64,000 nt of DNA from Lysobacterales bacterium (GCA_022844165.1 JALHMH010000020.1:1-64000), one strand, 5' to 3'. Positions 1 to 64,000 are shown, numbered from the stretch's first letter. Translations and numbers: made by a program. Notes: generated from the letters alone by a model not told the origin.

Positions 1-359
1 CAATGCGGCACGCCGACGCGCGCATACAGCAAGCGCAGGTAGTCATAAATCTCGGTCACCGTACCGACCGTCGAGCGAGGATTGTGCGAGGTGGATTTCT
101 GTTCAATCGAAATCGCCGGCGACAGACCCTCAATCGTGTCGACGTCGGGCTTCTCCATCATCGACAAGAACTGGCGCGCATAGGAGCTCAACGACTCAAC
201 GTAACGCCGTTGGCCTTCGGCATAAATGGTGTCGAACGCCAGCGAGCTCTTGCCAGAACCCGACAGGCCTGTGATCACGATCAGCTTGTCTCGCGGCAGA
301 TCGAGCGCAATGTTCTTCAAGTTGTGCGTGCGCGCGCCGCGAATACGGATCAAAGACAT
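1..359 (-). CDS. uvrA: Excinuclease ABC subunit A, N-terminal part
   Basis: This is the beginning of UvrA, the ATP-dependent damage-recognition subunit of cytoplasmic nucleotide-excision repair. The frame starts at an ATG at 359 and runs off the left edge, so only about 119 codons are present. The protein opens [17 protein letters not shown], the usual UvrA start, and has the first Walker A motif GLSGSGKSS with its lysine near residue 37. The conserved [17 protein letters not shown] stretch and the SPAISIEQK block follow. These motifs make the call essentially certain; the rest of the gene, including the zinc modules and second ATPase, lies outside the window. No LexA-type operator was recognised upstream. 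Confidence 0.96.
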
Positions 360-425
360 GCGGGAGGGAGCCGGACAGGAGAAGCGCTTCAGTCTAGAGA
401 AGAACCCATAGACGTGTAGTGATGC

Positions 426-647
426 TCATTGAAGCACTTCTCGCGCACAAGCAAGAAGCTCCTGCGCAAAGTTCGCGACATGAGCGACACGGGTCACACC
501 ATGCAGTCCCTTGGAGCGGTTTGAATAACCTACTGCGCGGGTCGCCAGCTGCGTTGCTCCGTGCTCGCTCCCCGGCCACGCAACAAGTTGCGCGGCGTTC
601 AGCGGCTCGCGGCATGCCGCTCGAAAGACCGCTTCATCTATGTCCAC
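426..647 (-). CDS. Possible small hypothetical protein
   Basis: A 73-codon frame on the strand of uvrA, starting with GTG at 647. An AGGA-like ribosome-binding site sits about six bases upstream, which is the main reason for keeping it. The product has an acidic N terminus (MDIDEAVFRAACRE) and no signal peptide or recognisable domain. Other frames also stay open here, so coding is not proven. If it is not a gene, the stretch 360-841 between uvrA and the next gene is about 480 bases in which I see no other coding or RNA feature. Confidence 0.3.
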   Translation of the reverse strand: MDIDEAVFRAACREPLNAAQLVAWPGSEHGATQLATRAVGYSNRSKGLHGVTRVAHVANFAQELLACAREVLQ

Positions 648-841
648 TTCGGTTCCTGCGCGCGGTGCGCCTTGCTCTCGACCCGCCCGCTACGGTTATT
701 CAGACCGCTCCCTGGATCGATTGGAATGGCGGATTGCGGTGGTGCATTGATGGGATCCCTTGGCCTTTGGTTCGCAAAGGTGATTCAAACCGTCCCTGAC
801 TTGCGCTATGGTTTTCATCTGTGACCATTCGCAAATCGTCA

Positions 842-1189
842 ATGACCAAGACTCCCTTTCTCTGGCTGGTTCTCATCGTAGGGGCGCCCGCGTTTGCGCT
901 CGACGACGAAGCGTGGATCGAGCGTCACATGCAAGGTGTGCGCATCATTGAAGCCCCGGCCCCGTTAGTGCAGCGGGTGGCGCCCACCGTGCTGGCAGTG
1001 CCATTGAATGACCTGGGCAAGCACATCGGTCAAGAGGTCAGCTTTGTGCTCGATACCGGTCGAGAACGTCGCGGCACCATCCGCGCGGTCAGCGCCAGCA
1101 CCGTGACCATCGTCACACGTTTACACGGCGGGCGGGCTGAACTGGACGTTCCCCGGGCTTCCATCAAGAGTGCGAGCAAGCGGCCATGA
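842..1189 (+). CDS. Small secreted hypothetical protein
   Basis: About 115 residues. The chosen ATG at 842 gives a clean signal peptide (MTKTPFLWLVLIVGAPAFA, cleavage probably after AFA); a GTG at 821 would add seven residues in front. The mature part is short, mixed alpha/beta in character and contains a segment (VSFVLDTGRERRGTIRAVSA) that reads like a small beta-barrel ligand- or RNA-binding fold, but no family is recognised. The stop codon overlaps the start of the next gene in an ATGA arrangement, so the two are probably translated together and may work together at the cell envelope. Confidence 0.6.
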   Translation: MTKTPFLWLVLIVGAPAFALDDEAWIERHMQGVRIIEAPAPLVQRVAPTVLAVPLNDLGKHIGQEVSFVLDTGRERRGTIRAVSASTVTIVTRLHGGRAELDVPRASIKSASKRP

Positions 1190-2304
1190 TGCAGTGGCTG
1201 AGCATGTCCGTTGTCTCTTTGGTGTTCATCATCTGGATTGTCCTGATTGTCAGGCGCGATAGTCCACTGATGGCGCTACTGATCGTGTTCATCTGGCCCC
1301 TCGCCATCATCCCGCTGATCCAGAACTGGGGCGTTTCGGGCCGCGACATTCGCCTGCCCTTTTTTCTGCTGGCGCTTTCGGTCGGCGGGAGCGTCTACAA
1401 GGTTAGCAATGATCCAACCGTCGATGCGCTTGGCGCCATCGAAACGCTGCGGGAAACTGACCCAGCCGCTGCGGATGCGCTCGATCAGGAGATTGCATCT
1501 GAGTACGTCAGAGCGCATCTGGAGGGCCGCTCGCCAGACGTCGAAAACCTGCCTGGTCTGGTTGCTTTGCGTGCGTCGCAGGGGGCATCACAAAAAGCAG
1601 CAGACGCCGAAGCACAACATCAAACGGCGCCTGTCGATCCAGAATCCGAGCAACGCGCTGCGGCGCTTGCGCAACAGGAAGCCGAACTCGCAAATCAGAT
1701 GCAGCAGGCCGTCGCGGCGCTTGCGCCTGTGCCTGGAACAATAGAACTGGCAATCGCTGACGCAACGCTGAAACTCCCGGCGCGATACCGGTTCATTTCA
1801 GTCGATCAAACCCAGACGTTAGCCGCTCTGCTGAAGTTGGCGCCGATGAACGGAGAAGTCGGCTGGGTGGTTCACGAAAAGGTTGATCTGGCGAGTAAAA
1901 CTGCGTGGTTCGTTCGCGTCGGCTTTGAACCCGGGCACCTTACGCTGGGCAATACTGCGGAACTGGCGACAACGGTGGCGACATTGAACAGCAGCGGCCA
2001 ACCTCAGTTCAGTCAGGGACAATTTGCGCCGACATGGAATGAGAGCAGCGGTAGCGTCACCTGGGGGCAACGCATGCTGTGGGGGCAGCACACATTGAAG
2101 CCGCTGGCCCATGGCACCCTCGCGTTTGCGATGCAGTCGCCGCTGAGTGAACCCGAAGAGTTAGGCATCCGTGCGACACGATTGTTGGCGGGTAGAACGT
2201 CCTCGGCAGACGAATCCAGACATAGCCGCTACGACGCAACAATCCACGGGCCACCCCGCGGCGAACTTGCCGCCTACATCGCCAGCGACCGCAAGCTGCA
2301 ATGA
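1186..2304 (+). CDS. Membrane protein of unknown function, weakly DUF2167-like
   Basis: 372 residues. Two hydrophobic segments near the N terminus (about residues 5-23 and 28-45) plus a third around 56-68 anchor the protein in the inner membrane. An Ala/Gln-rich linker, likely helical (about 125-180), follows. The C-terminal soluble domain begins with GTIELAIADATLKLPARYRF and contains GEVGWVV. That resembles the start of DUF2167 membrane proteins, but the match is by eye and weak. The ATG overlaps the stop of the preceding secreted protein (ATGA), which suggests translational coupling. No enzyme motif is visible, and the role is unknown. Confidence 0.65.
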   Translation: MMQWLSMSVVSLVFIIWIVLIVRRDSPLMALLIVFIWPLAIIPLIQNWGVSGRDIRLPFFLLALSVGGSVYKVSNDPTVDALGAIETLRETDPAAADALDQEIASEYVRAHLEGRSPDVENLPGLVALRASQGASQKAADAEAQHQTAPVDPESEQRAAALAQQEAELANQMQQAVAALAPVPGTIELAIADATLKLPARYRFISVDQTQTLAALLKLAPMNGEVGWVVHEKVDLASKTAWFVRVGFEPGHLTLGNTAELATTVATLNSSGQPQFSQGQFAPTWNESSGSVTWGQRMLWGQHTLKPLAHGTLAFAMQSPLSEPEELGIRATRLLAGRTSSADESRHSRYDATIHGPPRGELAAYIASDRKLQ

Positions 2305-2479
2305 GCGTGTGTTGTTCTGGCGGAAGAAATACAGCGATAGCGCCCGCGGTGATGGCGGAAGGCTCAACCCGCGCGAAGACGAGATGGCCAAATTCGACCG
2401 CAACGACAGGATTGTCGTGCTCGCCGAAGATTGATCGATCGGCCGCTATACTTCGCGGATTCGTCCCTGGAGAGCTGTT

Positions 2480-3655
2480 ATGACCAACGTCGTCATCGTA
2501 GGTGCCAAACGCACCGCCATCGGTTCGTTCAACGGCGTCTACGCCGAAGTGGCCTCGCCCGATCTGGGCGCAACGGCGATCAAGGCTGCACTTGAGCAGT
2601 CGGGTGTCGGTGTCGACGATGTCTCCGAAGTCATCATGGGTTGCGTCCTGCCGGCTGGCCTTGGCCAGGCGCCGGCCCGGCAGGCTGCCCTGAAATCCGG
2701 CGTGCCCGTCGGTACCGGCTGCACGACGATCAACAAGGTCTGCGGCTCGGGAATGAAAGCCGCGATGCTGGCGCACGATTTGCTGTTGGCCGGCAGCGCT
2801 GACATCGTCGTGGCCGGCGGCATGGAATCGATGACGCGCGCGCCGTACTTGTTGGGCAAAGCGCGGTTCGGTTACCGCTTTGGCCACTCCGAAGTGCTCG
2901 ACCATATGGCGCTGGACGGCCTGCAAAACGCCGCCGACCGTAAAGCTATGGGCGAGTTCGCGGAACTTTGTGCCGGTAAATACACCTTTACGCGAGAAGA
3001 ACAAGACGCGTTTTCAGCAGAGTCCGTGCGCCGGGCGCTCGCCGCACAAGCCAATGGCAAGTTTGCCGCCGAAATTGCGCCGGTCACTGTCGCCGGGCGC
3101 AAAGGCGATGTTGTGATCAGTGCCGACGAAGAGCCGCCTGCTTGCGACATCGGCAAGATCAGCAGCTTGCGCCCAGCGTTCAAGAAGGATGGGACGGTGA
3201 CTGCCGCCAGCTCGTCGAAGATTTCCGACGGCGCGGCTGCGCTGGTGATCACACGCAGTGACGTCGCCAGCGCCAAGGGTTTGGCACCGCTGGCAAGAAT
3301 TGTCGCGCATGCCACACACGCCCAGGAGCCCGAGTGGTTCACCACAGCGCCGGTGGGCGCCATCCAGAAAGTACTCGCCAAGGCTGGTTGGAGCGTTGGC
3401 GATGTCGATCTGTTTGAGATCAACGAAGCCTTTGCTGTTGTGGCAATGGCCCCGATTCGCGAACTTGGTATTGATCACGCGAAAGTTAACGTCAATGGCG
3501 GCGCCTGTGCGCTCGGGCATCCGATCGGCGCCAGTGGCGCGCGGTTGATCGTAACCCTGATTCATGCCCTCAAGGATCGCGGCGGCAAACGTGGCGTGGC
3601 GAGCCTGTGCATTGGCGGCGGCGAAGCAACGGCAGTCGCAATCGAAATCGCCTGA
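2480..3655 (+). CDS. Acetyl-CoA acetyltransferase (thiolase)
   Basis: A 391-residue thiolase, the normal length for the acetoacetyl-CoA type (AtoB/PhaA). It condenses two acetyl-CoA to acetoacetyl-CoA or runs the reverse cleavage in fatty-acid and ketone metabolism. The nucleophilic cysteine is C88 in NKVCGSGMKA. The C-terminal catalytic motifs GGACALGHPIGASG (His) and CIGGGEA (Cys) are both intact, as is NEAFAV. The start is supported by GGAGAG five bases upstream. It stands alone, with no HBD or phaC neighbour, so biosynthetic and degradative roles cannot be separated from context. fadH and an acyl-CoA dehydrogenase occur elsewhere in the window. Confidence 0.93.
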   Translation: MTNVVIVGAKRTAIGSFNGVYAEVASPDLGATAIKAALEQSGVGVDDVSEVIMGCVLPAGLGQAPARQAALKSGVPVGTGCTTINKVCGSGMKAAMLAHDLLLAGSADIVVAGGMESMTRAPYLLGKARFGYRFGHSEVLDHMALDGLQNAADRKAMGEFAELCAGKYTFTREEQDAFSAESVRRALAAQANGKFAAEIAPVTVAGRKGDVVISADEEPPACDIGKISSLRPAFKKDGTVTAASSSKISDGAAALVITRSDVASAKGLAPLARIVAHATHAQEPEWFTTAPVGAIQKVLAKAGWSVGDVDLFEINEAFAVVAMAPIRELGIDHAKVNVNGGACALGHPIGASGARLIVTLIHALKDRGGKRGVASLCIGGGEATAVAIEIA

Positions 3656-3734
3656 TGAGGTCAGGAAAGACGGCGTTTCCCGCGAAATTCGGATTGCCTT
3701 CGTTTTTGCGGGTCGCTTTTGGCCATGATCGTTT

Positions 3735-3797
3735 TTGCAAACACGCTACCAAACGAAGCCCACAATGCTCCTCGGCCTGAGGCGAAGCCTCGTCCGG
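3735..3797 (+). repeat. Dispersed intergenic repeat, copy 1
   Basis: One of four related copies in this window (others at 9730-9806, 51435-51489 and 57222-57300). The shared core reads ACGAAGCC(A/C)ACAATGCTC, followed after a few variable bases by GAGGCGAAGCCTCG, a short hairpin with a GAA loop. This copy lies in the 308-base gap 3656-3963 between the thiolase and esterase genes. I see no other feature in that gap. Confidence 0.75.
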
Positions 3798-3963
3798 AGA
3801 CTTTTGTCCGCAGGTCGAAGGCGCTGAGACGGCCGACCCATGCAGATCGCCAACGATTGATTCATTGATCGGCGGCGCGTTTCGGGCCCAGGGGCACTGC
3901 CAGATCGCGTCAACCAAAACTGGCGCGCATCGTTGTTGGCCTTCGCAACGGTGGAAGTTCAAC

Positions 3964-4932
3964 ATGCGAAAACGAACACTGAGTCAACACGCCAGAGCAA
4001 GGATTGCCTTGCTCTGGCTGATCATCTTGTGCTCATGGCCCTGGGTTGCGTGCGCTCAGGCACCGGCCTGGGTGACCTCGCAAGTCAGTGCACCCAATGT
4101 GACGCGCCAGATTTTTTTCAGCGCAGCCGTTGGTGCCCAGGTCAGTTATCACGTCTATCTCCCTGACGAATACGACCAGAATCCGGACGCCCGGTTTCCC
4201 GTGCTGTTTTATTTGCACGGTGCCGGCGGCGTGCTTGGCGGCATTGCGCCGATATCCGCACAGCTCTCCCAGGCAATCGCCCAAGGTCATCTCCCGCCGC
4301 TGATAGCTGTGTTCCCCAACGGCCTGCCCTACGGGATGTGGTGCGATGCGGAAAGCGGCCTCCAACCCGTGGAATCGATGGTGGTTCAAGATCTGCTGCC
4401 CGAAATCGAGGCCCGCTTTCGGACCCAGGGTGGCTGGCGCTCCAGGCTGGTCGAAGGATTTAGTATGGGCGGTTACGGTGCGGCCCGATTTGGCTTGAAA
4501 CACGCCGACAAGTTCGCGGCATTTTCCATGCTCGGCGCCGGTCCGTTGCAGTTGGATTTCCTGGCCGATGATCCTGGCCTGGCGCCCATCGCGCTGCGTC
4601 AGCAGATACTTCAGCAGGTGTACGGCAATTCGCTTGCGATCTTCGAGGCACAAAGTCCATGGCGCATTGCAGAATCGTCAGCGGCGGCGCTGCGCCAAGG
4701 CTATCCAATTCGCCAACTCATCGGCAGTCTCGACTCCATCCTGCCTGCGAATCAGGCATTTCATCAACACCTGGACGCAGTGCCGGTGGCGCATCAATTC
4801 TTGGAAGTGCCTGGCGTTGGCCATGACGCACTCGGCCTCATTCAGGCGATCGGCCCGAGTTTTTTCCATTTCCATCGCGACGCCTTACGCGCCGCAGACC
4901 GATTGATGGGCGACGGATTCGAAGCTCAATAG
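3964..4932 (+). CDS. Secreted alpha/beta-hydrolase (esterase D / feruloyl-esterase family)
   Basis: About 322 residues from the ATG at 3964; an upstream in-frame start at 3865 would place 33 extra residues before the signal peptide and is unlikely. The N terminus (MRKRTLSQHARARIALLWLI...VACA) is a signal peptide. The body is a PF00756-type esterase: YLHGAGG oxyanion region, nucleophile elbow GFSMGG and catalytic histidine in VPGVGHDAL. Likely action is hydrolysis of short-chain or aromatic esters outside the cytoplasm. The C terminus, ADRLMGDGFEAQ, resembles a DGFE tail I have seen on many exported Xanthomonadales proteins. It may be a sorting or processing signal; that is inference. Confidence 0.82.
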   Translation: MRKRTLSQHARARIALLWLIILCSWPWVACAQAPAWVTSQVSAPNVTRQIFFSAAVGAQVSYHVYLPDEYDQNPDARFPVLFYLHGAGGVLGGIAPISAQLSQAIAQGHLPPLIAVFPNGLPYGMWCDAESGLQPVESMVVQDLLPEIEARFRTQGGWRSRLVEGFSMGGYGAARFGLKHADKFAAFSMLGAGPLQLDFLADDPGLAPIALRQQILQQVYGNSLAIFEAQSPWRIAESSAAALRQGYPIRQLIGSLDSILPANQAFHQHLDAVPVAHQFLEVPGVGHDALGLIQAIGPSFFHFHRDALRAADRLMGDGFEAQ

Positions 4933-4992
4933 TGCCGGTTCGCATCCGCACAGTCACGTCAGCAACAGTGGCCTTGGGCATGCCCACCACCC

Positions 4993-6396
4993 TCAACTGC
5001 CCGAGCTTCGCATCAGTGCAAACGCGGAGAGTGCAGCTTCGCGCGTGGATTTGAGATCGACAATCGGCTGCGGATAACCGGACACACCGCCGACCACCCA
5101 GGGCTGGTGAATCGCCTTTGCCGGGAGTTTTGCCAGTTCGGGTACGAAACGCTTGACGTATGCGCCATTGGCATCAAAGCGTTCGCCCTGGGAAACCGGA
5201 TTGAAAATACGAAAGTAGGGTGCAGCATCGGCACCACAGCCAGCGGTCCACTGCCAACCTTGGGTGTTGTTTGCCAGATCGGCATCCACGAGCGTGTCCC
5301 AAAACCAGCGAGCACCCTCCAACCAGTGAAAGCGGAGATTTTTGGTCAAGAAACTGGCCACGATCATGCGCACTCGGTTGTGCATCCAACCGGTCTGCCA
5401 CAGCTCGCGCATGCCTGCATCGACGATCGGAATGCCGGTGCGACCTTGTTGCCATGCGCGCAGCTGACCCGCGTCGATAGCTGCCCATTCGAATGCCTCG
5501 AAAGCGCGCTGCATCGGATCGGTGGGAAGGTGCGGAAAGTGATAGATCAGATGATGCGCAAAGTCGCGCCATCCCAGCTCTCGCAAATAGGGTTCAGCCA
5601 GTTGGCGTTGTGCTGGCGTCGACTGTGCCGTAAGCCGATGCACGATGCGCCGTGGCGAAATTTCGCCGAAATGCAAATGCGGCGACAAGCCCGAAGTCCC
5701 GCGGCGGTCGGGCAAATCGCGGCCGTTGGCGTAGTGCTCGAAAGCGCTATCCAGAAAAACATCAAGCGACTTGGCTGCACCGCGCTCGCCCGGCGAGAAC
5801 CGTTCGCTGAAGCCATGATCCCAACGAATGGATGGCAGCAATTTCCAGGAATCGAGCGATTCAGAATCCACCGAAATGCGCGGCAATGATGTGGGTGCCG
5901 CCAGTGGTGCATTCGAATCGAGCCGCTGCGCCAAATTTCGCCAAAAGGGCGTAAACACGCGATACGGTTCCCCTGCCCCGGTCTTGATTGCAAACGGCTC
6001 GCGCAACAGATGCCCGGCAAAACTCTGTGCATCGATGCCACGTGCCCTTAAGTCTGCCTTGATCGCTGAATCGCGCTCCCGTGACGCGGGTTCGTACAAA
6101 CGATTCCAATACACGGCCACAGCGCCAGATTCCGCGATCAGCGAATCGATCACCTGCTTGCTCGGACCGCGCCGCAGCAGCAGACATCCACCGCGCTCTT
6201 CTACATCCGAACTCAGAGCCAACAAGCTGTGATGCAACCACCATCGCGCAGCGCCACCCGGTTGCCACGGGGCGTCTTCTTGCGGCGCGTGGATGTAGAC
6301 CAACAGAGGCGCGTGGCCAGCTCGGATAGCCGCATGCAGCGCAGGGTTGTCGAATAACCGTAGATCGCGCCGCAGCCAGACAATCGCAACTGTCAC
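4993..6396 (-). CDS. phrB: Deoxyribodipyrimidine photo-lyase
   Basis: 467 residues, the usual length of class I CPD photolyases, which use FAD and blue light to split cyclobutane pyrimidine dimers. It begins TVAIVWLRRDLRLFDNPAL, the photolyase N-terminal signature. It carries the FAD-binding C-terminal region with GRTGIPIVDAGMRELWQTG, WMHNRVRM and NNTQGWQWTAG, and the typical end block RFVPEL...IHQPW. The start is GTG at 6396. That GTG overlaps the TGA of the upstream short-chain dehydrogenase (GTGA), so the two genes are translationally coupled. The neighbours are oxidoreductases and do not suggest a light-specific operon. Confidence 0.93.
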   Translation of the reverse strand: MTVAIVWLRRDLRLFDNPALHAAIRAGHAPLLVYIHAPQEDAPWQPGGAARWWLHHSLLALSSDVEERGGCLLLRRGPSKQVIDSLIAESGAVAVYWNRLYEPASRERDSAIKADLRARGIDAQSFAGHLLREPFAIKTGAGEPYRVFTPFWRNLAQRLDSNAPLAAPTSLPRISVDSESLDSWKLLPSIRWDHGFSERFSPGERGAAKSLDVFLDSAFEHYANGRDLPDRRGTSGLSPHLHFGEISPRRIVHRLTAQSTPAQRQLAEPYLRELGWRDFAHHLIYHFPHLPTDPMQRAFEAFEWAAIDAGQLRAWQQGRTGIPIVDAGMRELWQTGWMHNRVRMIVASFLTKNLRFHWLEGARWFWDTLVDADLANNTQGWQWTAGCGADAAPYFRIFNPVSQGERFDANGAYVKRFVPELAKLPAKAIHQPWVVGGVSGYPQPIVDLKSTREAALSAFALMRSSGS

Positions 6397-7133
6397 GCCG
6401 GCCTGACCATCGGCCGCACAGCACTGAATCCACCATCGAGATGGATGACTTGTCCGGTGATCCAGCGCGCATCGTCGGAGATCAGCCAGTGCGCTACAGC
6501 TGCCCCGTCGACGGCCTCTCCAAAGTGCCCCAACGGATACTGCGCGGCAATGTTCTGTTGACTGCGCTCGCTGCTCAACATGCGCTCGGTCAACGGCGTA
6601 CGCATCAGTCCGGGTGCGATAGCGTTGATGCGCACCTGCTGATGCGACAAATCGGCGGCGACCGAACGCACGAAGGCTTCAACAGCGCCTTTGGCGGCGG
6701 CGATCCCGGCATGATTGCTGACGCCCATCCCGGCAACCACGGAGCTGAACACCACGATGGCGCCGGGCTTTTGCGTCGATGCCGCTGCCTTCGCATACGA
6801 CTGGGTGGCAAAGAACGCGGTATTGAGATTGGCCTCGATACAAAGGCGCAACGAATCGGCCGTCACGCGCCCGAGCGGCGCGATCAATGTGCTACCGGCA
6901 CAGTTGATCAGCGCGTCTGGCACGCCGGCGCCACGTTCAGCGGCCAGCGCCAACGCTGCATCGGCGCCGCCGGGTGTGGATACATCGGACTGAACGACGA
7001 TGTCGTGCTCGGTCGAATCCAAGTTCGACACATCGCGGCTCACCAGCACCAGACGCCAACCGGCGCTGCGCAATCGCGCTGCGAGAGCGCGACCCACTCC
7101 ACCGCTGGCGCCCGTGATGAGTGCAGTTGGCAT
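6393..7133 (-). CDS. Short-chain dehydrogenase/reductase lacking the usual catalytic Tyr
   Basis: 246 residues from the ATG at 7133. The longer open frame upstream has non-coding composition and overlaps the next gene. The Rossmann dinucleotide motif TGASGGVGRA is at the N terminus; INCAG and the C-terminal GQVIHLDGGFS typical of classical SDRs follow. In place of YxxxK the protein reads IAAAK (in NHAGIAAAKGAVEAF), so the catalytic tyrosine is Ile, while the Ser segment FSSVVAG is kept. I recall similar AIAAAK proteins as a recurrent SDR subset, so this may be a distinct chemistry rather than decay. It overlaps phrB downstream and sits 56 bases after the flavoprotein gene. Confidence 0.85.
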   Translation of the reverse strand: MPTALITGASGGVGRALAARLRSAGWRLVLVSRDVSNLDSTEHDIVVQSDVSTPGGADAALALAAERGAGVPDALINCAGSTLIAPLGRVTADSLRLCIEANLNTAFFATQSYAKAAASTQKPGAIVVFSSVVAGMGVSNHAGIAAAKGAVEAFVRSVAADLSHQQVRINAIAPGLMRTPLTERMLSSERSQQNIAAQYPLGHFGEAVDGAAVAHWLISDDARWITGQVIHLDGGFSAVRPMVRPA

Positions 7134-7189
7134 AAAGACTCCTGTTCTTTTCGAAGCCGGACGATAGCGACGATGAAGTCGCGGCGTAG

Positions 7190-8374
7190 TCAATTTGTAG
7201 CGGTTGCTGCGTGTCGCCCTGCAACGACGCCGGACGCCATGCAGGCGGTCAACAAGTAGCCACCGGTCGGCGCCTCCCAGTCGAGCATTTCGCCGACGCA
7301 GTACCAACCTGGTCTGGTTTTCAATTGCAGATGTTGATCCAGCTCGTTGAACCGCACACCGCCGGCCGTGCTGATCGCCTCGTCGATGGGACGCGGATTC
7401 CCGAGTATCAACGGCAGCGCTTTCAAGTGCCCAGCAATGAAGTCCGGGCTCTCGAATGCATGCGGTACACACTCGCGCAGCAACGACAATCGCAAAGCGT
7501 CAACGCCCGAGCGCCGCGCGTGCTCGCTCCAGCTCCGTTTGCCACGAGGCCGATCGAGCGCGGATTGCAACGATGCCAGCGTGCGATCAGGCATCAAATC
7601 CACGGTCAGCAATCGCTCGTGCGCATCGCGGATGATCGCACCCAACGCATAGACCACCGAACCTTCGATGCCGTAACGGGTGATCAACGCCTCACCGCGA
7701 CGTTTGTGATTGCCAATTCGACACTCGATGTTTTTCAATGGCGCGCCGGCGAATTTCTCGGCAAACACAGTGCTCCATTTACGCTCAAAACCCACGTTCG
7801 CCGGCTTCAATGGCGCAACATCGATTGCCATGTCCTCGAACATGCCAACCCAGCGGGCATCGGCGCCCAGCTTGCGCCAACTGCCGCCGCCTAACGCAAA
7901 AATGACCGCATCGGCACGGGTTTCAATCACACCGCCGCAGCGATCGAAGCATAGAATGTCGCCGCGCGCACCAATCCATCGCGAGCCCACATGTAATTGC
8001 ATGCCCGCCGTACGCAATTGCCGCAGCCATGCGCGCAGTAACGGCCCAGCTCTCAGATCATTCGGGAACACTCGGCCGGAGCTGCCAACGATCGTCGGGT
8101 ACCCTAGCCCCGCACTCCAGGCACGCAGGCGCTCGGCACCAAACATCTTCAACCAATCGCGCACGATGTGAGCCGAGTGCCCGTAGCGAGAAACGAATGC
8201 CTCAAAGGCCTCGCTATGCGTCAGATTCAATCCGCCCTTCCCAGCGATCAGGAATTTACGCGCAGGCGACGGCATCTGCTCATAAACGTCGACGAGCGCA
8301 CCGCAACTGAGTGCCGCTTCTGCGGCCATCAAACCGGCGGGTCCGGCACCGATGACGACGACCCGCCGCGTCAA
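7190..8374 (-). CDS. NAD(P)/FAD-dependent oxidoreductase, HI0933/YhiN family
   Basis: About 394 residues. The dinucleotide-binding motif VVVIGAGPAGLMAAEA starts only four residues in when TTG at 8374 is taken as the start. That TTG overlaps the TGA of the preceding gene (TTGA), arguing for coupling; the longer frame upstream is the shadow of that gene. Family signatures are GKGGLNLTHSE, GSSGRVFPND, FALGGGSWRKLG, the STAGGVRFNEL block and the C-terminal GEMLDWEAPTGGYLL. This is the BaiN/HI0933 flavoprotein group, close to the family often labelled TIGR03862. Its substrate is not established. Confidence 0.85.
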   Translation of the reverse strand: MTRRVVVIGAGPAGLMAAEAALSCGALVDVYEQMPSPARKFLIAGKGGLNLTHSEAFEAFVSRYGHSAHIVRDWLKMFGAERLRAWSAGLGYPTIVGSSGRVFPNDLRAGPLLRAWLRQLRTAGMQLHVGSRWIGARGDILCFDRCGGVIETRADAVIFALGGGSWRKLGADARWVGMFEDMAIDVAPLKPANVGFERKWSTVFAEKFAGAPLKNIECRIGNHKRRGEALITRYGIEGSVVYALGAIIRDAHERLLTVDLMPDRTLASLQSALDRPRGKRSWSEHARRSGVDALRLSLLRECVPHAFESPDFIAGHLKALPLILGNPRPIDEAISTAGGVRFNELDQHLQLKTRPGWYCVGEMLDWEAPTGGYLLTACMASGVVAGRHAATATN

Positions 8375-8688
8375 TCGAAAGCCTTCTGCGTATCGGCTCG
8401 TGCGCTGCGCCCATCGTCGATGACGGTCACAGTGATCGCCAATCCTCGACAACAGCGCTGACAGTCTTCGATCAATTGCTGATCGCCGATCGTCAGATCG
8501 ACGCCGATCTCGTACGATTGCCAACAGTGCGGGCAATCGATGCGCACCCAATCAGACAACGGTCGTTGCAACGGATCGCTGCCGACCTCGAACACGGGCT
8601 CAAGCCCATAGAGCGCATCGATGTTGGCCGCATCGAGCCGCAGCGCTTCCCCCAAGATCGGTTTCAGCCTGGGCGACAACGTGCGCAT
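8371..8688 (-). CDS. CPXCG-motif cysteine-rich protein
   Basis: 105 residues. The C-terminal half carries DCPHCWQ and, about 25 residues on, EDCQRCCRGLAITVTV: paired cysteine clusters as in the small CPXCG family (PF14255), probably binding a metal ion. Here the first cluster reads CPHCW, so the final Gly of CPXCG is Trp. The N-terminal 50 residues are extra relative to the usual 60-70-residue family members. Its ATG at 8688 overlaps the stop of hemJ by one base, and its stop overlaps the TTG start of the flavoprotein, so it is the middle gene of a packed leftward operon. Function unknown. Confidence 0.75.
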   Translation of the reverse strand: MRTLSPRLKPILGEALRLDAANIDALYGLEPVFEVGSDPLQRPLSDWVRIDCPHCWQSYEIGVDLTIGDQQLIEDCQRCCRGLAITVTVIDDGRSARADTQKAFD

Positions 8689-9107
8689 TAAAACGGTTTG
8701 CCCACAACCAGATAGATGATCGGAATCGCGAGCGCCAGCGGCGCTTCGTTGAACCAGCGAAAAAACGTGGCGCTTGGTAACTTCCCACCCGCCGCCGCAC
8801 GTTTGAGATACCGCCCGGTCGCAATGTAGTAAGCCAGCAGCAGAAACACGAGTGTGATCTTGGCGTGCACCCAGCCACCTCCGATGCGGAAGTGCATCCA
8901 AAGGAAGAGGCCGAACAGCATCATCACACCGAACATGACGTGCCCGAATCCATAGAGCCTGCGCCCCATCAGCAACAATCGCTCCCGGACTTGCGGCTGG
9001 TCCCCGGCTTCTGCGAGGTTCACCAAAATCCGCGGCAGATAGAACAACGCCGCCATCCAGGCCATGACGAACAGGATATGAAGCGTTTTGGTCCAGAGAT
9101 ACAGCAT
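8688..9107 (-). CDS. hemJ: HemJ-like integral membrane protein
   Basis: 139 residues from the ATG at 9107, the expected length of HemJ (UPF0093). HemJ is the inner-membrane, haem-binding protoporphyrinogen IX oxidase used by many proteobacteria lacking HemG/HemY. The sequence starts MLYLWTKTLHILFVMAWMA, with the conserved histidine in the first helix. Four membrane segments follow, with GFGHVMFGVMMLFG and GGGWVHAKITLVFLL. An upstream in-frame start at 9257 adds 50 residues of basic, non-membrane sequence and is rejected. It heads the hemJ - CPXCG - flavoprotein run. CopD-like proteins are related, but length and motifs favour HemJ. Confidence 0.8.
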   Translation of the reverse strand: MLYLWTKTLHILFVMAWMAALFYLPRILVNLAEAGDQPQVRERLLLMGRRLYGFGHVMFGVMMLFGLFLWMHFRIGGGWVHAKITLVFLLLAYYIATGRYLKRAAAGGKLPSATFFRWFNEAPLALAIPIIYLVVGKPF

Positions 9108-9166
9108 CGGTCGGTCGATCTTCTTGTGAGAGCGGGAAAGAATACGCGTTAACTCGCAATGCCGCG

Positions 9167-9568
9167 TCAGCGGCGGCGCAAGTTCAATGCCGATCGAAGC
9201 GACCATCGCGAACGTTCGCGGACAGAGAGGCGCCAGCTTCCTGAGCCATAGAACCAAAGTTCCAAGGAACGCGAATCGATGACTTCGACTTTCTCTAGTT
9301 GAAAACTGCCATATGGCACAGCCAACGAACGCTCTGCCCGTATGCGCAAGTCACGATCGATGAGCGTCATGCACGTGGACTCCTCAAACGGGCAATCGAA
9401 GTCGGTGATCAACAGGAACTCGCCGTCGACTTCGAATTGATGCCGTAACGAATAACCCAGTATCGCCAGATCCGTTGCCCCGTCGATTGACAGCAACGGC
9501 GTGCGCTCCGGCCAGGTTGCGTATTCGCCAGGATGCACTGCCAGACGGAAACGATCGATTGGAGTCAT
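9167..9568 (-). CDS. Hypothetical protein
   Basis: 133 residues starting MTPIDRFRLAVHPGEYATWPERTPLLSI. There is no signal peptide or membrane segment. It looks like a beta-rich small domain with EFLLITDFDCPFEESTCMTLID in the middle and a basic tail (SLRSALNLRRR). It is on the same strand as hemJ, about 60 bases upstream of it, and could share its transcript. No family is recognised. The amino-acid composition is that of a real protein (balanced, with conserved-looking acidic and aromatic positions), unlike the alternative frames in this stretch. Confidence 0.6.
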   Translation of the reverse strand: MTPIDRFRLAVHPGEYATWPERTPLLSIDGATDLAILGYSLRHQFEVDGEFLLITDFDCPFEESTCMTLIDRDLRIRAERSLAVPYGSFQLEKVEVIDSRSLELWFYGSGSWRLSVRERSRWSLRSALNLRRR

Positions 9569-9729
9569 CGTAGAACATTCTTACAGGCGACTTGCCATCA
9601 GGTCCACTTGCCGATTGGCTCTTGCCCGAACCTCCGATGCTTCGAATCGAGAAGTCTCCTTAAACTCGACAAATGAGTCGAGTGTTTTTCGGAGCAGCTC
9701 TGGCTCTTAAAACCTCCTTAAATCAAGGG

Positions 9730-9806
9730 CGCGCGCGGGGCTGTGGCAAGTACGCTGTCGGACGAAGCCAACAATGCTCACGATCTCAGGCGAAGCCTCG
9801 CCAGAA
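9730..9806 (+). repeat. Dispersed intergenic repeat, copy 2
   Basis: Best-preserved forward copy: CTGTGGCAAGTACGCTG, then ACGAAGCCAACAATGCTC, then CAGGCGAAGCCTCG. It lies in the 338-base gap 9569-9906, upstream of pyk and about 100 bases before its start codon, where it could sit in the untranslated leader. I see nothing else recognisable in that gap. Confidence 0.78.
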
Positions 9807-9906
9807 GTTGGTATGACCAGTTTTGCAGTCCACCACAATCGAATGTCGACACACTGGTGCAAGCCGTTGCTGTTAGATTGCGCATAGGGAGACCACGGAG
9901 CCAAGC

Positions 9907-11364
9907 ATGTCCCGACGTACGAAAATCATCGCCACCCTCGGTCCGGCCACTGACAAATCCGGCATGTTGGCGAGTGTGCTTGAGGCAGGTGCGGATGTGA
10001 TCCGTCTGAACTTGTCGCACGGAACGGCGGAAGACCAGTTGCGGCGCGCTGAGGACTTGCGCCGAGTCGCCGCGTCTCTCGGTCGCGAGGTCGCCATTTT
10101 GGCCGATCTGCAAGGACCAAAGATTCGTATCGAACGTTTCGCCGATGGTGCGATCGAACTGATCCCTGGTCAGCCTTTCGTACTTGACTGTGTCGACCAA
10201 CCGCCAGCGGGTACGCAACATCGCGTTGGCGTGAGCTACAAACAACTGCACAACGACGTTCGTGCCGGTGACACGCTGTTGCTTGATGACGGGTTGCTGG
10301 CCTTAAAGGTCGAGCGTATCGACGGCTTGGAAATTCACACACAAGTCGCGATTGGTGGGCGGTTGTCCGACCGCAAAGGCATCAACCGCCTGGGTGGTGG
10401 TTTGAGTGTCGATGCGCTGAGCGACAAAGACCGCCGCGACATCGAATTGGCCGCGCGTATGGGAGCCGACTATCTCGCCGTGTCGTTTCCACGCACTGCT
10501 GCCGACATGAATCAAGCCCGCGCATTGCTGCGCGGCGCCGGATCCTCCGCAGCGCTCGTCGCCAAGATCGAACGCGCCGAAGCGATCGACAATCTAGCCG
10601 AAATCATTGAAGCATCGGATGCCGTGCTTGTGGCCCGCGGCGACCTGGGTGTCGAGATCGGTTATGCAGAACTACCGGGGCTGCAAAAACGCATCATCCG
10701 AGAGTCGGTCTTGCGGCATCGGGTGGTGATTACCGCCACGCAAATGCTGCAATCGATGGTCGAATCACCCATTCCAACGCGCGCCGAAGTGCTCGACGTT
10801 GCGAACGCGGTGCTCGATGGTTCCGACGCGGTGATGCTGTCGCAAGAAACCGCATCTGGCAAACATCCAGACAAAGCGGTGCAAGCGATGCGCAGCATTT
10901 GCGAAGCAGCCGAACGCCAGTTCGAGGCCATGGATGGAAATTTGTCGGCACCCACCGACATCCAGCGCATCGACCAGGCCATCGCGATGGCGGCGATGGC
11001 ACTCGCCAACCGAACTGGTGTGCGCGCCATCATCGCGCTGACTGAGTCGGGCGCGACCGCGCAGTGGCTCTCGCGTTTTCGCTCGCGTATTCCAATCTAT
11101 GCCATGAGCCGCCACCAGATGGCGCGGCAAAAAATGGCGCTGTATCGGGATGTATACCCCGTCGCTTTCGATCCTCAGGGCGGCGGCGTGACCCATTCGA
11201 CGCGCCTTGCGGTGGAGTTATTGCATGCTCAGGGCCGAATCACTGGCGGCGATCGCGTCGTCGTGACCACGGGGGACCATACCGGTCTGCTCGGTGGCAC
11301 CAACACGCTGAAACTGCTGCGTGTCGGCAACAACGGTACCCCGGAAGGCATGTCCGATTTGTGA
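9907..11364 (+). CDS. pyk: Pyruvate kinase
   Basis: 485 residues, typical of PykA-type bacterial pyruvate kinases, which transfer phosphate from phosphoenolpyruvate to ADP in the last step of glycolysis. It starts MSRRTKIIATLGPATDKSG. It carries RLNLSHG, the ADLQGPKIR block, AKIERAEAIDNLAEI with the catalytic Lys, VARGDLGVEIG and the ITATQMLQSM and AVMLSQETA motifs. The C-terminal allosteric-type domain ends GGTNTLKLLRVG. A GGAG lies six bases upstream of the ATG. It is monocistronic here, preceded by repeat copy 2 and followed by tRNA-Pro. Confidence 0.95.
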   Translation: MSRRTKIIATLGPATDKSGMLASVLEAGADVIRLNLSHGTAEDQLRRAEDLRRVAASLGREVAILADLQGPKIRIERFADGAIELIPGQPFVLDCVDQPPAGTQHRVGVSYKQLHNDVRAGDTLLLDDGLLALKVERIDGLEIHTQVAIGGRLSDRKGINRLGGGLSVDALSDKDRRDIELAARMGADYLAVSFPRTAADMNQARALLRGAGSSAALVAKIERAEAIDNLAEIIEASDAVLVARGDLGVEIGYAELPGLQKRIIRESVLRHRVVITATQMLQSMVESPIPTRAEVLDVANAVLDGSDAVMLSQETASGKHPDKAVQAMRSICEAAERQFEAMDGNLSAPTDIQRIDQAIAMAAMALANRTGVRAIIALTESGATAQWLSRFRSRIPIYAMSRHQMARQKMALYRDVYPVAFDPQGGGVTHSTRLAVELLHAQGRITGGDRVVVTTGDHTGLLGGTNTLKLLRVGNNGTPEGMSDL

Positions 11365-11443
11365 TTCAGGTTTTTGCGCGGCGGATCCTTGTGACCTTCA
11401 AGAAGGTCTGTGAACCCAGGCGCAACCAGACCCTTGACCCGGT

Positions 11444-11471
11444 TGCGAGAACGCCCTGAGCGCACTATGCT
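11444..11471 (+). promoter_or_regulatory. Candidate promoter of tRNA-Pro
   Basis: TTGCGA at 11444-11449 and TATGCT at 11466-11471 are spaced by 16 bases. This places a transcription start about ten bases before the tRNA. The match to a sigma-70 promoter is moderate and read by eye. Confidence 0.45.
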
Positions 11472-11487
11472 GCGCGGCTCTTCCCAT

Positions 11488-11571
<84 letters not shown>

Positions 11572-11591
11572 TTGAGTTTCAAGCACATATG

Positions 11592-11619
11592 ACGCCCCGG
11601 AAACGGGGCGTTGTTGTTT
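11592..11619 (+). terminator. Rho-independent terminator after tRNA-Pro, island-borne
   Basis: ACGCCCCG pairs with CGGGGCGT around a GAAA tetraloop, followed by TGTTGTTT. A 6-bp hairpin (GCTTGA-GTT-TCAAGC, 11570-11584) precedes it. The same two-hairpin arrangement, with different stem sequences, follows attR at 23001-23049. Confidence 0.75.
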
Positions 11620-11629
11620 CCGAGGTCCG

Positions 11630-11658
11630 TAAGTGCGTGGTAAGTGCAATCGACCGGA
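11630..11658 (+). repeat. Island end repeat, left (possible integrase arm sites)
   Basis: TAAGTGCGTGG then TAAGTGCAATCGACCGGA. It matches 22836-22864 in the same orientation at about 26 of 29 positions. Each copy contains two TAAGTGC heptamers 11 bases apart, about one helical turn. The location near each att site suggests binding sites for integrase or an excisionase. Confidence 0.6.
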
Positions 11659-11736
11659 CGAAACGGGACATTTCTGCTACCTGACATCGCTCTTGCTGGT
11701 ACGCTATCAGGCGAAATTAGCCACTTGAGTTCCACC

Positions 11737-12030
11737 ATGACTGCCAAGGAAGTCGCCGATTGGTTCAAGACGTATGCCAGCTTCGGATACCCCCTGCAAG
11801 CGGGATACGCGAGTGACCTTCTTATCAAGATCCTGGAAATCCGAGCATCGGGCGGGCCTAAGCCCGATGAGGTTCGAGAGCATCTCGAACTCGACGACAT
11901 GCGAGATGACCGACGCAATAATGTCCGGCAAGCAATGGACGTCTGGGACAATTGGCAAGTCCTTCTCGACACTGGCCTGCGCGAGGGTTTGATCAAGGTC
12001 AATCCGCGCCCCACTAGGAAGCAAGACTGA
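11737..12030 (+). CDS. Hypothetical protein at island left end
   Basis: 97 residues from the ATG at 11737 (MTAKEVADWFKTYASFGYPLQ). It looks wholly helical and acidic in the centre (HLELDDMRDDRRNNVRQ), with a basic end (NPRPTRKQD). No domain is recognised; small helical proteins of this kind at island borders are often regulators or cargo partners. It is the only convincing forward gene of the island and is convergent with the PIN gene. A longer frame beginning near 11644 has no better start. The antisense frame over it (11553-12101) has non-coding composition. Confidence 0.5.
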   Translation: MTAKEVADWFKTYASFGYPLQAGYASDLLIKILEIRASGGPKPDEVREHLELDDMRDDRRNNVRQAMDVWDNWQVLLDTGLREGLIKVNPRPTRKQD

Positions 12031-12105
12031 CCAGCGCGAACGACAATGGATGTAACGCAGCGCCGGGAAATCGAGCGACTGATAGCCGAATGCGCACGCA
12101 ACTAT

Positions 12106-12642
12106 CTACCTGCGAATCCCGGCAAGTCCCGGAAGATGCGCCTGAACTGGAACTGGTGGCTTGGTCACTATCAGAGGGTGTCCTCCCACGTTTCCGCTTA
12201 GTTTGAGTAGGCCAAGCGAATTGTTCTTCGCTGAGTCCTTTCCGTCAAACGTATGGAACTCCTTAGCGCGATACAAGATCGCGCTTGCCAAGTGCAAGGA
12301 GTCGGGCCAGCTCACTGTTCTGCCGGCGTATTCCTCGCGCGCCAAGTACCAGTTGCGGATGTCTCGCGCCAACTTCGCAACGCGGATATCCACCGCCAGA
12401 CGAGTGAAATTCGACCGTTGCATAACATCTTCCAACTGACCTTCGGTTCCTGCAGGAATCTTGATCGAAGTCATTTCGGTGATCGTAATCACCGAGGTGA
12501 TCAAGCTGATCTGCCGCTTGTGGAAGCGCTCAATCATGCTGGCGATCGCATCCATTTCGCCAGGTTGACGGCTTGTCTCATTCTTGAGCCAAGCCAAGAA
12601 CAAACAGGTATCCCAATAGAAGATGGGGTTATTCCCACTCAT
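12106..12642 (-). CDS. PIN-domain protein (VapC-like putative RNase)
   Basis: 178 residues from the ATG at 12642. The N terminus, NPIFYWDTCLFLAWLKNE, has the first PIN aspartate; a glutamate (TITEMTSI) and the distal aspartate-containing segment SWPDSLHLASAILYRA and FHTFDGKD follow. This is the acidic quartet of Mg-dependent PIN ribonucleases. The start overlaps the 3' end of the upstream 268-residue gene by 14 bases, so the two form a coupled pair. The layout is toxin-antitoxin-like, with toxin second, but the partner is far larger than a normal VapB. A host role in tRNA or mRNA cleavage is inference. Confidence 0.8.
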   Translation of the reverse strand: MSGNNPIFYWDTCLFLAWLKNETSRQPGEMDAIASMIERFHKRQISLITSVITITEMTSIKIPAGTEGQLEDVMQRSNFTRLAVDIRVAKLARDIRNWYLAREEYAGRTVSWPDSLHLASAILYRAKEFHTFDGKDSAKNNSLGLLKLSGNVGGHPLIVTKPPVPVQAHLPGLAGIRR

Positions 12643-13435
12643 CGCGCACCTGCCTCACAAAATCCTCCGATGTGAGATCGTCTGTTGCGTCGGGAGCCAA
12701 GCCAAGCAAGTCGTACCAGCCAGGGAGTTGCGCATCAACGCCATAGACTTCGATCTGAGTGGCCTCAATCTCATGTGGGAAGGGCGTGAACTTCCGGAAT
12801 TTTGCAACACCGCTGACTGCGACTCGCCGTCGAATCGCGCCAATTCCCTTCTCCGTCAAGTACTCGGGCAGACGGCATTTAATGCGGCTCGGGCCAACGT
12901 CGGGAAAGATCGTGAAGACGTTTGCCTCGTCGTGGACGTTTACCCGTTCCAACATGCCCTCGACAGTCGTGATGCACTCCTCCTGCTCTGCCTGGACCGC
13001 CTTGACTGCATTTGCCAAGGTGGCGGTTAGCGGATACTGCTTGTCGTGAATCAGAATTCTTGCAGCCTTCAGCGTTTCGCCAACAGGCGACGCGAGTTCT
13101 TTGATGTCGTTCAGTAGTTCAAAATCGCTGTTCTCGTTGAATTCTCCGCGCTGAACCGCCTCTATCGCGCCCGCGAGCAAGCTCAGAGCGCTTGTACGAC
13201 AGTCGTGCATAGCATTGCTCGCGACACGCGCCTCAAGTTCAATCGTCGCTGGGCTGCTGTGTGAGAGTCCGACAACGGCGAAGAAGCTACATCGCTTCCC
13301 GTTGGATACATGGGCGTCGGCTCTGCCAAGCGCTGTGTGCAGTTTTTGAAGCTCGCTCGCGAACACTTCAAGGCGAACATGACCATCGTCGATGTCTAAG
13401 CCTTCAATGATCAGCTTGATACGGTGGCTGGTCAT
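12629..13435 (-). CDS. Uncharacterised partner of the PIN protein, possible antitoxin
   Basis: 268 residues starting MTSHRIKLIIEGLDIDDGHVRLEVFASELQ. The N-terminal half looks alpha/beta, with a segment VGLSHSSPATIELEARV. The middle is helical and rich in Glu/Ala, and the C-terminal part (FTPFPHEIEATQIEVYGVDAQ) looks beta-rich. The tail DFVRQVRDEWE resembles the short ends of several antitoxins that insert into PIN toxins. No DNA-binding motif is obvious. It is upstream of and overlaps the PIN gene, so is made first, as expected for an antitoxin or sensor. I do not recognise the family. Confidence 0.7.
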   Translation of the reverse strand: MTSHRIKLIIEGLDIDDGHVRLEVFASELQKLHTALGRADAHVSNGKRCSFFAVVGLSHSSPATIELEARVASNAMHDCRTSALSLLAGAIEAVQRGEFNENSDFELLNDIKELASPVGETLKAARILIHDKQYPLTATLANAVKAVQAEQEECITTVEGMLERVNVHDEANVFTIFPDVGPSRIKCRLPEYLTEKGIGAIRRRVAVSGVAKFRKFTPFPHEIEATQIEVYGVDAQLPGWYDLLGLAPDATDDLTSEDFVRQVRDEWE

Positions 13436-13550
13436 TCTTCATCCCCTGAGCGTACAAGGGCGTTCGCCGTCAAGCCTAGGTTAACAGGATCGCGGAGCAT
13501 TCGAAATCTTGGCTCTTGGCTTACAAGGACCACAGCTTCGCGCATCTTCG

Positions 13551-14420
13551 TTAGTCCCGCCTCACCGGCTGGTTCTTTCGTTTCCGGAGCACGTCGGCCA
13601 TGTGCTTGTAAGTGCCAGCGATCACGTTCCCGGTGTTTACGAGTATGTCCCGGCCGCTGTCCTCACCTAGTCGGCGTACGCTAATCCTGACTCGATAGGC
13701 CTCGTCTCTTTGCGGCCCGTTCATTTCGAACAAGGTGACGTGTTCTGCTTCATCGACCAAACGCGGCTGCAGTCCGCCAGCCTTGTCGAGCAGGAGTTTG
13801 ACGACGTGAAGTTTTGCAGCTCCAACACCTTCGGCTTCCGTGGTCCTCGTGAACACCCGCGTAGCGACCGGTGTCGCGAGAATTTCGATAATCGTAAGAC
13901 AGGTGTGCGGTTCGTTGTTCGGAATCTGCACGTAGTTGAGAGTGATCGCGAGTCGTCCGTTGACCTTGCGCCAGTCTATGGACCAATCGGTGTGATAAGT
14001 CGTCTCCCTGATGCGACCCAACGACGCGCTGGTTACCTTCGCGATGCCCTCCATAATTGATTTGAATCCCGCATCAAAGTCAGTGCGGAAATCTGCGAAC
14101 AACTTGCCGCGCGCGAAAATCGGTACAGCGCACTCATCCAACCTTACGGGCATCACGACAACCCGTCTTTCCTCAAGCTCTCGAAGCAACCCTGCTGAAA
14201 GCTCCTTTCTGCACCACTCTGATTCCACAGATGCCTTAGACAAGATCACCAACAAGGCACTGGCACCGTCGACGGCTTCCTGGACCCTCTCGACAATCGA
14301 CTCGCCGACCGACAATTCCCATCGGTCGAGCCAAATGTGGACATTGCTTCGTACTAGCTGCATCGCTAGACGGTCTACGAAGTCCTTGTCGTTGTGCGAA
14401 TAGCTGATGAATACGGGCAT
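13551..14420 (-). CDS. TIR-domain protein, putative defence effector
   Basis: About 289 residues if started at the ATG at 14420; a GTG at 14495 would add 25. Residues 1-130 are a TIR domain: MPVFISYSHNDKDFVDRLA, IWLDRWELSVGESI, ASALLVILSKASVESEWCRKEL. The WCxxE glutamate matches the catalytic position of NADase TIRs. The remaining 160 residues contain beta-strand-like segments, with no family recognised (SIDWRKVNGRLAITLNYVQIPNNEP, FEMNGPQRDEAYRVRISVRR), and may sense a trigger. Bacterial TIR proteins of this layout often act in abortive phage defence by depleting NAD+. Position in satellite-type cargo fits, but the function is inferred. Confidence 0.85.
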   Translation of the reverse strand: MPVFISYSHNDKDFVDRLAMQLVRSNVHIWLDRWELSVGESIVERVQEAVDGASALLVILSKASVESEWCRKELSAGLLRELEERRVVVMPVRLDECAVPIFARGKLFADFRTDFDAGFKSIMEGIAKVTSASLGRIRETTYHTDWSIDWRKVNGRLAITLNYVQIPNNEPHTCLTIIEILATPVATRVFTRTTEAEGVGAAKLHVVKLLLDKAGGLQPRLVDEAEHVTLFEMNGPQRDEAYRVRISVRRLGEDSGRDILVNTGNVIAGTYKHMADVLRKRKNQPVRRD

Positions 14421-14596
14421 GCGAAGTAGCTTGGTGGTTAGGGAGAGTCTCGGCTGCTCGTACGCGGACGCTAGTTCGCAACCGTCGATACTCACTTTGC
14501 GCGCGCTCGGATTGTCTCAGGCGCGATTGCGCGCTGACCAGCGTCTTTTTCTCGCAAATTCTGACTGGCGTTGTTGTGGTCGAGCGCGAGCCGCTC

Positions 14597-14857
14597 TCAA
14601 TGCCTGCGCGTCGAAGTCTGCGCGATCAGGTCGGCGCACCAATCCTCGAAGGCCTGCATCTCGTCAGCCGTCCATGCGGGATTGGGCGCCAGTGTTGCCA
14701 GTAGCGCGGCGATCGCCTGTTCGGCTTCGATGCGGGTGTTTCGGCAGTCTGCCGGATCGGCCACCATGCGCCTGTCGGCTGCCGCGCAAAGTGCATCGAG
14801 CGCATGGGTGTACTGCGCTCGGAAACGTGACGGCAGATCGAACGATTTCGTGCGCAT
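14597..14857 (-). CDS. Hypothetical island protein
   Basis: 86 residues from the ATG at 14857 (MRTKSFDLPSRFRAQYTHALDALCAAAD). It is helical and Ala-rich, with a Trp-containing C-terminal segment (NPAWTADEMQAFEDWCADLIAQ). It is last in the leftward run of small genes that begins with the terminase-like gene. No domain recognised. The upstream in-frame extension to 14959 is Ser/Pro-rich and unlikely to be translated. Confidence 0.55.
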   Translation of the reverse strand: MRTKSFDLPSRFRAQYTHALDALCAAADRRMVADPADCRNTRIEAEQAIAALLATLAPNPAWTADEMQAFEDWCADLIAQTSTRRH

Positions 14858-14959
14858 CGGTGCCTTCCCAGTTTTGAAGAATTGCCGCGTCACGGGAGAT
14901 TCGCTGCGGCTGCCGGGGTTTTGCACGCTCGGGCACTGGCCGGCTAATCCCGTCGACAA

Positions 14960-15382
14960 CTACATGCGCCCAGGGGCAATCTTGGCGTGAATGGCGTCCC
15001 ACGACTTACCGGCGTCCGGCTTGGCGCCATCGGGCGCGCTGGCATGCGGCGCCGGGTTCGGCGCGTCTCGGCGAATCGCGTCAAGCGTGATGCCTCGGTC
15101 GGCTTGTTCGCGAATCATGGCCAGCGCAAATTGCTCGAGCGTAGAGCCGTCTTCGATGGCCGAATCGGCGAGTCTTTCGAAGCCGGGCCGCACCATCTGC
15201 TGAATTGATCGAATGCGCGAGCGCTCTACCTTGACGGCGGCCTCATGGTCCCGGCCCTGCTGCGAATCCAGCCAGAGCCGGCGCACGTCTTCGAGCTTCT
15301 GTTGATGCGCGGCAATTTCAGCGTGAGCGTGCGCAAGCTCGATGCGAAGACGTTCGTTTTCGGCGGTTAAGTCGGTCGTCAT
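14960..15382 (-). CDS. Coiled-coil hypothetical protein, phage-type
   Basis: 140 residues. The N-terminal third is a coiled coil (MTTDLTAENERLRIELAHAHAEIAAHQQKL). The middle (ERSRIRSIQQMVRPGFERLADSAIEDGSTLEQFALAMI) resembles the short helical segment at the C terminus of phage ClpP/S49-type head-maturation proteases, but no protease domain is present. The tail is Pro/Ala-rich and ends SWDAIHAKIAPGRM. The ATG overlaps the stop of the upstream gene (ATGA). In a satellite context a scaffold- or capsid-interfering role is conceivable; that is speculation. Confidence 0.6.
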   Translation of the reverse strand: MTTDLTAENERLRIELAHAHAEIAAHQQKLEDVRRLWLDSQQGRDHEAAVKVERSRIRSIQQMVRPGFERLADSAIEDGSTLEQFALAMIREQADRGITLDAIRRDAPNPAPHASAPDGAKPDAGKSWDAIHAKIAPGRM

Positions 15383-15873
15383 AGGTCAGTTGCCCACACT
15401 CCAAGAATTACCTTTGCATCGGCCTCAGCGCGTCGAGGGATGAAGCCGTTTCCTTCCGCCTTGAGGATTTCGCGCTCTTCGCGCACTTCCAGCTCGCGCA
15501 ATTCGCGCCTCAACTTCGCCAGTTGCGCAGATCGCTCGCCAGCGCTTAGCGGCGTGTGTGAGCCCATGCGCGCGGTCAACAACGCTCGCGCTTGTTTCTC
15601 GACGTGGTCGCGGCCGAGCAGCAGGAACAAGGCTTGCGTGATGGCGGTAGGATCGGGCCAGGACGGGCCAATGGCAAAGGGCTGTTCTCCGCCGTCTGAC
15701 GCGAGGACGCCTTCCAGCAAGGCGCGGCCGCCTGCCAGCGCATCCGGCGAATCGAACAAGCCAGCGATGGTTGCGGCACCTTCATCAACGCTGCGCATGG
15801 ACTCGCCGATGTCGGCGATTTCGCTAAGCTTGGCGTCGAGTGATTCGCGGAGTTTTTCGATAGCCGGGGTCAT
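15379..15873 (-). CDS. Hypothetical island protein with C-terminal coiled coil
   Basis: 164 residues. It is helical throughout, with a charged heptad-rich stretch near the C terminus (SAQLAKLRRELRELEVREEREIL), then NGFIPRRAEADAKVILGVWATDL. It is joined to both neighbours by ATGA overlaps, so it is the middle of a three-gene translational unit (15870-16307, 15379-15873, 14960-15382). No domain recognised and no membrane segment. Confidence 0.6.
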   Translation of the reverse strand: MTPAIEKLRESLDAKLSEIADIGESMRSVDEGAATIAGLFDSPDALAGGRALLEGVLASDGGEQPFAIGPSWPDPTAITQALFLLLGRDHVEKQARALLTARMGSHTPLSAGERSAQLAKLRRELRELEVREEREILKAEGNGFIPRRAEADAKVILGVWATDL

Positions 15874-16307
15874 GCGGGCAATACCTCGCCGCTCTGCGTG
15901 CTGCCTTCGCTGAAGGCGATCCCGAGCGTGCGTCGCGTGGTCTTAAGCTCCCTCACAATGGCATCCACCAGCTGATTCGCAGGCGCCGAAACTTGGTTCA
16001 GCGCGGACGCTTCGTCAATCGTCGTTTGCCTGTCGGATCGCATCGCAGCGATGCGGTCTCGAATACCTTGCAAGTGCGCGTCCAGGGAGGCGTGCTCAGC
16101 TTGGACTGCCGAGATGTGCAAGCCGGCGCGCAGGTAGTGAAGCCGGCGCTCGATTTCCGGTAACTGGCGTTCGAGCGCCTGCGCATCCTGGCGCAGCTGG
16201 TCGGCGCGCTGCTGGAGTGCCGAAATCTTGGCGCGCGTGGCGAACGCGGTCAACGCGATGGTGCGCAACTTGGCTTGAATCTTGGGCGTTACATGTTGTG
16301 TGTTCAT
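15870..16307 (-). CDS. Hypothetical coiled-coil island protein
   Basis: 145 residues from the ATG at 16307 (MNTQHVTPKIQAKLRTIALTAFATRAKI); an in-frame start at 16379 is less likely. The central part (ISALQQRADQLRQDAQALERQ and HLQGIRDRIAAMRSDRQTT) is a predicted long coiled coil. The C-terminal 40 residues (SAPANQLVDAIVRELKTTRRTLGIAF) look like a separate small helical domain. It is first gene of the three-gene overlapped unit, 75 bases after the HTH gene. Function unknown. Confidence 0.6.
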   Translation of the reverse strand: MNTQHVTPKIQAKLRTIALTAFATRAKISALQQRADQLRQDAQALERQLPEIERRLHYLRAGLHISAVQAEHASLDAHLQGIRDRIAAMRSDRQTTIDEASALNQVSAPANQLVDAIVRELKTTRRTLGIAFSEGSTQSGEVLPA

Positions 16308-16382
16308 GGCGCAAATGCTGGCGACCTGCGCGCCTGTTTGCATCGTAGGTTTGGCGGCGAATGTCGGCGATTGGCGCACGGT

Positions 16383-16634
16383 CTATGCCGCGCGATCGCG
16401 TCCGGCGTTCAGGTGGTCGACCACGTCGACAAGCCGATAGAACACACGGCCGCCAGAAGGCAGTCGATAGCCAGTCGGGCCGACTCCCATCTCTCGCCAG
16501 CGCTCGATGGTGCGCGGGCTGACGCCCAGGACTTCGGCCAACGTCGCGGCGCTCACCGAGCCGCTAAGCGTAACGCTTCCGCCTCGGGCGCGAATCTCGC
16601 GCTCCAAAGTTTCGGCGGTGTAGGCTGCCTTCAT
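16383..16634 (-). CDS. Small helix-turn-helix DNA-binding protein
   Basis: 83 residues from the ATG at 16634. The core SAATLAEVLGVSPRTIERWREMGVGP is a MerR/excisionase-type helix-turn-helix with wing GYRLPSGGRVFYRLVDVVDHL. Such proteins act as excisionases or as regulators of phage and island operons. Its ATG overlaps the stop of the terminase small-subunit gene. With the AlpA-like gene at 20429-20647 the island has two HTH proteins of this kind, one near the integrase and one in the terS operon; this one may control the packaging-type operon. Confidence 0.75.
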   Translation of the reverse strand: MKAAYTAETLEREIRARGGSVTLSGSVSAATLAEVLGVSPRTIERWREMGVGPTGYRLPSGGRVFYRLVDVVDHLNAGRDRAA

Positions 16635-17116
16635 GGCGTCGGCTCCTTGCCGGTTTCCGCGCGTTTGCAAACACTATCGATCACCGACACCATTTGCTCC
16701 CGCGTAGAGCACATCACATTGCGGATATATGCGACCGAATCGCTGTCGATGCGCCTGTCGCGCTCCAAGCGATCCGCGACCGTATCCAGTTCGCGCACCA
16801 TCGGACCAGCAAGGCGACCGAGCACGTCGGCGACGTCTTCGCGGCGCATCAGGTTGCCGGCCTCGACGCCAAGTTTCAGCCGATCGCGCTCGGCGGCATA
16901 GTAGGCGCGCAGCTCGAAGGGGGACATTTTGTCCGGGTCACGGTTGCCAGCGCGCGCACTGAATGCGCAAATGATGGCCGGCAGGTCATAGACCGGGTAT
17001 CCGCCACGCTGGCCGGCAGGCTCGGCGCCGGATTCGGCCAGCTTGCGCGAGACTGTCTCGCGAGCCATTTTCATTTCTCTGGAAATCTCGCTGATGCTGA
17101 AAATCAGTTCACGCAT
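16631..17116 (-). CDS. Phage terminase small subunit-like protein (DUF1441)
   Basis: About 161 residues from the ATG at 17116, with GAGG nine bases upstream; a GTG at 17125 is also possible. An N-terminal helix-turn-helix (SISEISREMKMARETVSRKLAESG) is followed by a PAGQRGGYPVY wing. Then comes the DUF1441 body: DPDKMSPFELRAYYAAERDRLKLG and a helical part with VADRLERDRRIDSDSV. These are features of Nu1/TerS-like terminase small subunits, which bind pac/cos DNA. No large terminase subunit is present in the island. That is how satellites hijack a helper phage's large subunit, and it is the main argument for a PICI-type element. Confidence 0.75.
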   Translation of the reverse strand: MRELIFSISEISREMKMARETVSRKLAESGAEPAGQRGGYPVYDLPAIICAFSARAGNRDPDKMSPFELRAYYAAERDRLKLGVEAGNLMRREDVADVLGRLAGPMVRELDTVADRLERDRRIDSDSVAYIRNVMCSTREQMVSVIDSVCKRAETGKEPTP

Positions 17117-17484
17117 ACGCCTCACCCTCGATACAGTTGTGACAACTCGTTTCCCTCGTACCTAAGCCAAAAACGCCCATCTGTTGCTGCGTCCCTGGGC
17201 TACCGAAAAACTGTCGAAAACCGCGGCCTTGGCCCCGTGGTACGTGAAACAGGCCGGGAAAGAACCTAAGCCCCCCGGACCGATTGCTGGCAGGTTCGCC
17301 GGGGTCCTTCCGGCTGTGCGCGTCCATGGCGGGTGCGGAGCCGTGTGGCGTGCGTAGCGTGAGAACCGCAAGAAATGTCCGTCCCAGGTAGGAAATCGGC
17401 GCGCGCCTGCCGCTGATCGAGCGAAGCGATCTATCGATCCGCTTGCAATAAGCCCATGAATAGGACCCTCCGGCCCACCATGCG
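17117..17484. other. Intergenic region between the replication and terS operons
   Basis: About 370 bases with no gene I can support. It contains a short inverted repeat, GATCG-AGCGAAG-CGATC, near 17417-17433. All flanking genes run leftward, so it probably holds the promoter of the terS operon; an origin of replication for the island is another possibility. Confidence 0.4.
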
Positions 17485-17811
17485 TCATCGCAACGGCTCC
17501 GCTGCGGCGACGCGCTCGGGTCCAAACTGGTCGCGCACCGTCCGCAGCATCTCGTCGGAATCAGAATTGGCTGTGTCGATTGCTGTGCATCCGGTTCCAT
17601 CGACGAATCTGATGCGCCAGGCTCGACACCGGGACAGCGGTTCGTTCGCGCATCGTCGAAGGTGCGCGATCACTTCGACCTTGTTCGCGATCAGCAGCGC
17701 GCGCAGATCGGGCGGCAGTCTGGTCGCTGGTGTGATCGAGAGTAGGTCGCCCTTCGCCTTAAGCGTGAGCCCGGCAGCAGAGGCGGTGCGGATGATCTCG
17801 GCGGCGGTCAT
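17485..17811 (-). CDS. TubC-docking-like small protein of the replication module
   Basis: 108 residues from the ATG at 17811. The N-terminal 50 residues (AAEIIRTASAAGLTLKAKGDLLSI...RLPPDLRALLIANKVEVIAHLRR) match the pattern of the TubC N-terminal docking domain-like fold. That fold is often found downstream of primase-helicase genes in phages and plasmids. The remainder (RCRAWRIRFVDGTGCTAIDTANSDSDEMLRTVRDQFG) is a small alpha/beta segment without a family. Its start overlaps the end of the helicase-like gene (ATGA), so it is coupled to it. Probably a replication accessory; inference from position. Confidence 0.6.
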   Translation of the reverse strand: MTAAEIIRTASAAGLTLKAKGDLLSITPATRLPPDLRALLIANKVEVIAHLRRCANEPLSRCRAWRIRFVDGTGCTAIDTANSDSDEMLRTVRDQFGPERVAAAEPLR

Positions 17812-19586
17812 AGCAGCACCTCGTCGGTTTCGCACTCTGTCTCGACGTTACATCCGCCGGGGAAACCGTCAGAACCGTCACAACCTACACAACCGCCATT
17901 CCCAGTTCGTGCTGGTTGTGCTGGTTGTGCTGGTTGTGCTGGTTGTGCTGGTTGTGCTGGTTGTGCTGGTTGTGCTGGTTGTGCCGCACTTCCCGGCGGA
18001 TGTAACGATGATTCCTCTTCATCTTCGACAACTTTTTTGCGCTTGTGAAAAGGGCTTGAACCGTCACAACCGTCATAACCGTCACGACCATCATTGGCAG
18101 CCCTGATCTTCTGGATCGTGACCAATCGCCCTCGGCTTCCGCGCTCGCTCAGGTCCACACTGAGCCCTGATTGCCGGAACGCCGGCGCCAGTCGCCTGAG
18201 TGCATTGGACAGCTTCTCCGGCGTAGACGGGAACGTCCTGTCATGGTCTGGCTTGATCGCGGTTAGCAGCTCGCCTACGGTGCCCTGCCATCCCGCCAGA
18301 TTGCGCTCCGACAACTCGATCACTGCAATCGCAACCGGCGACGATTCAATCGCCCCCAATGTTGCCGAGCGGATGCTCGCCCTGTACGCCGTGAGAAAGT
18401 CGGCGGCTGCGAACCCAAGCGCCGGCATCGCCGCTGCCGCCCAAGTGGCAAAGTCAGCCATGCGCGGCTTCTGGCCGATATCGATGCTCTTGGCGTCGCG
18501 CATCGCCAGCCTGAGCGATTCCAGCACGGCACCAAAGATGCGACCTGCTGATCGCTCGTAGGCTCGCCGTAGATCAGCCTCGGTCCTGCGGTTGCTGATT
18601 GGCATCAGCTCGACGAGCAACGAGCGTTCGGCCAGATCGGGACGGCTTGCCAGATCGTCGATTCCGTTTAGGATGATCGGACGCGCAATCTGTAGCAGCA
18701 CCTCGGTCGTGTCGGTGAATAGCTGCCTTGCCGCGATGCCGCCGCCTGTCGCCAGTCGGCAGATGCCATCCGACAACCAGGCAGGACAACCGCTCAGATT
18801 GTCGTAGGCCAGAACGTGACTATTGAGCGCCGCGACGCATAGGTCGCGTTCCTCACGCGGCGGTGATCGCAACGGGACTGCCGACGGATCGGTGATCGAC
18901 TTCACGCGCCGGGTTGCCTCGCTCTTGCCGGTGCCCTGTTCTGACGTGAACAGCAAAACCGGATACGGACTGCGAGGACGGAGCGCACCGGCAACATAGG
19001 CCGCGATCAGCGGCTGTTGCTCAGGCCTGCATGGGATCAAGTCCCAGATCGACGAGAAGTCCGCGCCATCGGGCTCAGGTAGCGCGAGCGACTTCGGTGA
19101 GCGCCGGAACAAGCATTCGGCCTGGTGATCGCGATCTATCGAGCTCGCCGTGATCTTCCACGCTGACCACACTTTGTCGCCGGTATCGATGAACATCGCA
19201 TTGCCGCTGGCGCCGGTGCGCAGGTGGACAGCCCGCGTATCGGACCGGCCAAACTTGGCGCTGGCGTTCAAGGTCGCGATGGCATCGGCGACCGCGTTTC
19301 TGTTGGCGCCTTTTTCCTCCCGCCGGAAGAACTCGGCCGCCAGCCAATCGCGAGTTTGCTGCGACTCAATCGGATAGACCTCCTTGTGTGCGCCCGCGCG
19401 GACCTGGACGTAGCCAACACCATCCTCATCTGCGAATAGATGTTGCTCGGCGCCGATCTCGATCAACTGCTGAGCGATGCCTTTGCGTTTCTCGTGCTCG
19501 CCTCGGTCGTTGGCCTTGCTGACGCGCTCCAGATCGCGTTCAGCGCGCGATTCAAGATCATCGATATACGACTCTGGCCCGCTCAT
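17808..19586 (-). CDS. P-loop ATPase, probable replication helicase of the island
   Basis: 592 residues. An N-terminal acidic helical region precedes the ATPase core. The Walker A motif is LFTSEQGTGKSEATRR (about residues 217-232), and a likely Walker B region HVLAYDNLSG is some 45 residues on. IILNGIDDLASRPDLAERSLLVEL follows, as in superfamily-3 and DUF927/DUF3987-type phage helicases. A long helical domain follows, with a possible winged helix near 470-520. The C-terminal tail is low-complexity: Asp-Gly-Cys-rich patches flank eight perfect QPA tripeptides (DNA at 17911-17982). It overlaps the primase-type gene upstream (ATGA). Together they would replicate the excised island. Confidence 0.72.
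   Translation of the reverse strand: MSGPESYIDDLESRAERDLERVSKANDRGEHEKRKGIAQQLIEIGAEQHLFADEDGVGYVQVRAGAHKEVYPIESQQTRDWLAAEFFRREEKGANRNAVADAIATLNASAKFGRSDTRAVHLRTGASGNAMFIDTGDKVWSAWKITASSIDRDHQAECLFRRSPKSLALPEPDGADFSSIWDLIPCRPEQQPLIAAYVAGALRPRSPYPVLLFTSEQGTGKSEATRRVKSITDPSAVPLRSPPREERDLCVAALNSHVLAYDNLSGCPAWLSDGICRLATGGGIAARQLFTDTTEVLLQIARPIILNGIDDLASRPDLAERSLLVELMPISNRRTEADLRRAYERSAGRIFGAVLESLRLAMRDAKSIDIGQKPRMADFATWAAAAMPALGFAAADFLTAYRASIRSATLGAIESSPVAIAVIELSERNLAGWQGTVGELLTAIKPDHDRTFPSTPEKLSNALRRLAPAFRQSGLSVDLSERGSRGRLVTIQKIRAANDGRDGYDGCDGSSPFHKRKKVVEDEEESSLHPPGSAAQPAQPAQPAQPAQPAQPAQPAQPARTGNGGCVGCDGSDGFPGGCNVETECETDEVLL
17911..17982 (+). repeat. Perfect tandem repeat, 8 x 9 bp, inside the helicase gene
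   Basis: Unit GCTGGTTGT on the forward strand, encoding Gln-Pro-Ala on the reverse strand, eight identical copies. The unit is a multiple of three, so slippage would change length without breaking the frame. Imperfect repeats of ACAACCGTC-type sequence, encoding Asp-Gly-Cys/Tyr, flank it on both sides. Confidence 0.95.
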
Positions 19587-20137
19587 CGAGCGCCCCCAAT
19601 AGCCACCCGCGCCGCGTGGATGCGTTCGACAGCGAGGACTAGGCGCGCATGGTCTTCATCGCTGAGCGTGCATCCTCGGTGCAGATCGCCAGCCGCTATT
19701 AAAACCACGCCAGCCTCGCTATCGAGCAGGTTCGCACAGGAGCGCAATTGCGCGCGCAGCGCCAACCCTTGCAACTCGCGGCGTTTCTCTGGTGTGGAAT
19801 CTGCCAGCCGACGCGGGAACAAGTCGCCGACTGTCAGGCCAATGGCGGCGAGCAAGTCGTGGGTGCTGCATCCGGCGAAGCAATGCGCGAGGATCCGGCC
19901 ATCGTTGCCGACAGCGACCGACAGCGACGCGGTTCGGTCCTCATGCGCCGGGCATCGCGCGCTGTAGCCAGCCCCGGACTTGCGGACCCGCTCCAGGCGC
20001 GCCAAAACCTGTTCGAGTGTAATGGCGCGCTGGTGCGTTAGCGCGCTATCATCGCGCCGCGTCCGCCCGGTCGCATGTGTTGTCTTTCGCGCCTCGCCGT
20101 GCCACCGGCGGGGCGCGCTTGCGTTAGCGGTCGGCAT
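19583..20137 (-). CDS. CHC2-type zinc-finger primase-like protein
   Basis: 184 residues from the ATG at 20137, which has AAGGAGGG five bases upstream. After a basic N terminus comes a DnaG/P4-type zinc finger, YSARCPAHEDRTASLSV...ILAHCFAGCSTHDLLAAIG: one Cys and one His, then Cys and Cys. The motif recognises primer start sites. The TOPRIM catalytic part is missing, so it is a stand-alone finger that probably works with the helicase-like protein encoded immediately downstream (4-base overlap). The C terminus is helical. It belongs to the island replication module. Confidence 0.75.
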   Translation of the reverse strand: MPTANASAPRRWHGEARKTTHATGRTRRDDSALTHQRAITLEQVLARLERVRKSGAGYSARCPAHEDRTASLSVAVGNDGRILAHCFAGCSTHDLLAAIGLTVGDLFPRRLADSTPEKRRELQGLALRAQLRSCANLLDSEAGVVLIAAGDLHRGCTLSDEDHARLVLAVERIHAARVAIGGAR

Positions 20138-20429
20138 CTGGCCCTCCTTCTCTCGCGAGCGCCAGCACTGCCGCGTCGACCGCCGTTCGATCCGTGGGCG
20201 ACAACACGCCAAGTTCGGGATGGTCCGCGCGATGGGCTCGGATCAGGCGGACCACGCCGGCATCGTTGATGGCAACGAGCACAACGGTGCTCGTTGCGCG
20301 AATCGAAATCAGCTTGGCGAATTCACGAGTCTGAGCGACGCGAGGTTGCTGCGCTCCGCGATGTTCGCGAGGCGCGGCGTACAGTTGGGCAAGTGCGCGC
20401 AGGTGCGCACCGTGTGGACCGGCGGTCAT
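20124..20429 (-). CDS. Hypothetical island protein
   Basis: 101 residues. It has a basic N terminus (MTAGPHGAHLRALAQLYAAPREHRG), then FAKLISIRATSTVVLVAINDAGVVRLIRAHRAD and a helical C terminus. Its ATG at 20429 overlaps the TAA of the AlpA-like gene by one base, and its 3' end overlaps the primase-type gene by 14 bases. It is therefore locked into the replication operon. No domain recognised. Confidence 0.55.
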   Translation of the reverse strand: MTAGPHGAHLRALAQLYAAPREHRGAQQPRVAQTREFAKLISIRATSTVVLVAINDAGVVRLIRAHRADHPELGVLSPTDRTAVDAAVLALAREGGPDADR

Positions 20430-20647
20430 TACGCGGACGCCTTCGGCGCGCTTTGGCGCTCCAGGTCCGCGATGAACTTGCTCAGTGCGTCGGCGCTGAT
20501 TAGGCGTCGGCGTCCATGTTTAAATGTTCGGAGATTGCCGGCGGCGATGTCGCCGTAGAGCTTCGTGCGCGGTATGCCGGTGAGCCGTACGGCACTGTCG
20601 ATGGTGTAGCTCAGGTGGTCGATTGACCTAGTCGTGTTCGTGTGCAT
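20429..20647 (-). CDS. AlpA/excisionase-like helix-turn-helix protein
   Basis: 72 residues from the ATG at 20647 (MHTNTTRSIDHLSYTIDSAV). The helix-turn-helix core SAVRLTGIPRTKLYGDIAAGNLRTFKHGRRRLISADALSKFI is the excisionase/AlpA pattern with R-R-L-I wing. Such proteins switch on the replication and excision genes of P4-like satellites and PICIs. It is the first gene of the leftward replication run, 80 bases downstream of the 287-residue gene that follows the integrase. A longer frame to 20683 lacks a better start. Confidence 0.75.
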   Translation of the reverse strand: MHTNTTRSIDHLSYTIDSAVRLTGIPRTKLYGDIAAGNLRTFKHGRRRLISADALSKFIADLERQSAPKASA

Positions 20648-20730
20648 GTCATCCCTCTTTGGCGGTGAGGGACGCGGCGTCAATTTTGAATTCCACCGCG
20701 TCCTGTTGAACTTGGAACGCGGAAAGGATT

Positions 20731-21594
20731 TTATGCACCAGATTTCGACGCGTCCGCAGCTTTTGCGGACACAATCGCTAAGTCATTTGGTCGATTCTGT
20801 CTCGTTTCGATATCGCGCCGAAGCTGTTTCGTCGAGTAAGGTTTCCCGAAAATGACCGTGACACAGGCCGCCGTCAGGCTCTCAAAGCGGTCGCCGATGT
20901 GGTAGCGAACGTAACTGTTCAAGCTCCTTGCGTAGGCCCAGCGCTTCGCCTCGAAGTCGTTTCGTTTGCCTGGGCCATGCGAAGTCTTCAGTGATTTGAT
21001 GTGGGCTACGTACTTCCGAAGCATGCTTGACAATCGCCCATCTTCCCGATCTTGCGCCTTCAGTCGCTTGTCGATCAGCAGCTTGTTGGCGTCCTCGTGA
21101 CCAGAAGTCCAGAGCAAGTGGGCGACGTCGTCATATCCCTTCCACCTAAAAATTACGTCGCAGAACTCTTTCGTCACACGCTCAAGATCGGCTTCCCACT
21201 CACGAATCCATCGCGAAGTCCGGGGCACCGATAGCTCGTTCATGTGCCCGGCATACGAAAGGAAAAGGCGCCCCACATTGGGCTCTTCTTTTCGACCGAG
21301 TTCAGTATGCGAACCCCGAGTGCGCATCGCTTGCAGCGCGCTCCAGGGCTTGCGCATTTGCTCATCTATGCAGAGCTTTAGCGTGATCCATAGTTCTACC
21401 GAATCATCTAATCCTGTTGGAGTCTCGCCCCGATTGATCATGTCGTTAATGACTTTATCGAGAGATTTCAACCGCGCTAGCCGCTCGGCCTCACCGGCGG
21501 GTACCTTGGCACGTTTGAAGGAGTGCGCCAAGAACCGATAGGCATCGTCCGGCACCTCATCAAGCACCGACACACTTTGAACTTTGCGCCTCAT
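20731..21594 (-). CDS. Uncharacterised protein coupled to the integrase
   Basis: 287 residues, helical and basic (MRRKVQSVSVLDEVPDDAYRFLAHSFKRAKVP). Notable segments are FLSYAGHMNELSVPRTSRWIREWEADLERV and RWKGYDDVAHLLWTSGHEDANKLLIDKRL, with a basic C terminus. There are no membrane helices and no catalytic signature I can name. Its ATG overlaps the integrase stop (ATGA), so it is made with integrase, an unusual place for cargo. It could assist excision, or be an anti-phage or regulatory protein. The family is not recognised. Confidence 0.6.
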   Translation of the reverse strand: MRRKVQSVSVLDEVPDDAYRFLAHSFKRAKVPAGEAERLARLKSLDKVINDMINRGETPTGLDDSVELWITLKLCIDEQMRKPWSALQAMRTRGSHTELGRKEEPNVGRLFLSYAGHMNELSVPRTSRWIREWEADLERVTKEFCDVIFRWKGYDDVAHLLWTSGHEDANKLLIDKRLKAQDREDGRLSSMLRKYVAHIKSLKTSHGPGKRNDFEAKRWAYARSLNSYVRYHIGDRFESLTAACVTVIFGKPYSTKQLRRDIETRQNRPNDLAIVSAKAADASKSGA

Positions 21595-22799
21595 GGCGTC
21601 CGCTCCAACATCGCCACCGCGCGCGCCTTGTGGCTCGGCGCCAAGTGCGAGTAGCGCTCGGTCATGGTCAGGTCGCTGTGTCCCAGCAGTTCCTTGACGA
21701 CGTACAACTCCGCGCCGGCCATTACTAACCGGCTGGCGAAATGGTGGCGCAGATCGTGGAAGCGCAAGTCCTCGATTTGTGCGGCGGCGATTAGACCGGC
21801 CCAGGATTTGTTGATGTTCGTCAGCGCTCGCCGGTCCTCGCCAGGGAAAACAAGACCCTCACCGCTGCCCTGCCCTCGCCAGCGCTTCAGCACGCCGAAG
21901 GCTTCTTCGTTCAGTGGTATTCGCCGCGTGCGCTGGCCCTTCGACGTGGCGGCGGTTACGGTGATAACGCGGTGGGTCAGATCGACGTTCGACCAGTTCA
22001 GCCCGAACAACTCGCCGCGCCGCATGCCGGTATTGATTGCGACCAGCACCAGCGGCGCAAGGTGGTCCGTGTAGCCATCGTCAGCGAACGATGGGCGCCC
22101 CGGTCGGCGGCGTTCGGCGTTCCAACGATTGCCGCTGTCGCGCTCTTTGCGTCGTCGAATCTCGCGCGCATCGAGCGCGGCGCGCAACGCGCCCTCTTCC
22201 TCCGGCGTCATGAATCGCGCCCGCTGCTCGTCGTCGCCCTTGGCGCGCTCGACGTTCTTCATGGGGTGCGATTCGAGGTATCCCCATTCAATCGCTTTTG
22301 ACAGCACGGCGCGAATGCGCACCAAGTCGCGGTTGACGGTCGCCGGTTTGATGCCATCGCGCAGGCGCGCTGCCTTGAAGCGGTCCATCTTGTAGGGCGA
22401 GATGGCGGCCAGTTTCTCCGGGTACAGGTCGGAGAATTGCGCCTTCAGCGCGGCCAGCGTGGCGGCGCCCGCGCGGCGCTCGGCGAGCACCCACGGTGCA
22501 TAGCGTTCGGTGATGAACTGGCCGAGCGACGACGGCCGTGAATGCCCGCGTGCAGCCGGCGGCAGCTTGCCGGAATCGTACTCAGACAGCCAGGTCCGCG
22601 CCGTCCTGCGCGCCTGCTCCAGGGTGATCACGGACGCGTTGCCGATGGTGCGCCGTTTGCCGCGCGCCAGCTCGACGACGTAGGACTTCACGCCCGATGG
22701 TTGGACGCGCAGCATCAACCCTTTCTGCGCGCCGTCGCGTATCTCGTAGGGCCGCGCATCGGGTGCCGATTGTTGGACGGTTTTGAGCGAGAGAGCCAC
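21591..22799 (-). CDS. int: Tyrosine recombinase / phage-type integrase
   Basis: 402 residues from the GTG at 22799, chosen because GGGAGG lies five bases upstream; the frame continues to 22889 but that part overlaps the end repeats. It has an N-terminal DUF4102-like arm-binding region (RPYEIRDGAQKGLMLRVQPSGVKSY), a core-binding SAM-like domain and a catalytic domain. In the last, INTGMRRGELFGLNW (Arg), HDLRHHFASRLV (His-x-x-Arg) and LGHSDLTMTERYSHL (His and Tyr) are all intact. It is next to attR and probably active. It would recombine the tRNA-Pro repeats to integrate and excise the island. Confidence 0.95.
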   Translation of the reverse strand: MALSLKTVQQSAPDARPYEIRDGAQKGLMLRVQPSGVKSYVVELARGKRRTIGNASVITLEQARRTARTWLSEYDSGKLPPAARGHSRPSSLGQFITERYAPWVLAERRAGAATLAALKAQFSDLYPEKLAAISPYKMDRFKAARLRDGIKPATVNRDLVRIRAVLSKAIEWGYLESHPMKNVERAKGDDEQRARFMTPEEEGALRAALDAREIRRRKERDSGNRWNAERRRPGRPSFADDGYTDHLAPLVLVAINTGMRRGELFGLNWSNVDLTHRVITVTAATSKGQRTRRIPLNEEAFGVLKRWRGQGSGEGLVFPGEDRRALTNINKSWAGLIAAAQIEDLRFHDLRHHFASRLVMAGAELYVVKELLGHSDLTMTERYSHLAPSHKARAVAMLERTP

Positions 22800-22835
22800 A
22801 TTTCCTCCCGTAAGTGTGGCGGTAGCGCCACGCCA

Positions 22836-22864
22836 TAAGTGCATGGTAAGTGCAATCGGCCGAA
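22836..22864 (+). repeat. Island end repeat, right (possible integrase arm sites)
   Basis: TAAGTGCATGG then TAAGTGCAATCGGCCGAA, the partner of 11630-11658. It lies in the integrase leader, so binding here could also repress int. Further TAAGTG-like motifs occur nearby (about 22811 and 22915-22922). Confidence 0.6.
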
Positions 22865-22950
22865 TACGGCGGGACACAGCGGGACGCAACGGGACTTAAA
22901 AACAGCAACTTACGTGTTAAGTGATTGATAGAGAACGCGCCAGAACTACC

Positions 22951-23000
<50 letters not shown>

Positions 23001-23002
<2 letters not shown>

Positions 23003-23049
23003 CTGGCATCCAGGCTCAAACAACAACGCCCCGAAGACGGGGCGTTGTT
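23001..23049 (+). terminator. Original tRNA-Pro terminator displaced by the island
   Basis: A 6-bp hairpin GCCTGG-CAT-CCAGGC is followed by a 12-bp perfect stem, AACAACGCCCCG-AAGA-CGGGGCGTTGTT, then CTGTCTG. It also ends the leftward ECF sigma gene (stop at 23076), so it is probably bidirectional. Confidence 0.75.
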
Positions 23050-23075
23050 CTGTCTGAATTGCGTCAGTCAGAGCA

Positions 23076-23648
23076 TCAATCTTTGAAATCACTCATGTTG
23101 CGAGCGAGGTCAGCCAGCGCTCGCGCAACGCGCATCCTTGCCGCGTTCGCACTCGGGCTATCTGTCGCCGCGGCAATTTCTTCGTGGGCCATGCCGAGCT
23201 CCACTCGCATCACTACAACTTCGCGCTGATCGTCGCTCAACCGCGCCAATGCCGCCTCATAGGCCTTGAGCGTCTCAACAGTCATGGTCTGCACCATCGG
23301 CGATGGTGCCTCGTCGACGATGTGCTCATCCAGAACCGCTGCCTGCGGGCGGCGACCTACGCGACGTAGCTCATCTTTTAGTAGATTGCTCATGATCTGG
23401 CGCAAAAACGCGAAGAATGCTCCGGGTCCTTGCGCTTGAAACGACGGCAAATGCTGAAACGCACGCATCAGGGTGACTTGCACCAGATCGGAGGTTTCCG
23501 ACAGGTCACGCGCGCTGGTAGGCAAGCGCCCGCGCGCCCAGCGTGTCAGGACCGGCAAATAGCGCGCGAGAAGGCGGTCGCGCGCTGCCACGTCACCGGC
23601 ATGACTACGTTCAACCAAGTCCATTGTCGTTTCGAGAGGCGCGTTCAT
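23076..23648 (-). CDS. ECF-type sigma-70 family RNA polymerase sigma factor
   Basis: 190 residues from the ATG at 23648 (MNAPLETTMDLVERSHAGDVAARDRLLARYLPVL). Region 2 is clear: DLSETSDLVQVTLMRAFQHLPSFQAQG...FFAFLRQIMSNLLKDELRR. Region 4 is LSDDQREVVVMRVELGMAHEEIAAATDSPSANAARMRVARALADLA. There is no anti-sigma gene beside it. Sigma factors of this type are often tied to Ser/Thr kinases in Xanthomonadaceae, and a kinase gene lies 3.3 kb away, but a link is inference. The longer upstream frame to 23846 is not supported. Confidence 0.88.
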   Translation of the reverse strand: MNAPLETTMDLVERSHAGDVAARDRLLARYLPVLTRWARGRLPTSARDLSETSDLVQVTLMRAFQHLPSFQAQGPGAFFAFLRQIMSNLLKDELRRVGRRPQAAVLDEHIVDEAPSPMVQTMTVETLKAYEAALARLSDDQREVVVMRVELGMAHEEIAAATDSPSANAARMRVARALADLARNMSDFKD

Positions 23649-23964
23649 TAGCAACCATCCAGGACCGCGAATTTTATCGCACACTACAGACTGCGGCGAT
23701 CGAGACAGGAGCTTCATCGCGTCAAACGAGCATATCTGATTTGTGAATGGCCAAAGAAGCGTGCTCAAACTCCCGGCGCGAAGGTTTGCCAGGCGTTCTG
23801 GCACGACGTTGAGAAGCGCACTGCGAAACCGGATGCCTGTTTTCATGGGGGCGCCTTTGCCTCCGGATCACCGCCACAAAAGTGAGGAAGAAAACTCGAA
23901 GCCACGACAGCGCCGGGTGCGAAAGGCCCTCCGCCTCTGCCATTGTGCCTTCGCGTAGGACATT

Positions 23965-25131
23965 ATGGACAACCGCGATTGGCGACTTGCCAGCTTCTAC
24001 TTCAGCTATCTCGCCGTGCTCGGCGCGTTTTCGCCCTATATAGGGCCGTTCCTGAAGAGCCGCGGCTTCACCGGCTGGGAAATCGGTGTGGTGATGAGTG
24101 TTTGGTACGGTACCCGGATCTTCGCACCGCCCTTGTGGAGCGCCGCGGTCAGCCGCGCGCGGACGCCGATCGGCTGGTTGCGCGGCGGTTGCCTGGCCGG
24201 AACCGTGGCATTCGCAGTGCTCGTCTTGCCGCTGCCTTTTGCGGCAACCTTTTTGTCGATTGGCCTTTTTGCTGCCTTCTACAATGCCGTATTGCCGCAA
24301 TTCGAAGCGCTGACCCTGGCGACCATCGAGACCCGCCGCAGTGCCTATGGTCGAATTCGCGTTTGGGGTTCAGTCGGGTTTGTGATCGCTAACGTTGGTT
24401 ACGGCTATTTGTTGCAGCAATTCGGCTACGGCTGGTTGGCATGGCTGTTGTTGCCCACGCAGATGCTGATGATCGCCAGCGCCATCGGCAATCGCTATCC
24501 AGCGCAAGCGCTCGGCGCCACAATGCCAGCGCCGCCGATGCAAGGTTTCTGGGCGACGATCCAGCCGCGTTTGCGGCGCGCGGAGCTACGCTGGTTTCTG
24601 ATCGCAGGCCTGCTGATGCAGATTGCGCACGGCCCGTTTTACGTATTCTTCTCGCTATTTCTCAGCCGGCACGGCTACAGCGCCGGCACCATCGGCAGCA
24701 TCTGGGCCGTAGGTGTAATCGCCGAGATTCTGATGTTCCTGGCCATGCCGCGTGTGCTCGCCCGGCACTCTGCGCCATGGGTCATGTTGGTCTGTTTTGC
24801 TGCCGGCATCGTGCGCTGGCTGATAACGGCAGGACTCCCGGACATACTGGCGGTTATCGTCGTCGCGCAGCTGCTTCATGCGTTGACGTTTGCCGCTTTT
24901 CACTCTGCTGGCATGCATATCATTGGCAAGCACTTCGAAGGCCGAGATGCCATGCACGGACAGGCATTGTTGTATGGTTTCAGCTCCGGAATCGGCGGCG
25001 TGACCGGCGCGCTGCTGGCAGCAGCGCTCTGGGAAAACATAGCGCCCGCTGCCAGCTTCGTCTCTGCGAGCGTGGTGTCCGTGCTCGGTATGCTCGCGGT
25101 ACGCCGCCTGCTGGCAGCGAACCGTGCGTAA
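23965..25131 (+). CDS. MFS transporter, MFS_1_like/HcaT type
   Basis: 388 residues with 11-12 hydrophobic segments. It begins MDNRDWRLASFYFSYLAVLGAFSPYIGPFLKSRGF and contains LWSAAVSRARTPIGWLRGG and RIRVWGSVGFVIANVGYGYLL. These are typical of the MFS_1_like (PF12832) group that includes HcaT, a proposed 3-phenylpropionate permease, and nucleoside permease relatives. It acts in the inner membrane; the substrate is unknown. No catabolic genes adjoin it. It is convergent with the response-regulator gene, nine bases from its stop. Confidence 0.85.
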   Translation: MDNRDWRLASFYFSYLAVLGAFSPYIGPFLKSRGFTGWEIGVVMSVWYGTRIFAPPLWSAAVSRARTPIGWLRGGCLAGTVAFAVLVLPLPFAATFLSIGLFAAFYNAVLPQFEALTLATIETRRSAYGRIRVWGSVGFVIANVGYGYLLQQFGYGWLAWLLLPTQMLMIASAIGNRYPAQALGATMPAPPMQGFWATIQPRLRRAELRWFLIAGLLMQIAHGPFYVFFSLFLSRHGYSAGTIGSIWAVGVIAEILMFLAMPRVLARHSAPWVMLVCFAAGIVRWLITAGLPDILAVIVVAQLLHALTFAAFHSAGMHIIGKHFEGRDAMHGQALLYGFSSGIGGVTGALLAAALWENIAPAASFVSASVVSVLGMLAVRRLLAANRA

Positions 25132-25140
25132 CCACATGCC

Positions 25141-25860
25141 CTACGCCGCAACGCTCTCGACGTCCAGATCGGCAAGACGATAACCGGCGCTGTGAATGGT
25201 GTGCAGCAGCGTCTTGTGAAATGGTTTATCGATGACTTTGCGCAGGTTGTAGAGGTGACTGCGAAGCGTGTCGCTATCCGGCAGCATATCTCCCCAAACT
25301 TCGCGCTCAATGTCGCGTCGCGAGACCACGCGTGGTGATTCGCGCATCAGAATGGTCAACAGCCTCAAGCCAATCGGGGACACTTGCAAGTCCTTACCGG
25401 CGCGTGTCAATCGCAAGGTTGCCGTATCCAGCGTGAGATCGCCCACCCGCAGCAGTTCCTGACTGACCTGGCGACGATCGCGACGGATCAGTGCGCGAAC
25501 GCGCGCTTCCAGTTCCTTTACTTCAAACGGCTTGACTAGATAATCATCGGCTCCCGCATCAAGACCGGTCACCTTGTCTTCCAGTGTATCCCGCGCGGTG
25601 AGCATCAGTACCGGCGTCGACTTTTTCGCGTCTTGTCGCAGCTTTCGGCAAACGTCCAGTCCATCCATACCGGGCAGCATTAAATCGAGGACAACCACGT
25701 CGTAACTGTTGCTCACTGCGAGATGCAATCCTGTCACACCATCAGCCGCGTAATCGACCGAGTAACCGCGGCGCTCTAGAAATTCGCCGACCATCTCCGA
25801 AATACCCCGATTGTCTTCAATCAGCAAAACCAGTCCCGACTGCTCATCGCGCTTGTTCAT
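25141..25860 (-). CDS. OmpR/PhoB-family response regulator, orphan
   Basis: 239 residues from the ATG at 25860, with GGAG six bases upstream. Receiver domain: acidic pair E15-D16, phospho-acceptor D59 in VVVLDLMLPGMDG, conserved Thr in MLTARD and Lys in YLVKPFE. The C-terminal winged-helix domain has SPIGLRLLTILMRESPRVVSRRDIEREVWGD and DTLRSHLYNLRKVIDKPF...IHSAGYRL. No sensor kinase lies next to it. The upstream gap (25861-26061) separates it from the FHA-kinase unit, which runs in the same direction, so co-transcription is possible but not shown. Confidence 0.92.
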   Translation of the reverse strand: MNKRDEQSGLVLLIEDNRGISEMVGEFLERRGYSVDYAADGVTGLHLAVSNSYDVVVLDLMLPGMDGLDVCRKLRQDAKKSTPVLMLTARDTLEDKVTGLDAGADDYLVKPFEVKELEARVRALIRRDRRQVSQELLRVGDLTLDTATLRLTRAGKDLQVSPIGLRLLTILMRESPRVVSRRDIEREVWGDMLPDSDTLRSHLYNLRKVIDKPFHKTLLHTIHSAGYRLADLDVESVAA

Positions 25861-26061
25861 CACGTTCTCCTGCCCGCCCATCGGGCTTTCACGGATGTGA
25901 AGATACGAGCTACGACATTGTGAAAATGTGAAGGCAGCGCAGCCATTCGCGTGTGTCTGTCTGACTGGTGGCCAAAAAGGCAGACGTGTCAGGGCAAAAG
26001 CGATACGAAAGACGCCAACTTCAGGTGAGACGCCAATCTGGCGGGGGCAACCGCGCTGGAC

Positions 26062-26874
26062 TTAGAACATCCCCATCACCTTGGCGGCGACTGCACTGAG
26101 CGTGAGCACCGCGACGATGACGATCGACCACATGAGGACGTTTTTTGCGTTCGAGGGCTGCGAAACCTCGACCGTTTTTTTCGTCTCCGCTGTCTTTGTT
26201 TGCGCCTGCTGGATGTCCTGCCCTGGGGCAAGCAGCAGAAATCGGATCGTATCCAGGCGCAATTCGTCACCTGACTTCATCGTATGACGCGTGATCCGCC
26301 GATCATTGACGTAAGTGCCATTGGATGAACCCAGGTCTTCAACCATGACGCCGTCTGGGGTCGCCTTCAACTCGGCATGGCGACGCGAAATCTCATCGGA
26401 TTGAATGGAAATTTCGCATTCCGCCTGGCGCCCAATGACCATCGTCCCATGCACCGGAAATACTTTGCCAAAGGTCACGCCCGACACGCCGCGCAGAACA
26501 AACTTAGGCAGTGCTACTCGTACCTTTGTGCGACCATCGTCTGCACTGTCCAACGGTGCCGGTGGCATCGATTTCACCGCGGGTGCTGGTGCGCGTTCGA
26601 TCGCAACGGCGCGCACTCTGACGCCCGAGAAAGTCAGAAGATCGCCCGGACTGACCACGGCATGACCGACAATCGGTTTACCGTTGACTGTAATCTCATT
26701 CGCCGGATGCAGCGAAACGACTTTCGTTTGCGCGCCGTCGAACTCCATCGAAGCGTGATGCGGTGCAACGCCGGGCGATAACAGCACCACCTGCGCATCG
26801 TTGCCGCTACCGATCAGCGTCTTGCCTGACAGAACAACCGGAGCATGCTCACCATTGGGAAATAGTAACTTCAT
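26062..26874 (-). CDS. Tandem FHA-domain membrane protein
   Basis: 270 residues. Two forkhead-associated domains: a divergent one (about 1-95; LIGSGNDAQVVLLSPGVAPHHASMEF) and a canonical one (about 130-215; MVIGRQAECEISIQSDEISRRHAEL, DLGSSNGTYVNDRRI) with the phosphothreonine-binding Arg, Ser and Asn. A linker and a single C-terminal membrane helix (NVLMWSIVIVAVLTLSAVAA) place the FHA domains in the cytoplasm. It is 17 bases downstream of the Ser/Thr kinase gene, so it is very likely co-transcribed with it and a substrate or reader of it. Confidence 0.9.
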   Translation of the reverse strand: MKLLFPNGEHAPVVLSGKTLIGSGNDAQVVLLSPGVAPHHASMEFDGAQTKVVSLHPANEITVNGKPIVGHAVVSPGDLLTFSGVRVRAVAIERAPAPAVKSMPPAPLDSADDGRTKVRVALPKFVLRGVSGVTFGKVFPVHGTMVIGRQAECEISIQSDEISRRHAELKATPDGVMVEDLGSSNGTYVNDRRITRHTMKSGDELRLDTIRFLLLAPGQDIQQAQTKTAETKKTVEVSQPSNAKNVLMWSIVIVAVLTLSAVAAKVMGMF

Positions 26875-26891
26875 AGAATTCTCGTTGACTG

Positions 26892-29360
26892 CTACTTCAA
26901 ATCGCGCGCCAGACGAAACCCCGTGGTATTGCTCAGCCAGCTCTTGTCTTCCAGCCGCCGAATCACCACCGCCGCTTCATCGCTGTCGCTGTGCCACGCG
27001 CTCCCCATAATGACGCGTTCGCTGCAATCGCCGCTATCGCGCGCCGATTGGTCAGATTTCCGACCGGCGTGCGCTTCATTCGCACAATCGGCAACCCACT
27101 CGCGAACATTACCCTCAAGATCATAAACGCCACTGGCTGATGCGCCAAAACGGCCCACCGGGGCGGCAAAGGCCATTCCGTCGTCGCAAGCCAGGGTCTT
27201 GTTGCCACCCTCTTGCGCTTTGAAGCTCTGATCGGCCCGATTCCCACTCTTGCAAGCGCTCACCGTCGTCGCCGACGCCAGGTACTGCCACTCCGCCTCG
27301 CTCAACAAACGGTAAGTAAAGCCGGTTGTACTGCTGATCCATCGCGCAAAGGCCAGAGCGTCATCAAAACCCACACAAACGACGGGGTGATTATCGGTTT
27401 GTGTGTAACCTGGTACGCGCCAGGTACGATCTTTGGAGGCGGAAAAAAATCCCTCCTGATTTCGGCAGCTTTGCGCTGTTGTGCGGTGGCCAGTGGCATC
27501 GACGAAACGTCTGTAGTCACCTACCGTGATCTCGTGACGCGACACGGCAAACGGTCGTTCGATGCGAACGGCCACATCGCCACCGCGCCGCGCACCACGC
27601 AACCTCACCTCGCCTTTGCCGATGATGGTCAGTTCGGGGCCACCCTTATCGCGAAAACGATAACCTGGCTTACCGATCACCCCGGCCTCTTTGATCAGCG
27701 CTTCCAGGCTCTTGTCGTCGGGCGACAACTGCTTGGCGAGATTCAACGCTTCAAGCGCCGTTTCTCCCTGCCATGCCTGCAAAGCGATTTGCGCAGTGTC
27801 TTTGAGTTCTTTCAGTTTTCGCTGCCAGGGAGCATCAATTCTCTTGGTCAGCTCAGCCAGATTCATCCCGGGAAGAGCGGCAACCTGCCGCGCACGATCC
27901 AGGCGCTCCCTCGATTCCGGCAGTTTCCACGCCGCTAACTCTGTCTCGGCCAAGGCAATGTATGCATCGACCACGGATGCCAAACCGGCTTTGGCTTCTT
28001 CATTCTCCGGATCGAGCGCCAGCACGCGCGAGAACATGAGGGTTGCGTTCGCCTCGGGCGGCAATTGCAAACGCTGCATCTTGAGGAGTGCCTGACCCAG
28101 CGCGAGCAGCGTTGCCTTCTGCTGCTGTGGCAGCGGCGGCCCAAAATCACTCGGCAAGGGCTCTAAGGACTCGAGCGTTACGCCATCGGAAGTCACGGGC
28201 TGGCTGGCCGTGTCCGCGTCTTGAGGCGCATCTAGAATCGGACTCTCCATCGGAGTCGGGACAATCGGCAGCTGGCTGGGCAACTGCGCATTGGGTTGAC
28301 TCACTGGCTGCTTTGAAACAGCGTGCGAGGAGTCCTCGCGAACTTCTGTGGTACCGCGCGAACTCCAATAGCCATAACCAGCTGCGCCCAATCCGGCGAC
28401 CAGGATCACCGTCAGACCAGCCATCATCCAGGCTGGCACCGCTGTTTTGTCGTTCCGCGGCGGCACCTGTCGAACTAACGACTCGATTTGTGCCGTTGTG
28501 GATTGCACAAGCGTCGGCAGTGGCTTCTCCACCGTCGCCGGCATCGTCGAAGGCGCACCGCTCAAATCGATGCTTGCCAAACTTGTGACAAACTCATCGG
28601 CGGAGCTAAAACGATCTTTGGCTTCCTTTGCCAGCGCCTTGTCGATGAACGCCTGCCAACGAGCCACTTTGGCGGGCAGTCGAGGGATCGGCTCAAACAC
28701 ATGTGCGTAAGCAACCGCAAACCCGTCCGCCCCCTGGTAGGGAGGTGAGCCGACCAAGGCCTCAAACGCAAGCGCTCCGAGGCTGTACAGATCGGACCGC
28801 GCATCGACATCGCCCCCCCGCGCCTGCTCCGGGCTCATGTAGTTGCTTGTTCCGATACTCACGCCGGTACTCGTGATACGGGTTGAGCCGCTCAACGCGC
28901 GGGCGATACCAAAATCTGTCAGCAGCGGCGTATCCGCTGCATCGAACATAATGTTGCCCGGAGTGACATCGCGGTGAATCACGCCTTGTGAGTGCGCAAA
29001 GCCCAATGCTTTCCCAATTCCCGACAAAACGCGAACAACTTCACTCTCGCTGACGCCGCGACGCATCCTCTGAGCAAAGTCGCCGCCGGGAAGGTACTGC
29101 ATCGAGAAATAATGTATGTGGTCGTTGGTCACGCCGACTTCGTAGACCGCGACAATATTTGCATGCGTCAGCGAGGCGATGGTCCGCGCTTCGCGCAGGA
29201 ACCGCTTCGAAAACGTAGCGTCGGCGGCGAGCGCGGGCGCCATCACCTTCAGCGCAACGCGTCGCTCCAAAGACGACTGAATGGCAAGATAGACTCGCGC
29301 CATCCCGCCGACGCCGAGTTCTCGCTCGATCTCGTATCCTGGAATTGCGATCGCTGCCAC
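26892..29360 (-). CDS. Ser/Thr protein kinase fused to a formylglycine-generating-enzyme-like domain
   Basis: 822 residues. Residues 8-265 are a Hanks-type kinase: glycine loop GVGGMARVYLA, Lys38 in VALKVM, catalytic HRDVTPGN (D131), TDFGIA (D149) and SPEQ. A membrane helix (WMMAGLTVILVAGLGAAGYGYW) near 310-330 is followed by a helical, TPR-like region (about 400-560). The C-terminal part (about 575-822) is an FGE/SUMF1-type domain (PFAVSRHEITVGDYRRF, NHPVVCVGFDDALAFARW, RLLSEAEWQYLA, GNVREWVADC, ending TTGFRLARDL). The FGE part is therefore predicted periplasmic and may be a lectin-like or sensor module. It is followed by the FHA gene. Confidence 0.92.
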   Translation of the reverse strand: MAAIAIPGYEIERELGVGGMARVYLAIQSSLERRVALKVMAPALAADATFSKRFLREARTIASLTHANIVAVYEVGVTNDHIHYFSMQYLPGGDFAQRMRRGVSESEVVRVLSGIGKALGFAHSQGVIHRDVTPGNIMFDAADTPLLTDFGIARALSGSTRITSTGVSIGTSNYMSPEQARGGDVDARSDLYSLGALAFEALVGSPPYQGADGFAVAYAHVFEPIPRLPAKVARWQAFIDKALAKEAKDRFSSADEFVTSLASIDLSGAPSTMPATVEKPLPTLVQSTTAQIESLVRQVPPRNDKTAVPAWMMAGLTVILVAGLGAAGYGYWSSRGTTEVREDSSHAVSKQPVSQPNAQLPSQLPIVPTPMESPILDAPQDADTASQPVTSDGVTLESLEPLPSDFGPPLPQQQKATLLALGQALLKMQRLQLPPEANATLMFSRVLALDPENEEAKAGLASVVDAYIALAETELAAWKLPESRERLDRARQVAALPGMNLAELTKRIDAPWQRKLKELKDTAQIALQAWQGETALEALNLAKQLSPDDKSLEALIKEAGVIGKPGYRFRDKGGPELTIIGKGEVRLRGARRGGDVAVRIERPFAVSRHEITVGDYRRFVDATGHRTTAQSCRNQEGFFSASKDRTWRVPGYTQTDNHPVVCVGFDDALAFARWISSTTGFTYRLLSEAEWQYLASATTVSACKSGNRADQSFKAQEGGNKTLACDDGMAFAAPVGRFGASASGVYDLEGNVREWVADCANEAHAGRKSDQSARDSGDCSERVIMGSAWHSDSDEAAVVIRRLEDKSWLSNTTGFRLARDLK

Positions 29361-29415
29361 GCCAACCTGAGCACTAAGAGATGACCGCAGAGTCTAACCC
29401 GAACCACCGCGACGA

Positions 29416-29763
29416 ATGTCGCACTTCCCTGCAATGAGCGCGTGGTGGACGCTGACAATGCTGCTCATCCTGGCCTGTGCTGCCATGGCGTGGCTCGCAC
29501 TTCGCGGATTAGCGGAGAAAGCCACTGTCGCCGGAATGCGGGCGTGCCAGTCGCGCGGCGTGCAATGGCTGGATAGCCATGTGGGTTTCGCCGGCTTACG
29601 ACTGCGTTGGCGCAACGGCCCGCAAGTGCTGGTCGACTTTCGTTTCGACGTGTCACTCACCGGCCAGGATCGGCATGGCGCGCGAATGCGCTATCTAAAC
29701 GGTGAGATCGAGTGGATCAGCTTTCCAACCAATGATGGCGGCAGTGAGTTGTGGACGCCTTGA
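29416..29763 (+). CDS. DUF3301-family membrane protein
   Basis: 115 residues, or 109 if the ATG at 29434 is used. One N-terminal membrane helix (WWTLTMLLILACAAMAWLAL) is followed by a short domain. There, AGMRACQSRGVQWLDSHVGFAGLRLRWRNG and VDFRFDVSLTGQDRHGARMRYLNGEIEWISF fit the DUF3301 pattern: Cys plus VQxLD, then a beta-rich end. DUF3301 proteins are small inner-membrane proteins of unknown function in gammaproteobacteria. It is divergent from the kinase gene. Confidence 0.7.
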   Translation: MSHFPAMSAWWTLTMLLILACAAMAWLALRGLAEKATVAGMRACQSRGVQWLDSHVGFAGLRLRWRNGPQVLVDFRFDVSLTGQDRHGARMRYLNGEIEWISFPTNDGGSELWTP

Positions 29764-29906
29764 GCGCGCTCGATTCGATCGGTATTGACGATCCCGTCAC
29801 GCGACGCTCTCAACACACGAATAACGCACAACTTTTTGCGGGCGACGACTGGTATCGATTCGCCGACTGATGCAACATTCGGTGTTGGCCCGATCGAGTG
29901 TGTTGC

Positions 29907-32381
29907 ATGCCAGAAATCTTGCTCGTTGAACGATCCGCAACGCTGTGCAACCTGCTTGAGCGCACGCTGGAGTCTGCGGGCGTCGGCATTACCAAACACT
30001 TCGAACGCTTCGGCGACGCCATCGAAGAAATGCGTGAACGCATCGTTGCGTCGCGCTTGCCGGCACTTCTGATCGTCGGCGTTCCAGAGCGCGAACCGGC
30101 AGAGTGCCAGACGCTGCTGAAAATCGTTCGCGAAGTTGGCGGCCAAAGCATGCCGCTTTTGGTGCTTAGTCACGCACCGCTGCCACGGTTGGACTCCTGG
30201 CTTGAGCATCGCGGTCAATCGATGCGTCTTTTGTGGTCGCAGTTTTGGCAGGTCCCAGGCGCGATTAGCGAACTTGCACCGGAACTGCTGTTCCAATCCA
30301 CTCCAGAACGCATCACGCCACAAAGCCCGTTGCGCCTGTTGCTGGTCGATGATTCGGTCAGCGTTCGCCGCACCTACTCGCAGCTGCTGACACAACAGGG
30401 ATATCACGTCGATCTCGCGGAAAGTGTCGCCGATGGCTTCGCGCGCGCGCGCACCGGTCGCTACGATCTGATCATCGTCGATTACTTTCTGCCCGACGGT
30501 ACGGGCGACCAGCTGGTGACACGGCTGAAAGATGAACCAGCAACGCAAGCTGCCCAGATCGCTCTTATCACCGCAACCTATAGCGAAGAAGTCATTCAAA
30601 AGTGCCTCGACGCTGGCGCAGTTGAATGCATGTTCAAAAATGAAGTGGTTGCGCTGACGTTGGCTCGTATCAAGGCGCTCGCACGCTCGGCGTTGGATCG
30701 TCGCCGCACCGAGACGGAGCGGCAACGCCTGGATGGCATCCTGCGCTCGGTGGGCGAAGGCGTGTATGGGCTGGACGATGCGGGCGTTGTCACGTTCGCC
30801 AACCCGACGGCGTGCCGGCTATTGGGACTCATGGACGACAGCAGCTTGATTGGCGTCGGCGGCGGCCAATTGCATTTGAGCCTGGAACGCGAAAACGTCA
30901 GTTCACGCCTGGAAACCGTGTTCTCGACCGCAGACGGTCGTTCGCTGCCCGTCGAGTGCACGATTGTTCCGATGTTGGTCGATGGCGAAGCCGAAGGCTC
31001 TGTGGTCGTGTTTCGCGACATCTCAGAGCGCAAGAGCGTTGAGCGTGTGCGTTGGGAACTGGATCACGACAAACTGACCGGCTTATCGAATCGTCGACAC
31101 TTCCTGGGACAATTGCGCGAAGCGGTCGAACGACACAAAGAAGGTGGTTTTGGTGCGGTGTTGCTGGTCGACATCGATCGTTACACACAAGTGCTGGAAA
31201 ACGCCGGGGAGATCGCCGGGCAGCAGCTGTTGGTCGATATCGGCCAGCGCCTGCAGGCGCGCTTGCGGGATCATGACGGTGTGGCGCGGCTGGAGAACGA
31301 TCAATTCGCGCTGCGGCTGGAGAATGTCCAGCTGGAGCATCTATACACGCTCGCCGATTCACTGCGCGAAATGTTGCACGACGTGCGGTACACCGATCAC
31401 GCAGGGCGCGCCCTGAGCGTCACGGTTTCGGTTGGCGTAGCGATCATCAGCAAAGACTCGCCCTCAGGCGAATATGTGCTGGAGAACGCGCGGCAGGCTT
31501 GTGCTCAGGCCAAACGACGTGGCCAGAACCAAACGCAGATTTTTGTAGTCGAAAGCGATTCGCGCGCGGCGCGCGAGCTGGAAGCCGGCTGGGCACAGCG
31601 CATCCGCGAAGCCATGAGCGAAGACCGCATGATTTTGCTCGGTCATCCGATTCTGCCGATACAGGGCCTCGTCCGCGAGGGCCAGCGCTGGCACGTTCGT
31701 GGCGATGGTTACGAGCAGGCTTTTGAAGTGTTGATCCGCATGGTTAACCGCGATGGCCAATGGGTCAGCCCCAGCGTGTTCGTGCCGTTGGCCGAACGTG
31801 CCAATCTGATGTCCAAGATCGATCTTTGGGTGATCGCGCGTACCGTGCGGATCGCATCACGGGTGCCCGACGACGCGCCGATCGCCTTTGCCATCAACTT
31901 GTCGAACCAGACCCTGCAGGACGCCGATGCGCTGGGCCATATCGAAAACACCTTTGCCAGCCACCGAGTACCGCCCGGTCGATTTATTTTCGAAATTTCG
32001 GAGATCGGTGAGATCCATCAACTGCACTCTGCGCGCCGCTTCATGACACAGCTCAAGAAATTGGGCTGCCGTTTCGCGCTTGACGATTTCGGGTCTGGCA
32101 ATAACTCTTTGAGCCACCTGAAGTGGTTACCGGTCGATCTGGTCAAAGTCAACGGCGAGTTTGTCGCTGAGAAACAAGGCAGCGAGGTCGACCGGGCAAT
32201 GGCCCTGTCGCTGACGCAAATGGCACACTCGCTGAAGCTCAAAGTCATCGCCGAACGCGTCGACTCAGCGAAAGCGCTGACGTGGTTGAAAGCCGCCAAA
32301 GTGGACATGGTCCAAGGGCACTTGTTTGGCGAACCGCAGCGCCTGGATGAGATCGACTTCGAGGCTTTGTTGGAAACTTGA
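29907..32381 (+). CDS. REC-REC-PAS-GGDEF-EAL signalling protein with degenerate active sites
   Basis: 824 residues from the ATG at 29907. An N-terminal receiver-like domain (PEILLVERSATLCNLLERTL) lacks the acidic pair. A second, canonical receiver follows (LLLVDDSVSVRRTYSQLL; LIIVDYFLPDGTG), then a PAS domain (ILRSVGEGVYGLDDAGVVTFANPTA) and GGDEF and EAL domains. The GGDEF motif reads RLENDQF, so cyclase activity is unlikely. The EAL domain keeps FEVLIRMV, INLSNQ, FEISE, DDFGSG, K in VKVNGEF and QGHLFGEP. The Asp of the usual KxD is Asn, which would weaken metal binding. It may be a c-di-GMP receptor rather than an enzyme. Confidence 0.9.
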   Translation: MPEILLVERSATLCNLLERTLESAGVGITKHFERFGDAIEEMRERIVASRLPALLIVGVPEREPAECQTLLKIVREVGGQSMPLLVLSHAPLPRLDSWLEHRGQSMRLLWSQFWQVPGAISELAPELLFQSTPERITPQSPLRLLLVDDSVSVRRTYSQLLTQQGYHVDLAESVADGFARARTGRYDLIIVDYFLPDGTGDQLVTRLKDEPATQAAQIALITATYSEEVIQKCLDAGAVECMFKNEVVALTLARIKALARSALDRRRTETERQRLDGILRSVGEGVYGLDDAGVVTFANPTACRLLGLMDDSSLIGVGGGQLHLSLERENVSSRLETVFSTADGRSLPVECTIVPMLVDGEAEGSVVVFRDISERKSVERVRWELDHDKLTGLSNRRHFLGQLREAVERHKEGGFGAVLLVDIDRYTQVLENAGEIAGQQLLVDIGQRLQARLRDHDGVARLENDQFALRLENVQLEHLYTLADSLREMLHDVRYTDHAGRALSVTVSVGVAIISKDSPSGEYVLENARQACAQAKRRGQNQTQIFVVESDSRAARELEAGWAQRIREAMSEDRMILLGHPILPIQGLVREGQRWHVRGDGYEQAFEVLIRMVNRDGQWVSPSVFVPLAERANLMSKIDLWVIARTVRIASRVPDDAPIAFAINLSNQTLQDADALGHIENTFASHRVPPGRFIFEISEIGEIHQLHSARRFMTQLKKLGCRFALDDFGSGNNSLSHLKWLPVDLVKVNGEFVAEKQGSEVDRAMALSLTQMAHSLKLKVIAERVDSAKALTWLKAAKVDMVQGHLFGEPQRLDEIDFEALLET

Positions 32382-32491
32382 CTGGCCTGTGGCGCCCAGT
32401 TGGGCAAGTCAATTGCCACCAAATCTGAGCAGAACTCCAAATGACGCTCGATCGACGTCGGCTTCGGCCGCCCGTGGGCTTCTCAGCGAGT

Positions 32492-33298
32492 CTACCAAGC
32501 TGCATTGCCACCAAAGCCGAGCAGAGCCCCGAGCGCATGACGAACCGAACCTAGTCGCTCTGCGATCTTCGTAGCGTCGGCAATTTCCACAGAGCGCTCC
32601 AACAACATCAGATCTTGTGTGAAGTTCTCCTTTGCGAGTCTCAGCGAATCCCCGTAAAGACCCAACAGCTCAGAGTGGGCGCCAGTCCGAGCCAAAAGGG
32701 CTGCAGAATCAAACCGAGCTCCCTGAAATTGGAACATCAGAGGTAACGCGAGGATCTCCATTCCTCCGCATCCTTCCTCCAAGAGGCTCCTCATAAACAA
32801 GTGCCTTGCAACCCGTCCATTGCCGTCGGAAAACGGGTGAATCGAAATCAACACAAACCACAACGCCATGGCGAAGCAAGTATGTCGGCGCTCGCTGAGT
32901 GAATACTTGCTTGCGACGGACACCAACGTTCTCATGAGTTGACCGACAACCCCGACTCGTGGGGCAAGAAAAGCATTTCCAACTGCGTTGGGGCTGGTAA
33001 CGCGAATAGACGATTTGCGGAGTTCAAACCTCGGGCCGTAGAGCTTCTTGCCCGTCACTTGCATCGCTGAGGCCCTCAGTAGCTTACTTAGCGCAAAAAT
33101 CTGAACGCCATCCAGAGCATTCTGAATTGTCAACAAATCGTCGGTCGACGATCGAAGCCCGGCATGAGTCAGCAGTGCCCCCAAGACCCAAACAGCCTTC
33201 CGAGAAAGGAGATGATCGACTCCGAGTCGAACCTTGGTCGATTCATCGAAGATGCGTACTATCCAATTTTGGTCCAAGGGTTCTTCGTACGGAGTCAT
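32492..33298 (-). CDS. Fic-domain protein (putative AMP-transferase)
   Basis: 268 residues from the ATG at 33298 (MTPYEEPLDQNWIVRIFDE). The Fic motif is complete: ISIHPFSDGNGRVARHLFMRSLL, with catalytic His and the anion-hole DGNGR. Ahead of it lies a helical Fic_N-like region, and RFELRKSSIRVTSPN fits the flap. Fic enzymes transfer AMP (or other nucleotides) to Ser/Thr/Tyr of target proteins. I do not see a clear (S/T)xxxE(G/N) inhibitory helix in the protein, nor a small antitoxin gene beside it. It is a single gene, ending 110 bases from the GGDEF-EAL gene on the opposite strand. Confidence 0.85.
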   Translation of the reverse strand: MTPYEEPLDQNWIVRIFDESTKVRLGVDHLLSRKAVWVLGALLTHAGLRSSTDDLLTIQNALDGVQIFALSKLLRASAMQVTGKKLYGPRFELRKSSIRVTSPNAVGNAFLAPRVGVVGQLMRTLVSVASKYSLSERRHTCFAMALWFVLISIHPFSDGNGRVARHLFMRSLLEEGCGGMEILALPLMFQFQGARFDSAALLARTGAHSELLGLYGDSLRLAKENFTQDLMLLERSVEIADATKIAERLGSVRHALGALLGFGGNAAW

Positions 33299-33387
33299 AT
33301 TCGAACTCGAAGAGAGGTCGCTCGAACCGCCGCGAGCAGGGCTCGACCTTAGGTCGAGCCCGATGCGATTGTCGGCGCCGTTGACGA

Positions 33388-33660
33388 TCAGGGAAATTCG
33401 TCTGGATATGCTTCGCGACAGGTCATTGTGATGGTGGCGACGGGCCCCCCGTTGTAGCTCCAAGACCAGACCAAAATTCCGTCAGGGTTTCCTACGCACT
33501 CTAGTGGCAATCCCGCGGGTCCCGTCCACCCTGCGTCGCATGAGTTGCAGTCGTTGTGCCACCAGCCGAATTCTGGCGGCAGGTCGACAGCTAGTGCCGG
33601 AGCGGATGCAGCGGCGAGTAAAGTAATGGAAATGATTCGGCTCAACGCCTTGATTTTCAT
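33388..33660 (-). CDS. Small secreted cysteine-containing protein
   Basis: 90 residues. A clear signal peptide (MKIKALSRIISITLLAAASAPALA) leads to a mature peptide of about 66 residues with four cysteines (HNDCNSCDAGW, ECVG, TCREA) and many Trp/Gly, so it is probably disulfide-bonded in the periplasm or outside. GAGG lies seven bases before the ATG. It is upstream of and parallel to the Fic gene (90-base gap). No family recognised. Confidence 0.65.
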   Translation of the reverse strand: MKIKALSRIISITLLAAASAPALAVDLPPEFGWWHNDCNSCDAGWTGPAGLPLECVGNPDGILVWSWSYNGGPVATITMTCREAYPDEFP

Positions 33661-34118
33661 CTTCGAACCTCAGCAAATTTGGAAGTTAAGTTTCTCGATT
33701 ACGAGTCGAGCGCATGACTGAGCAGCTTTGCGCCGGATAGAACTAACGCGAACGCCGATTTGGGCGTACTATCTATTCGCGTGACGCCAGGCTGCTGGCA
33801 GTTACACGGACTAACGTCAGAAAATCGCTCACGGCGACGGAGCACTTCTCTGGCGATGGGGAATCCATCGAGAAGGGGAGTCGCCGCCGCCAATGGGGCG
33901 CAGCCACTGCTGATCGGTCGCCGAGAGGCGCCAGTCTGCCAAAAAGCCCGAAAGCTCAGATGAAACGATTATGGAACGGATCTAAGCAGCGTCGGTCGAC
34001 GAAAGCCCTGCAAACGACCCAACACATGGTTCTAAGTAACCGAACCTGCTGGCCGGGTCCGGATCTTTGACGAATTTGAGTGTTTGTCAGGATGCCTTGG
34101 TCGCCAACCGCGAACGAC
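33661..34118. other. Long intergenic region without a supported gene
   Basis: About 460 bases between the small secreted protein gene and sspB. Short frames on both strands (for example 33760-33963 forward) have no ribosome-binding site or domain and are not called. Nothing structural was recognised. Confidence 0.4.
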
Positions 34119-34553
34119 TCACTTCACGATACGCAAAGCCGGCCGTTCGCGGATAGGTTTATTGGTGTTCTCTTCGGGCGCCGATTCAGCTGGTTCGACA
34201 GTATCGGCAACGGCGTCTTCGGCCGGAAACATCATGCCCTGCCCGTTTTCTTGGGCATAAATCGCAAGCACTGCCGCCATGGGCACAATGACCTGATGAC
34301 TGATGCCGGAAAAACGCGCGTGGAAGCGGATGTCCTCCAGTCCCAGGTCTAGTCGATCGACCGCCCGCGGTGCAAGATTCAAGACCACCTGGCCATCTTT
34401 AATGGCCGAGGGTGGCACGCGAACGTGGGGGCGATTGGCATCGCACAACACATAAGGGGTGCAGCGGTTGTCGATGATCCAATCGTAGATCGCGCGGATC
34501 AAATACGGTTTGGTCGGCGTCATCTGGGCCGTATCGGCAGTCACGTCAGGCAT
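34119..34553 (-). CDS. sspB: ClpXP protease specificity-enhancing factor SspB
   Basis: 144 residues from the ATG at 34553; an ATG at 34523 gives the more usual SspB N terminus (MTPTKPYLIRAIYDWIIDN). SspB delivers ssrA-tagged and other substrates to ClpXP. The substrate-binding domain is recognisable: TPYVLCDANRPHVRVPPSAIKDGQVVLNLAP and IRFHARFSGISHQVIVPMAAVLAIYAQENGQGMMF. The acidic linker and basic-hydrophobic tail (RERPALRIVK) form the ClpX-binding end. It follows sspA directly, the standard gammaproteobacterial operon. clpX itself is 7 kb away in this window. Confidence 0.93.
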   Translation of the reverse strand: MPDVTADTAQMTPTKPYLIRAIYDWIIDNRCTPYVLCDANRPHVRVPPSAIKDGQVVLNLAPRAVDRLDLGLEDIRFHARFSGISHQVIVPMAAVLAIYAQENGQGMMFPAEDAVADTVEPAESAPEENTNKPIRERPALRIVK

Positions 34554-34556
34554 TCC

Positions 34557-35186
34557 TTAAGGGTTGAGCGTGCGTTCGGGTTCGGTGAGCGTGCGCTGAA
34601 AAAGCGGTGTTTGAAACAAACGCGTGGCGTAGGCATCGATACTGGGGCCTAGCTCCCTGAGCGCCAGACCAATACTGGGCAGGCGCCACAAAATTGGCAA
34701 GATCAGACTATCGCACCAACCTACCTCGTTGCTGAGAAAATATTTAGCTGCTTTGAACAGCGGATCGGCCTCTGCGAGGCTGGCCTTGAGCTGTGTTTTG
34801 GCCTTCTGCGCTGCACTCGAATTGCCGGTGCGAGCTCCATCCAGCGCATCGGACCATTCGCGCTCGATGCGATGCCCCGTCAACCGCATGCGCGCGCGGC
34901 CAATGGGATCGTTGGGCAAAAGTGGCGGATGCGGGAATCTCTCATCCAGGTATTCGGCAATGATGCGCGGTTCGTACAGCGTAATTTCGCGCTCCAGCAA
35001 CGCGGGTATCGTTAGCGAAGCGCCTGCGGTGCTCAATTCGCCAGGCAGCTGATCTCGTTCGACATAAACCACATCGTGCGGCAGGGCCTTCAAGCCCAAG
35101 ACAAAGCGCATCGTATGCGAGCGCTGACAGTCCAGCAGCGAATACAAGGTTAGCGCGCTGCGCGATCGTGGTCCCGGTGGCGACAT
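34557..35186 (-). CDS. sspA: Stringent starvation protein A (GST-fold)
   Basis: 209 residues from the ATG at 35186, with GGGGGAG about six bases upstream; other ATGs lie at 35192 and 35201. SspA binds RNA polymerase sigma-70 holoenzyme and tunes stress and stationary-phase transcription. It has an N-terminal thioredoxin-like domain (LTLYSLLDCQRSHTMRFVLGLK; IPALLEREITLYEPRIIAEYLDERFPHPPLLP) and an all-helical C-terminal domain. The catalytic Cys/Ser of true glutathione transferases is not conserved, as is normal for SspA. It precedes sspB with a three-base gap. Confidence 0.92.
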   Translation of the reverse strand: MSPPGPRSRSALTLYSLLDCQRSHTMRFVLGLKALPHDVVYVERDQLPGELSTAGASLTIPALLEREITLYEPRIIAEYLDERFPHPPLLPNDPIGRARMRLTGHRIEREWSDALDGARTGNSSAAQKAKTQLKASLAEADPLFKAAKYFLSNEVGWCDSLILPILWRLPSIGLALRELGPSIDAYATRLFQTPLFQRTLTEPERTLNP

Positions 35187-35309
35187 GCCCATCTCCCCCA
35201 AGCGGTCCCGGAGAGATTAGCGTGTCGATGCCGCACAATCCAGATCGCAGGAACAACAAGGCCGCCCAAAGGCGGCCCTGCTGCAAAACTTCGACGCTCG
35301 CCGGCCAGA

Positions 35310-38300
35310 TCAGAAGCGATAGCGGAAGCCCATTTGCACCGCCCAACGCGACTCACCGGTGCGATCACGACGCAGGAAGTCCTCCGGCGTTGCCAGCACG
35401 TCGTACACATACTGACCGCTAGCGTTGATGCCCGCAAAGTTGACAAAACTGCGCGCCTGACCACCGTTACCCTGGAAGCCAACCTCGTCGATTACGCCCC
35501 AGTCTTTGTTGATCAGGTTGCCGACGTTGAGGATGTCGAACCAGATCTCAGCTTTGTTGTCGGCAAAAAAGCCGGGGAGTTCTTGCGAGATGCGGATGTC
35601 GAAGTTGTGTACCCAAGGCGCAAAAAATTCGTTCCGCGGCACCGTTTGACCAATGAAGCCAGACAAGCCCAGGCTTTGGACCAGCTGGTCGTACACCGCG
35701 CGCTCCGCCGGATCAGTGAACGTCACCTGCGCAGCAGTTGGCAAGTACATCAGATCGTTGCCAGCCAAACCGTCGCCGTTCATATCGTTATTGAAGGTGA
35801 AGCTGTACGGCTTGCCTTCGCGACCCTCGTAGAACATCGCGAATTCGGTCTTATAGTTGTCGAAGAAGAAGTGGCGATAACTCATCGTCGCGGTGAAGCG
35901 ATCCTTGTTCACATATGGCGATCGCGATGCAACTTCTTCGTTGGGATTGAAGATCGAGCGGCTCGCCCAGTTGGAAATCGCGCGACTGGACGTGAGACCG
36001 TTGACCTCTTCCGCGTCGGTGTAAGCGTACGCCACCTGCGCGAAGATGTTGGACTCTTCGGTCATCGGCTTGGTCAACGAAACGGTGAAGTTTTCGCCGC
36101 GGCCTTTGTTGGTGTTGCGGGCCAGAAGCACTTCGCGGAATGCGGTATTTCGGCGCGAACGTGCCGTGCCGCCGAACACGCCATTGGTACCATAACGCGC
36201 CGGGTCGAACGTCGCCCAATACAAGTTGCGGCCGTCCAGACCGAGACGAGTCGGTGTGCCCAGATTCAGATGTTCATAGAACACCGCGTCTTCGACTTCC
36301 GTCAGGATCACTTCAGCCGATCCTACCAGACCCCACCACGGCAACTCATGTTCAACCGCAAGATTGCCCTTCCATACGGATGGCTGGTTCAGATCATCGG
36401 AGACAATGTCGACGTCTGCCGCCGGCGTACCGAATCGCGGCTGGTTGTTCGGATCAGGACTGAAGCCAGGACGTGTGGTCGGGCAGTTCGCCAGACCCGG
36501 CACGCTGCAGCCGAACACCGAAATAGTCAAGCCGTTGTTGGTGTAAGGATTGGACAGCCAGACGTTCGCCGCTGCACCTTGGAACAAACCAACACCGCCA
36601 CGCAGCTGCGTCGGACGTTCCGTGTCGAACGTGTAGTTAAACCCGAATCGTGGCTGGATGACATCGTTGCCATCAATGGTCTGATCGTTGCGAATGCCGA
36701 ATGCACTGAGAGCCGCCTGATTGAACGGCGGACGCTCGTCCGTACCTGGGGTGTCGATGCGGAACCCATACATCAAGGTCAAGTTCAGGTTGACGTTCCA
36801 CGTATCTTGAACGAACCAACCAACATTGGTAAGTTCAAAGTCCGCAGCCGCCGTCTCGGGAGCACCGCCTGTTGCGGCGCGATAGACGTATTCGCTGTAG
36901 ATACCGTTCCTGAAGTTTTGCGTGGCTGTTGCCGTCACCTGGTTATTGACTCGGGTGTCCGAGAACCGATACTGCCCAAAGTTCGATTCCAGGAACAAAT
37001 TGTAGATGTCGTTCGCTTCATAGTCGAAGCCAAATTTGAACGTGTGATCTCCCACAAAAATGTTACCTGCGCCAAATCCGTTGAACGTCTGGGTCTCCAG
37101 CACGTTCTGGTGCCGGAATTGTTCCGTTCCGAAACGGAAGTTGGCCGTACCGAAATCCACCTGGATCTGCGGTTGGTTTGCGAAGGTTCGCGGCGTGCTG
37201 AAGTAGTCGCGGTAAGACGCACGGAACTCGGTCGAAAATGAGTCGGTCCAATCGCTGAACAACTCGACGACATAGTTGTCGAATTCTTTCTCTTGTGTGT
37301 ACCAATAACTGGACAGGGAGAAGAAGTTGTTGCCGAAACCGGGCAGGATCGCTTCGGCTTGTTCGGTGCGGCTGAAGCGAAATGCTGCGCGGTGTTGGTC
37401 GCTGATGTTCCAATCGAAGCGCGCCAGCAAGGTCTCGACTTCGGTATCGATGTCGCTCGGGTTCAAGTCGCCTGGATTCAATCGATAGACGTTTCGTGCG
37501 ATATCGATCACTTCCTGGAGCTGTGCCGCACTAATACCGTTCGTCGCACGATTGAATGGGCCTGCGCTCAGATCGGGCGCCGGCGACTTCAGTTCGGACT
37601 TGTCGTAGTTGACAAAGAAGAACAGACGATCTTCGAGGATCGGTCCGCCCAGGGTGGCCCCGTAAGTGCGCTCGTTATCGAAACCCGCAAACTTCACGCC
37701 ACGATCATCTGTCTCACGCACCCAATCGGAATCGCGGTAGGTGCCATACACCGAGCCCGTGAACTCGTTGGTACCGGATTTGGTGACCGCATTGATGTTT
37801 GCGCCGGTATAACCACGCTGCGTGATGTCAAAATTCGCGATGTTCAACTGCACGGACTCGATGGCGTCGATCGAGATCGGCTGGCGAATCGTGGGCAGAT
37901 TGTTGGACTCAAGACCGAAAGTGTCGTTGGTGGACACCGAGTCGATGGTCACCGAGTTGTAGCGCGAATTCTGGCCGAGGGCGGAAATTTCGCCACGTTC
38001 TTTGTCGGTTTGCGAAATGCGCGGATCAAGGCGCGCGTAATCTTGCAAATCGCGACGGATGGACGGCAGTGCGTTGATGGTCTCGCGCGAAATATCCGTG
38101 CTCGCGCCCATACGCTCAGAAGAAAAGATATCGGACTGAGCGGAAGCGACAACTTCGACAGCCGTCATCTCAACGGTTTCCGGCTCGAGGTCGACGATCA
38201 GCGAAGCCGTTTCGCCGAGTGCCAGTGTTAAGTTATCGGTCGCCTCGCCTTGAAAACCATCGGCGGTCACAGTGACACGGAACGGACCGCCAACGCGCAA

Positions 38301-38525
38301 ACCAGTCGAACCATAACGCCCTTGTGCGTCGGTGATGATCGTGCGACGCGTGCCGGATGGCACGTGCAAAATGTCGACGGTTGCGCCGGCAATCGGACGC
38401 CCCTCGGCATCGGTAACGCGACCACTGAGTGCGGATGAGGTGTTTTGTGCGAATGCGATGTGCGAGGCCGAAAGGCCCAACAACACACCCAGGACCAACG
38501 CTTTGATCTGCGGCTTTCTTTTCAT
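35310..38525 (-). CDS. TonB-dependent receptor, Oar-like
   Basis: 1,071 residues from the ATG at 38525. It has a signal peptide (MKRKPQIKALVLGVLLGLSASHIAFA) and a carboxypeptidase-regulatory-like beta domain (SALSGRVTDAEGRPIAGATVDI). A plug follows (ISRETINALPSIRRDLQDYARLDPRIS), then a large 22-strand-type barrel ending in the aromatic RWAVQMGFRYRF. This layout is that of Oar-type outer-membrane transporters common in Xanthomonadales and Myxococcus, whose ligands are peptides or unknown. No clear TonB box is seen. It is monocistronic, with no substrate-specific enzymes or sigma/anti-sigma pair adjacent. Confidence 0.9.
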   Translation of the reverse strand: MKRKPQIKALVLGVLLGLSASHIAFAQNTSSALSGRVTDAEGRPIAGATVDILHVPSGTRRTIITDAQGRYGSTGLRVGGPFRVTVTADGFQGEATDNLTLALGETASLIVDLEPETVEMTAVEVVASAQSDIFSSERMGASTDISRETINALPSIRRDLQDYARLDPRISQTDKERGEISALGQNSRYNSVTIDSVSTNDTFGLESNNLPTIRQPISIDAIESVQLNIANFDITQRGYTGANINAVTKSGTNEFTGSVYGTYRDSDWVRETDDRGVKFAGFDNERTYGATLGGPILEDRLFFFVNYDKSELKSPAPDLSAGPFNRATNGISAAQLQEVIDIARNVYRLNPGDLNPSDIDTEVETLLARFDWNISDQHRAAFRFSRTEQAEAILPGFGNNFFSLSSYWYTQEKEFDNYVVELFSDWTDSFSTEFRASYRDYFSTPRTFANQPQIQVDFGTANFRFGTEQFRHQNVLETQTFNGFGAGNIFVGDHTFKFGFDYEANDIYNLFLESNFGQYRFSDTRVNNQVTATATQNFRNGIYSEYVYRAATGGAPETAAADFELTNVGWFVQDTWNVNLNLTLMYGFRIDTPGTDERPPFNQAALSAFGIRNDQTIDGNDVIQPRFGFNYTFDTERPTQLRGGVGLFQGAAANVWLSNPYTNNGLTISVFGCSVPGLANCPTTRPGFSPDPNNQPRFGTPAADVDIVSDDLNQPSVWKGNLAVEHELPWWGLVGSAEVILTEVEDAVFYEHLNLGTPTRLGLDGRNLYWATFDPARYGTNGVFGGTARSRRNTAFREVLLARNTNKGRGENFTVSLTKPMTEESNIFAQVAYAYTDAEEVNGLTSSRAISNWASRSIFNPNEEVASRSPYVNKDRFTATMSYRHFFFDNYKTEFAMFYEGREGKPYSFTFNNDMNGDGLAGNDLMYLPTAAQVTFTDPAERAVYDQLVQSLGLSGFIGQTVPRNEFFAPWVHNFDIRISQELPGFFADNKAEIWFDILNVGNLINKDWGVIDEVGFQGNGGQARSFVNFAGINASGQYVYDVLATPEDFLRRDRTGESRWAVQMGFRYRF

Positions 38526-38695
38526 GATGACGGATGCCTGACTTTGACGTACGGGTTGACTCACTCCCATGACTTCGCACACGAGGCGTGCCGAACAAGT
38601 GTCGGGGAGGAATTAAGGGGAGTTTAACAGCGGCAGATGACGGTTTGGTAACAAGCCCCTTGACTGTCATTCAGCCAGAAGTCCTGGATTGACGG

Positions 38696-39154
38696 TCAAA
38701 ACAGCCCGGACGTCAGACCGAACGCGAGGGTTGCGCCCAATTCTTCACAGTTCTGACGATTCAGCTCGATCTGATCGCTGGGCACGATTGAAGCTTCTTG
38801 TACTTTCTTGAGCCCAAGTCCTCGGGCAATACGCTCGATCCCTTGAACCGCACCCTGGCCGTCCTGTCCCGCGACGACGACGCAGGCATAGGGTCTTCCG
38901 GCAAGCCGATCGCCGATCGGGTAATACGCGCGTTCGAACAGGTCTTTGAGCATCCCGCTCATGCCACCAAAACACTCCGGTGTTGCGAACAAATAGCCGT
39001 GAGCCGCCAGCAGGTCATCTACGCTTGTTGCGGCGGCGCGTTGGCAATGAACCTCGATTTCCAAACACGTTTGCGCACCTGCCATCGCGGCGGAGGCCAG
39101 CGCTTCCGTGCGCCAGCCATGACTGTGATAGACAATCAACAATCGCGATTGCAT
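38696..39154 (-). CDS. Flavodoxin-family protein
   Basis: 152 residues from the ATG at 39154 (MQSRLLIVYHSHGWRTEALASAAM); a GTG at 39172, three bases after the lon stop, is an alternative start. The phosphate-binding loop YHSHGWRTE and later segments GYLFATPECFGGMSGMLKDLFERAYYP and VVVAGQDGQGAVQGIERIARGLGLK match FMN-binding flavodoxin-like/NAD(P)H-FMN reductase folds. It lies immediately downstream of lon in the same direction and may be transcribed with it. Electron partner unknown. Confidence 0.78.
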   Translation of the reverse strand: MQSRLLIVYHSHGWRTEALASAAMAGAQTCLEIEVHCQRAAATSVDDLLAAHGYLFATPECFGGMSGMLKDLFERAYYPIGDRLAGRPYACVVVAGQDGQGAVQGIERIARGLGLKKVQEASIVPSDQIELNRQNCEELGATLAFGLTSGLF

Positions 39155-39175
39155 CACACTGCCGATCGCCACGCC

Positions 39176-41659
39176 TCAGTGACGCACGAGACCCGTCGCA
39201 CTTTCGCCCGCCGGCGCCTGTTCAGCTGTTGGCGATTCCACGGGCCTCGGCTGAGGTTGTCCGGCGAGTGCGATCTCCAAGACCTCATCGATCCACTTGA
39301 CGGGACGTATGTCCAGATCGCCCGTGACGTTGGCGGGGATATCGGCCAGGTCCTTTCGATTATCGTCTGGGATCAGAACCGTCTTGATGCCGCCGCGATG
39401 GGCCGCCAACAGCTTTTCTTTTAGTCCGCCGATCGGCAAGACGCGGCCCCGCAACGTGATCTCCCCAGTCATCGCCACCGAGGACTTAACCGGAATCTTG
39501 GTGAGCGCCGACACCAGGGCCGTGCACATGCCGATACCAGCGCTTGGCCCGTCTTTGGGCGTAGCGCCTTCCGGTACATGCACATGGATATCCAGTTTCT
39601 GGTGGAACTCTGGGTCGATACCCAGACTCACCGAGCGTGCTCGCACGACCGAAAGTGCCGCTTGCACGGACTCCTGCATGACTTCCCCGAGCTTGCCGGT
39701 TTGAGTCAACTTACCTTTGCCCGGAACAATTGCAGCCTCAATGCTCAGAATTTCGCCGCCGACCTCAGTCCAGGCAAGACCGGTGACCAGGCCTACTTCG
39801 TCCTTTTCTTCGGCAAGGCCGTACTGAAAACGACGCACGCCAAGGAATTTATCAAGATTTTTGCTTTGCACCAGCACCGTTTTCGCGGCCTTTTCGCTCT
39901 TCTGTGCCTTATCGACCTTCGCTTTCGACAGACGTACTTTGCGCGACTTGCCCTCTTTGAGCGACAGCTCTTTGACGGCTTTCCGGCAAATTTTGCTGAT
40001 TTCGCGTTCGAGGTTTCTGACGCCAGCCTCGCGTGTGTAGTAACGGATGATGTCGATGATCGCCTCGTCAGCGACCTGGATCTCGTTGGGCTTCAGACCA
40101 TTGGCCTTCACCTGCTTGCCCAGCAGATATCGCTTGGCAATCGCCAGCTTTTCGTCTTCGGTATAGCCGGGGATACGAATAACCTCCATGCGATCCAGCA
40201 ACGGCCCCGGAATGTTCAATGAGTTGGCGGTCCCGATGAACATGACCTCCGACAGATCGAGATCGACTTCTAGATAGTGATCGTTAAAGGTGTGATTCTG
40301 CTCGGGATCCAGGACTTCGAGCAAAGCCGAGGACGGATCGCCGCGAAAATCCATCGACATTTTGTCGAGCTCATCCAGCATGAACAGCGGATTCTTGCTC
40401 TTAACCTTGCTCAGGTTCTGAACGATGCGGCCCGGCAAGGACCCGATGTAGGTCCTGCGATGGCCGCGAATTTCGGCCTCGTCGCGCACGCCACCTAAGG
40501 AAATACGCGCAAACTTTCGTCCCGTTGCGCGTGCGATGGATTGACCAAGCGACGTTTTGCCAACGCCTGGTGGGCCAACCAGACACAGGATGGGCCCTTT
40601 CATGCGTTTGACGCGTTGTTGAACCGCCAGATACTCGAGAATGCGTTCTTTGACCTTTTCCAGACCAAAGTGGTCTTCGTCGAGCACCTTTTCCGCCTCG
40701 GCGAGGTTCTTTCGGATGCGCGTTCTCGCGCTCCAGGGCACATTGGCCAACCAGTCGATGTAGTTGCGAACGACGGTAGCCTCAGCGGCCATCGGCGACA
40801 TCATCTTGAGTTTGTTCAACTCGGCGCGTGCTTTGGCCGCCACGGGTTTGGGCATCCCGGCCTTTTCGATGCGCCGCGCCAATTCGTCCATCTCGGATGG
40901 CGCTTCGTCCAAATCGCCGAGTTCCTTCTGAATGGCCTTCATCTGCTCATTCAAGTAGTACTCGCGCTGGCTCTTCTCCATCTGCGTCTTGACGCGACCT
41001 CGGATGCGTTTCTCGATCTGCAGGACGTCAATTTCGGCGTCAACAGCAGCGATCAGCATTTCCAGGCGTTGACCAACTCCCGCGGTTTCCAGCAGCGACT
41101 GCTTATCGCCCATTTTGATCGACAAATGCGCGGCGATGGTATCGGCGAGGCGCGAGGGGTCATCGATTGCGTTCAACGTTGCCAAAAGCTCAGGCGGAAT
41201 CTTGCGGTTGAGCTTGACCAACTGCTCGAACTGACTCAACAAAGTCCGCGCTACCACCTCCACTTCACGTGGCTCGCGATCCATCTCCGACTCAACGACA
41301 ACGGGAACCGCGCGATAAATGCCCTGGGATTCACCGACGCCGGTTATCATGACGCGGCGCAAGCCCTCCACCAGCAACTTCACTGTGCCGTCTGGAAGCT
41401 TCAGCAACTGCAGAATCGTGGCATGCGTACCCATCTCATACAAATCGGCCGGCGCCGGATCGTCGACTTCCGGGAGTCGCTGCGACACCAGCAGAATCTG
41501 CTTGTCGGCGTCCATCGCAAATTCCAAAGCACGCATCGAACGCTCGCGGCCTACAAACAGCGGAATGACCATGTGTGGATACACCACGACATCTCGCAGC
41601 GGGAGTATCGGCAGGCTGCGTTCATGGCGGCCAAAATCGAGTCGGGAGCTGGCGGGCAT
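39176..41659 (-). CDS. lon: ATP-dependent Lon protease
   Basis: About 827 residues from the ATG at 41659; a GTG at 41701 would add 14. It has an N-terminal LON substrate-binding domain ([24 protein letters not shown]), a coiled-coil linker and an AAA+ module (Walker [12 protein letters not shown], Walker [15 protein letters not shown]). The C-terminal S16 protease has catalytic Ser in [11 protein letters not shown] and Lys about 43 residues on ([14 protein letters not shown]). Lon removes damaged proteins and specific regulators in the cytoplasm. An insertion of Lys/Ala-rich sequence ([18 protein letters not shown]) sits between AAA+ and protease domains. It follows clpX, and both are probably RpoH-dependent. 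Confidence 0.95.
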
Positions 41660-41818
41660 ATTTTTTCTGATCTTGAAGGTTACCGCGGTGAAATGCGGCA
41701 CGATAGGAAAGAAGTCAAGGGATGCAAGGCTCGCTGTCAGTGAGCAGGGCAGCGGCCAGGGTCACGGGTCTGGACGGCGACGCATTTGCCCCGACGGCGC
41801 TCGCTTTCGCAAATGGAA

Positions 41819-43093
41819 CTATTGTCCTGACGCCAATGCCTGTTGCACTGCACCGCCGTCATAGATCAGATAAGGCTCGGCGTTGCCATTAATGACGGCT
41901 TCGTCAACGACGATCTTGCTGACCGACTGCATCGACGGCAAATCGTACATCGTATCGAGCAAAACCTGCTCGACGATCGTACGCAGGCCGCGCGCGCCGG
42001 TTTTTCGATCAAGCGCTTTGCGTGAAATTGCGCCTAGCGCATCGGGACGAAATTCGAGATCGACCCCTTCCATCTCGAACAAACGCTTGAACTGTTTCAC
42101 CAGCGCGTTCTTGGGTTCCGACAGAATGCGCACCAAAGCCGCCTCGTCAAGTTCTTCGAGCGTCGCCACAACCGGCAGACGACCGACGAATTCCGGAATC
42201 AAACCGTAGCGAATCAGGTCCTCAGGCTCGACATCCTGAAGTACCTGCCCGACGTTGCGTTTGCTGGAGGTGGAGCGCACATCCGCCGAAAAGCCGATGC
42301 CGGTATGCGTCGACCGCGCCTGGATCACTTTTTCCAATCCGGCGAAGGCACCGCCGCAAATGAACAGGATGTTTTTCGTATCCACCTGCAGAAACTCCTG
42401 CTGGGGATGTTTGCGTCCGCCTTGCGGTGGCACCGATGCGACCGTGCCTTCGATCAACTTCAGCAGCGCCTGCTGCACGCCTTCGCCGGAGACATCGCGG
42501 GTAATCGAAGGGTTTTCGCTCTTGCGCGAAATCTTATCGATCTCATCGATATAGACGATGCCCGTCTGTGCCTTTTCGACATCGTAATCGCACTTCTGAA
42601 GCAACTTCTGAATGATGTTCTCGACGTCTTCGCCGACATAGCCCGCTTCGGTCAACGTCGTTGCATCGGCAATGGTGAACGGCACATTCAGCAGGCGCGC
42701 CAACGTCTCCGCGAGCAAGGTTTTGCCCGAACCGGTAGGTCCGATCAGCAGGATATTCGATTTAGCCAGCTCCACTTCGTCGCCGCGCTGGCGCGATTCC
42801 AATCGCTTGTAATGATTGTGCACCGCTACCGAGAGAATTTTTTTGGCTCGCTGCTGGCCGATCACGTATTGATCGAGCACCTCAAGAATCTCGCGTGGCT
42901 TCGGCAGGCTGGATCGCCCCGCTTGAGCTTTGTCTTCGAGTTCCTCGCGGATGATGTCGTTGCACAGCTCAACGCACTCATCGCAGATAAAGACACTGGG
43001 GCCTGCGATCAGCTTGCGCACCTCATGCTGGCTCTTTCCGCAAAACGAGCAATACAGCACTTTTCCGCCATCACCACGTCGATCATCCGACAT
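41819..43093 (-). CDS. clpX: ATP-dependent Clp protease ATP-binding subunit ClpX
   Basis: 424 residues from the ATG at 43093, the standard length. It has an N-terminal four-cysteine zinc finger ([18 protein letters not shown]), Walker [24 protein letters not shown] pore region, Walker [10 protein letters not shown], and the ClpP-docking IGF-like loop (HTGIGFSAD). ClpX unfolds tagged proteins for ClpP. The usual clpP gene is absent upstream; instead a cytochrome c fusion gene lies there. The order clpX-lon is conserved. SspB, its adaptor, is encoded in the same window. Confidence 0.95.
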
Positions 43094-43224
43094 TCGCACG
43101 AACTCATTCTTCGCCCATTTACAGGGCAGACGATTTGAGAATAGCAGGGTTTTCAGATGACGTTGCCTAACGCCACAGGTGTTCACAAACCCAGTCGTTT
43201 GCTGCCGGATTCTGCAACCGGACT

Positions 43225-43860
43225 TCAAAAGGCGAAGCGCTGCATTGATTTGCTGTAAGCGACGCCGTTGAGGTCAAACGTCAACACGCCGCTCTCTCGA
43301 TCGGCGAATATCAATGAGAACGTGCCGACTTGAGCCGTGGCGACTGACGCTGGATCAAACCCCATCGGCGGGAACCCGCTGGCCGTGGACCTCAGCAAAG
43401 TCCCACGCATCTCCAGCGGACTGACCCAGTTCACGCCTGTCATCAGCAGCCACAGCGGCTTGCGATCCGCGTCATAAATGTATAGCGTGCCGGCGACGCG
43501 CGCGTTCGGCCGATGCGTAAGATGCATTCCCCAACCCGCTTCGGCTGGCATCCACCACAAATCGGTGAAGTCGATTCCTGGTGCCCAAAGATATTGCAGC
43601 GGCGATCGCAAGTACGCCTCGACGTCCAGGATCTGCGGCTCAGGCAGATTGACCTTGACCATCGCAGGTATGTTGGCCAGTGCGCCGCGAATTCTGTCCG
43701 CGCTGAATCCGGTGATATTCGGCGTACCGTTTTGACGCTCCTGTGGCGGGCTGCCATGGCAGCGCGCGCAGGTTTGTTCGTACCAGAACTTACCGGCAAC
43801 CGGATCTGCCGCATGGGCTGCTGCGGCAAGAAGAAGAATCAAGGACAGGATCAGACGCAT
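43225..43860 (-). CDS. Periplasmic cytochrome c domain fused to a GWG-type beta domain
   Basis: 211 residues from the ATG at 43860, with GGAGG five bases upstream. After a signal peptide ([17 protein letters not shown]) comes a short cytochrome c domain: [13 protein letters not shown] is a CxxCH haem site, and the Met ligand may be in [11 protein letters not shown]. It is followed directly by a beta-rich domain starting [20 protein letters not shown] and containing [16 protein letters not shown] associate that WWxPxExGWG repeat type with exported Xanthomonadales/Burkholderiales proteins. The combination of both in one polypeptide is unusual. It sits in the clpP position upstream of clpX but is unrelated to Clp. 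Confidence 0.75.
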
Positions 43861-43983
43861 GCCAACCTCCAACTGGACGCTGGACAATCATCACGCGGTC
43901 GCGTTGCAATCCAATGACTGCGCTCAGAGCGGGCTTTGTCAGGGGCGCCTATACTCGTCGGCCCTTTTGTGAATCGCCAGCCA

Positions 43984-45312
43984 ATGATCGCCACTGCACC
44001 CAAAGTTGGCTTTGTCAGTTTGGGATGCCCCAAAGCGCTTGTCGACTCCGAGCGGATCCTCACGCAATTGCGCACAGAGGGTTACCAGATCGTTCCGACC
44101 TACGACGCGGCAGATGTCGTCGTAGTGAATACCTGCGGATTCATCGAATCGGCGGTCGAGGAGTCGCTCGAAGCCATCGGCGAGGCCATGGCGGAGAACG
44201 GCAAGGTGGTGGTCACCGGCTGTTTAGGCGCGCGGGCGGAATTGATCCGGGCGCGGTTCCCACAGGTCTTGAGCGTGTCTGGCCCACAGGACTACGAGTC
44301 GGTCATGACTGCGGTGCACGCGCAACGCCCACCTCCGCACGATCCGTTTCTCGACCTGGTGCCTCCGCAAGGCATCAAATTGACACCACGCCACTATGCC
44401 TACTTGAAAATCTCAGAAGGCTGCAATCATCGCTGCAGCTTTTGCATCATTCCCTCGATGCGTGGAGATCTGGTCAGCCGGCCGATCGATGCGGTGTTGA
44501 CCGAAGCGGAGCGACTGGTCAAAGGCGGCGTGCGTGAACTACTGGTGATTTCGCAAGACACCAGCGCCTATGGTGTCGACCTGAAATACGCGGACCGCAC
44601 CTGGCGCAGTCGCCAATGGCAGACCCGTTTTGTTGATTTGGCAAGCGCGCTCGGAGAGCTCGGCGTGTGGGTTCGGATGCACTACGTTTATCCCTACCCG
44701 CACGTCGATCAGATCATCCCATTGATGGCGGCGGGCAAGATCCTGCCATATCTGGACATACCATTTCAGCACTCGCATCCGCAGGTCCTGAAGCGCATGA
44801 AACGGCCAGCGAGCGGGGAACGCAACATCGAGCGTATCCGAGCCTGGCGCAGTATTTGCCCAGAGATCACGCTACGTAGCACGTTCATTGTTGGTTTTCC
44901 TGGCGAGACCGAAGCGGAGTTCCAGGACCTGTTGGCGTTCTTGGAAGAAGCCCAGTTGGACCGCGTCGGTGCGTTCGCCTATTCGCCGGTGGCTGGCGCT
45001 GCGGCAAACGCGCTTGAAGGCGCGGTGCCGGAAGACGTCAAACAGGAACGTCTCGAACGTTTTATGGCAGTTCAAGCCGACATCAGTGCACGTCGACTGC
45101 AAGCACGCATTGGCACAACCGAAACGATTCTGATCGACGAAGTTGGACCTGGTGTCGCGACTGGCCGTTCGCGCAAAGAAGCCCCCGACATCGACGGCAA
45201 GGTTTTGATCAAACTGCGCAAATCCGACCCGCGTCCTGCACCCGGCATGTTCATCGACGTGGCGATCAAAAAGGCTGATGAGCACGACCTGCATGCCGCC
45301 ATCGCCATTTGA
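43984..45312 (+). CDS. rimO: Ribosomal protein S12 methylthiotransferase RimO
   Basis: 442 residues from the ATG at 43984, matching family length. RimO adds a methylthio group to the conserved Asp of ribosomal protein S12 using two [4Fe-4S] clusters and SAM. The N-terminal UPF0004 domain has [19 protein letters not shown] and TGCLGAR. The radical-SAM site is [16 protein letters not shown] (CxxxCxxC), and a TRAM domain ends the protein ([14 protein letters not shown]...[18 protein letters not shown]). The 48 bases upstream that stay in frame have no ribosome-binding site. Its end overlaps the DUF3025 gene. Confidence 0.95.
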
Positions 45313-46201
45313 TCAGCTTTCGGTTGCAAGTGTGCCAGGTAAGCTCACAGGAACAGTGCCAACCGACCCGCCAGTGGCCACGCAAGGGCCATTGACCGAT
45401 GAGATTTTTGCCACGCCGCCCTTTGCGCAACTCGCGGCCTATCGCGAGCTACTGGCGTTGAGCGACGCCGATTTTCTGCGCGCGATCAATTCACAGGTCG
45501 ATTCGCCATCCTTTGTTTGCGCAACCACAATCGACGACGGGATGCACTACGAGGCGCGTGTGGCCCAAGGTCTGGTCAGCACCCGTCCGAACAGTTGGCA
45601 TGACCGTTTTGGGGCGCTTGCCTGGCTGGAGTTTCCGCACAGCAAGCGCGCATTGAACGCCCTGCAAATGGCGGGGCTGGTGCGAGTCGGCCCGAAAGAA
45701 AGAACCCGCCATCAACAGGCGCTGACGCATGTTGATGAAGCAGGATTGATCGTAGCCTGCGCCGATGCCGGCTGGTTAGATGCCATGCTCGAGCACCGCT
45801 GGACCGAATTGCTGACCTCACGACGCAAACAACTTAACAAGGACGTCGAAGTGTGGGTCCTCGGCCATGCATTGTTTGAGCTCAAGCTGACGCGGACGGA
45901 TGAACTGTTGGCAGGCAAGGTTCTGCCGGTGATGGTGGAGCCCGGTTTTTATGCCGACTCCCCGGAGTCTCGCCGCGAGCAGTTGGACCGGCGCATCGCG
46001 GCTGCTCTGCTCGCCGGAGAACTCGCCGCTGACCCAAAGGACCTGCCGACGCTGCCTCTGGCGGCGCTCGCCGGGTGGCACCCAAGAAACGCCGACCCGG
46101 CATTCATCGCGAGTGCGCCGTGCTTTCGCCCCAAACCTGCCGGGCGGATCTACGCTCCGCCCGTTGAGCTGTGCTTGCCAAATCAGCCGAACATCAGCTG
46201 A
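45278..46201 (+). CDS. DUF3025-family protein
   Basis: 307 residues from the ATG at 45278, overlapping rimO by 35 bases; an ATG at 45293 is also possible. The family signature [21 protein letters not shown] is clear, with [23 protein letters not shown] after it. It is predicted cytoplasmic and no catalytic residues are known. DUF3025 proteins are widespread in beta/gammaproteobacteria without a defined role. The C terminus ([17 protein letters not shown]) runs 19 bases into the convergent htpG gene. Confidence 0.78.
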
Positions 46202-48060
46202 TTCAAGCGCCGCACGAAACCGCTCGGATCCTCGAGCTGGCCACCTTCGCTGAGTACGGCTTGTTCGTACACCAGCGTTGCCAAATCAGCGAATCGATCT
46301 GCATCGGCTTCGCCCTGGAGACGCGCCGTTAACGGATGCGTCGGGTTCAATTCCAGATTCGGCGCGCCACTGCCGGCGCCCTGCCCGGCTTGCTTCAGCA
46401 ATCGCTGCGTATGGAGCGACAGTTCGTGTTTGTCAACGACCAGCACTGCAGCAGAATCGCGCAATCGACTCGAGCCCCTGACCGACTTCACCCGTTCTCC
46501 AAGCGCCCCCTTGATACGGTCAGCAAGTCCATCCGGCAATTCTGCAACGGCAGGTCTGGTCGCGCCGGGAAGGTCCTCGATCGTCGACAGGTCAACATCG
46601 CCCTTGGCAACCGAGACGAAAGGCTTGCCGTCGAACTCATGCACGTACGACAGCGCCCACTCGTCGATGCGATCGGACGCCAACAGCACTTCAACCCCCT
46701 TGCCAGCGAACTGTTCCAGGTGTGGCGAGTGGCGAGCCGCCAGGTGGCTCTCGGCGGTGATGTAATAAATCGCCGTCTGATTGGGTCGGACACGCGCCAA
46801 ATAGTCGCTCAGCGACACCGTGGGCGTTGCGCCTTCAGTACTCGTCGACGCGAAACGCAGCAGTTTCGCGATGCGCTCCCGATTGGCAAAGTCCTCGGTG
46901 AGGCCTTCTTTGAGCACCTGTCCGTATTCGCCATAAAAGGCGGCATATTTCTCGGTGTCGTCTTGTGCGAGTTTCTCCAGCATATCCAGCGTTCGCTTGA
47001 TGACTGCCGATCGAATCTGCTGCGTCAGCTTGTGGTCTTGCAAAAGCTCACGCGAAACGTTCAACGGCAAATCGTCGGAATCGACGACGCCACGAATAAA
47101 GCGCAAGTACGAAGGCAACAACTGCTCCGCAGCATCCATGATGAAGACGCGCTTCACATACAACTTCAGCCCGTGGCGCTCGTCACGCTGCGCGCCGAAC
47201 AAATCGAACGGCGCCTTGGCGGGCACATAGAGCAGAGTGACATAACTCTGACTGCCCTCAACTTTGTTATGGGTATACGCCAGCGCTTCGCCGTCGCCAT
47301 GGGTCAGGTGTTTGTAAAAGCTCTGATAGTCCTCGTCCTTGATTTCGGACTTCGGTCGCACCCACAGTGCCGACGCTTGATTGACGGTCTCGAACTCGGC
47401 GGTTTTTTCTTCCTCACCGCTGTGCTGACCTTTCATTCGAATCGGAAAGGCAATATGTTCGGAGAATTTGTTGATCAGCGAGCGCAAACGCCAACCGGCC
47501 GTGAACTCTGACTCTTCCTCTTTCAGGTACAACACAATCTCAGTACCGCGCGGCGCGTGTTCTGTGCGATCGACGCGATATTCGCCCTTGCCATCCGACT
47601 CCCATACCACGCCCTCCGATGCCGCCCCACCTGCACGGCGAGTGGTCAACATCACTTTATCGGCGACAATAAACGCCGAATAAAAGCCAACGCCGAACTG
47701 ACCAATCAACTGCGCATCTTTGCGCGCGTCGCCGGACAGGCTCTCCAGGAACTTACGTGTGCCCGAGCGCGCAATGGTGCCGATGTTCTCTACGACTTCA
47801 TCGAACGCCATGCCGACGCCGTTATCGCGAATCGTCAACGTCCTGGCCTTTTCGTCGCTCTCGATCTCGATCTTGAGTTCCGGATCTCCCGCCAGGAGCT
47901 CGGGCGCGGAGATCGCTTCGAACCGCAGTTTATCCAGAGCATCCGAGGCGTTGGAGATCAGTTCCCGAAGAAAGATCTCCTTATTCGAATACAACGAGTG
48001 GATGACCAGATTGAGGACTTGCTGGACTTCGGCCTGAAAAGCGCGCGTTTCTTGGGTCAT
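46183..48060 (-). CDS. htpG: Molecular chaperone HtpG (Hsp90)
   Basis: 625 residues from the ATG at 48060 (MTQETRAFQAEVQQVLNLVIHSLYSNKEIFLRELISNASDALDKLRF). HtpG is the ATP-dependent cytosolic Hsp90 homologue. The N-terminal GHKL ATPase has LTIRDNGVGM and GQFGVGFYSAF. The middle domain has LYVKRVFIMD and RFIRGVVDSDDLPLNVSRE, and the C-terminal dimerisation domain follows. The longer upstream frame is spurious. It is divergent from the histidine-kinase gene, only 42 bases between start codons, so the two share a promoter region. Likely RpoH-regulated, although no heat-shock promoter was identified by eye. Confidence 0.95.
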   Translation of the reverse strand: MTQETRAFQAEVQQVLNLVIHSLYSNKEIFLRELISNASDALDKLRFEAISAPELLAGDPELKIEIESDEKARTLTIRDNGVGMAFDEVVENIGTIARSGTRKFLESLSGDARKDAQLIGQFGVGFYSAFIVADKVMLTTRRAGGAASEGVVWESDGKGEYRVDRTEHAPRGTEIVLYLKEEESEFTAGWRLRSLINKFSEHIAFPIRMKGQHSGEEEKTAEFETVNQASALWVRPKSEIKDEDYQSFYKHLTHGDGEALAYTHNKVEGSQSYVTLLYVPAKAPFDLFGAQRDERHGLKLYVKRVFIMDAAEQLLPSYLRFIRGVVDSDDLPLNVSRELLQDHKLTQQIRSAVIKRTLDMLEKLAQDDTEKYAAFYGEYGQVLKEGLTEDFANRERIAKLLRFASTSTEGATPTVSLSDYLARVRPNQTAIYYITAESHLAARHSPHLEQFAGKGVEVLLASDRIDEWALSYVHEFDGKPFVSVAKGDVDLSTIEDLPGATRPAVAELPDGLADRIKGALGERVKSVRGSSRLRDSAAVLVVDKHELSLHTQRLLKQAGQGAGSGAPNLELNPTHPLTARLQGEADADRFADLATLVYEQAVLSEGGQLEDPSGFVRRLNQLMFG

Positions 48061-48102
48061 GGGCGTAAAAAGGCATTGGGAAGCCACGGATTTGAGGGCA
48101 GA

Positions 48103-49242
48103 ATGGCGAAGTTCAAGCGGCGGATCGCTTTCATGTTGAATGCCCTTCGAGTCGCCTCGCCTCTGCATCTTGCGGCGCTGATCACCTGGCTGGCAGTGCT
48201 TGCGCAATCGCTGCGCTTTAACGGGCTCCGCAGTGGCGATCCACTGCAGCTGTTCGGTTTGCTGTCGTTGTGTGCGGTCGCGGGACTCTACTTCGGTACC
48301 ATGCACACCCAATCGGCACGCGGACGTGGGCTGATGGTGATCGGACAAGGGCTACTGGTGCTGGTTGGCACCTGGTGCTTTCGCAACGGCGGTCCAGCAA
48401 TTTTGCTGATCGTGGTTGCAAGCCAGATGGTCGCGATGTTTCAGCGTCGCAATGCGCTGGCGCTCATGATTGCTTTGAATGTCGGAATGGCACTCATCTA
48501 CTCTGTCGCCATGCCGTGGGCCAACGTGCTGCTGTTTCTGACGCCACTGATCGGCTTTCAACTGTTCGCCGCGTTGACCATGCACTACGCCGTCAGCGCT
48601 GAAGCCGCACGAGCGGAAGTCCAGCGGACGCACGCTCATTTGTTGGCAACCCAACAATTACTCGCTGAAAGTACACGCGGCGATGAGCGATTGAAGCTCT
48701 CCCGCGAACTTCACGATGTTGCCGGTCACAAATTGACGGCACTCAAACTCAATCTGCGCCTGCTGCGCCGCCAACCAGCGCTCGCGGAAAATGCCGAATT
48801 GGGCATCGCGGCGCAGCTGGCCGATGAGTTGCTCGACGACATTCGTGCCGTTGTCAGCGAGTTGCGGCGCCACGATGGCATCGACCTTCCCGCCGCAATA
48901 GAACTCCTCACACGGCAGATACCAGGACCTGGTTTTGAGGTTGACATCGACCCGGAATTGCGGATCGCTGATGTCGCCCGTGCCGAGGCGTTGTTGCGGT
49001 GCGTGCAGGAGGGAATCACCAATGCGCTGAAGCACGGCCAGCCGACCGCCATTCGTATTGGACTCAAGCATCGCGATGGACGGATTGCGCTTACTGTGGA
49101 GGACAATGGTCAATCCCGCGGCGAAGTCCGTTTCGGCAACGGGTTGAACGGCATGCGCGAACGCCTCGCCGACATTGGCGGTGTATTGGAAGTGATCGGC
49201 ACTGCGTCAGGCGTGCGTCTGCTGGCCGAGGTGCCAGCATGA
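48103..49242 (+). CDS. NarL-type sensor histidine kinase
   Basis: 379 residues from the ATG at 48103 (GAGGG four bases upstream); an ATG at 48133 is the alternative. About five to six membrane helices with little periplasmic sequence make up residues 1-165. A linker coil, a HisKA_3 phosphoacceptor (LSRELHDVAGHKLTALKLNL, His of ELHD) and a HATPase domain (QEGITNALKHGQ, VEDNG, GNGLNGMRERL) follow. The architecture is like DesK/LiaS-type membrane-stress sensors. It overlaps the response-regulator gene by an ATGA. Confidence 0.9.
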   Translation: MAKFKRRIAFMLNALRVASPLHLAALITWLAVLAQSLRFNGLRSGDPLQLFGLLSLCAVAGLYFGTMHTQSARGRGLMVIGQGLLVLVGTWCFRNGGPAILLIVVASQMVAMFQRRNALALMIALNVGMALIYSVAMPWANVLLFLTPLIGFQLFAALTMHYAVSAEAARAEVQRTHAHLLATQQLLAESTRGDERLKLSRELHDVAGHKLTALKLNLRLLRRQPALAENAELGIAAQLADELLDDIRAVVSELRRHDGIDLPAAIELLTRQIPGPGFEVDIDPELRIADVARAEALLRCVQEGITNALKHGQPTAIRIGLKHRDGRIALTVEDNGQSRGEVRFGNGLNGMRERLADIGGVLEVIGTASGVRLLAEVPA

Positions 49243-49871
49243 TCCACATCGCCTTGCTGGACGACCAGGCCCTGGTGCTCAAAGGCCTGTCAGCGCTGTT
49301 GCGCAGTGTGCCCGGCATCGATGTCGCGCTCGAATCAACGAACGCCGAGCAGCTGCTGCACGCGTTGGAGCGTCGCGCCGTCGATGTCATTGTCAGCGAT
49401 ATTCGTATGCCTGGCATAAACGGATTCGAACTGATCACGAGCCTGCGCGAACGTGGCGATACGACACCAGTCATCTTGCTGACAACCTTCGATGACAAAG
49501 AGCTGATGTTGGCAGCTGTCGATGCCGGAGCGCAGGGGTTCTTGCTCAAGGACGCGGCACCGGAGGATTTGGCCGAAGCCATCGCCAAGGTAGCTGCAGG
49601 GGATACGCTGCTACAACCCGTGAGCCTGGGCGCAGTGCGCGCACAACGCCCTTCCGTTCGCAACGAGAGCCTGCGGAACGTCTCCCTCTCAGATCGCGAA
49701 GTCAGCATCCTGCGGCTGGTCGCCGGCGGTTATTCGAACAAAGAGATCGGCCGCAGTTTGCACCTCTCGGAAGGCACGGTGAAAAACTACATCACCGAGA
49801 TCCTGGCGAAGCTGGACTGCCGCGACCGCACGCACGCGGTCTTAAAGGCAATCACGCACCGCTTATTGTGA
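49239..49871 (+). CDS. LuxR/NarL-family response regulator
   Basis: 210 residues. Receiver domain with D8-D9, phosphoacceptor D54 (VIVSDIRMPGING), LLTTFDDK and FLLKDA. The C-terminal LuxR helix-turn-helix is LSDREVSILRLVAGGYSNKEIGRSLHLSEGTVKNYITEILAKLDCRDR. It forms a coupled pair with the upstream kinase (ATGA overlap). DesR- and LiaR-like regulators have the same build; the target genes are unknown. Confidence 0.93.
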   Translation: MIHIALLDDQALVLKGLSALLRSVPGIDVALESTNAEQLLHALERRAVDVIVSDIRMPGINGFELITSLRERGDTTPVILLTTFDDKELMLAAVDAGAQGFLLKDAAPEDLAEAIAKVAAGDTLLQPVSLGAVRAQRPSVRNESLRNVSLSDREVSILRLVAGGYSNKEIGRSLHLSEGTVKNYITEILAKLDCRDRTHAVLKAITHRLL

Positions 49872-50192
49872 ATCCGAGAACTAAGTCACGGACGCATTGT
49901 GGCGTAGCGCATTCACTCGCGAAGCCCAAACTTGCTCAACGAAACGCCGCACTTTCTCTGGTCCTTTCATGAACTCGTTGCCTCCAGACGACAGGCAGGC
50001 ATACTGGGCAAACGCAGCAGTCGTCCCGAGTGTGGGGTAGTTCATCACTATCCACTGCGGGGATGCCCCGCGGCCTGGCTGTATGTTTCGGCAGTTGCAT
50101 GGCAGTGAAGCTCGTTTGCCTTTCGGCAAACCCACTTTCACCGCAATCGAAGACGTCGGGACGGCTGTCTGCGCTTTCGCTTCTGGAACGCC
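49872..50192 (+). ncRNA. Structured leader upstream of the reverse transcriptase, candidate msr-msd
   Basis: This 321-base gap has no convincing gene but several strong hairpins. GCGGGG-ATG-CCCCGC lies at 50057-50071. A two-tier stem-loop occupies 50105-50141, with outer GTGAA/TTCAC and inner GTTTGCC-TTTC-GGCAAAC at 50114-50131. GACGAC/GTCGTC pair at about 49987-50036. Retron non-coding RNAs lie just upstream of their RT and contain short stem-loops of this kind, often with T-rich loops. I could not find convincing long a1/a2 inverted repeats, so the call is tentative. Confidence 0.35.
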
Positions 50193-51242
50193 ATGATGCG
50201 CTTTGACCAACTGCCCGGATTCGAGTCGACGATTCACCTGGCGCAATGGCTCGGCCTGGCAATGGGCGAGATCGACTGGTTTGCAGATCGCTACAACAAT
50301 CTGGCACGAAACCACGTGGAACAGAGCCACCACTACCGATGGCATTGGCTACCCAAACGCCGCGGCGGCGTGCGTATGATTGAGGCACCCAAAGCCCGTC
50401 TGCGGCGTGTTCAACGGCGCATCCTGGATCGGATTTTGCACCTCGTGCCATTGTCGGAAGCAGCCTGTGGATTCGTCCGCGGGCGATCATGCCTGGACCA
50501 TGCCCGGCGCCATGTTGGAGCAATCTGGCTGGTGACGACGGATCTTAGCGACTGGTTCGGCCGCATCGACGGTGCGCGCGTGTTCGCGCAATTTCGTTGG
50601 CTGGGCTATCCGCCAGCCGTGGCCGTTGCACTCACTGGCCTTTGTACGACGCGCGTGCCAGCTGCGCTCATTGCGCAAGCAGCGCCCGGCGATCGACTGT
50701 GGCTGCGCTCACCCCACTTGCCGCAAGGTGCGCCCACCTCGCCCAGTCTGGCCAACCTGGTGACCTCTCGGCTGGATCGGCGCCTGAGCGCCTACGCTGC
50801 GGCGGAAAACCTGCGCTATTCGCGATACGCTGATGATCTTGCGCTTTCGCCGCAGCATGGCGCAAATGCGCCACCTCCAGACCGCGTCATTGATGCTGTC
50901 ACGCGCATTGCTCGCAGCGAACGCTTCGTCATAAACACAGCCAAAACCCACATACGCAGGCAATGTGACTCGATGCGCATCTGCGGCAGCATCGTTAACG
51001 CCAGACTTAACTCAACCCGGGTCGAATACGATCGCCTGCGCGCCGCAGTACATCGCCACGTTCATGGGAACCCAGAGCCGGATCTCAACAAGTTGCTGGG
51101 TCAGCTGACATGGCTTGCCCAGCGAAACCCCAGACGCGCCGAGCGGCTGCGAGAGAAGTTGAAGCGTGAGGCGGGTCCGGGTTCCGACGAGTTGGAGCCA
51201 CAGATAGACCGGCTCACATGCAGCAGCGCAAACAACGGCTGA
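50193..51242 (+). CDS. Retron-like reverse transcriptase
   Basis: 349 residues. RT motifs in order: RGGVRMIEAPKARLRRVQRRIL; AACGFVRGRSCLDHARRHVG (the retron NAxxH position reads HARRH); TTDLSDWF; LPQGAPTSPSLANLV; the catalytic YSRYADDLALS; and TAKTHIRRQCDSMRICGSIVN, where retrons usually have VTG. The C-terminal part (EYDRLRAAVHRHVHGN) matches the retron thumb region. The catalytic Asp residues are all present. No effector gene (nuclease, HTH-toxin, membrane protein, protease) lies beside it: upstream is a two-component pair, downstream tRNA-fMet 28 bases away. Confidence 0.85.
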   Translation: MMRFDQLPGFESTIHLAQWLGLAMGEIDWFADRYNNLARNHVEQSHHYRWHWLPKRRGGVRMIEAPKARLRRVQRRILDRILHLVPLSEAACGFVRGRSCLDHARRHVGAIWLVTTDLSDWFGRIDGARVFAQFRWLGYPPAVAVALTGLCTTRVPAALIAQAAPGDRLWLRSPHLPQGAPTSPSLANLVTSRLDRRLSAYAAAENLRYSRYADDLALSPQHGANAPPPDRVIDAVTRIARSERFVINTAKTHIRRQCDSMRICGSIVNARLNSTRVEYDRLRAAVHRHVHGNPEPDLNKLLGQLTWLAQRNPRRAERLREKLKREAGPGSDELEPQIDRLTCSSANNG

Positions 51243-51269
51243 GTATCAGAACAGGTTTTGCCTGCTTGT

Positions 51270-51346
51270 TGGTAGCGGGGGCAGGATTTGAACCTGCGAC
51301 CTTCGGGTTATGAGCCCGACGAGCTGCCTGACTGCTCCACCCCGCA
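51270..51346 (-). tRNA. Initiator tRNA-fMet (anticodon CAT)
   Basis: 77 bases with encoded CCA. Acceptor GCGGGG/CCCCGC, D arm GAGC/GCTC, anticodon stem TCGGG-CTCATAA-CCCGA with the three G-C pairs characteristic of initiators, and T arm GCAGG-TTCAAAT-CCTGC. Positions 1 and 72 are T and T, an unpaired end, as required for formylation but different from the common C1-A72. Confidence 0.95.
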
Positions 51347-51434
51347 CCGGTAAGCCCGCAACTTTAGCGAACACTCGCGGAGAACGCAAGTCAAAATTTT
51401 GGCGAATCGCCAGCAGTTCCACTCATCTCCAGAG

Positions 51435-51489
51435 CACTGTCGAACGCAGCCAACAATGCGCGGCGGCCTGCGGCGAAGCCTCGTCGGCC
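51435..51489 (+). repeat. Dispersed intergenic repeat, copy 3
   Basis: CACTGTCGAACGCAGCCAACAATGC, then GCGGCGAAGCCTCGTCGG: a shorter, more diverged forward copy between tRNA-fMet and galU, about 90 bases before the galU start. TGTGGCAA, which begins copies 2 and 4, is found here about 20 bases downstream instead. Confidence 0.7.
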
Positions 51490-51575
51490 GGTTGAAAAGT
51501 CGGCACCTGTGGCAATCATCGTGGCGACATTTGGTCTTGTTATGCTCCAGGCTACTTCGTTAGTGAGTCTCGCCC

Positions 51576-52466
51576 ATGAGCGCTCGGTTACGCACCGTTG
51601 TTTTTCCCGTTGCAGGACTCGGAACCCGGTTTCTACCGGCGACCAAAGTGGTACCGAAGGAACTACTGCCGATCATGGATCGGCCACTGATCCAATGGGC
51701 GGCGGACGAGGCGATCGCCGCAGGCGCGGACACGCTGGTGTTTGTCGTGAATCGCAACAAACGAGCGATCAACGACCACTTTGACATGGCGTTCGAACTT
51801 GAATCGAGGTTGGCGAGCAGCGGCAAGACCGAGCATTTGAAAATGGTGCGGGAAACTCTGCCGGCGCATGTGCGTCCGGTGTTTGTTTTGCAGCCAGAAG
51901 CGCGTGGACTCGGACACGCCGTTTTGTGCGCCAGGCCAGCCGTCGCCAATGGTCCCTTCGGCGTAATTTTGCCCGACGACTTTATCTTGAATCGCAATGG
52001 CCCCGGCGCGCTGGCGCAGATGGCTGCTGTTCAAGCCGAGCACGGCGGCAGCGTGATCGCCGTCGAGCCCGTCGAATGGAAGGACACATCGCGCTACGGC
52101 ATCGTCTCGGGCTCACAAGTCAATCGTCAGCTGATGAGGATTGATACGATCGTCGAAAAACCCAGGCCTGATGTAGCGCCAAGTAACCTGGGCGTTGTCG
52201 GACGATATGTGCTCGATCACCACATTTTCGATTTGTTGGAGCGCACCAATCCCGGCGCAGGCGGAGAAATCCAGCTCACAGACGCCATCGCTGCACTGCT
52301 GAAAGAACAGCCGGCGTACGCGTATCGCTTCGATGGCGTGCGCTACGACTGTGGAAACAAACTAGGTTACGTGCAGGCGACCCTTCGCTGTGCGCTAGAC
52401 GACGAGGAAATCGGCGACGAATTGCGCCGTACACTGGAGAACTGGCTGGCGCCGAGTGTGGCTTGA
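51576..52466 (+). CDS. galU: UTP--glucose-1-phosphate uridylyltransferase
   Basis: 296 residues, normal for GalU, which makes UDP-glucose for lipopolysaccharide, exopolysaccharide and trehalose synthesis. It starts MSARLRTVVFPVAGLGTRFLPATKVVPKELLPIMDRPLIQW: nucleotide loop GLGTRFLP and KELLPI lysine. LQPEARGLGHAVLCA, ILPDDFIL, VVGRYVL and GEIQLTDAIAALL follow. No other sugar-nucleotide genes are adjacent. Confidence 0.95.
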   Translation: MSARLRTVVFPVAGLGTRFLPATKVVPKELLPIMDRPLIQWAADEAIAAGADTLVFVVNRNKRAINDHFDMAFELESRLASSGKTEHLKMVRETLPAHVRPVFVLQPEARGLGHAVLCARPAVANGPFGVILPDDFILNRNGPGALAQMAAVQAEHGGSVIAVEPVEWKDTSRYGIVSGSQVNRQLMRIDTIVEKPRPDVAPSNLGVVGRYVLDHHIFDLLERTNPGAGGEIQLTDAIAALLKEQPAYAYRFDGVRYDCGNKLGYVQATLRCALDDEEIGDELRRTLENWLAPSVA

Positions 52467-52563
52467 GCGTTGGCGATACGGACCATCGACGTGAGTGAGT
52501 CGTCGCAGTCAGGCATGCCAACTGACGTTGGCGCCAGATGCGTCTCGCCACGTTCGTCGCAGG

Positions 52564-53925
52564 TCAGGTGACAGGGGATCGTTCCAGCGAATCGACGATA
52601 TCGGAGCGGTATTGCCAGAGCTTGCCTTCGCTCTTATGCAACATTTGCGCGCGGATCTTCGCGGACCCCAGCACCCGGTTCAGTCGCGCGATTGTTTCGT
52701 CGAGATCGAATCCCGGCCCAGGCTGAACAGTGAAATCGAGATCGCCGTCGACTCGTTGGTGCAGCGAGAACTGGGCGATCGGCAAGTCGGCGAGTGCATG
52801 GGTGATGTCAATGTTGTTGAGGAAACTGCCATTGGCTCTGCGAATTCGAACAGGTTGCCGACCAAGCAGTCGGCGAAGCACAAATTCTCCGCCAACGCGC
52901 TCCAAAGTCGCCGTATCTCCGGTGCGGTATCTCACCAAGGGCAAGTAGTCGTTGAAGCCACCGGTCAGCACAACATCGCCTGCCTCGCCAATTCCTGGCG
53001 GCCGATTGTTCGCATCCAAAATCTCGACCACCAGCTCTGGCTGCAGCAACATGTGACCATCCACTGAGTTCTCGTACGCGGCGATCGGTCCGGCCTCATT
53101 GAGTGAATACACATCGGCGACAACGCACTTGAAGCGCGCTTCCAGCGCGTGGCGCAAACCTGGCAACAGTTGCATGGACGTGCTCAAAAGTATCTTGGGC
53201 CGGTGTTCGAACTCGATCTCCAGCAGCACAGCGAGGGACAGCGGATCGCCTGCAATTACCTCCGGCGCCAGCGCGTCGATGTAAGCGCCGCGGTCGCTCA
53301 AGTGACGCCAATCAACCGGATGCAGATTGATCTTGGCTAATCCACAATCATCGCGATAAGGGGTGACGGAGGTGTAGGTAAAACACTTCTGCTGCCAGCC
53401 AATCAGCAGTACGCCCACTTGCCCACGACCCGCGGTTAACTCGACGCCCAGTCGTCGATACGCCCGTTGGTGGTAACTCAAGTAGCGAGCGGCCACCACT
53501 GGATGCGAGGGCAGAAGGAGCGGGTGTCCGGTACTGCCGGTGGTACGGAAGTTGATGACGCGGTCGAGCGACAGGTCATCTGGAACGAATGCCGCGATAT
53601 CTGCCGCAAAATTGGCGCGCGACGTGGTGGGCCAATCGCCAAGTTCATCGCTGCCGGGTGCGTGCAAGCGCCAATACGGCACCTGTTCCCGCACACGTTT
53701 CAGAAACGCAGGCAGCCAAGCTGCGAAGTGCGGTCGTGGTTCGATATCGGCGCATCGCACGCGCTCGCTATGTTGGCGCACGGCATCCACTTCCATCGGC
53801 AGCAGGCGATGCCCACTGTGATTGCGAAACAACGGCGCCGCGGGATGTTCGCGCATTCGCTTCAGCAATTCCGCGCCGTGCGCCGTGAGTCCTGGATGCC
53901 GGTCGTCGTGTGTTGGGTTCTGCAC
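52564..53925 (-). CDS. ANL-superfamily adenylating enzyme, CapK/PaaK-like
   Basis: 453 residues from the GTG at 53925, which has GGGAG about seven bases upstream; the frame upstream to 54033 overlaps the preceding gene and is not used. The P-loop-like motif FRTTGSTGHPLLL matches the T(S/T)GSTGxP signature of CapK/phenylacetate-CoA-ligase-like enzymes. VYSLNEAGPIAAYEN (acidic residue of the second motif) and VRYRTGDTATLE (YRTGD) follow. Such enzymes activate a carboxylate as acyl-adenylate for transfer to CoA, an amine or another acceptor. It is the last gene of a four-gene leftward operon with a radical SAM enzyme and a VWA/metallopeptidase-like protein. Substrate unknown. Confidence 0.82.
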   Translation of the reverse strand: MQNPTHDDRHPGLTAHGAELLKRMREHPAAPLFRNHSGHRLLPMEVDAVRQHSERVRCADIEPRPHFAAWLPAFLKRVREQVPYWRLHAPGSDELGDWPTTSRANFAADIAAFVPDDLSLDRVINFRTTGSTGHPLLLPSHPVVAARYLSYHQRAYRRLGVELTAGRGQVGVLLIGWQQKCFTYTSVTPYRDDCGLAKINLHPVDWRHLSDRGAYIDALAPEVIAGDPLSLAVLLEIEFEHRPKILLSTSMQLLPGLRHALEARFKCVVADVYSLNEAGPIAAYENSVDGHMLLQPELVVEILDANNRPPGIGEAGDVVLTGGFNDYLPLVRYRTGDTATLERVGGEFVLRRLLGRQPVRIRRANGSFLNNIDITHALADLPIAQFSLHQRVDGDLDFTVQPGPGFDLDETIARLNRVLGSAKIRAQMLHKSEGKLWQYRSDIVDSLERSPVT

Positions 53926-53929
53926 TACC

Positions 53930-54505
53930 CTACTCCCGCGACCACTTGTCAGCCGATTCTTCCGCTGCCTTGCGCGCCAGAGCCTCGCGGATTGCACGAG
54001 CGCGCTGTTCCGCCGCGCGACTTGCGTCGACAAGACGCGCGCGCTCCATCGTGCTGACAGCCAGCCATCGATCGCGTGCCTGCACCAGGCTCTCGCCAGC
54101 CGGACGCTGACCCAGGGCCATGAGCGTCAACCGCGCCAACTCCTCGCGACGCTCGTCGTCGGCGATGACAGCTTCGGCGCTCAAATGAACGGCGAGTTCT
54201 CGAGCGCGGATCAGCAGCAGCGCCAGGAGCGCGTTCGGGTCATTCGGCCACTGCAATTGCGGCTCGACCAACAACCAACAGATCAACAATGCCAGGCGTG
54301 GATGTTCACGAGGCGAGATCGGACTAGACAATGCAGCCAGCGCGGTGATCGGCACGTCGATTCCGCGGGAGGACAATACGTCTCTTGCAATTGCATCGAC
54401 ATGGACCAGCCCAGCAGCACCAATGCGCGGCATCGCCAGAAAATCCGCTGGCGCTTCCGCGATGCGGCGGGTCAACAACGGTAGCGGCGCTCCCTCAATG
54501 TCCAT
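53930..54505 (-). CDS. Unknown protein of the VWA-radical SAM-adenylation operon
   Basis: 191 residues from the ATG at 54505, overlapping the radical SAM gene by 11 bases; an in-frame upstream start at 54568 is less likely. It is Ala/Leu/Arg-rich and almost entirely helical. It begins MDIEGAPLPLLTRRIAEAPADFLAMPRIGAAGLVHVDAIARDVLSSRG and ends in a charged helix (RAAEQRARAIREALARKAAEE). I recognise no domain and no catalytic motif; it may be a substrate carrier, scaffold or subunit. It is followed after four bases by the adenylating-enzyme gene. Confidence 0.7.
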   Translation of the reverse strand: MDIEGAPLPLLTRRIAEAPADFLAMPRIGAAGLVHVDAIARDVLSSRGIDVPITALAALSSPISPREHPRLALLICWLLVEPQLQWPNDPNALLALLLIRARELAVHLSAEAVIADDERREELARLTLMALGQRPAGESLVQARDRWLAVSTMERARLVDASRAAEQRARAIREALARKAAEESADKWSRE

Positions 54506-55439
54506 CCGAACCAGGCGCACAGGAAAATGCAAACTTACCCGCAACTTGCGTACTTGGGCAATCCTCACAAACGGCGCTGCGCCGATGACGCTGCATGTTG
54601 CGCCAAGTCATCGCCAATGTGCCGCGCTCAATCTGGGCGACCGGCACACCGTAATCGTCCAGGGTAAATGCGCAGGGCGCAACCCGCCCGAGTTCGTCGA
54701 TGAACCAAAGTACCGAGCCGGGCGCGCAGTCTGCGACCGGGTGCGGAATGCCGCTGGCAGCATCGCGCAACCGCGCAACATAGGCGTCTGTGCCAACAAG
54801 TCGCCCACCGGCGCACTTGATCTCTTCGCGGAGGGCCGGCAAGGTTGCGGCGAACTCGATCAGGTCAGAAGGACGCAGTCGTTCTTCGGCTGAAAAATCC
54901 GGCCGATCTCGCCATCCGAGTGCGTTGAAGGTCACTTCGTCGACGCCCGCCGAAACCAAAACCCGACAAAGTTCAGAGAAGGCGCCGATAGCGCTGCGCA
55001 TCAAGACCACGTTGATCCGCAATAGCGGCCTGGCCCTTTCCGCTGCCAACGATGTGATGCCGTCGAGCAACTTTTTCGTGCCGCCCGGCCAACCGCGCAG
55101 CTGGTCGTGCAGACCATCGATCGCGTCCAGGCTGATCGTCAGTTCGTCGAGAGCCAACAGGCATGTGCGCATCGCGGCCAGCCGCGTGCCGTTGGTGGTC
55201 AGACTGACGCGCAGTCCTTTTGATTTCGCATAGGCAGAAGCGGGCGCCAACGGCGGCCACAGCGTCGGCTCTCCGCCAATCCAGCTCAAATGCGTTGCAC
55301 CACCCTCAGCCAGCCGATCGATCGTCGCAACCGCGGTCGCGTACGAGACATGCGCCCTGGATTTTGGCAATCGTCGGTCGTATGCGCAGAAGCCACATGC
55401 CAGATTGCAGCGCGTATCGATGCGCCAGAGGGCGATCAT
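54495..55439 (-). CDS. Radical SAM enzyme with partial SPASM-like C terminus
   Basis: 314 residues. The cluster motif CNLACGFC (CxxxCxxC) starts at residue 11. LSWIGGEPTLWPPL is the GGEP SAM-binding motif, and VSLTTNGTRL and LTISLDAIDGLHDQLRG are typical barrel strands. The C-terminal region has further cysteines (DCAPGSVLWFIDELGRVAPCAF, CEDCPSTQVAGKFAFSC), suggesting an auxiliary iron-sulfur cluster as in peptide-modifying SPASM/twitch enzymes. Its ATG overlaps the stop of the VWA gene (ATGA). No precursor-peptide gene was found nearby, so the substrate could be one of the operon's own proteins or a small molecule. Confidence 0.88.
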   Translation of the reverse strand: MIALWRIDTRCNLACGFCAYDRRLPKSRAHVSYATAVATIDRLAEGGATHLSWIGGEPTLWPPLAPASAYAKSKGLRVSLTTNGTRLAAMRTCLLALDELTISLDAIDGLHDQLRGWPGGTKKLLDGITSLAAERARPLLRINVVLMRSAIGAFSELCRVLVSAGVDEVTFNALGWRDRPDFSAEERLRPSDLIEFAATLPALREEIKCAGGRLVGTDAYVARLRDAASGIPHPVADCAPGSVLWFIDELGRVAPCAFTLDDYGVPVAQIERGTLAMTWRNMQRHRRSAVCEDCPSTQVAGKFAFSCAPGSDGH

Positions 55440-57202
55440 ATGTCCGATATCACATCGTGACCTTGATAGTGCCGATTCGAGAACACGCGAGCAAAAGCAA
55501 GCAAGTCCTCAAGGCTTGTTAGGGCCGCAATCTGCCAGCCTTGCTCATCGCGTGCGCGCTTGATCCAATTCAACGCCGCCCAGTCCAGACTCTCCCAGCC
55601 GTCGGGCAGATTCAGCGCCAGGGTTCCGCCCCCGCCGGCATCGAGCAGCGCCTGGCGGCAAACATCGAGGCCGCTGTGGCCCTTCTCGTCGGGGCTGTCG
55701 AACATCGTTGAAGCGCCATCGTCCGACACCACCAGGATGTGGGTTGGCCGCAATAACTTCTTCCGCCCCGAATGCAAATCGCGCAGCAGCGGTAATGGGA
55801 ACTGCGTGCCGCCGCCGAAATAGCCGACCAGCACCCGCAGACAATCGCGAGCGTCGCGCACAAATCCATTCGTACTGGCGACGCTTTTCTTATCGCTCCA
55901 AAGATGCACCGCGACCCGGGCACCAGCACGTAGCGCCGACAAACAGATCACCGCACCGGCCAACGCCGGCCAGGAGATGACAACTCGGGGGTCCGGCATC
56001 GAACCGGAGCTGTCGACATACAGATCCAGGTCCAATGGTAATGCGGAATTGTGCTGTCCCTGTACCGTGCCAAACACTCTTTTGACCAGCGTCATTCCCG
56101 CAATCGGCGTTGGACTCTTCAGCAGCGATTCGCGCCAGTCGATCGCTGCAATCGGATCGCCGATCTCCCACAGTTCTGTACCCTCCATCAGCGGTTCGAT
56201 CGACTCGGGCAGACGCATCGTAGGAAACGGCACGAGATACGGACGGGCAAGCTCCTCGTAATAGCGGATCGCCGCCTCTTCGGGCGACAACCGCAGACCG
56301 GCCAGACGCAGAATCTCACCAAATTCGTAAGGCGTGCGCGTCTGACCGCGACCGGATGTGGGAGTGGGCTTTGCTGTCTCACCAATGTCATCGCGATCGC
56401 GAGAAATACCCGAGAGCGTCTCATCGAAGGCCGGATGCACGATGTCAGCGGCATCGATTTCTGTCAGCCCCTGTGGATCGCCACCGAGACCTGCATCGCG
56501 CGTATCGTGCCAATGCGCCAGGCTCGCAGCGCTCTTGGATTCGAGCAGGTACGGCAGCGCCAGTACACCGTAGCGCGACACACCATCCAGCCAGTGTTGA
56601 CTGTAGTGTCGCACCAGTCGCGCGGCGAGGCGAGCGTCTCCTTCCAACGTTTCGTGGTCCATCTTTGCAACCAATTCGCCGGAAGTCATCGCCCACAGTA
56701 ACTCATATGTCCGCTGATAAAACTGCCACAACGAACTGATCTCGACGGGCGCCACGCTTTGCGTCAGACGGCGCATCAGATCAGCCATGCGCAGGCCCGC
56801 GCTGCGCTGCAATCGATCGTTGATCAGCAAGTCAGTGTAAAGATTGCAGATCATCGGTGCCGACGCCTCAACGGTTGGCAGCGCCCGTCGCATGCGCGCC
56901 AGTGAACGCGTATGTTCGGTAACCGACGCTGGCGCGTACACATGGTGACCAATCTCGTGCGCGAGTATTTCCAATGCAAAATCCGTGATGCGCAGTTGCT
57001 CGACCGTTTCCAGATCGATCACCACGGTTTGATCGACCAACCGGATCATTGCAAAACTGCCCTGCAATCCTTCCTTGGCAGCATCAATGCGAAATTCGCA
57101 CAGAAGCGGGAATCGCAGGCGCGTGTATCGCGACCAAGCGCTCAGTGCGTTGGGCCAGGCAGCTTTCCAGAGTTCGATTGCGCTCACGTTTGTCGGATTC
57201 AA
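55436..57202 (-). CDS. HExxH / VWA-domain protein heading an unknown operon
   Basis: 588 residues. The N-terminal half carries a zinc-peptidase-like motif, ALEILAHEIGHHVYAP (HEIGH, about residue 82). The C-terminal part is a von Willebrand A-type domain with a MIDAS start, LDLDLYVDSSGSMPDP (DxSxS), and VVSDDGASTMFD (distal Asp). The combination resembles DUF2201-type putative metallopeptidase/VWA proteins, which usually pair with a MoxR AAA+ ATPase; no such ATPase gene is adjacent here. No signal peptide or membrane helix is seen, so it is cytoplasmic. It is first of four coupled genes. Confidence 0.85.
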   Translation of the reverse strand: MNPTNVSAIELWKAAWPNALSAWSRYTRLRFPLLCEFRIDAAKEGLQGSFAMIRLVDQTVVIDLETVEQLRITDFALEILAHEIGHHVYAPASVTEHTRSLARMRRALPTVEASAPMICNLYTDLLINDRLQRSAGLRMADLMRRLTQSVAPVEISSLWQFYQRTYELLWAMTSGELVAKMDHETLEGDARLAARLVRHYSQHWLDGVSRYGVLALPYLLESKSAASLAHWHDTRDAGLGGDPQGLTEIDAADIVHPAFDETLSGISRDRDDIGETAKPTPTSGRGQTRTPYEFGEILRLAGLRLSPEEAAIRYYEELARPYLVPFPTMRLPESIEPLMEGTELWEIGDPIAAIDWRESLLKSPTPIAGMTLVKRVFGTVQGQHNSALPLDLDLYVDSSGSMPDPRVVISWPALAGAVICLSALRAGARVAVHLWSDKKSVASTNGFVRDARDCLRVLVGYFGGGTQFPLPLLRDLHSGRKKLLRPTHILVVSDDGASTMFDSPDEKGHSGLDVCRQALLDAGGGGTLALNLPDGWESLDWAALNWIKRARDEQGWQIAALTSLEDLLAFARVFSNRHYQGHDVISDI

Positions 57203-57221
57203 CGGTGGGCTGCAAGACGAA

Positions 57222-57300
57222 ACCTAGCGAGGCTTCGCCTCGGACCGCCGAGCATTGTTGGCTTCGCTCGGCAGCGTACTTGCCACAACCCTGCGCGCTG
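57222..57300 (-). repeat. Dispersed intergenic repeat, copy 4 (reverse orientation)
   Basis: On the reverse strand it reads GCGCAGGGTTGTGGCAAGTACGC, then GAGCGAAGCCAACAATGCTC and GAGGCGAAGCCTCGCTAGG. It is the longest copy together with 9730-9806. It lies just upstream of the VWA-operon start, in the divergent gap with the acyl-CoA dehydrogenase gene. Confidence 0.78.
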
Positions 57301-57430
57301 CCGCTTCGAAGAAAGTCTGACTCATTTGTCCAGATCCCGCTCGGCCAAGGACTCTAGAGTAAACCACGTCGCCACCGCATTCACGAATCGCCACCTATAA
57401 TCTGCGCCATCGTCAATCGAGACTTCGACA

Positions 57431-58618
57431 ATGGCCGACGGCAATAACAAACCCGCCCCCCTGGACCCGAGCGATCTTTACAACGTGCGCGCCTTGCTTT
57501 CGGATGAAGAACGCATGGTGCAAGACACGGTGGCACGCTTCACCGATGAGCGTGTGTTGCCGATCATCGGTCGCTGCTTCGACGAGCACCGCTTTCCTTC
57601 CGAGCTGATTCCAGAAATTGCAGAGCTGGGTTTGTTGGGATCCAGCCTTCCGGAAGAATACGGTTGCGCCAACATGAGTGGCGTCATGTACGGCTTGATT
57701 TGCCAGGAATTGGAGCGCGGCGACTCAGGTATCCGCAGCTTCGTTTCTGTGCAATCAAGCCTGTGCATGTATCCAATCTTCGCGTTTGGCAGCGAAGAGC
57801 AGCGCAGGCACTATCTGCCGCGCATGGCGAAGGGCGAATTGATCGGCTGCTTTGGTCTCACGGAACCGCACGGCGGTTCGGACCCGGGCAACATGAAGAC
57901 CCACGCCAGGCGCGACGGCGGCAACTGGGTCATCAATGGCTCAAAAATGTGGATCACCAACGGCGGCGTCGCTGGCGTCGCCATCGTCTGGGCAATGACC
58001 GAAGAGGGCATCCAGGGCTTTTTGATCGATCGCGGAACGCCGGGATTCAGTACCCAGGATATCGAACGCAAGATGAGTTTGCGGGCGTCCATCACCAGCG
58101 CACTGTTCTTCGATTCCGTGCGCATACCGGACACACAGCGCCTGCCGAATGTGCGCGGCCTCAAAGGCCCACTTTCGTGCCTGACTCAGGCCCGTTATGG
58201 CATCACCTGGGGTCCGATCGGCGCCGCAATCGCCTGCTATCGCGAAGCCTTGGAATACGCCAAAACACGCATCATCTTTGGTAAGCCAATCGCCGGCACT
58301 CAAGCTGTGCAAATGAAACTGGCAGACATGGCGCGCCGCATTACCATGGCGCAGTTACTGTCGCTGCAACTAGGACGTCTGAAGGATGCCGGGCAGATGC
58401 ACCCCACGCAGGTCAGTCTGGCCAAATGGAACAATGTGCGTATGGCCATCGACATCGCCCGCGAAGCGCGAGACATCATGGGCGGCGCCGGAATCACCGT
58501 CGAACATTGTCCGATTCGCCATGCGCTGAACTTAGAAAGCGTGATTACTTACGAAGGCACGGAAACCGTCCACCAGCTGGTGGTCGGTCGCGAAATCACG
58601 GGCATCAACGCGTTTTAG
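57431..58618 (+). CDS. gcdH: Acyl-CoA dehydrogenase, glutaryl-CoA dehydrogenase type
   Basis: 395 residues. This FAD enzyme family oxidises acyl-CoA; the GCDH branch converts glutaryl-CoA to crotonyl-CoA with decarboxylation in lysine/tryptophan breakdown. Motifs: CFGLTEPHGGSDPGNMKT, KMWITNG, ARYGITWGPIGAAIACYREALEYAKTRIIFGKPI, and the catalytic Glu in ITYEGTETVHQLVVGREITGINAF. That last block is the GCDH-like C terminus, including the Arg/Thr context. GCDH is favoured over a general acyl-CoA dehydrogenase by this end and by the PLDPSDLYNVRALLSDEER start. It is monocistronic. Confidence 0.85.
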   Translation: MADGNNKPAPLDPSDLYNVRALLSDEERMVQDTVARFTDERVLPIIGRCFDEHRFPSELIPEIAELGLLGSSLPEEYGCANMSGVMYGLICQELERGDSGIRSFVSVQSSLCMYPIFAFGSEEQRRHYLPRMAKGELIGCFGLTEPHGGSDPGNMKTHARRDGGNWVINGSKMWITNGGVAGVAIVWAMTEEGIQGFLIDRGTPGFSTQDIERKMSLRASITSALFFDSVRIPDTQRLPNVRGLKGPLSCLTQARYGITWGPIGAAIACYREALEYAKTRIIFGKPIAGTQAVQMKLADMARRITMAQLLSLQLGRLKDAGQMHPTQVSLAKWNNVRMAIDIAREARDIMGGAGITVEHCPIRHALNLESVITYEGTETVHQLVVGREITGINAF

Positions 58619-58629
58619 CCGTGCAAAAG

Positions 58630-58657
58630 CACGAAGCCCGCAAGTGCGGGCCTCGTG
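58630..58657. terminator. Bidirectional terminator between gcdH and rpoH
   Basis: CACGA-A-GCCCGCA pairs with TGCGGGC-C-TCGTG around an AG loop, an imperfect 12-bp stem. On the reverse strand it is followed by CTTTTGC, so it fits best as the rpoH terminator while also ending the convergent gcdH transcript. Confidence 0.65.
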
Positions 58658-58683
58658 AGCTTCGATAGCTTACCAGCGACATA

Positions 58684-59544
58684 TCAGTCGCCGAACATGC
58701 CACGCATCTTCTTGAACGCCGCAGATTCGATCTGGCGAATGCGCTCGGCCGACACCTTGTACTCGGCCGCCAGGTCCTGCAGTGTGGCCTTGGGTTCGGC
58801 GAGCCATCGGCGGGTGACAATGTCGCGACTACGCTGATCCAGTTGCTCCAGGCTGTCGGCCAACACATCTAACTGGCGATCGCTTGAGGTCTCGCTTTCC
58901 AAGCTCTCGTACGGATTTGCGCTTTGATCGACCAGAAATGCGATCGGCGCGGGTTTGCCTTCGGTATCGTCATCCGCGGGTGCATCGAACGCCACATCCT
59001 GGCCCTGCAAGCGCGCTTCCATCTCGACGACGGTTTGCGGATCGACACCCAGGTCCTTGGCCACGGCCTGCACTTCCTGCGCATTCATCCATCCCAGGCG
59101 CTTTTTCGCGCGGCGCAGATTGAAGAACAGCTTACGCTGCGCTTTGGTCGTCGCAACCTTGACGATGCGCCAGTTCTTGAGGATGAACTCGTGTATCTCG
59201 GCGCGAATCCAGTGCACCGCGAAGGACACCAGACGCACGCCCATATCGGGATCGAAGCGCTTGACTGCCTTCATCAGTCCGATGTTGCCTTCCTGAATCA
59301 GGTCAGAGATGCCCAACCCGTAACCGGCGTAACCTCGCGCAACATGCACGACGAACCGCAAGTGCGACATGACCAGCTGGCGAGCGGCCTCAAGATCAGT
59401 CTCCTCGCGGAATCGCCGAGCCAATTCCTGCTCGTCCTCAACCTCCAGCACCGGGATGCGATTGACGGTGCCGATGTAAGCATCAAGACTGCCAACATTG
59501 CCCAAGATCGGCAGATTGTTGGCCACCAAAGCCTGCGTGGTCAT
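58684..59544 (-). CDS. rpoH: RNA polymerase sigma-32 factor RpoH
   Basis: 286 residues from the ATG at 59544, with GAGGA eight bases upstream. RpoH directs the heat-shock regulon. Region 2 has SHLRFVVHVARGYAGYGLGISDLIQEGNIGLMKAVKRFDPD and VRLVSFAVHWIRAEIHEFILKNWRIVK. The RpoH box region reads TTKAQRKLFFNLRRAKKRLGW, the fingerprint that separates RpoH from other sigma-70 paralogues. Region 4 has LDQRSRDIVTRRWL and LQDLAAEYKVSAERIRQIE. The usual ftsEX genes are not beside it. lon, clpX and htpG in this window are classical RpoH targets. Confidence 0.95.
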   Translation of the reverse strand: MTTQALVANNLPILGNVGSLDAYIGTVNRIPVLEVEDEQELARRFREETDLEAARQLVMSHLRFVVHVARGYAGYGLGISDLIQEGNIGLMKAVKRFDPDMGVRLVSFAVHWIRAEIHEFILKNWRIVKVATTKAQRKLFFNLRRAKKRLGWMNAQEVQAVAKDLGVDPQTVVEMEARLQGQDVAFDAPADDDTEGKPAPIAFLVDQSANPYESLESETSSDRQLDVLADSLEQLDQRSRDIVTRRWLAEPKATLQDLAAEYKVSAERIRQIESAAFKKMRGMFGD

Positions 59545-61880
<2,336 letters not shown>

Positions 61881-62034
61881 GCTCACATGTGAACGATCCA
61901 AATTCGAAATCGCGGCAGCACGCCAGCAATGGCGGTATTCGTGCCCTTCGTGGGAACCAACACCGCCGCGTGCCACTTGCCCCACTGCGGCGCAATCCCC
62001 AGAATCCGCGACCTGATTTCGCTTTGCCCCTACA

Positions 62035-63636
62035 ATGACCACTCACGTCGAAGAAACCCAACGTCGGCGGACGTTTGCGATTATTTCGCATCCGGACGCC
62101 GGCAAGACCACCCTGACCGAGAAGTTGCTGCTCTTTGGTGGGGCCATCCAAATGGCGGGTTCGGTCAAATCGCGAAAAGCCTCGCGGCATGCCACTTCAG
62201 ACTGGATGGCGCTGGAAAAAGAGCGCGGCATTTCGGTCACGAGTTCGGTTATGCAATTCCCGTATGCCGAACGCATCGTGAATTTGCTGGACACCCCAGG
62301 CCACGCCGATTTTTCGGAAGACACGTATCGCGTGCTGACGGCGGTCGATTCGGCGCTGATGGTCATCGATTGCGCCAAAGGCGTTGAGGAACGCACCATC
62401 AAGCTGATGGATGTGTGCCGATTGCGCGACACACCAATCATGACTTTCATCAACAAGCTTGATCGCGAGGGTCGTTCGCCAATCGACTTGCTGGATGAAG
62501 TCGAAAGCGTGCTGAAGATTCGGTGCGCGCCGGTCACCTGGCCCATCGGCATGGGCTCGCGGCTGAAAGGTGTGTACCACTTGCTGCTCGATGAAGTGCA
62601 CATCTTCGAGACCGGACGAAACTTCACGCGTCAGGATTCAACAATTTTCCAGGGCCTGGATGCGCCGGGATTAAGCGAACGCATTGGTGCAGACGCCTTG
62701 GCGGAGCTTAGAGATGAGTTGGACTTGGTCCGCGGTGCGTCGCACCCTTTTGATCTTGGCGCCTACCTGAGCGGCAAGCAGACGCCCGTATTTTTTGGCT
62801 CGGGCATCAACAATTTTGGTGTGCAACTGCTGCTGGATTTTTTCGTCGAACATGCGCCGTCGCCGCGTGCGCGCGCCACAGAAACGCGCCCCGTCGACCC
62901 GATCGATGAAAAATTCAGCGGTTTCGTGTTCAAAATTCAGGCGAACATGGATCCGCAACATCGCGATCGTGTGGCGTTCTTCCGGGTTTGCTCCGGGCGC
63001 TACACCAGCGGCATGAAAGCGTGGCACGTGCGCGCCGGCAAAGAGTTCAAACTGGCAAACGCACTGACGTTCATGGCCTCGGATCGAGAAATTGCCGCCG
63101 AGGCCTACCCAGGCGACATCTTGGGCATTCACAATCACGGCACGATCTCGATCGGCGACACGTTCACGGAAGGCGAGGCGCTGAAATACACCGGCATCCC
63201 GAACTTCGCACCCGAGTTGTTTCGCCGCGCCCGATTGCGCGATCCGCTGAAACTGAAGCAGTTACAGAAAGGCCTGACGCAGTTGTCGGAAGAAGGCGCC
63301 ACGCAATTTTTCAAACCCTTGCTCGGCACCGATTTGATCCTGGGAGCGGTTGGCACGCTGCAATTCGATGTTGTCGCCTACCGGCTCAAGGACGAGTACG
63401 GCGTCGACTGTCTGTTCGAGAACGTACAGATTCATACCGCACGCTGGATCGGCGGCGATGACCCGAAGTCGATCGAGGATATGGAAGCCAAGGCGATGCA
63501 GAACATGGCCCGCGACGCCTCCGGCGCACTGGTGTACCTCGCGCCGACCCGGGTCAATTTGCAGCTGACGCAAGAGCGCTATCCGAAGCTCAAGTTTGCG
63601 GCCACCAAAGAGCACGCGCAGCCAGTAGAAATGTAG
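62035..63636 (+). CDS. prfC: Peptide chain release factor 3
   Basis: 533 residues. RF3 is a GTPase that recycles RF1/RF2 from the ribosome. G1 is [19 protein letters not shown]; the switch/G2 region includes [19 protein letters not shown]3 is [17 protein letters not shown]4 is [10 protein letters not shown]. The RF3 C-terminal domain holds [19 protein letters not shown] and [20 protein letters not shown]. No strong ribosome-binding site is visible before the ATG. The start is fixed by family alignment. Confidence 0.96.
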
Positions 63637-63692
63637 GCTCGCAGATCTGCGCAGTAAGTTACCCAAGGCCAGCCGCGCCGCGGACGATTGAC

Positions 63693-64000
63693 TTATGGCT
63701 CAAGCGCCAATGCCACTGCGGCTTGGGCGTGCAGCGTGGTTGTATCGAATAGTGGAACTTCTGCATCGTGCTGACTGACAAGCAGCGCGATCTCTGTGCA
63801 CCCAAGAATGATCGACTGGCATCCTTGACTGCTCAGGTGCCGGATGACCCTGCGGAATTCACTGCGCGATATCGGATCGATGACGCCGCGGCACAGTTCT
63901 TCGTAGATCACGCGATGAACAAGATCCCGATCCAGTTGATCGGGAACGATGACCCGCAATCCATGGCGCTCACGAAGCCGCTCTCGATAGAAATCCTCTT
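63693..64000 (-). CDS. Aspartate/glutamate racemase, C-terminal part
   Basis: About 102 codons are present; the frame is open to the right edge, so the N terminus lies beyond the window. From the edge it reads EDFYRERLRERHGLRVIVPDQ, then IYEELCRGVID and SIILGCTEIALLVSQHD. The GCTEI cysteine is the second catalytic thiol of Asp/Glu/hydantoin racemases (YgeA type), which interconvert D- and L-amino acids without cofactor. It is convergent with prfC, 56 bases apart. Confidence 0.9.
   Translation of the reverse strand, partial: EDFYRERLRERHGLRVIVPDQLDRDLVHRVIYEELCRGVIDPISRSEFRRVIRHLSSQGCQSIILGCTEIALLVSQHDAEVPLFDTTTLHAQAAVALALEP

What the first reader, a model, noticed from the sequence alone, without database searches (positions are those of the whole stretch)
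52564..57202. Four-gene operon: HExxH/VWA protein, radical SAM enzyme, unknown helical protein, CapK-like adenylating enzyme
Genes are welded together (4-base overlap, 11-base overlap, 4-base gap), so they must act as a unit. Established: radical SAM/SPASM enzymes modify peptides or cofactors, CapK-like enzymes adenylate carboxylates, VWA/HExxH proteins usually act with MoxR ATPases. I know of no pathway that combines all four, and neither a MoxR ATPase nor a precursor peptide is visible. It could be a new biosynthetic or protein-modification system, with maturation (HExxH), radical chemistry and acyl activation in one operon.
Basis: partly seen in the sequence, partly recalled or inferred. 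Interest (0 to 1): 0.8.

Follow-up and report, generated by a model that had tools for sequence, protein, structure and literature searches.

The report
Unstudied MoxR–VWA–CapK gene system
The four genes are part of a larger gene set, found together in at least seven bacterial lineages, that joins an ATP-driven protein-remodelling machine to a carboxylic-acid-activating enzyme and often to vitamin-B3 (NAD) salvage genes; I found no description of it, so it is a clean target for discovering a new bacterial function.

Summary
It is not local chance. A scan of one genome per GTDB species found 255 relatives of the HExxH/VWA protein. In the 80 best loci (Pseudomonadota, Acidobacteriota, Verrucomicrobiota, Chloroflexota, Gemmatimonadota, Geobacteraceae, KSB1) the order is MoxR ATPase – ~330-aa unknown – HExxH/VWA – [radical SAM] – helical protein – CapK – [PnuC] – [NadR]. 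The 'missing' MoxR exists: in this genome it and the 330-aa gene lie on another contig. VWA and helical protein co-occur in 12 of 13 positive genomes among 300 of the order, even where the operon is split. The radical SAM is an accessory, absent from some whole genomes. No conserved precursor peptide was found. The helical protein is unmatched in Pfam, NCBIfam and PDB and ends in Arg-Glu/Asp in 74 of 74 relatives. Best reading: a MoxR–VWA remodelling machine whose dedicated client is the helical-protein/CapK adenylating pair, docked through that acidic C-terminus (inferred), sometimes joined by radical SAM and NMN/NAD enzymes. Literature searches found no description.

The parts
55436..57202 (-). 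HExxH/VWA protein (588 aa from TTG 57202; GTG at 57187 is an alternative start)
   Evidence: Orthologues in 12/300 genomes of the order and 255 GTDB species. No Pfam family in this protein; VWA_2 sub-threshold in 2 of 10 relatives.
56942..56959 (-). HEIGHH zinc-binding-type motif (residues 82-87); conserved NLYTD follows at 120-124
   Evidence: Invariant in the 10-sequence alignment; of the 79 domain segments tested, 75 have HEIGH and 2 HEVGH, and the 2 others were C-terminal partial segments.
56000..56014 (-). MIDAS motif DSSGS (residues 397-401) of the VWA domain; T466 and D494 complete DxSxS-T-D
   Evidence: Invariant columns; DxSGS in 79/79.
54495..55439 (-). radical SAM protein (314 aa) with a reduced C-terminal Fe-S region
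   Evidence: PF04055 7e-16. Conserved C238, C256, C291, C294; SPASM below cut-off (14.9 vs 21.5 bits).
55386..55409 (-). radical SAM CxxxCxxC motif
   Evidence: CNLACGFC; CxxxCxxC in 33 of 34 operon-linked homologues; the exception, L051, aligns without its N-terminus.
53930..54505 (-). HEL: 191-aa helical protein, no known family or fold
   Evidence: AlphaFold2 mean pLDDT 93.9, helical apart from isolated strand/bridge residues, C-terminal helix 152-190. No PDB structural match at E<=0.001, no PDB sequence match, no Pfam match in this protein.
53933..53956 (-). HEL C-terminal tail SADKWSRE-stop; last residue always Glu or Asp
   Evidence: 72/74 relatives end -RE, 2/74 -RD; last codon GAA 47, GAG 25, GAC 2; the other seven proteins of the system have 19-53 different ends.
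52564..53925 (-). CapK/PaaK-like adenylate-forming enzyme (453 aa, GTG start)
   Evidence: NF045666 58.5 bits, cut-off 300. PF00501 above cut-off in relatives. PaaK structures E=4e-13 with the family profile. Present in 19/19 VWA-positive genomes tested.
53521..53544 (-). CapK ATP-binding-type motif TTGSTGHP
   Evidence: Alignment A5, mostly conserved columns.
52915..52929 (-). CapK adenylation motif YRTGD
   Evidence: YR[TS][GN]D in 72/72 relatives.

Best explanation
The four genes are the distal part of a conserved 5-to-8-gene system. Its core is a MoxR-type AAA+ ATPase, a ~330-aa partner (P330), the HExxH/VWA protein, the helical protein HEL and the CapK-like adenylating enzyme. Most likely MoxR, VWA and P330 form an ATP-driven remodelling machine of the kind known from NorQ/NorD and CbbQ/CbbO. 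Its dedicated client, encoded next door as clients of such machines usually are, is the HEL-CapK pair. CapK adenylates a carboxylic acid. HEL carries CapK and presents an exposed C-terminal helix ending in a free Arg-Glu/Asp; the terminal acid docks on the metal of the VWA MIDAS site, bringing CapK to the machine, which then activates, matures or resets it. The radical SAM enzyme and the NMN transporter and NadR are optional modules that tailor or supply the substrate, so the pathway probably touches pyridine nucleotides. Shown: gene order, co-inheritance, intact catalytic motifs, the invariant acidic C-terminus, and that radical SAM, PnuC and NadR are optional. Inferred: complex formation, docking at the MIDAS, CapK as client, and the chemistry.
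For: Conserved order in 80 loci of at least seven lineages: P330 77, MoxR 74, HEL 72, CapK 70, NadR 61, rSAM 36, PnuC 32. Of 300 genomes of the order, 12 have VWA and 13 HEL, and 12 are shared; the 13th is a 77% complete bin. CapK is in 19/19 VWA-positive genomes tested, including those where it is not at the locus. The MoxR orthologue is in 11/12 VWA-positive genomes of the order at E<1e-200; five VWA-negative genomes have no match or only remote MoxRs. In this family the operon is broken at different points (window genome; G011; G021/G059/G066) yet the set is kept, which points to joint function rather than linkage alone. HEL and CapK are adjacent in 73 pairs and duplicated together in L090, L095 and L108. 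MIDAS DxSGS intact in 79/79. HEL ends only in E or D. MIDAS metals take a sixth ligand from the bound partner, and NorQD is proposed to use acidic residues of its client (PMC13036017). MoxR proteins mature clients and usually co-occur with VWA partners encoded nearby (PMC3893208).
Against: No complex could be modelled or measured. The MIDAS docking rests on one conserved residue; MIDAS ligands need not be C-terminal, so a fixed C-terminus could equally mean chemistry on the terminal carboxylate. That CapK is the client is an analogy. HExxH suggests a metallopeptidase, which NorD/CbbO-type partners are not known to be (own knowledge). P330 is unexplained. In this genome NadR gave no match, so the pyridine-nucleotide link is not universal.
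Confidence: 0.42

Rival explanations
1. HEL is the acceptor, not an adapter: CapK adenylates the C-terminal Glu/Asp carboxylate of HEL (or an acid that is then loaded on HEL) and attaches it to a target, in a Pup- or ubiquitin-like way. MoxR-VWA-HExxH unfolds or cleaves the conjugate.
For: Exact and invariant C-terminus R-E/D-stop in 74/74, not explained by codon overlap (GAA, GAG and GAC all used). HEL and CapK adjacent and co-duplicated. HExxH motif in the partner of an AAA+ ATPase.
Against: ANL/PaaK enzymes are not known to me to adenylate protein C-termini. There is no GG tail or disordered linker: the C-terminal helix is predicted with confidence up to about residue 180 and is less sure at the end (pLDDT 82, then 66).
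Confidence: 0.2
2. It is a cofactor pathway: PnuC and NadR supply a pyridine (di)nucleotide, CapK activates a carboxylate on it, radical SAM tailors it where present, and MoxR-VWA-HExxH inserts the finished (metal-bearing) cofactor into a target enzyme, in the manner of the nickel-pincer or FeGP cofactors.
For: NadR is conserved at the end of the operon in 61/80 loci and PnuC in 32, over several phyla. NadR keeps HxGH in 57/57 and the kinase P-loop in 56/57 and matches solved NadR. MoxR-VWA pairs are known metal inserters. The closest rSAM models include cofactor enzymes (NirJ, AhbC/D, MftC).
Against: This genome has no match to NadR, some lineages lack PnuC, and rSAM is often missing, so none of the presumed cofactor enzymes except CapK is universal. 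No common target enzyme is encoded beside the operon.
Confidence: 0.22
3. One reading: the radical SAM enzyme modifies a small precursor peptide (RiPP) and the other genes process it.
For: Radical SAM with a SPASM-like C-terminus; weak similarity to peptide maturases.
Against: No short ORF is conserved within or beside the operon beyond the genus Janthinobacterium. Gaps are mostly under 25 bases. rSAM is optional. SPASM is below cut-off.
Confidence: 0.05
4. Unrelated genes in a chance or recently assembled neighbourhood.
For: The operon is fragmented within the window's own family.
Against: Same order in at least seven lineages; the core is retained in split genomes.
Confidence: 0.02

Closest known systems
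NorQ/NorD, CbbQ/CbbO, RavA/ViaA and CoxD/CoxE (MoxR AAA+ with VWA partner)
   Same: MoxR-class ATPase (PF07726 and PF17863 above cut-off) encoded beside a VWA protein with intact MIDAS and next to a putative client
   Different: The VWA partner has an N-terminal HExxH region; there is a third conserved partner (P330); the neighbouring genes encode an adenylating enzyme and a helical protein; the MoxR is a divergent 526-aa form (best PDB sequence match E=6e-5)
PaaK/CapK phenylacetate-CoA ligase-like enzymes; DVU_1553 family (NF045666)
   Same: AMP-binding domain and YRTGD motif; PaaK structures found at E=4e-13
   Different: Far below the family cut-offs (58.5 vs 300 bits); constant HEL partner
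NadR (NMN adenylyltransferase/ribosylnicotinamide kinase) and PnuC
   Same: TIGR01526 147.7 bits and AAA_28 above cut-off in L054; PnuC TIGR01528 above cut-off; HxGH and P-loop kept
   Different: Below the TIGR01526 cut-off of 341; embedded in a MoxR-VWA operon; no match in the window's genome at the sensitivity used
vWA-MoxR ternary conflict systems (VMAP, FtsH subsystems; PMC7159879)
   Same: vWA + MoxR, one subsystem with a radical SAM effector
   Different: The text does not mention NadR, PnuC, CapK or HExxH; no PADLOC match for the core proteins

Membership tests
MoxR AAA+ / VWA partner systems | MoxR-class ATPase (AAA_3 with lid) encoded with or co-inherited with a VWA protein | tested here: met
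   PF07726 and PF17863 above cut-off in L054 and L025/L026; 74/80 loci; in trans in this genome
MoxR AAA+ / VWA partner systems | VWA protein with complete MIDAS DxSxS-T-D | tested here: met
MoxR AAA+ / VWA partner systems | physical complex and ATP-dependent action on a client | not testable with these tools
   needs biochemistry or complex prediction
DUF2201 VWA-metallopeptidase (PF13203/PF09967) | profile match to PF13203 | tested here: not met
   No match in this genome or in hmmscan of 10 relatives; resemblance of the HExxH...NxxxD layout is from memory only
PaaK/CapK ANL adenylating enzymes | AMP-binding domain and adenylation motifs | tested here: met
   PF00501 above cut-off in L026 and L054, though not in the window protein itself; YR[TS][GN]D 72/72; PaaK structures
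DVU_1553 family AMP-dependent CoA ligase | curated cut-off of 300 bits | tested here: not met
   58.5 bits (window), 81.6 bits (L054)
Radical SAM superfamily | CxxxCxxC and PF04055 above cut-off | tested here: met
Radical SAM/SPASM maturases | SPASM domain above cut-off with seven cysteines | tested here: not met
   14.9 vs 21.5 bits; four conserved C-terminal cysteines
RiPP biosynthesis | conserved precursor peptide beside the maturase | tested here: not met
   an unlinked precursor was not sought
Viperins (prokaryotic) | NF038283 cut-off of 180 bits | tested here: not met
   49.9 bits
vWA-MoxR ternary conflict systems | VMAP or comparable third component plus effector | tested here: inconclusive
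   No PADLOC hit to the core; P330 has no PDB structural match; VMAP models not searched directly

The most novel reading that the evidence does not exclude
An undescribed, widely distributed bacterial machine in which a MoxR-VWA-metallopeptidase complex, a helical carrier protein with an invariant C-terminal acid and an adenylating enzyme carry out a new protein-conjugation or cofactor-attachment reaction linked to pyridine nucleotides.
Probability: 0.35. Interest if true: 0.9.

Novelty: new variant of a known kind. Interest (0 to 1): 0.72.

Why it matters
At least 255 sequenced species in several phyla carry this VWA family. Three of the five core protein families (HExxH/VWA, P330, HEL) have no curated family above threshold, and HEL and P330 have no match among solved structures, yet the set is co-inherited as tightly as a known machine. 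It would give MoxR-VWA machines a new class of client (an acyl-adenylating enzyme) and possibly a new NAD-linked modification. Culturable carriers (Paucimonas lemoignei, Pseudoxanthomonas daejeonensis, Janthinobacterium, Dyella) make it testable.

Tried and rejected
Precursor peptide: no small ORF conserved beyond one genus. Further operon members: no other family of at least 80 aa is shared across lineages in the operon. Defence system: no PADLOC hit except generic viperin-type matches of the radical SAM. Plasmid carriage: no match in PLSDB. DUF2201 membership: not met. Structural homologues of HEL and P330: none significant. Weak Pfam hits of HEL (LcrG, DUF4158, TY-Chap3) are scattered and taken as coiled-coil noise. 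A first neighbourhood scan used a CapK seed in the wrong frame and was redone. An apparent TGA in the CapK of G011 appears to lie before a plausible ATG start of a 421-aa ORF, so I do not call it a pseudogene.

Full report
OBSERVATION. The overlaps of 4 and 11 bases and the gap of 4 bases follow from these coordinates. The VWA protein has HEIGHH and a complete MIDAS (DSSGS, T466, D494), invariant in ten relatives. The radical SAM has CNLACGFC; Pfam recognises it (7e-16) but its SPASM match is below cut-off, with four conserved C-terminal cysteines. The CapK-like protein has TTGSTGHP and YRTGD; it is below the NCBIfam cut-offs, but relatives pass PF00501 and PaaK structures match the family profile at 4e-13.

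IT IS PART OF A LARGER CONSERVED SYSTEM. A scan of one genome per GTDB species with the VWA alignment found 255 relatives; the best 80 loci were fetched. Profile searches of these loci give MoxR ATPase - P330 - VWA - [rSAM] - HEL - CapK - [PnuC] - [NadR]. Counts out of 80: P330 77, MoxR 74, HEL 72, CapK 70, NadR 61, rSAM 36, PnuC 32; several loci lacking a gene end at a contig edge. From the same output, 32 loci have VWA, rSAM, HEL and CapK, 27 of them in exactly the window's order. The loci come from Pseudomonadota, Verrucomicrobiota, Chloroflexota, Acidobacteriota, Gemmatimonadota, a Geobacteraceae bin and a KSB1 bin. Gaps between neighbours are mostly under 25 bases. No further family of 80 aa or more and no small ORF of the operon is shared beyond single lineages.

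THE 'MISSING' MoxR. In this genome a MoxR orthologue (68-79% identical to those in the related operons) and P330 sit together on another contig (G000:C52; loci L003/L034), between an NYN-domain gene and genes that read as GrpE, DnaK and DnaJ. The family to which this genome belongs has broken the ancestral operon at different points. Window genome: MoxR-P330 | VWA-rSAM-HEL-CapK. G011 (same genus): MoxR-P330 | VWA-rSAM-HEL | CapK. G021 and G059: MoxR-P330-VWA | rSAM-HEL-CapK. G066: P330-VWA | rSAM-HEL-CapK.

CO-INHERITANCE. In 300 genomes of the order, VWA occurs in 12 and HEL in 13; 12 are the same, and the 13th (G052) is only 77% complete. In a class-wide draw of 369 genomes, HEL and full-length VWA occur in the same three; seven further VWA hits are weak partial matches. 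CapK is present in 12/12 and in 7/7 further VWA-positive genomes, including those with no CapK at the locus; one of the seven (L035) is the same organism as G011, so the independent total is nearer 18. The MoxR orthologue is found at E<1e-200 in 11 of 12 VWA-positive genomes (the exception, G066, is 86% complete), while five VWA-negative genomes have nothing or matches no better than about 1e-6. These genomes are related, so counts are not independent; but different breakpoints with a retained set argue for joint function. The radical SAM is different: G030, G045 and G094 have no match and G013 only a weak one (2e-5), although they carry the rest, and its presence changes 12 times on the VWA tree (a quick tree). 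It is an accessory. NadR also changes 12 times, and the window's genome has no match to it.

WHAT THE UNKNOWN PARTS LOOK LIKE. HEL is predicted with high confidence (pLDDT 93.9) as helical with a long C-terminal helix. P330 is a helical N-terminal half followed by a beta domain (pLDDT 94.6). Neither has a significant structural match in the PDB. All 74 HEL proteins examined stop exactly after Arg-Glu (72) or Arg-Asp (2), with GAA, GAG and GAC codons, whereas the ends of the other seven proteins vary. In three Chloroflexi/Acidobacteria loci HEL and CapK are duplicated together, one pair after VWA and one after rSAM (L090, L095, L108), which suggests that HEL and CapK work as a pair.

MECHANISM (inferred). 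MoxR ATPases work with VWA partners to remodel clients that are often encoded beside them (NOR, Rubisco, CO dehydrogenase; PMC3893208 and PMC13036017). MIDAS metals take a sixth ligand from the bound partner, and acidic client residues are implicated in NorQD. A conserved partner whose free C-terminus is always Glu or Asp, co-inherited with a VWA protein whose MIDAS is intact, is best read as that ligand: HEL would tether CapK to the MoxR-VWA-P330 machine, which activates or resets CapK. The alternative reading of the same fact, that the C-terminal carboxylate itself is the substrate of CapK or of the HExxH domain, is a serious rival. PnuC and NadR, with catalytic motifs kept, suggest a link to pyridine nucleotides; whether as supply, substrate or sensor is open.

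NOVELTY. Full-text searches for MoxR with NadR or PnuC, and for the wider combination, found nothing relevant; many subscription papers and all preprints are outside that library, so an existing description cannot be excluded. The vWA-MoxR conflict systems (PMC7159879) share two components but the text does not mention this set. I file it as a new variant of the MoxR-VWA kind, because the ATPase and MIDAS criteria are met and the rest is not known to me from any described system.

Noticed in passing
G000 contig C52 (locus L034:6636-10522): The MoxR and P330 genes of this genome lie between an NYN-domain gene and genes that read as GrpE-DnaK-DnaJ; in the same-genus genome G011 they lie in another neighbourhood (L186).
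   Followed up: partly
L090, L094, L085 (Chloroflexi): A stand-alone nucleotidyltransferase (about 159 aa in L090) resembling the N-terminal half of NadR, without the kinase half, follows CapK.
   Followed up: partly
L090:10820-16258, L095:10731-15738, L108:10700-16239: HEL-CapK duplicated: one pair after VWA, a second after the radical SAM; the HEL tails differ (for example AAAQSSRE vs ANAKAMRE in L108) but keep the final RE.
   Followed up: partly
L069:8998-10743 (Duganella sacchari): The VWA gene is read as two consecutive ORFs, HExxH half and VWA half, separated by 3 bases between matched segments; natural split or sequencing error.
   Followed up: no
L059, L067, L068, L070, L071, L078, L093: In Janthinobacterium an extra ~157-aa gene sits between MoxR and P330.
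   Followed up: no
window 50193-51242 (+): A 349-aa reverse transcriptase (PF00078, 1e-21) stands near the operon, beside a nucleotidyltransferase gene at 51576-52466; not examined for a retron RNA.
   Followed up: no
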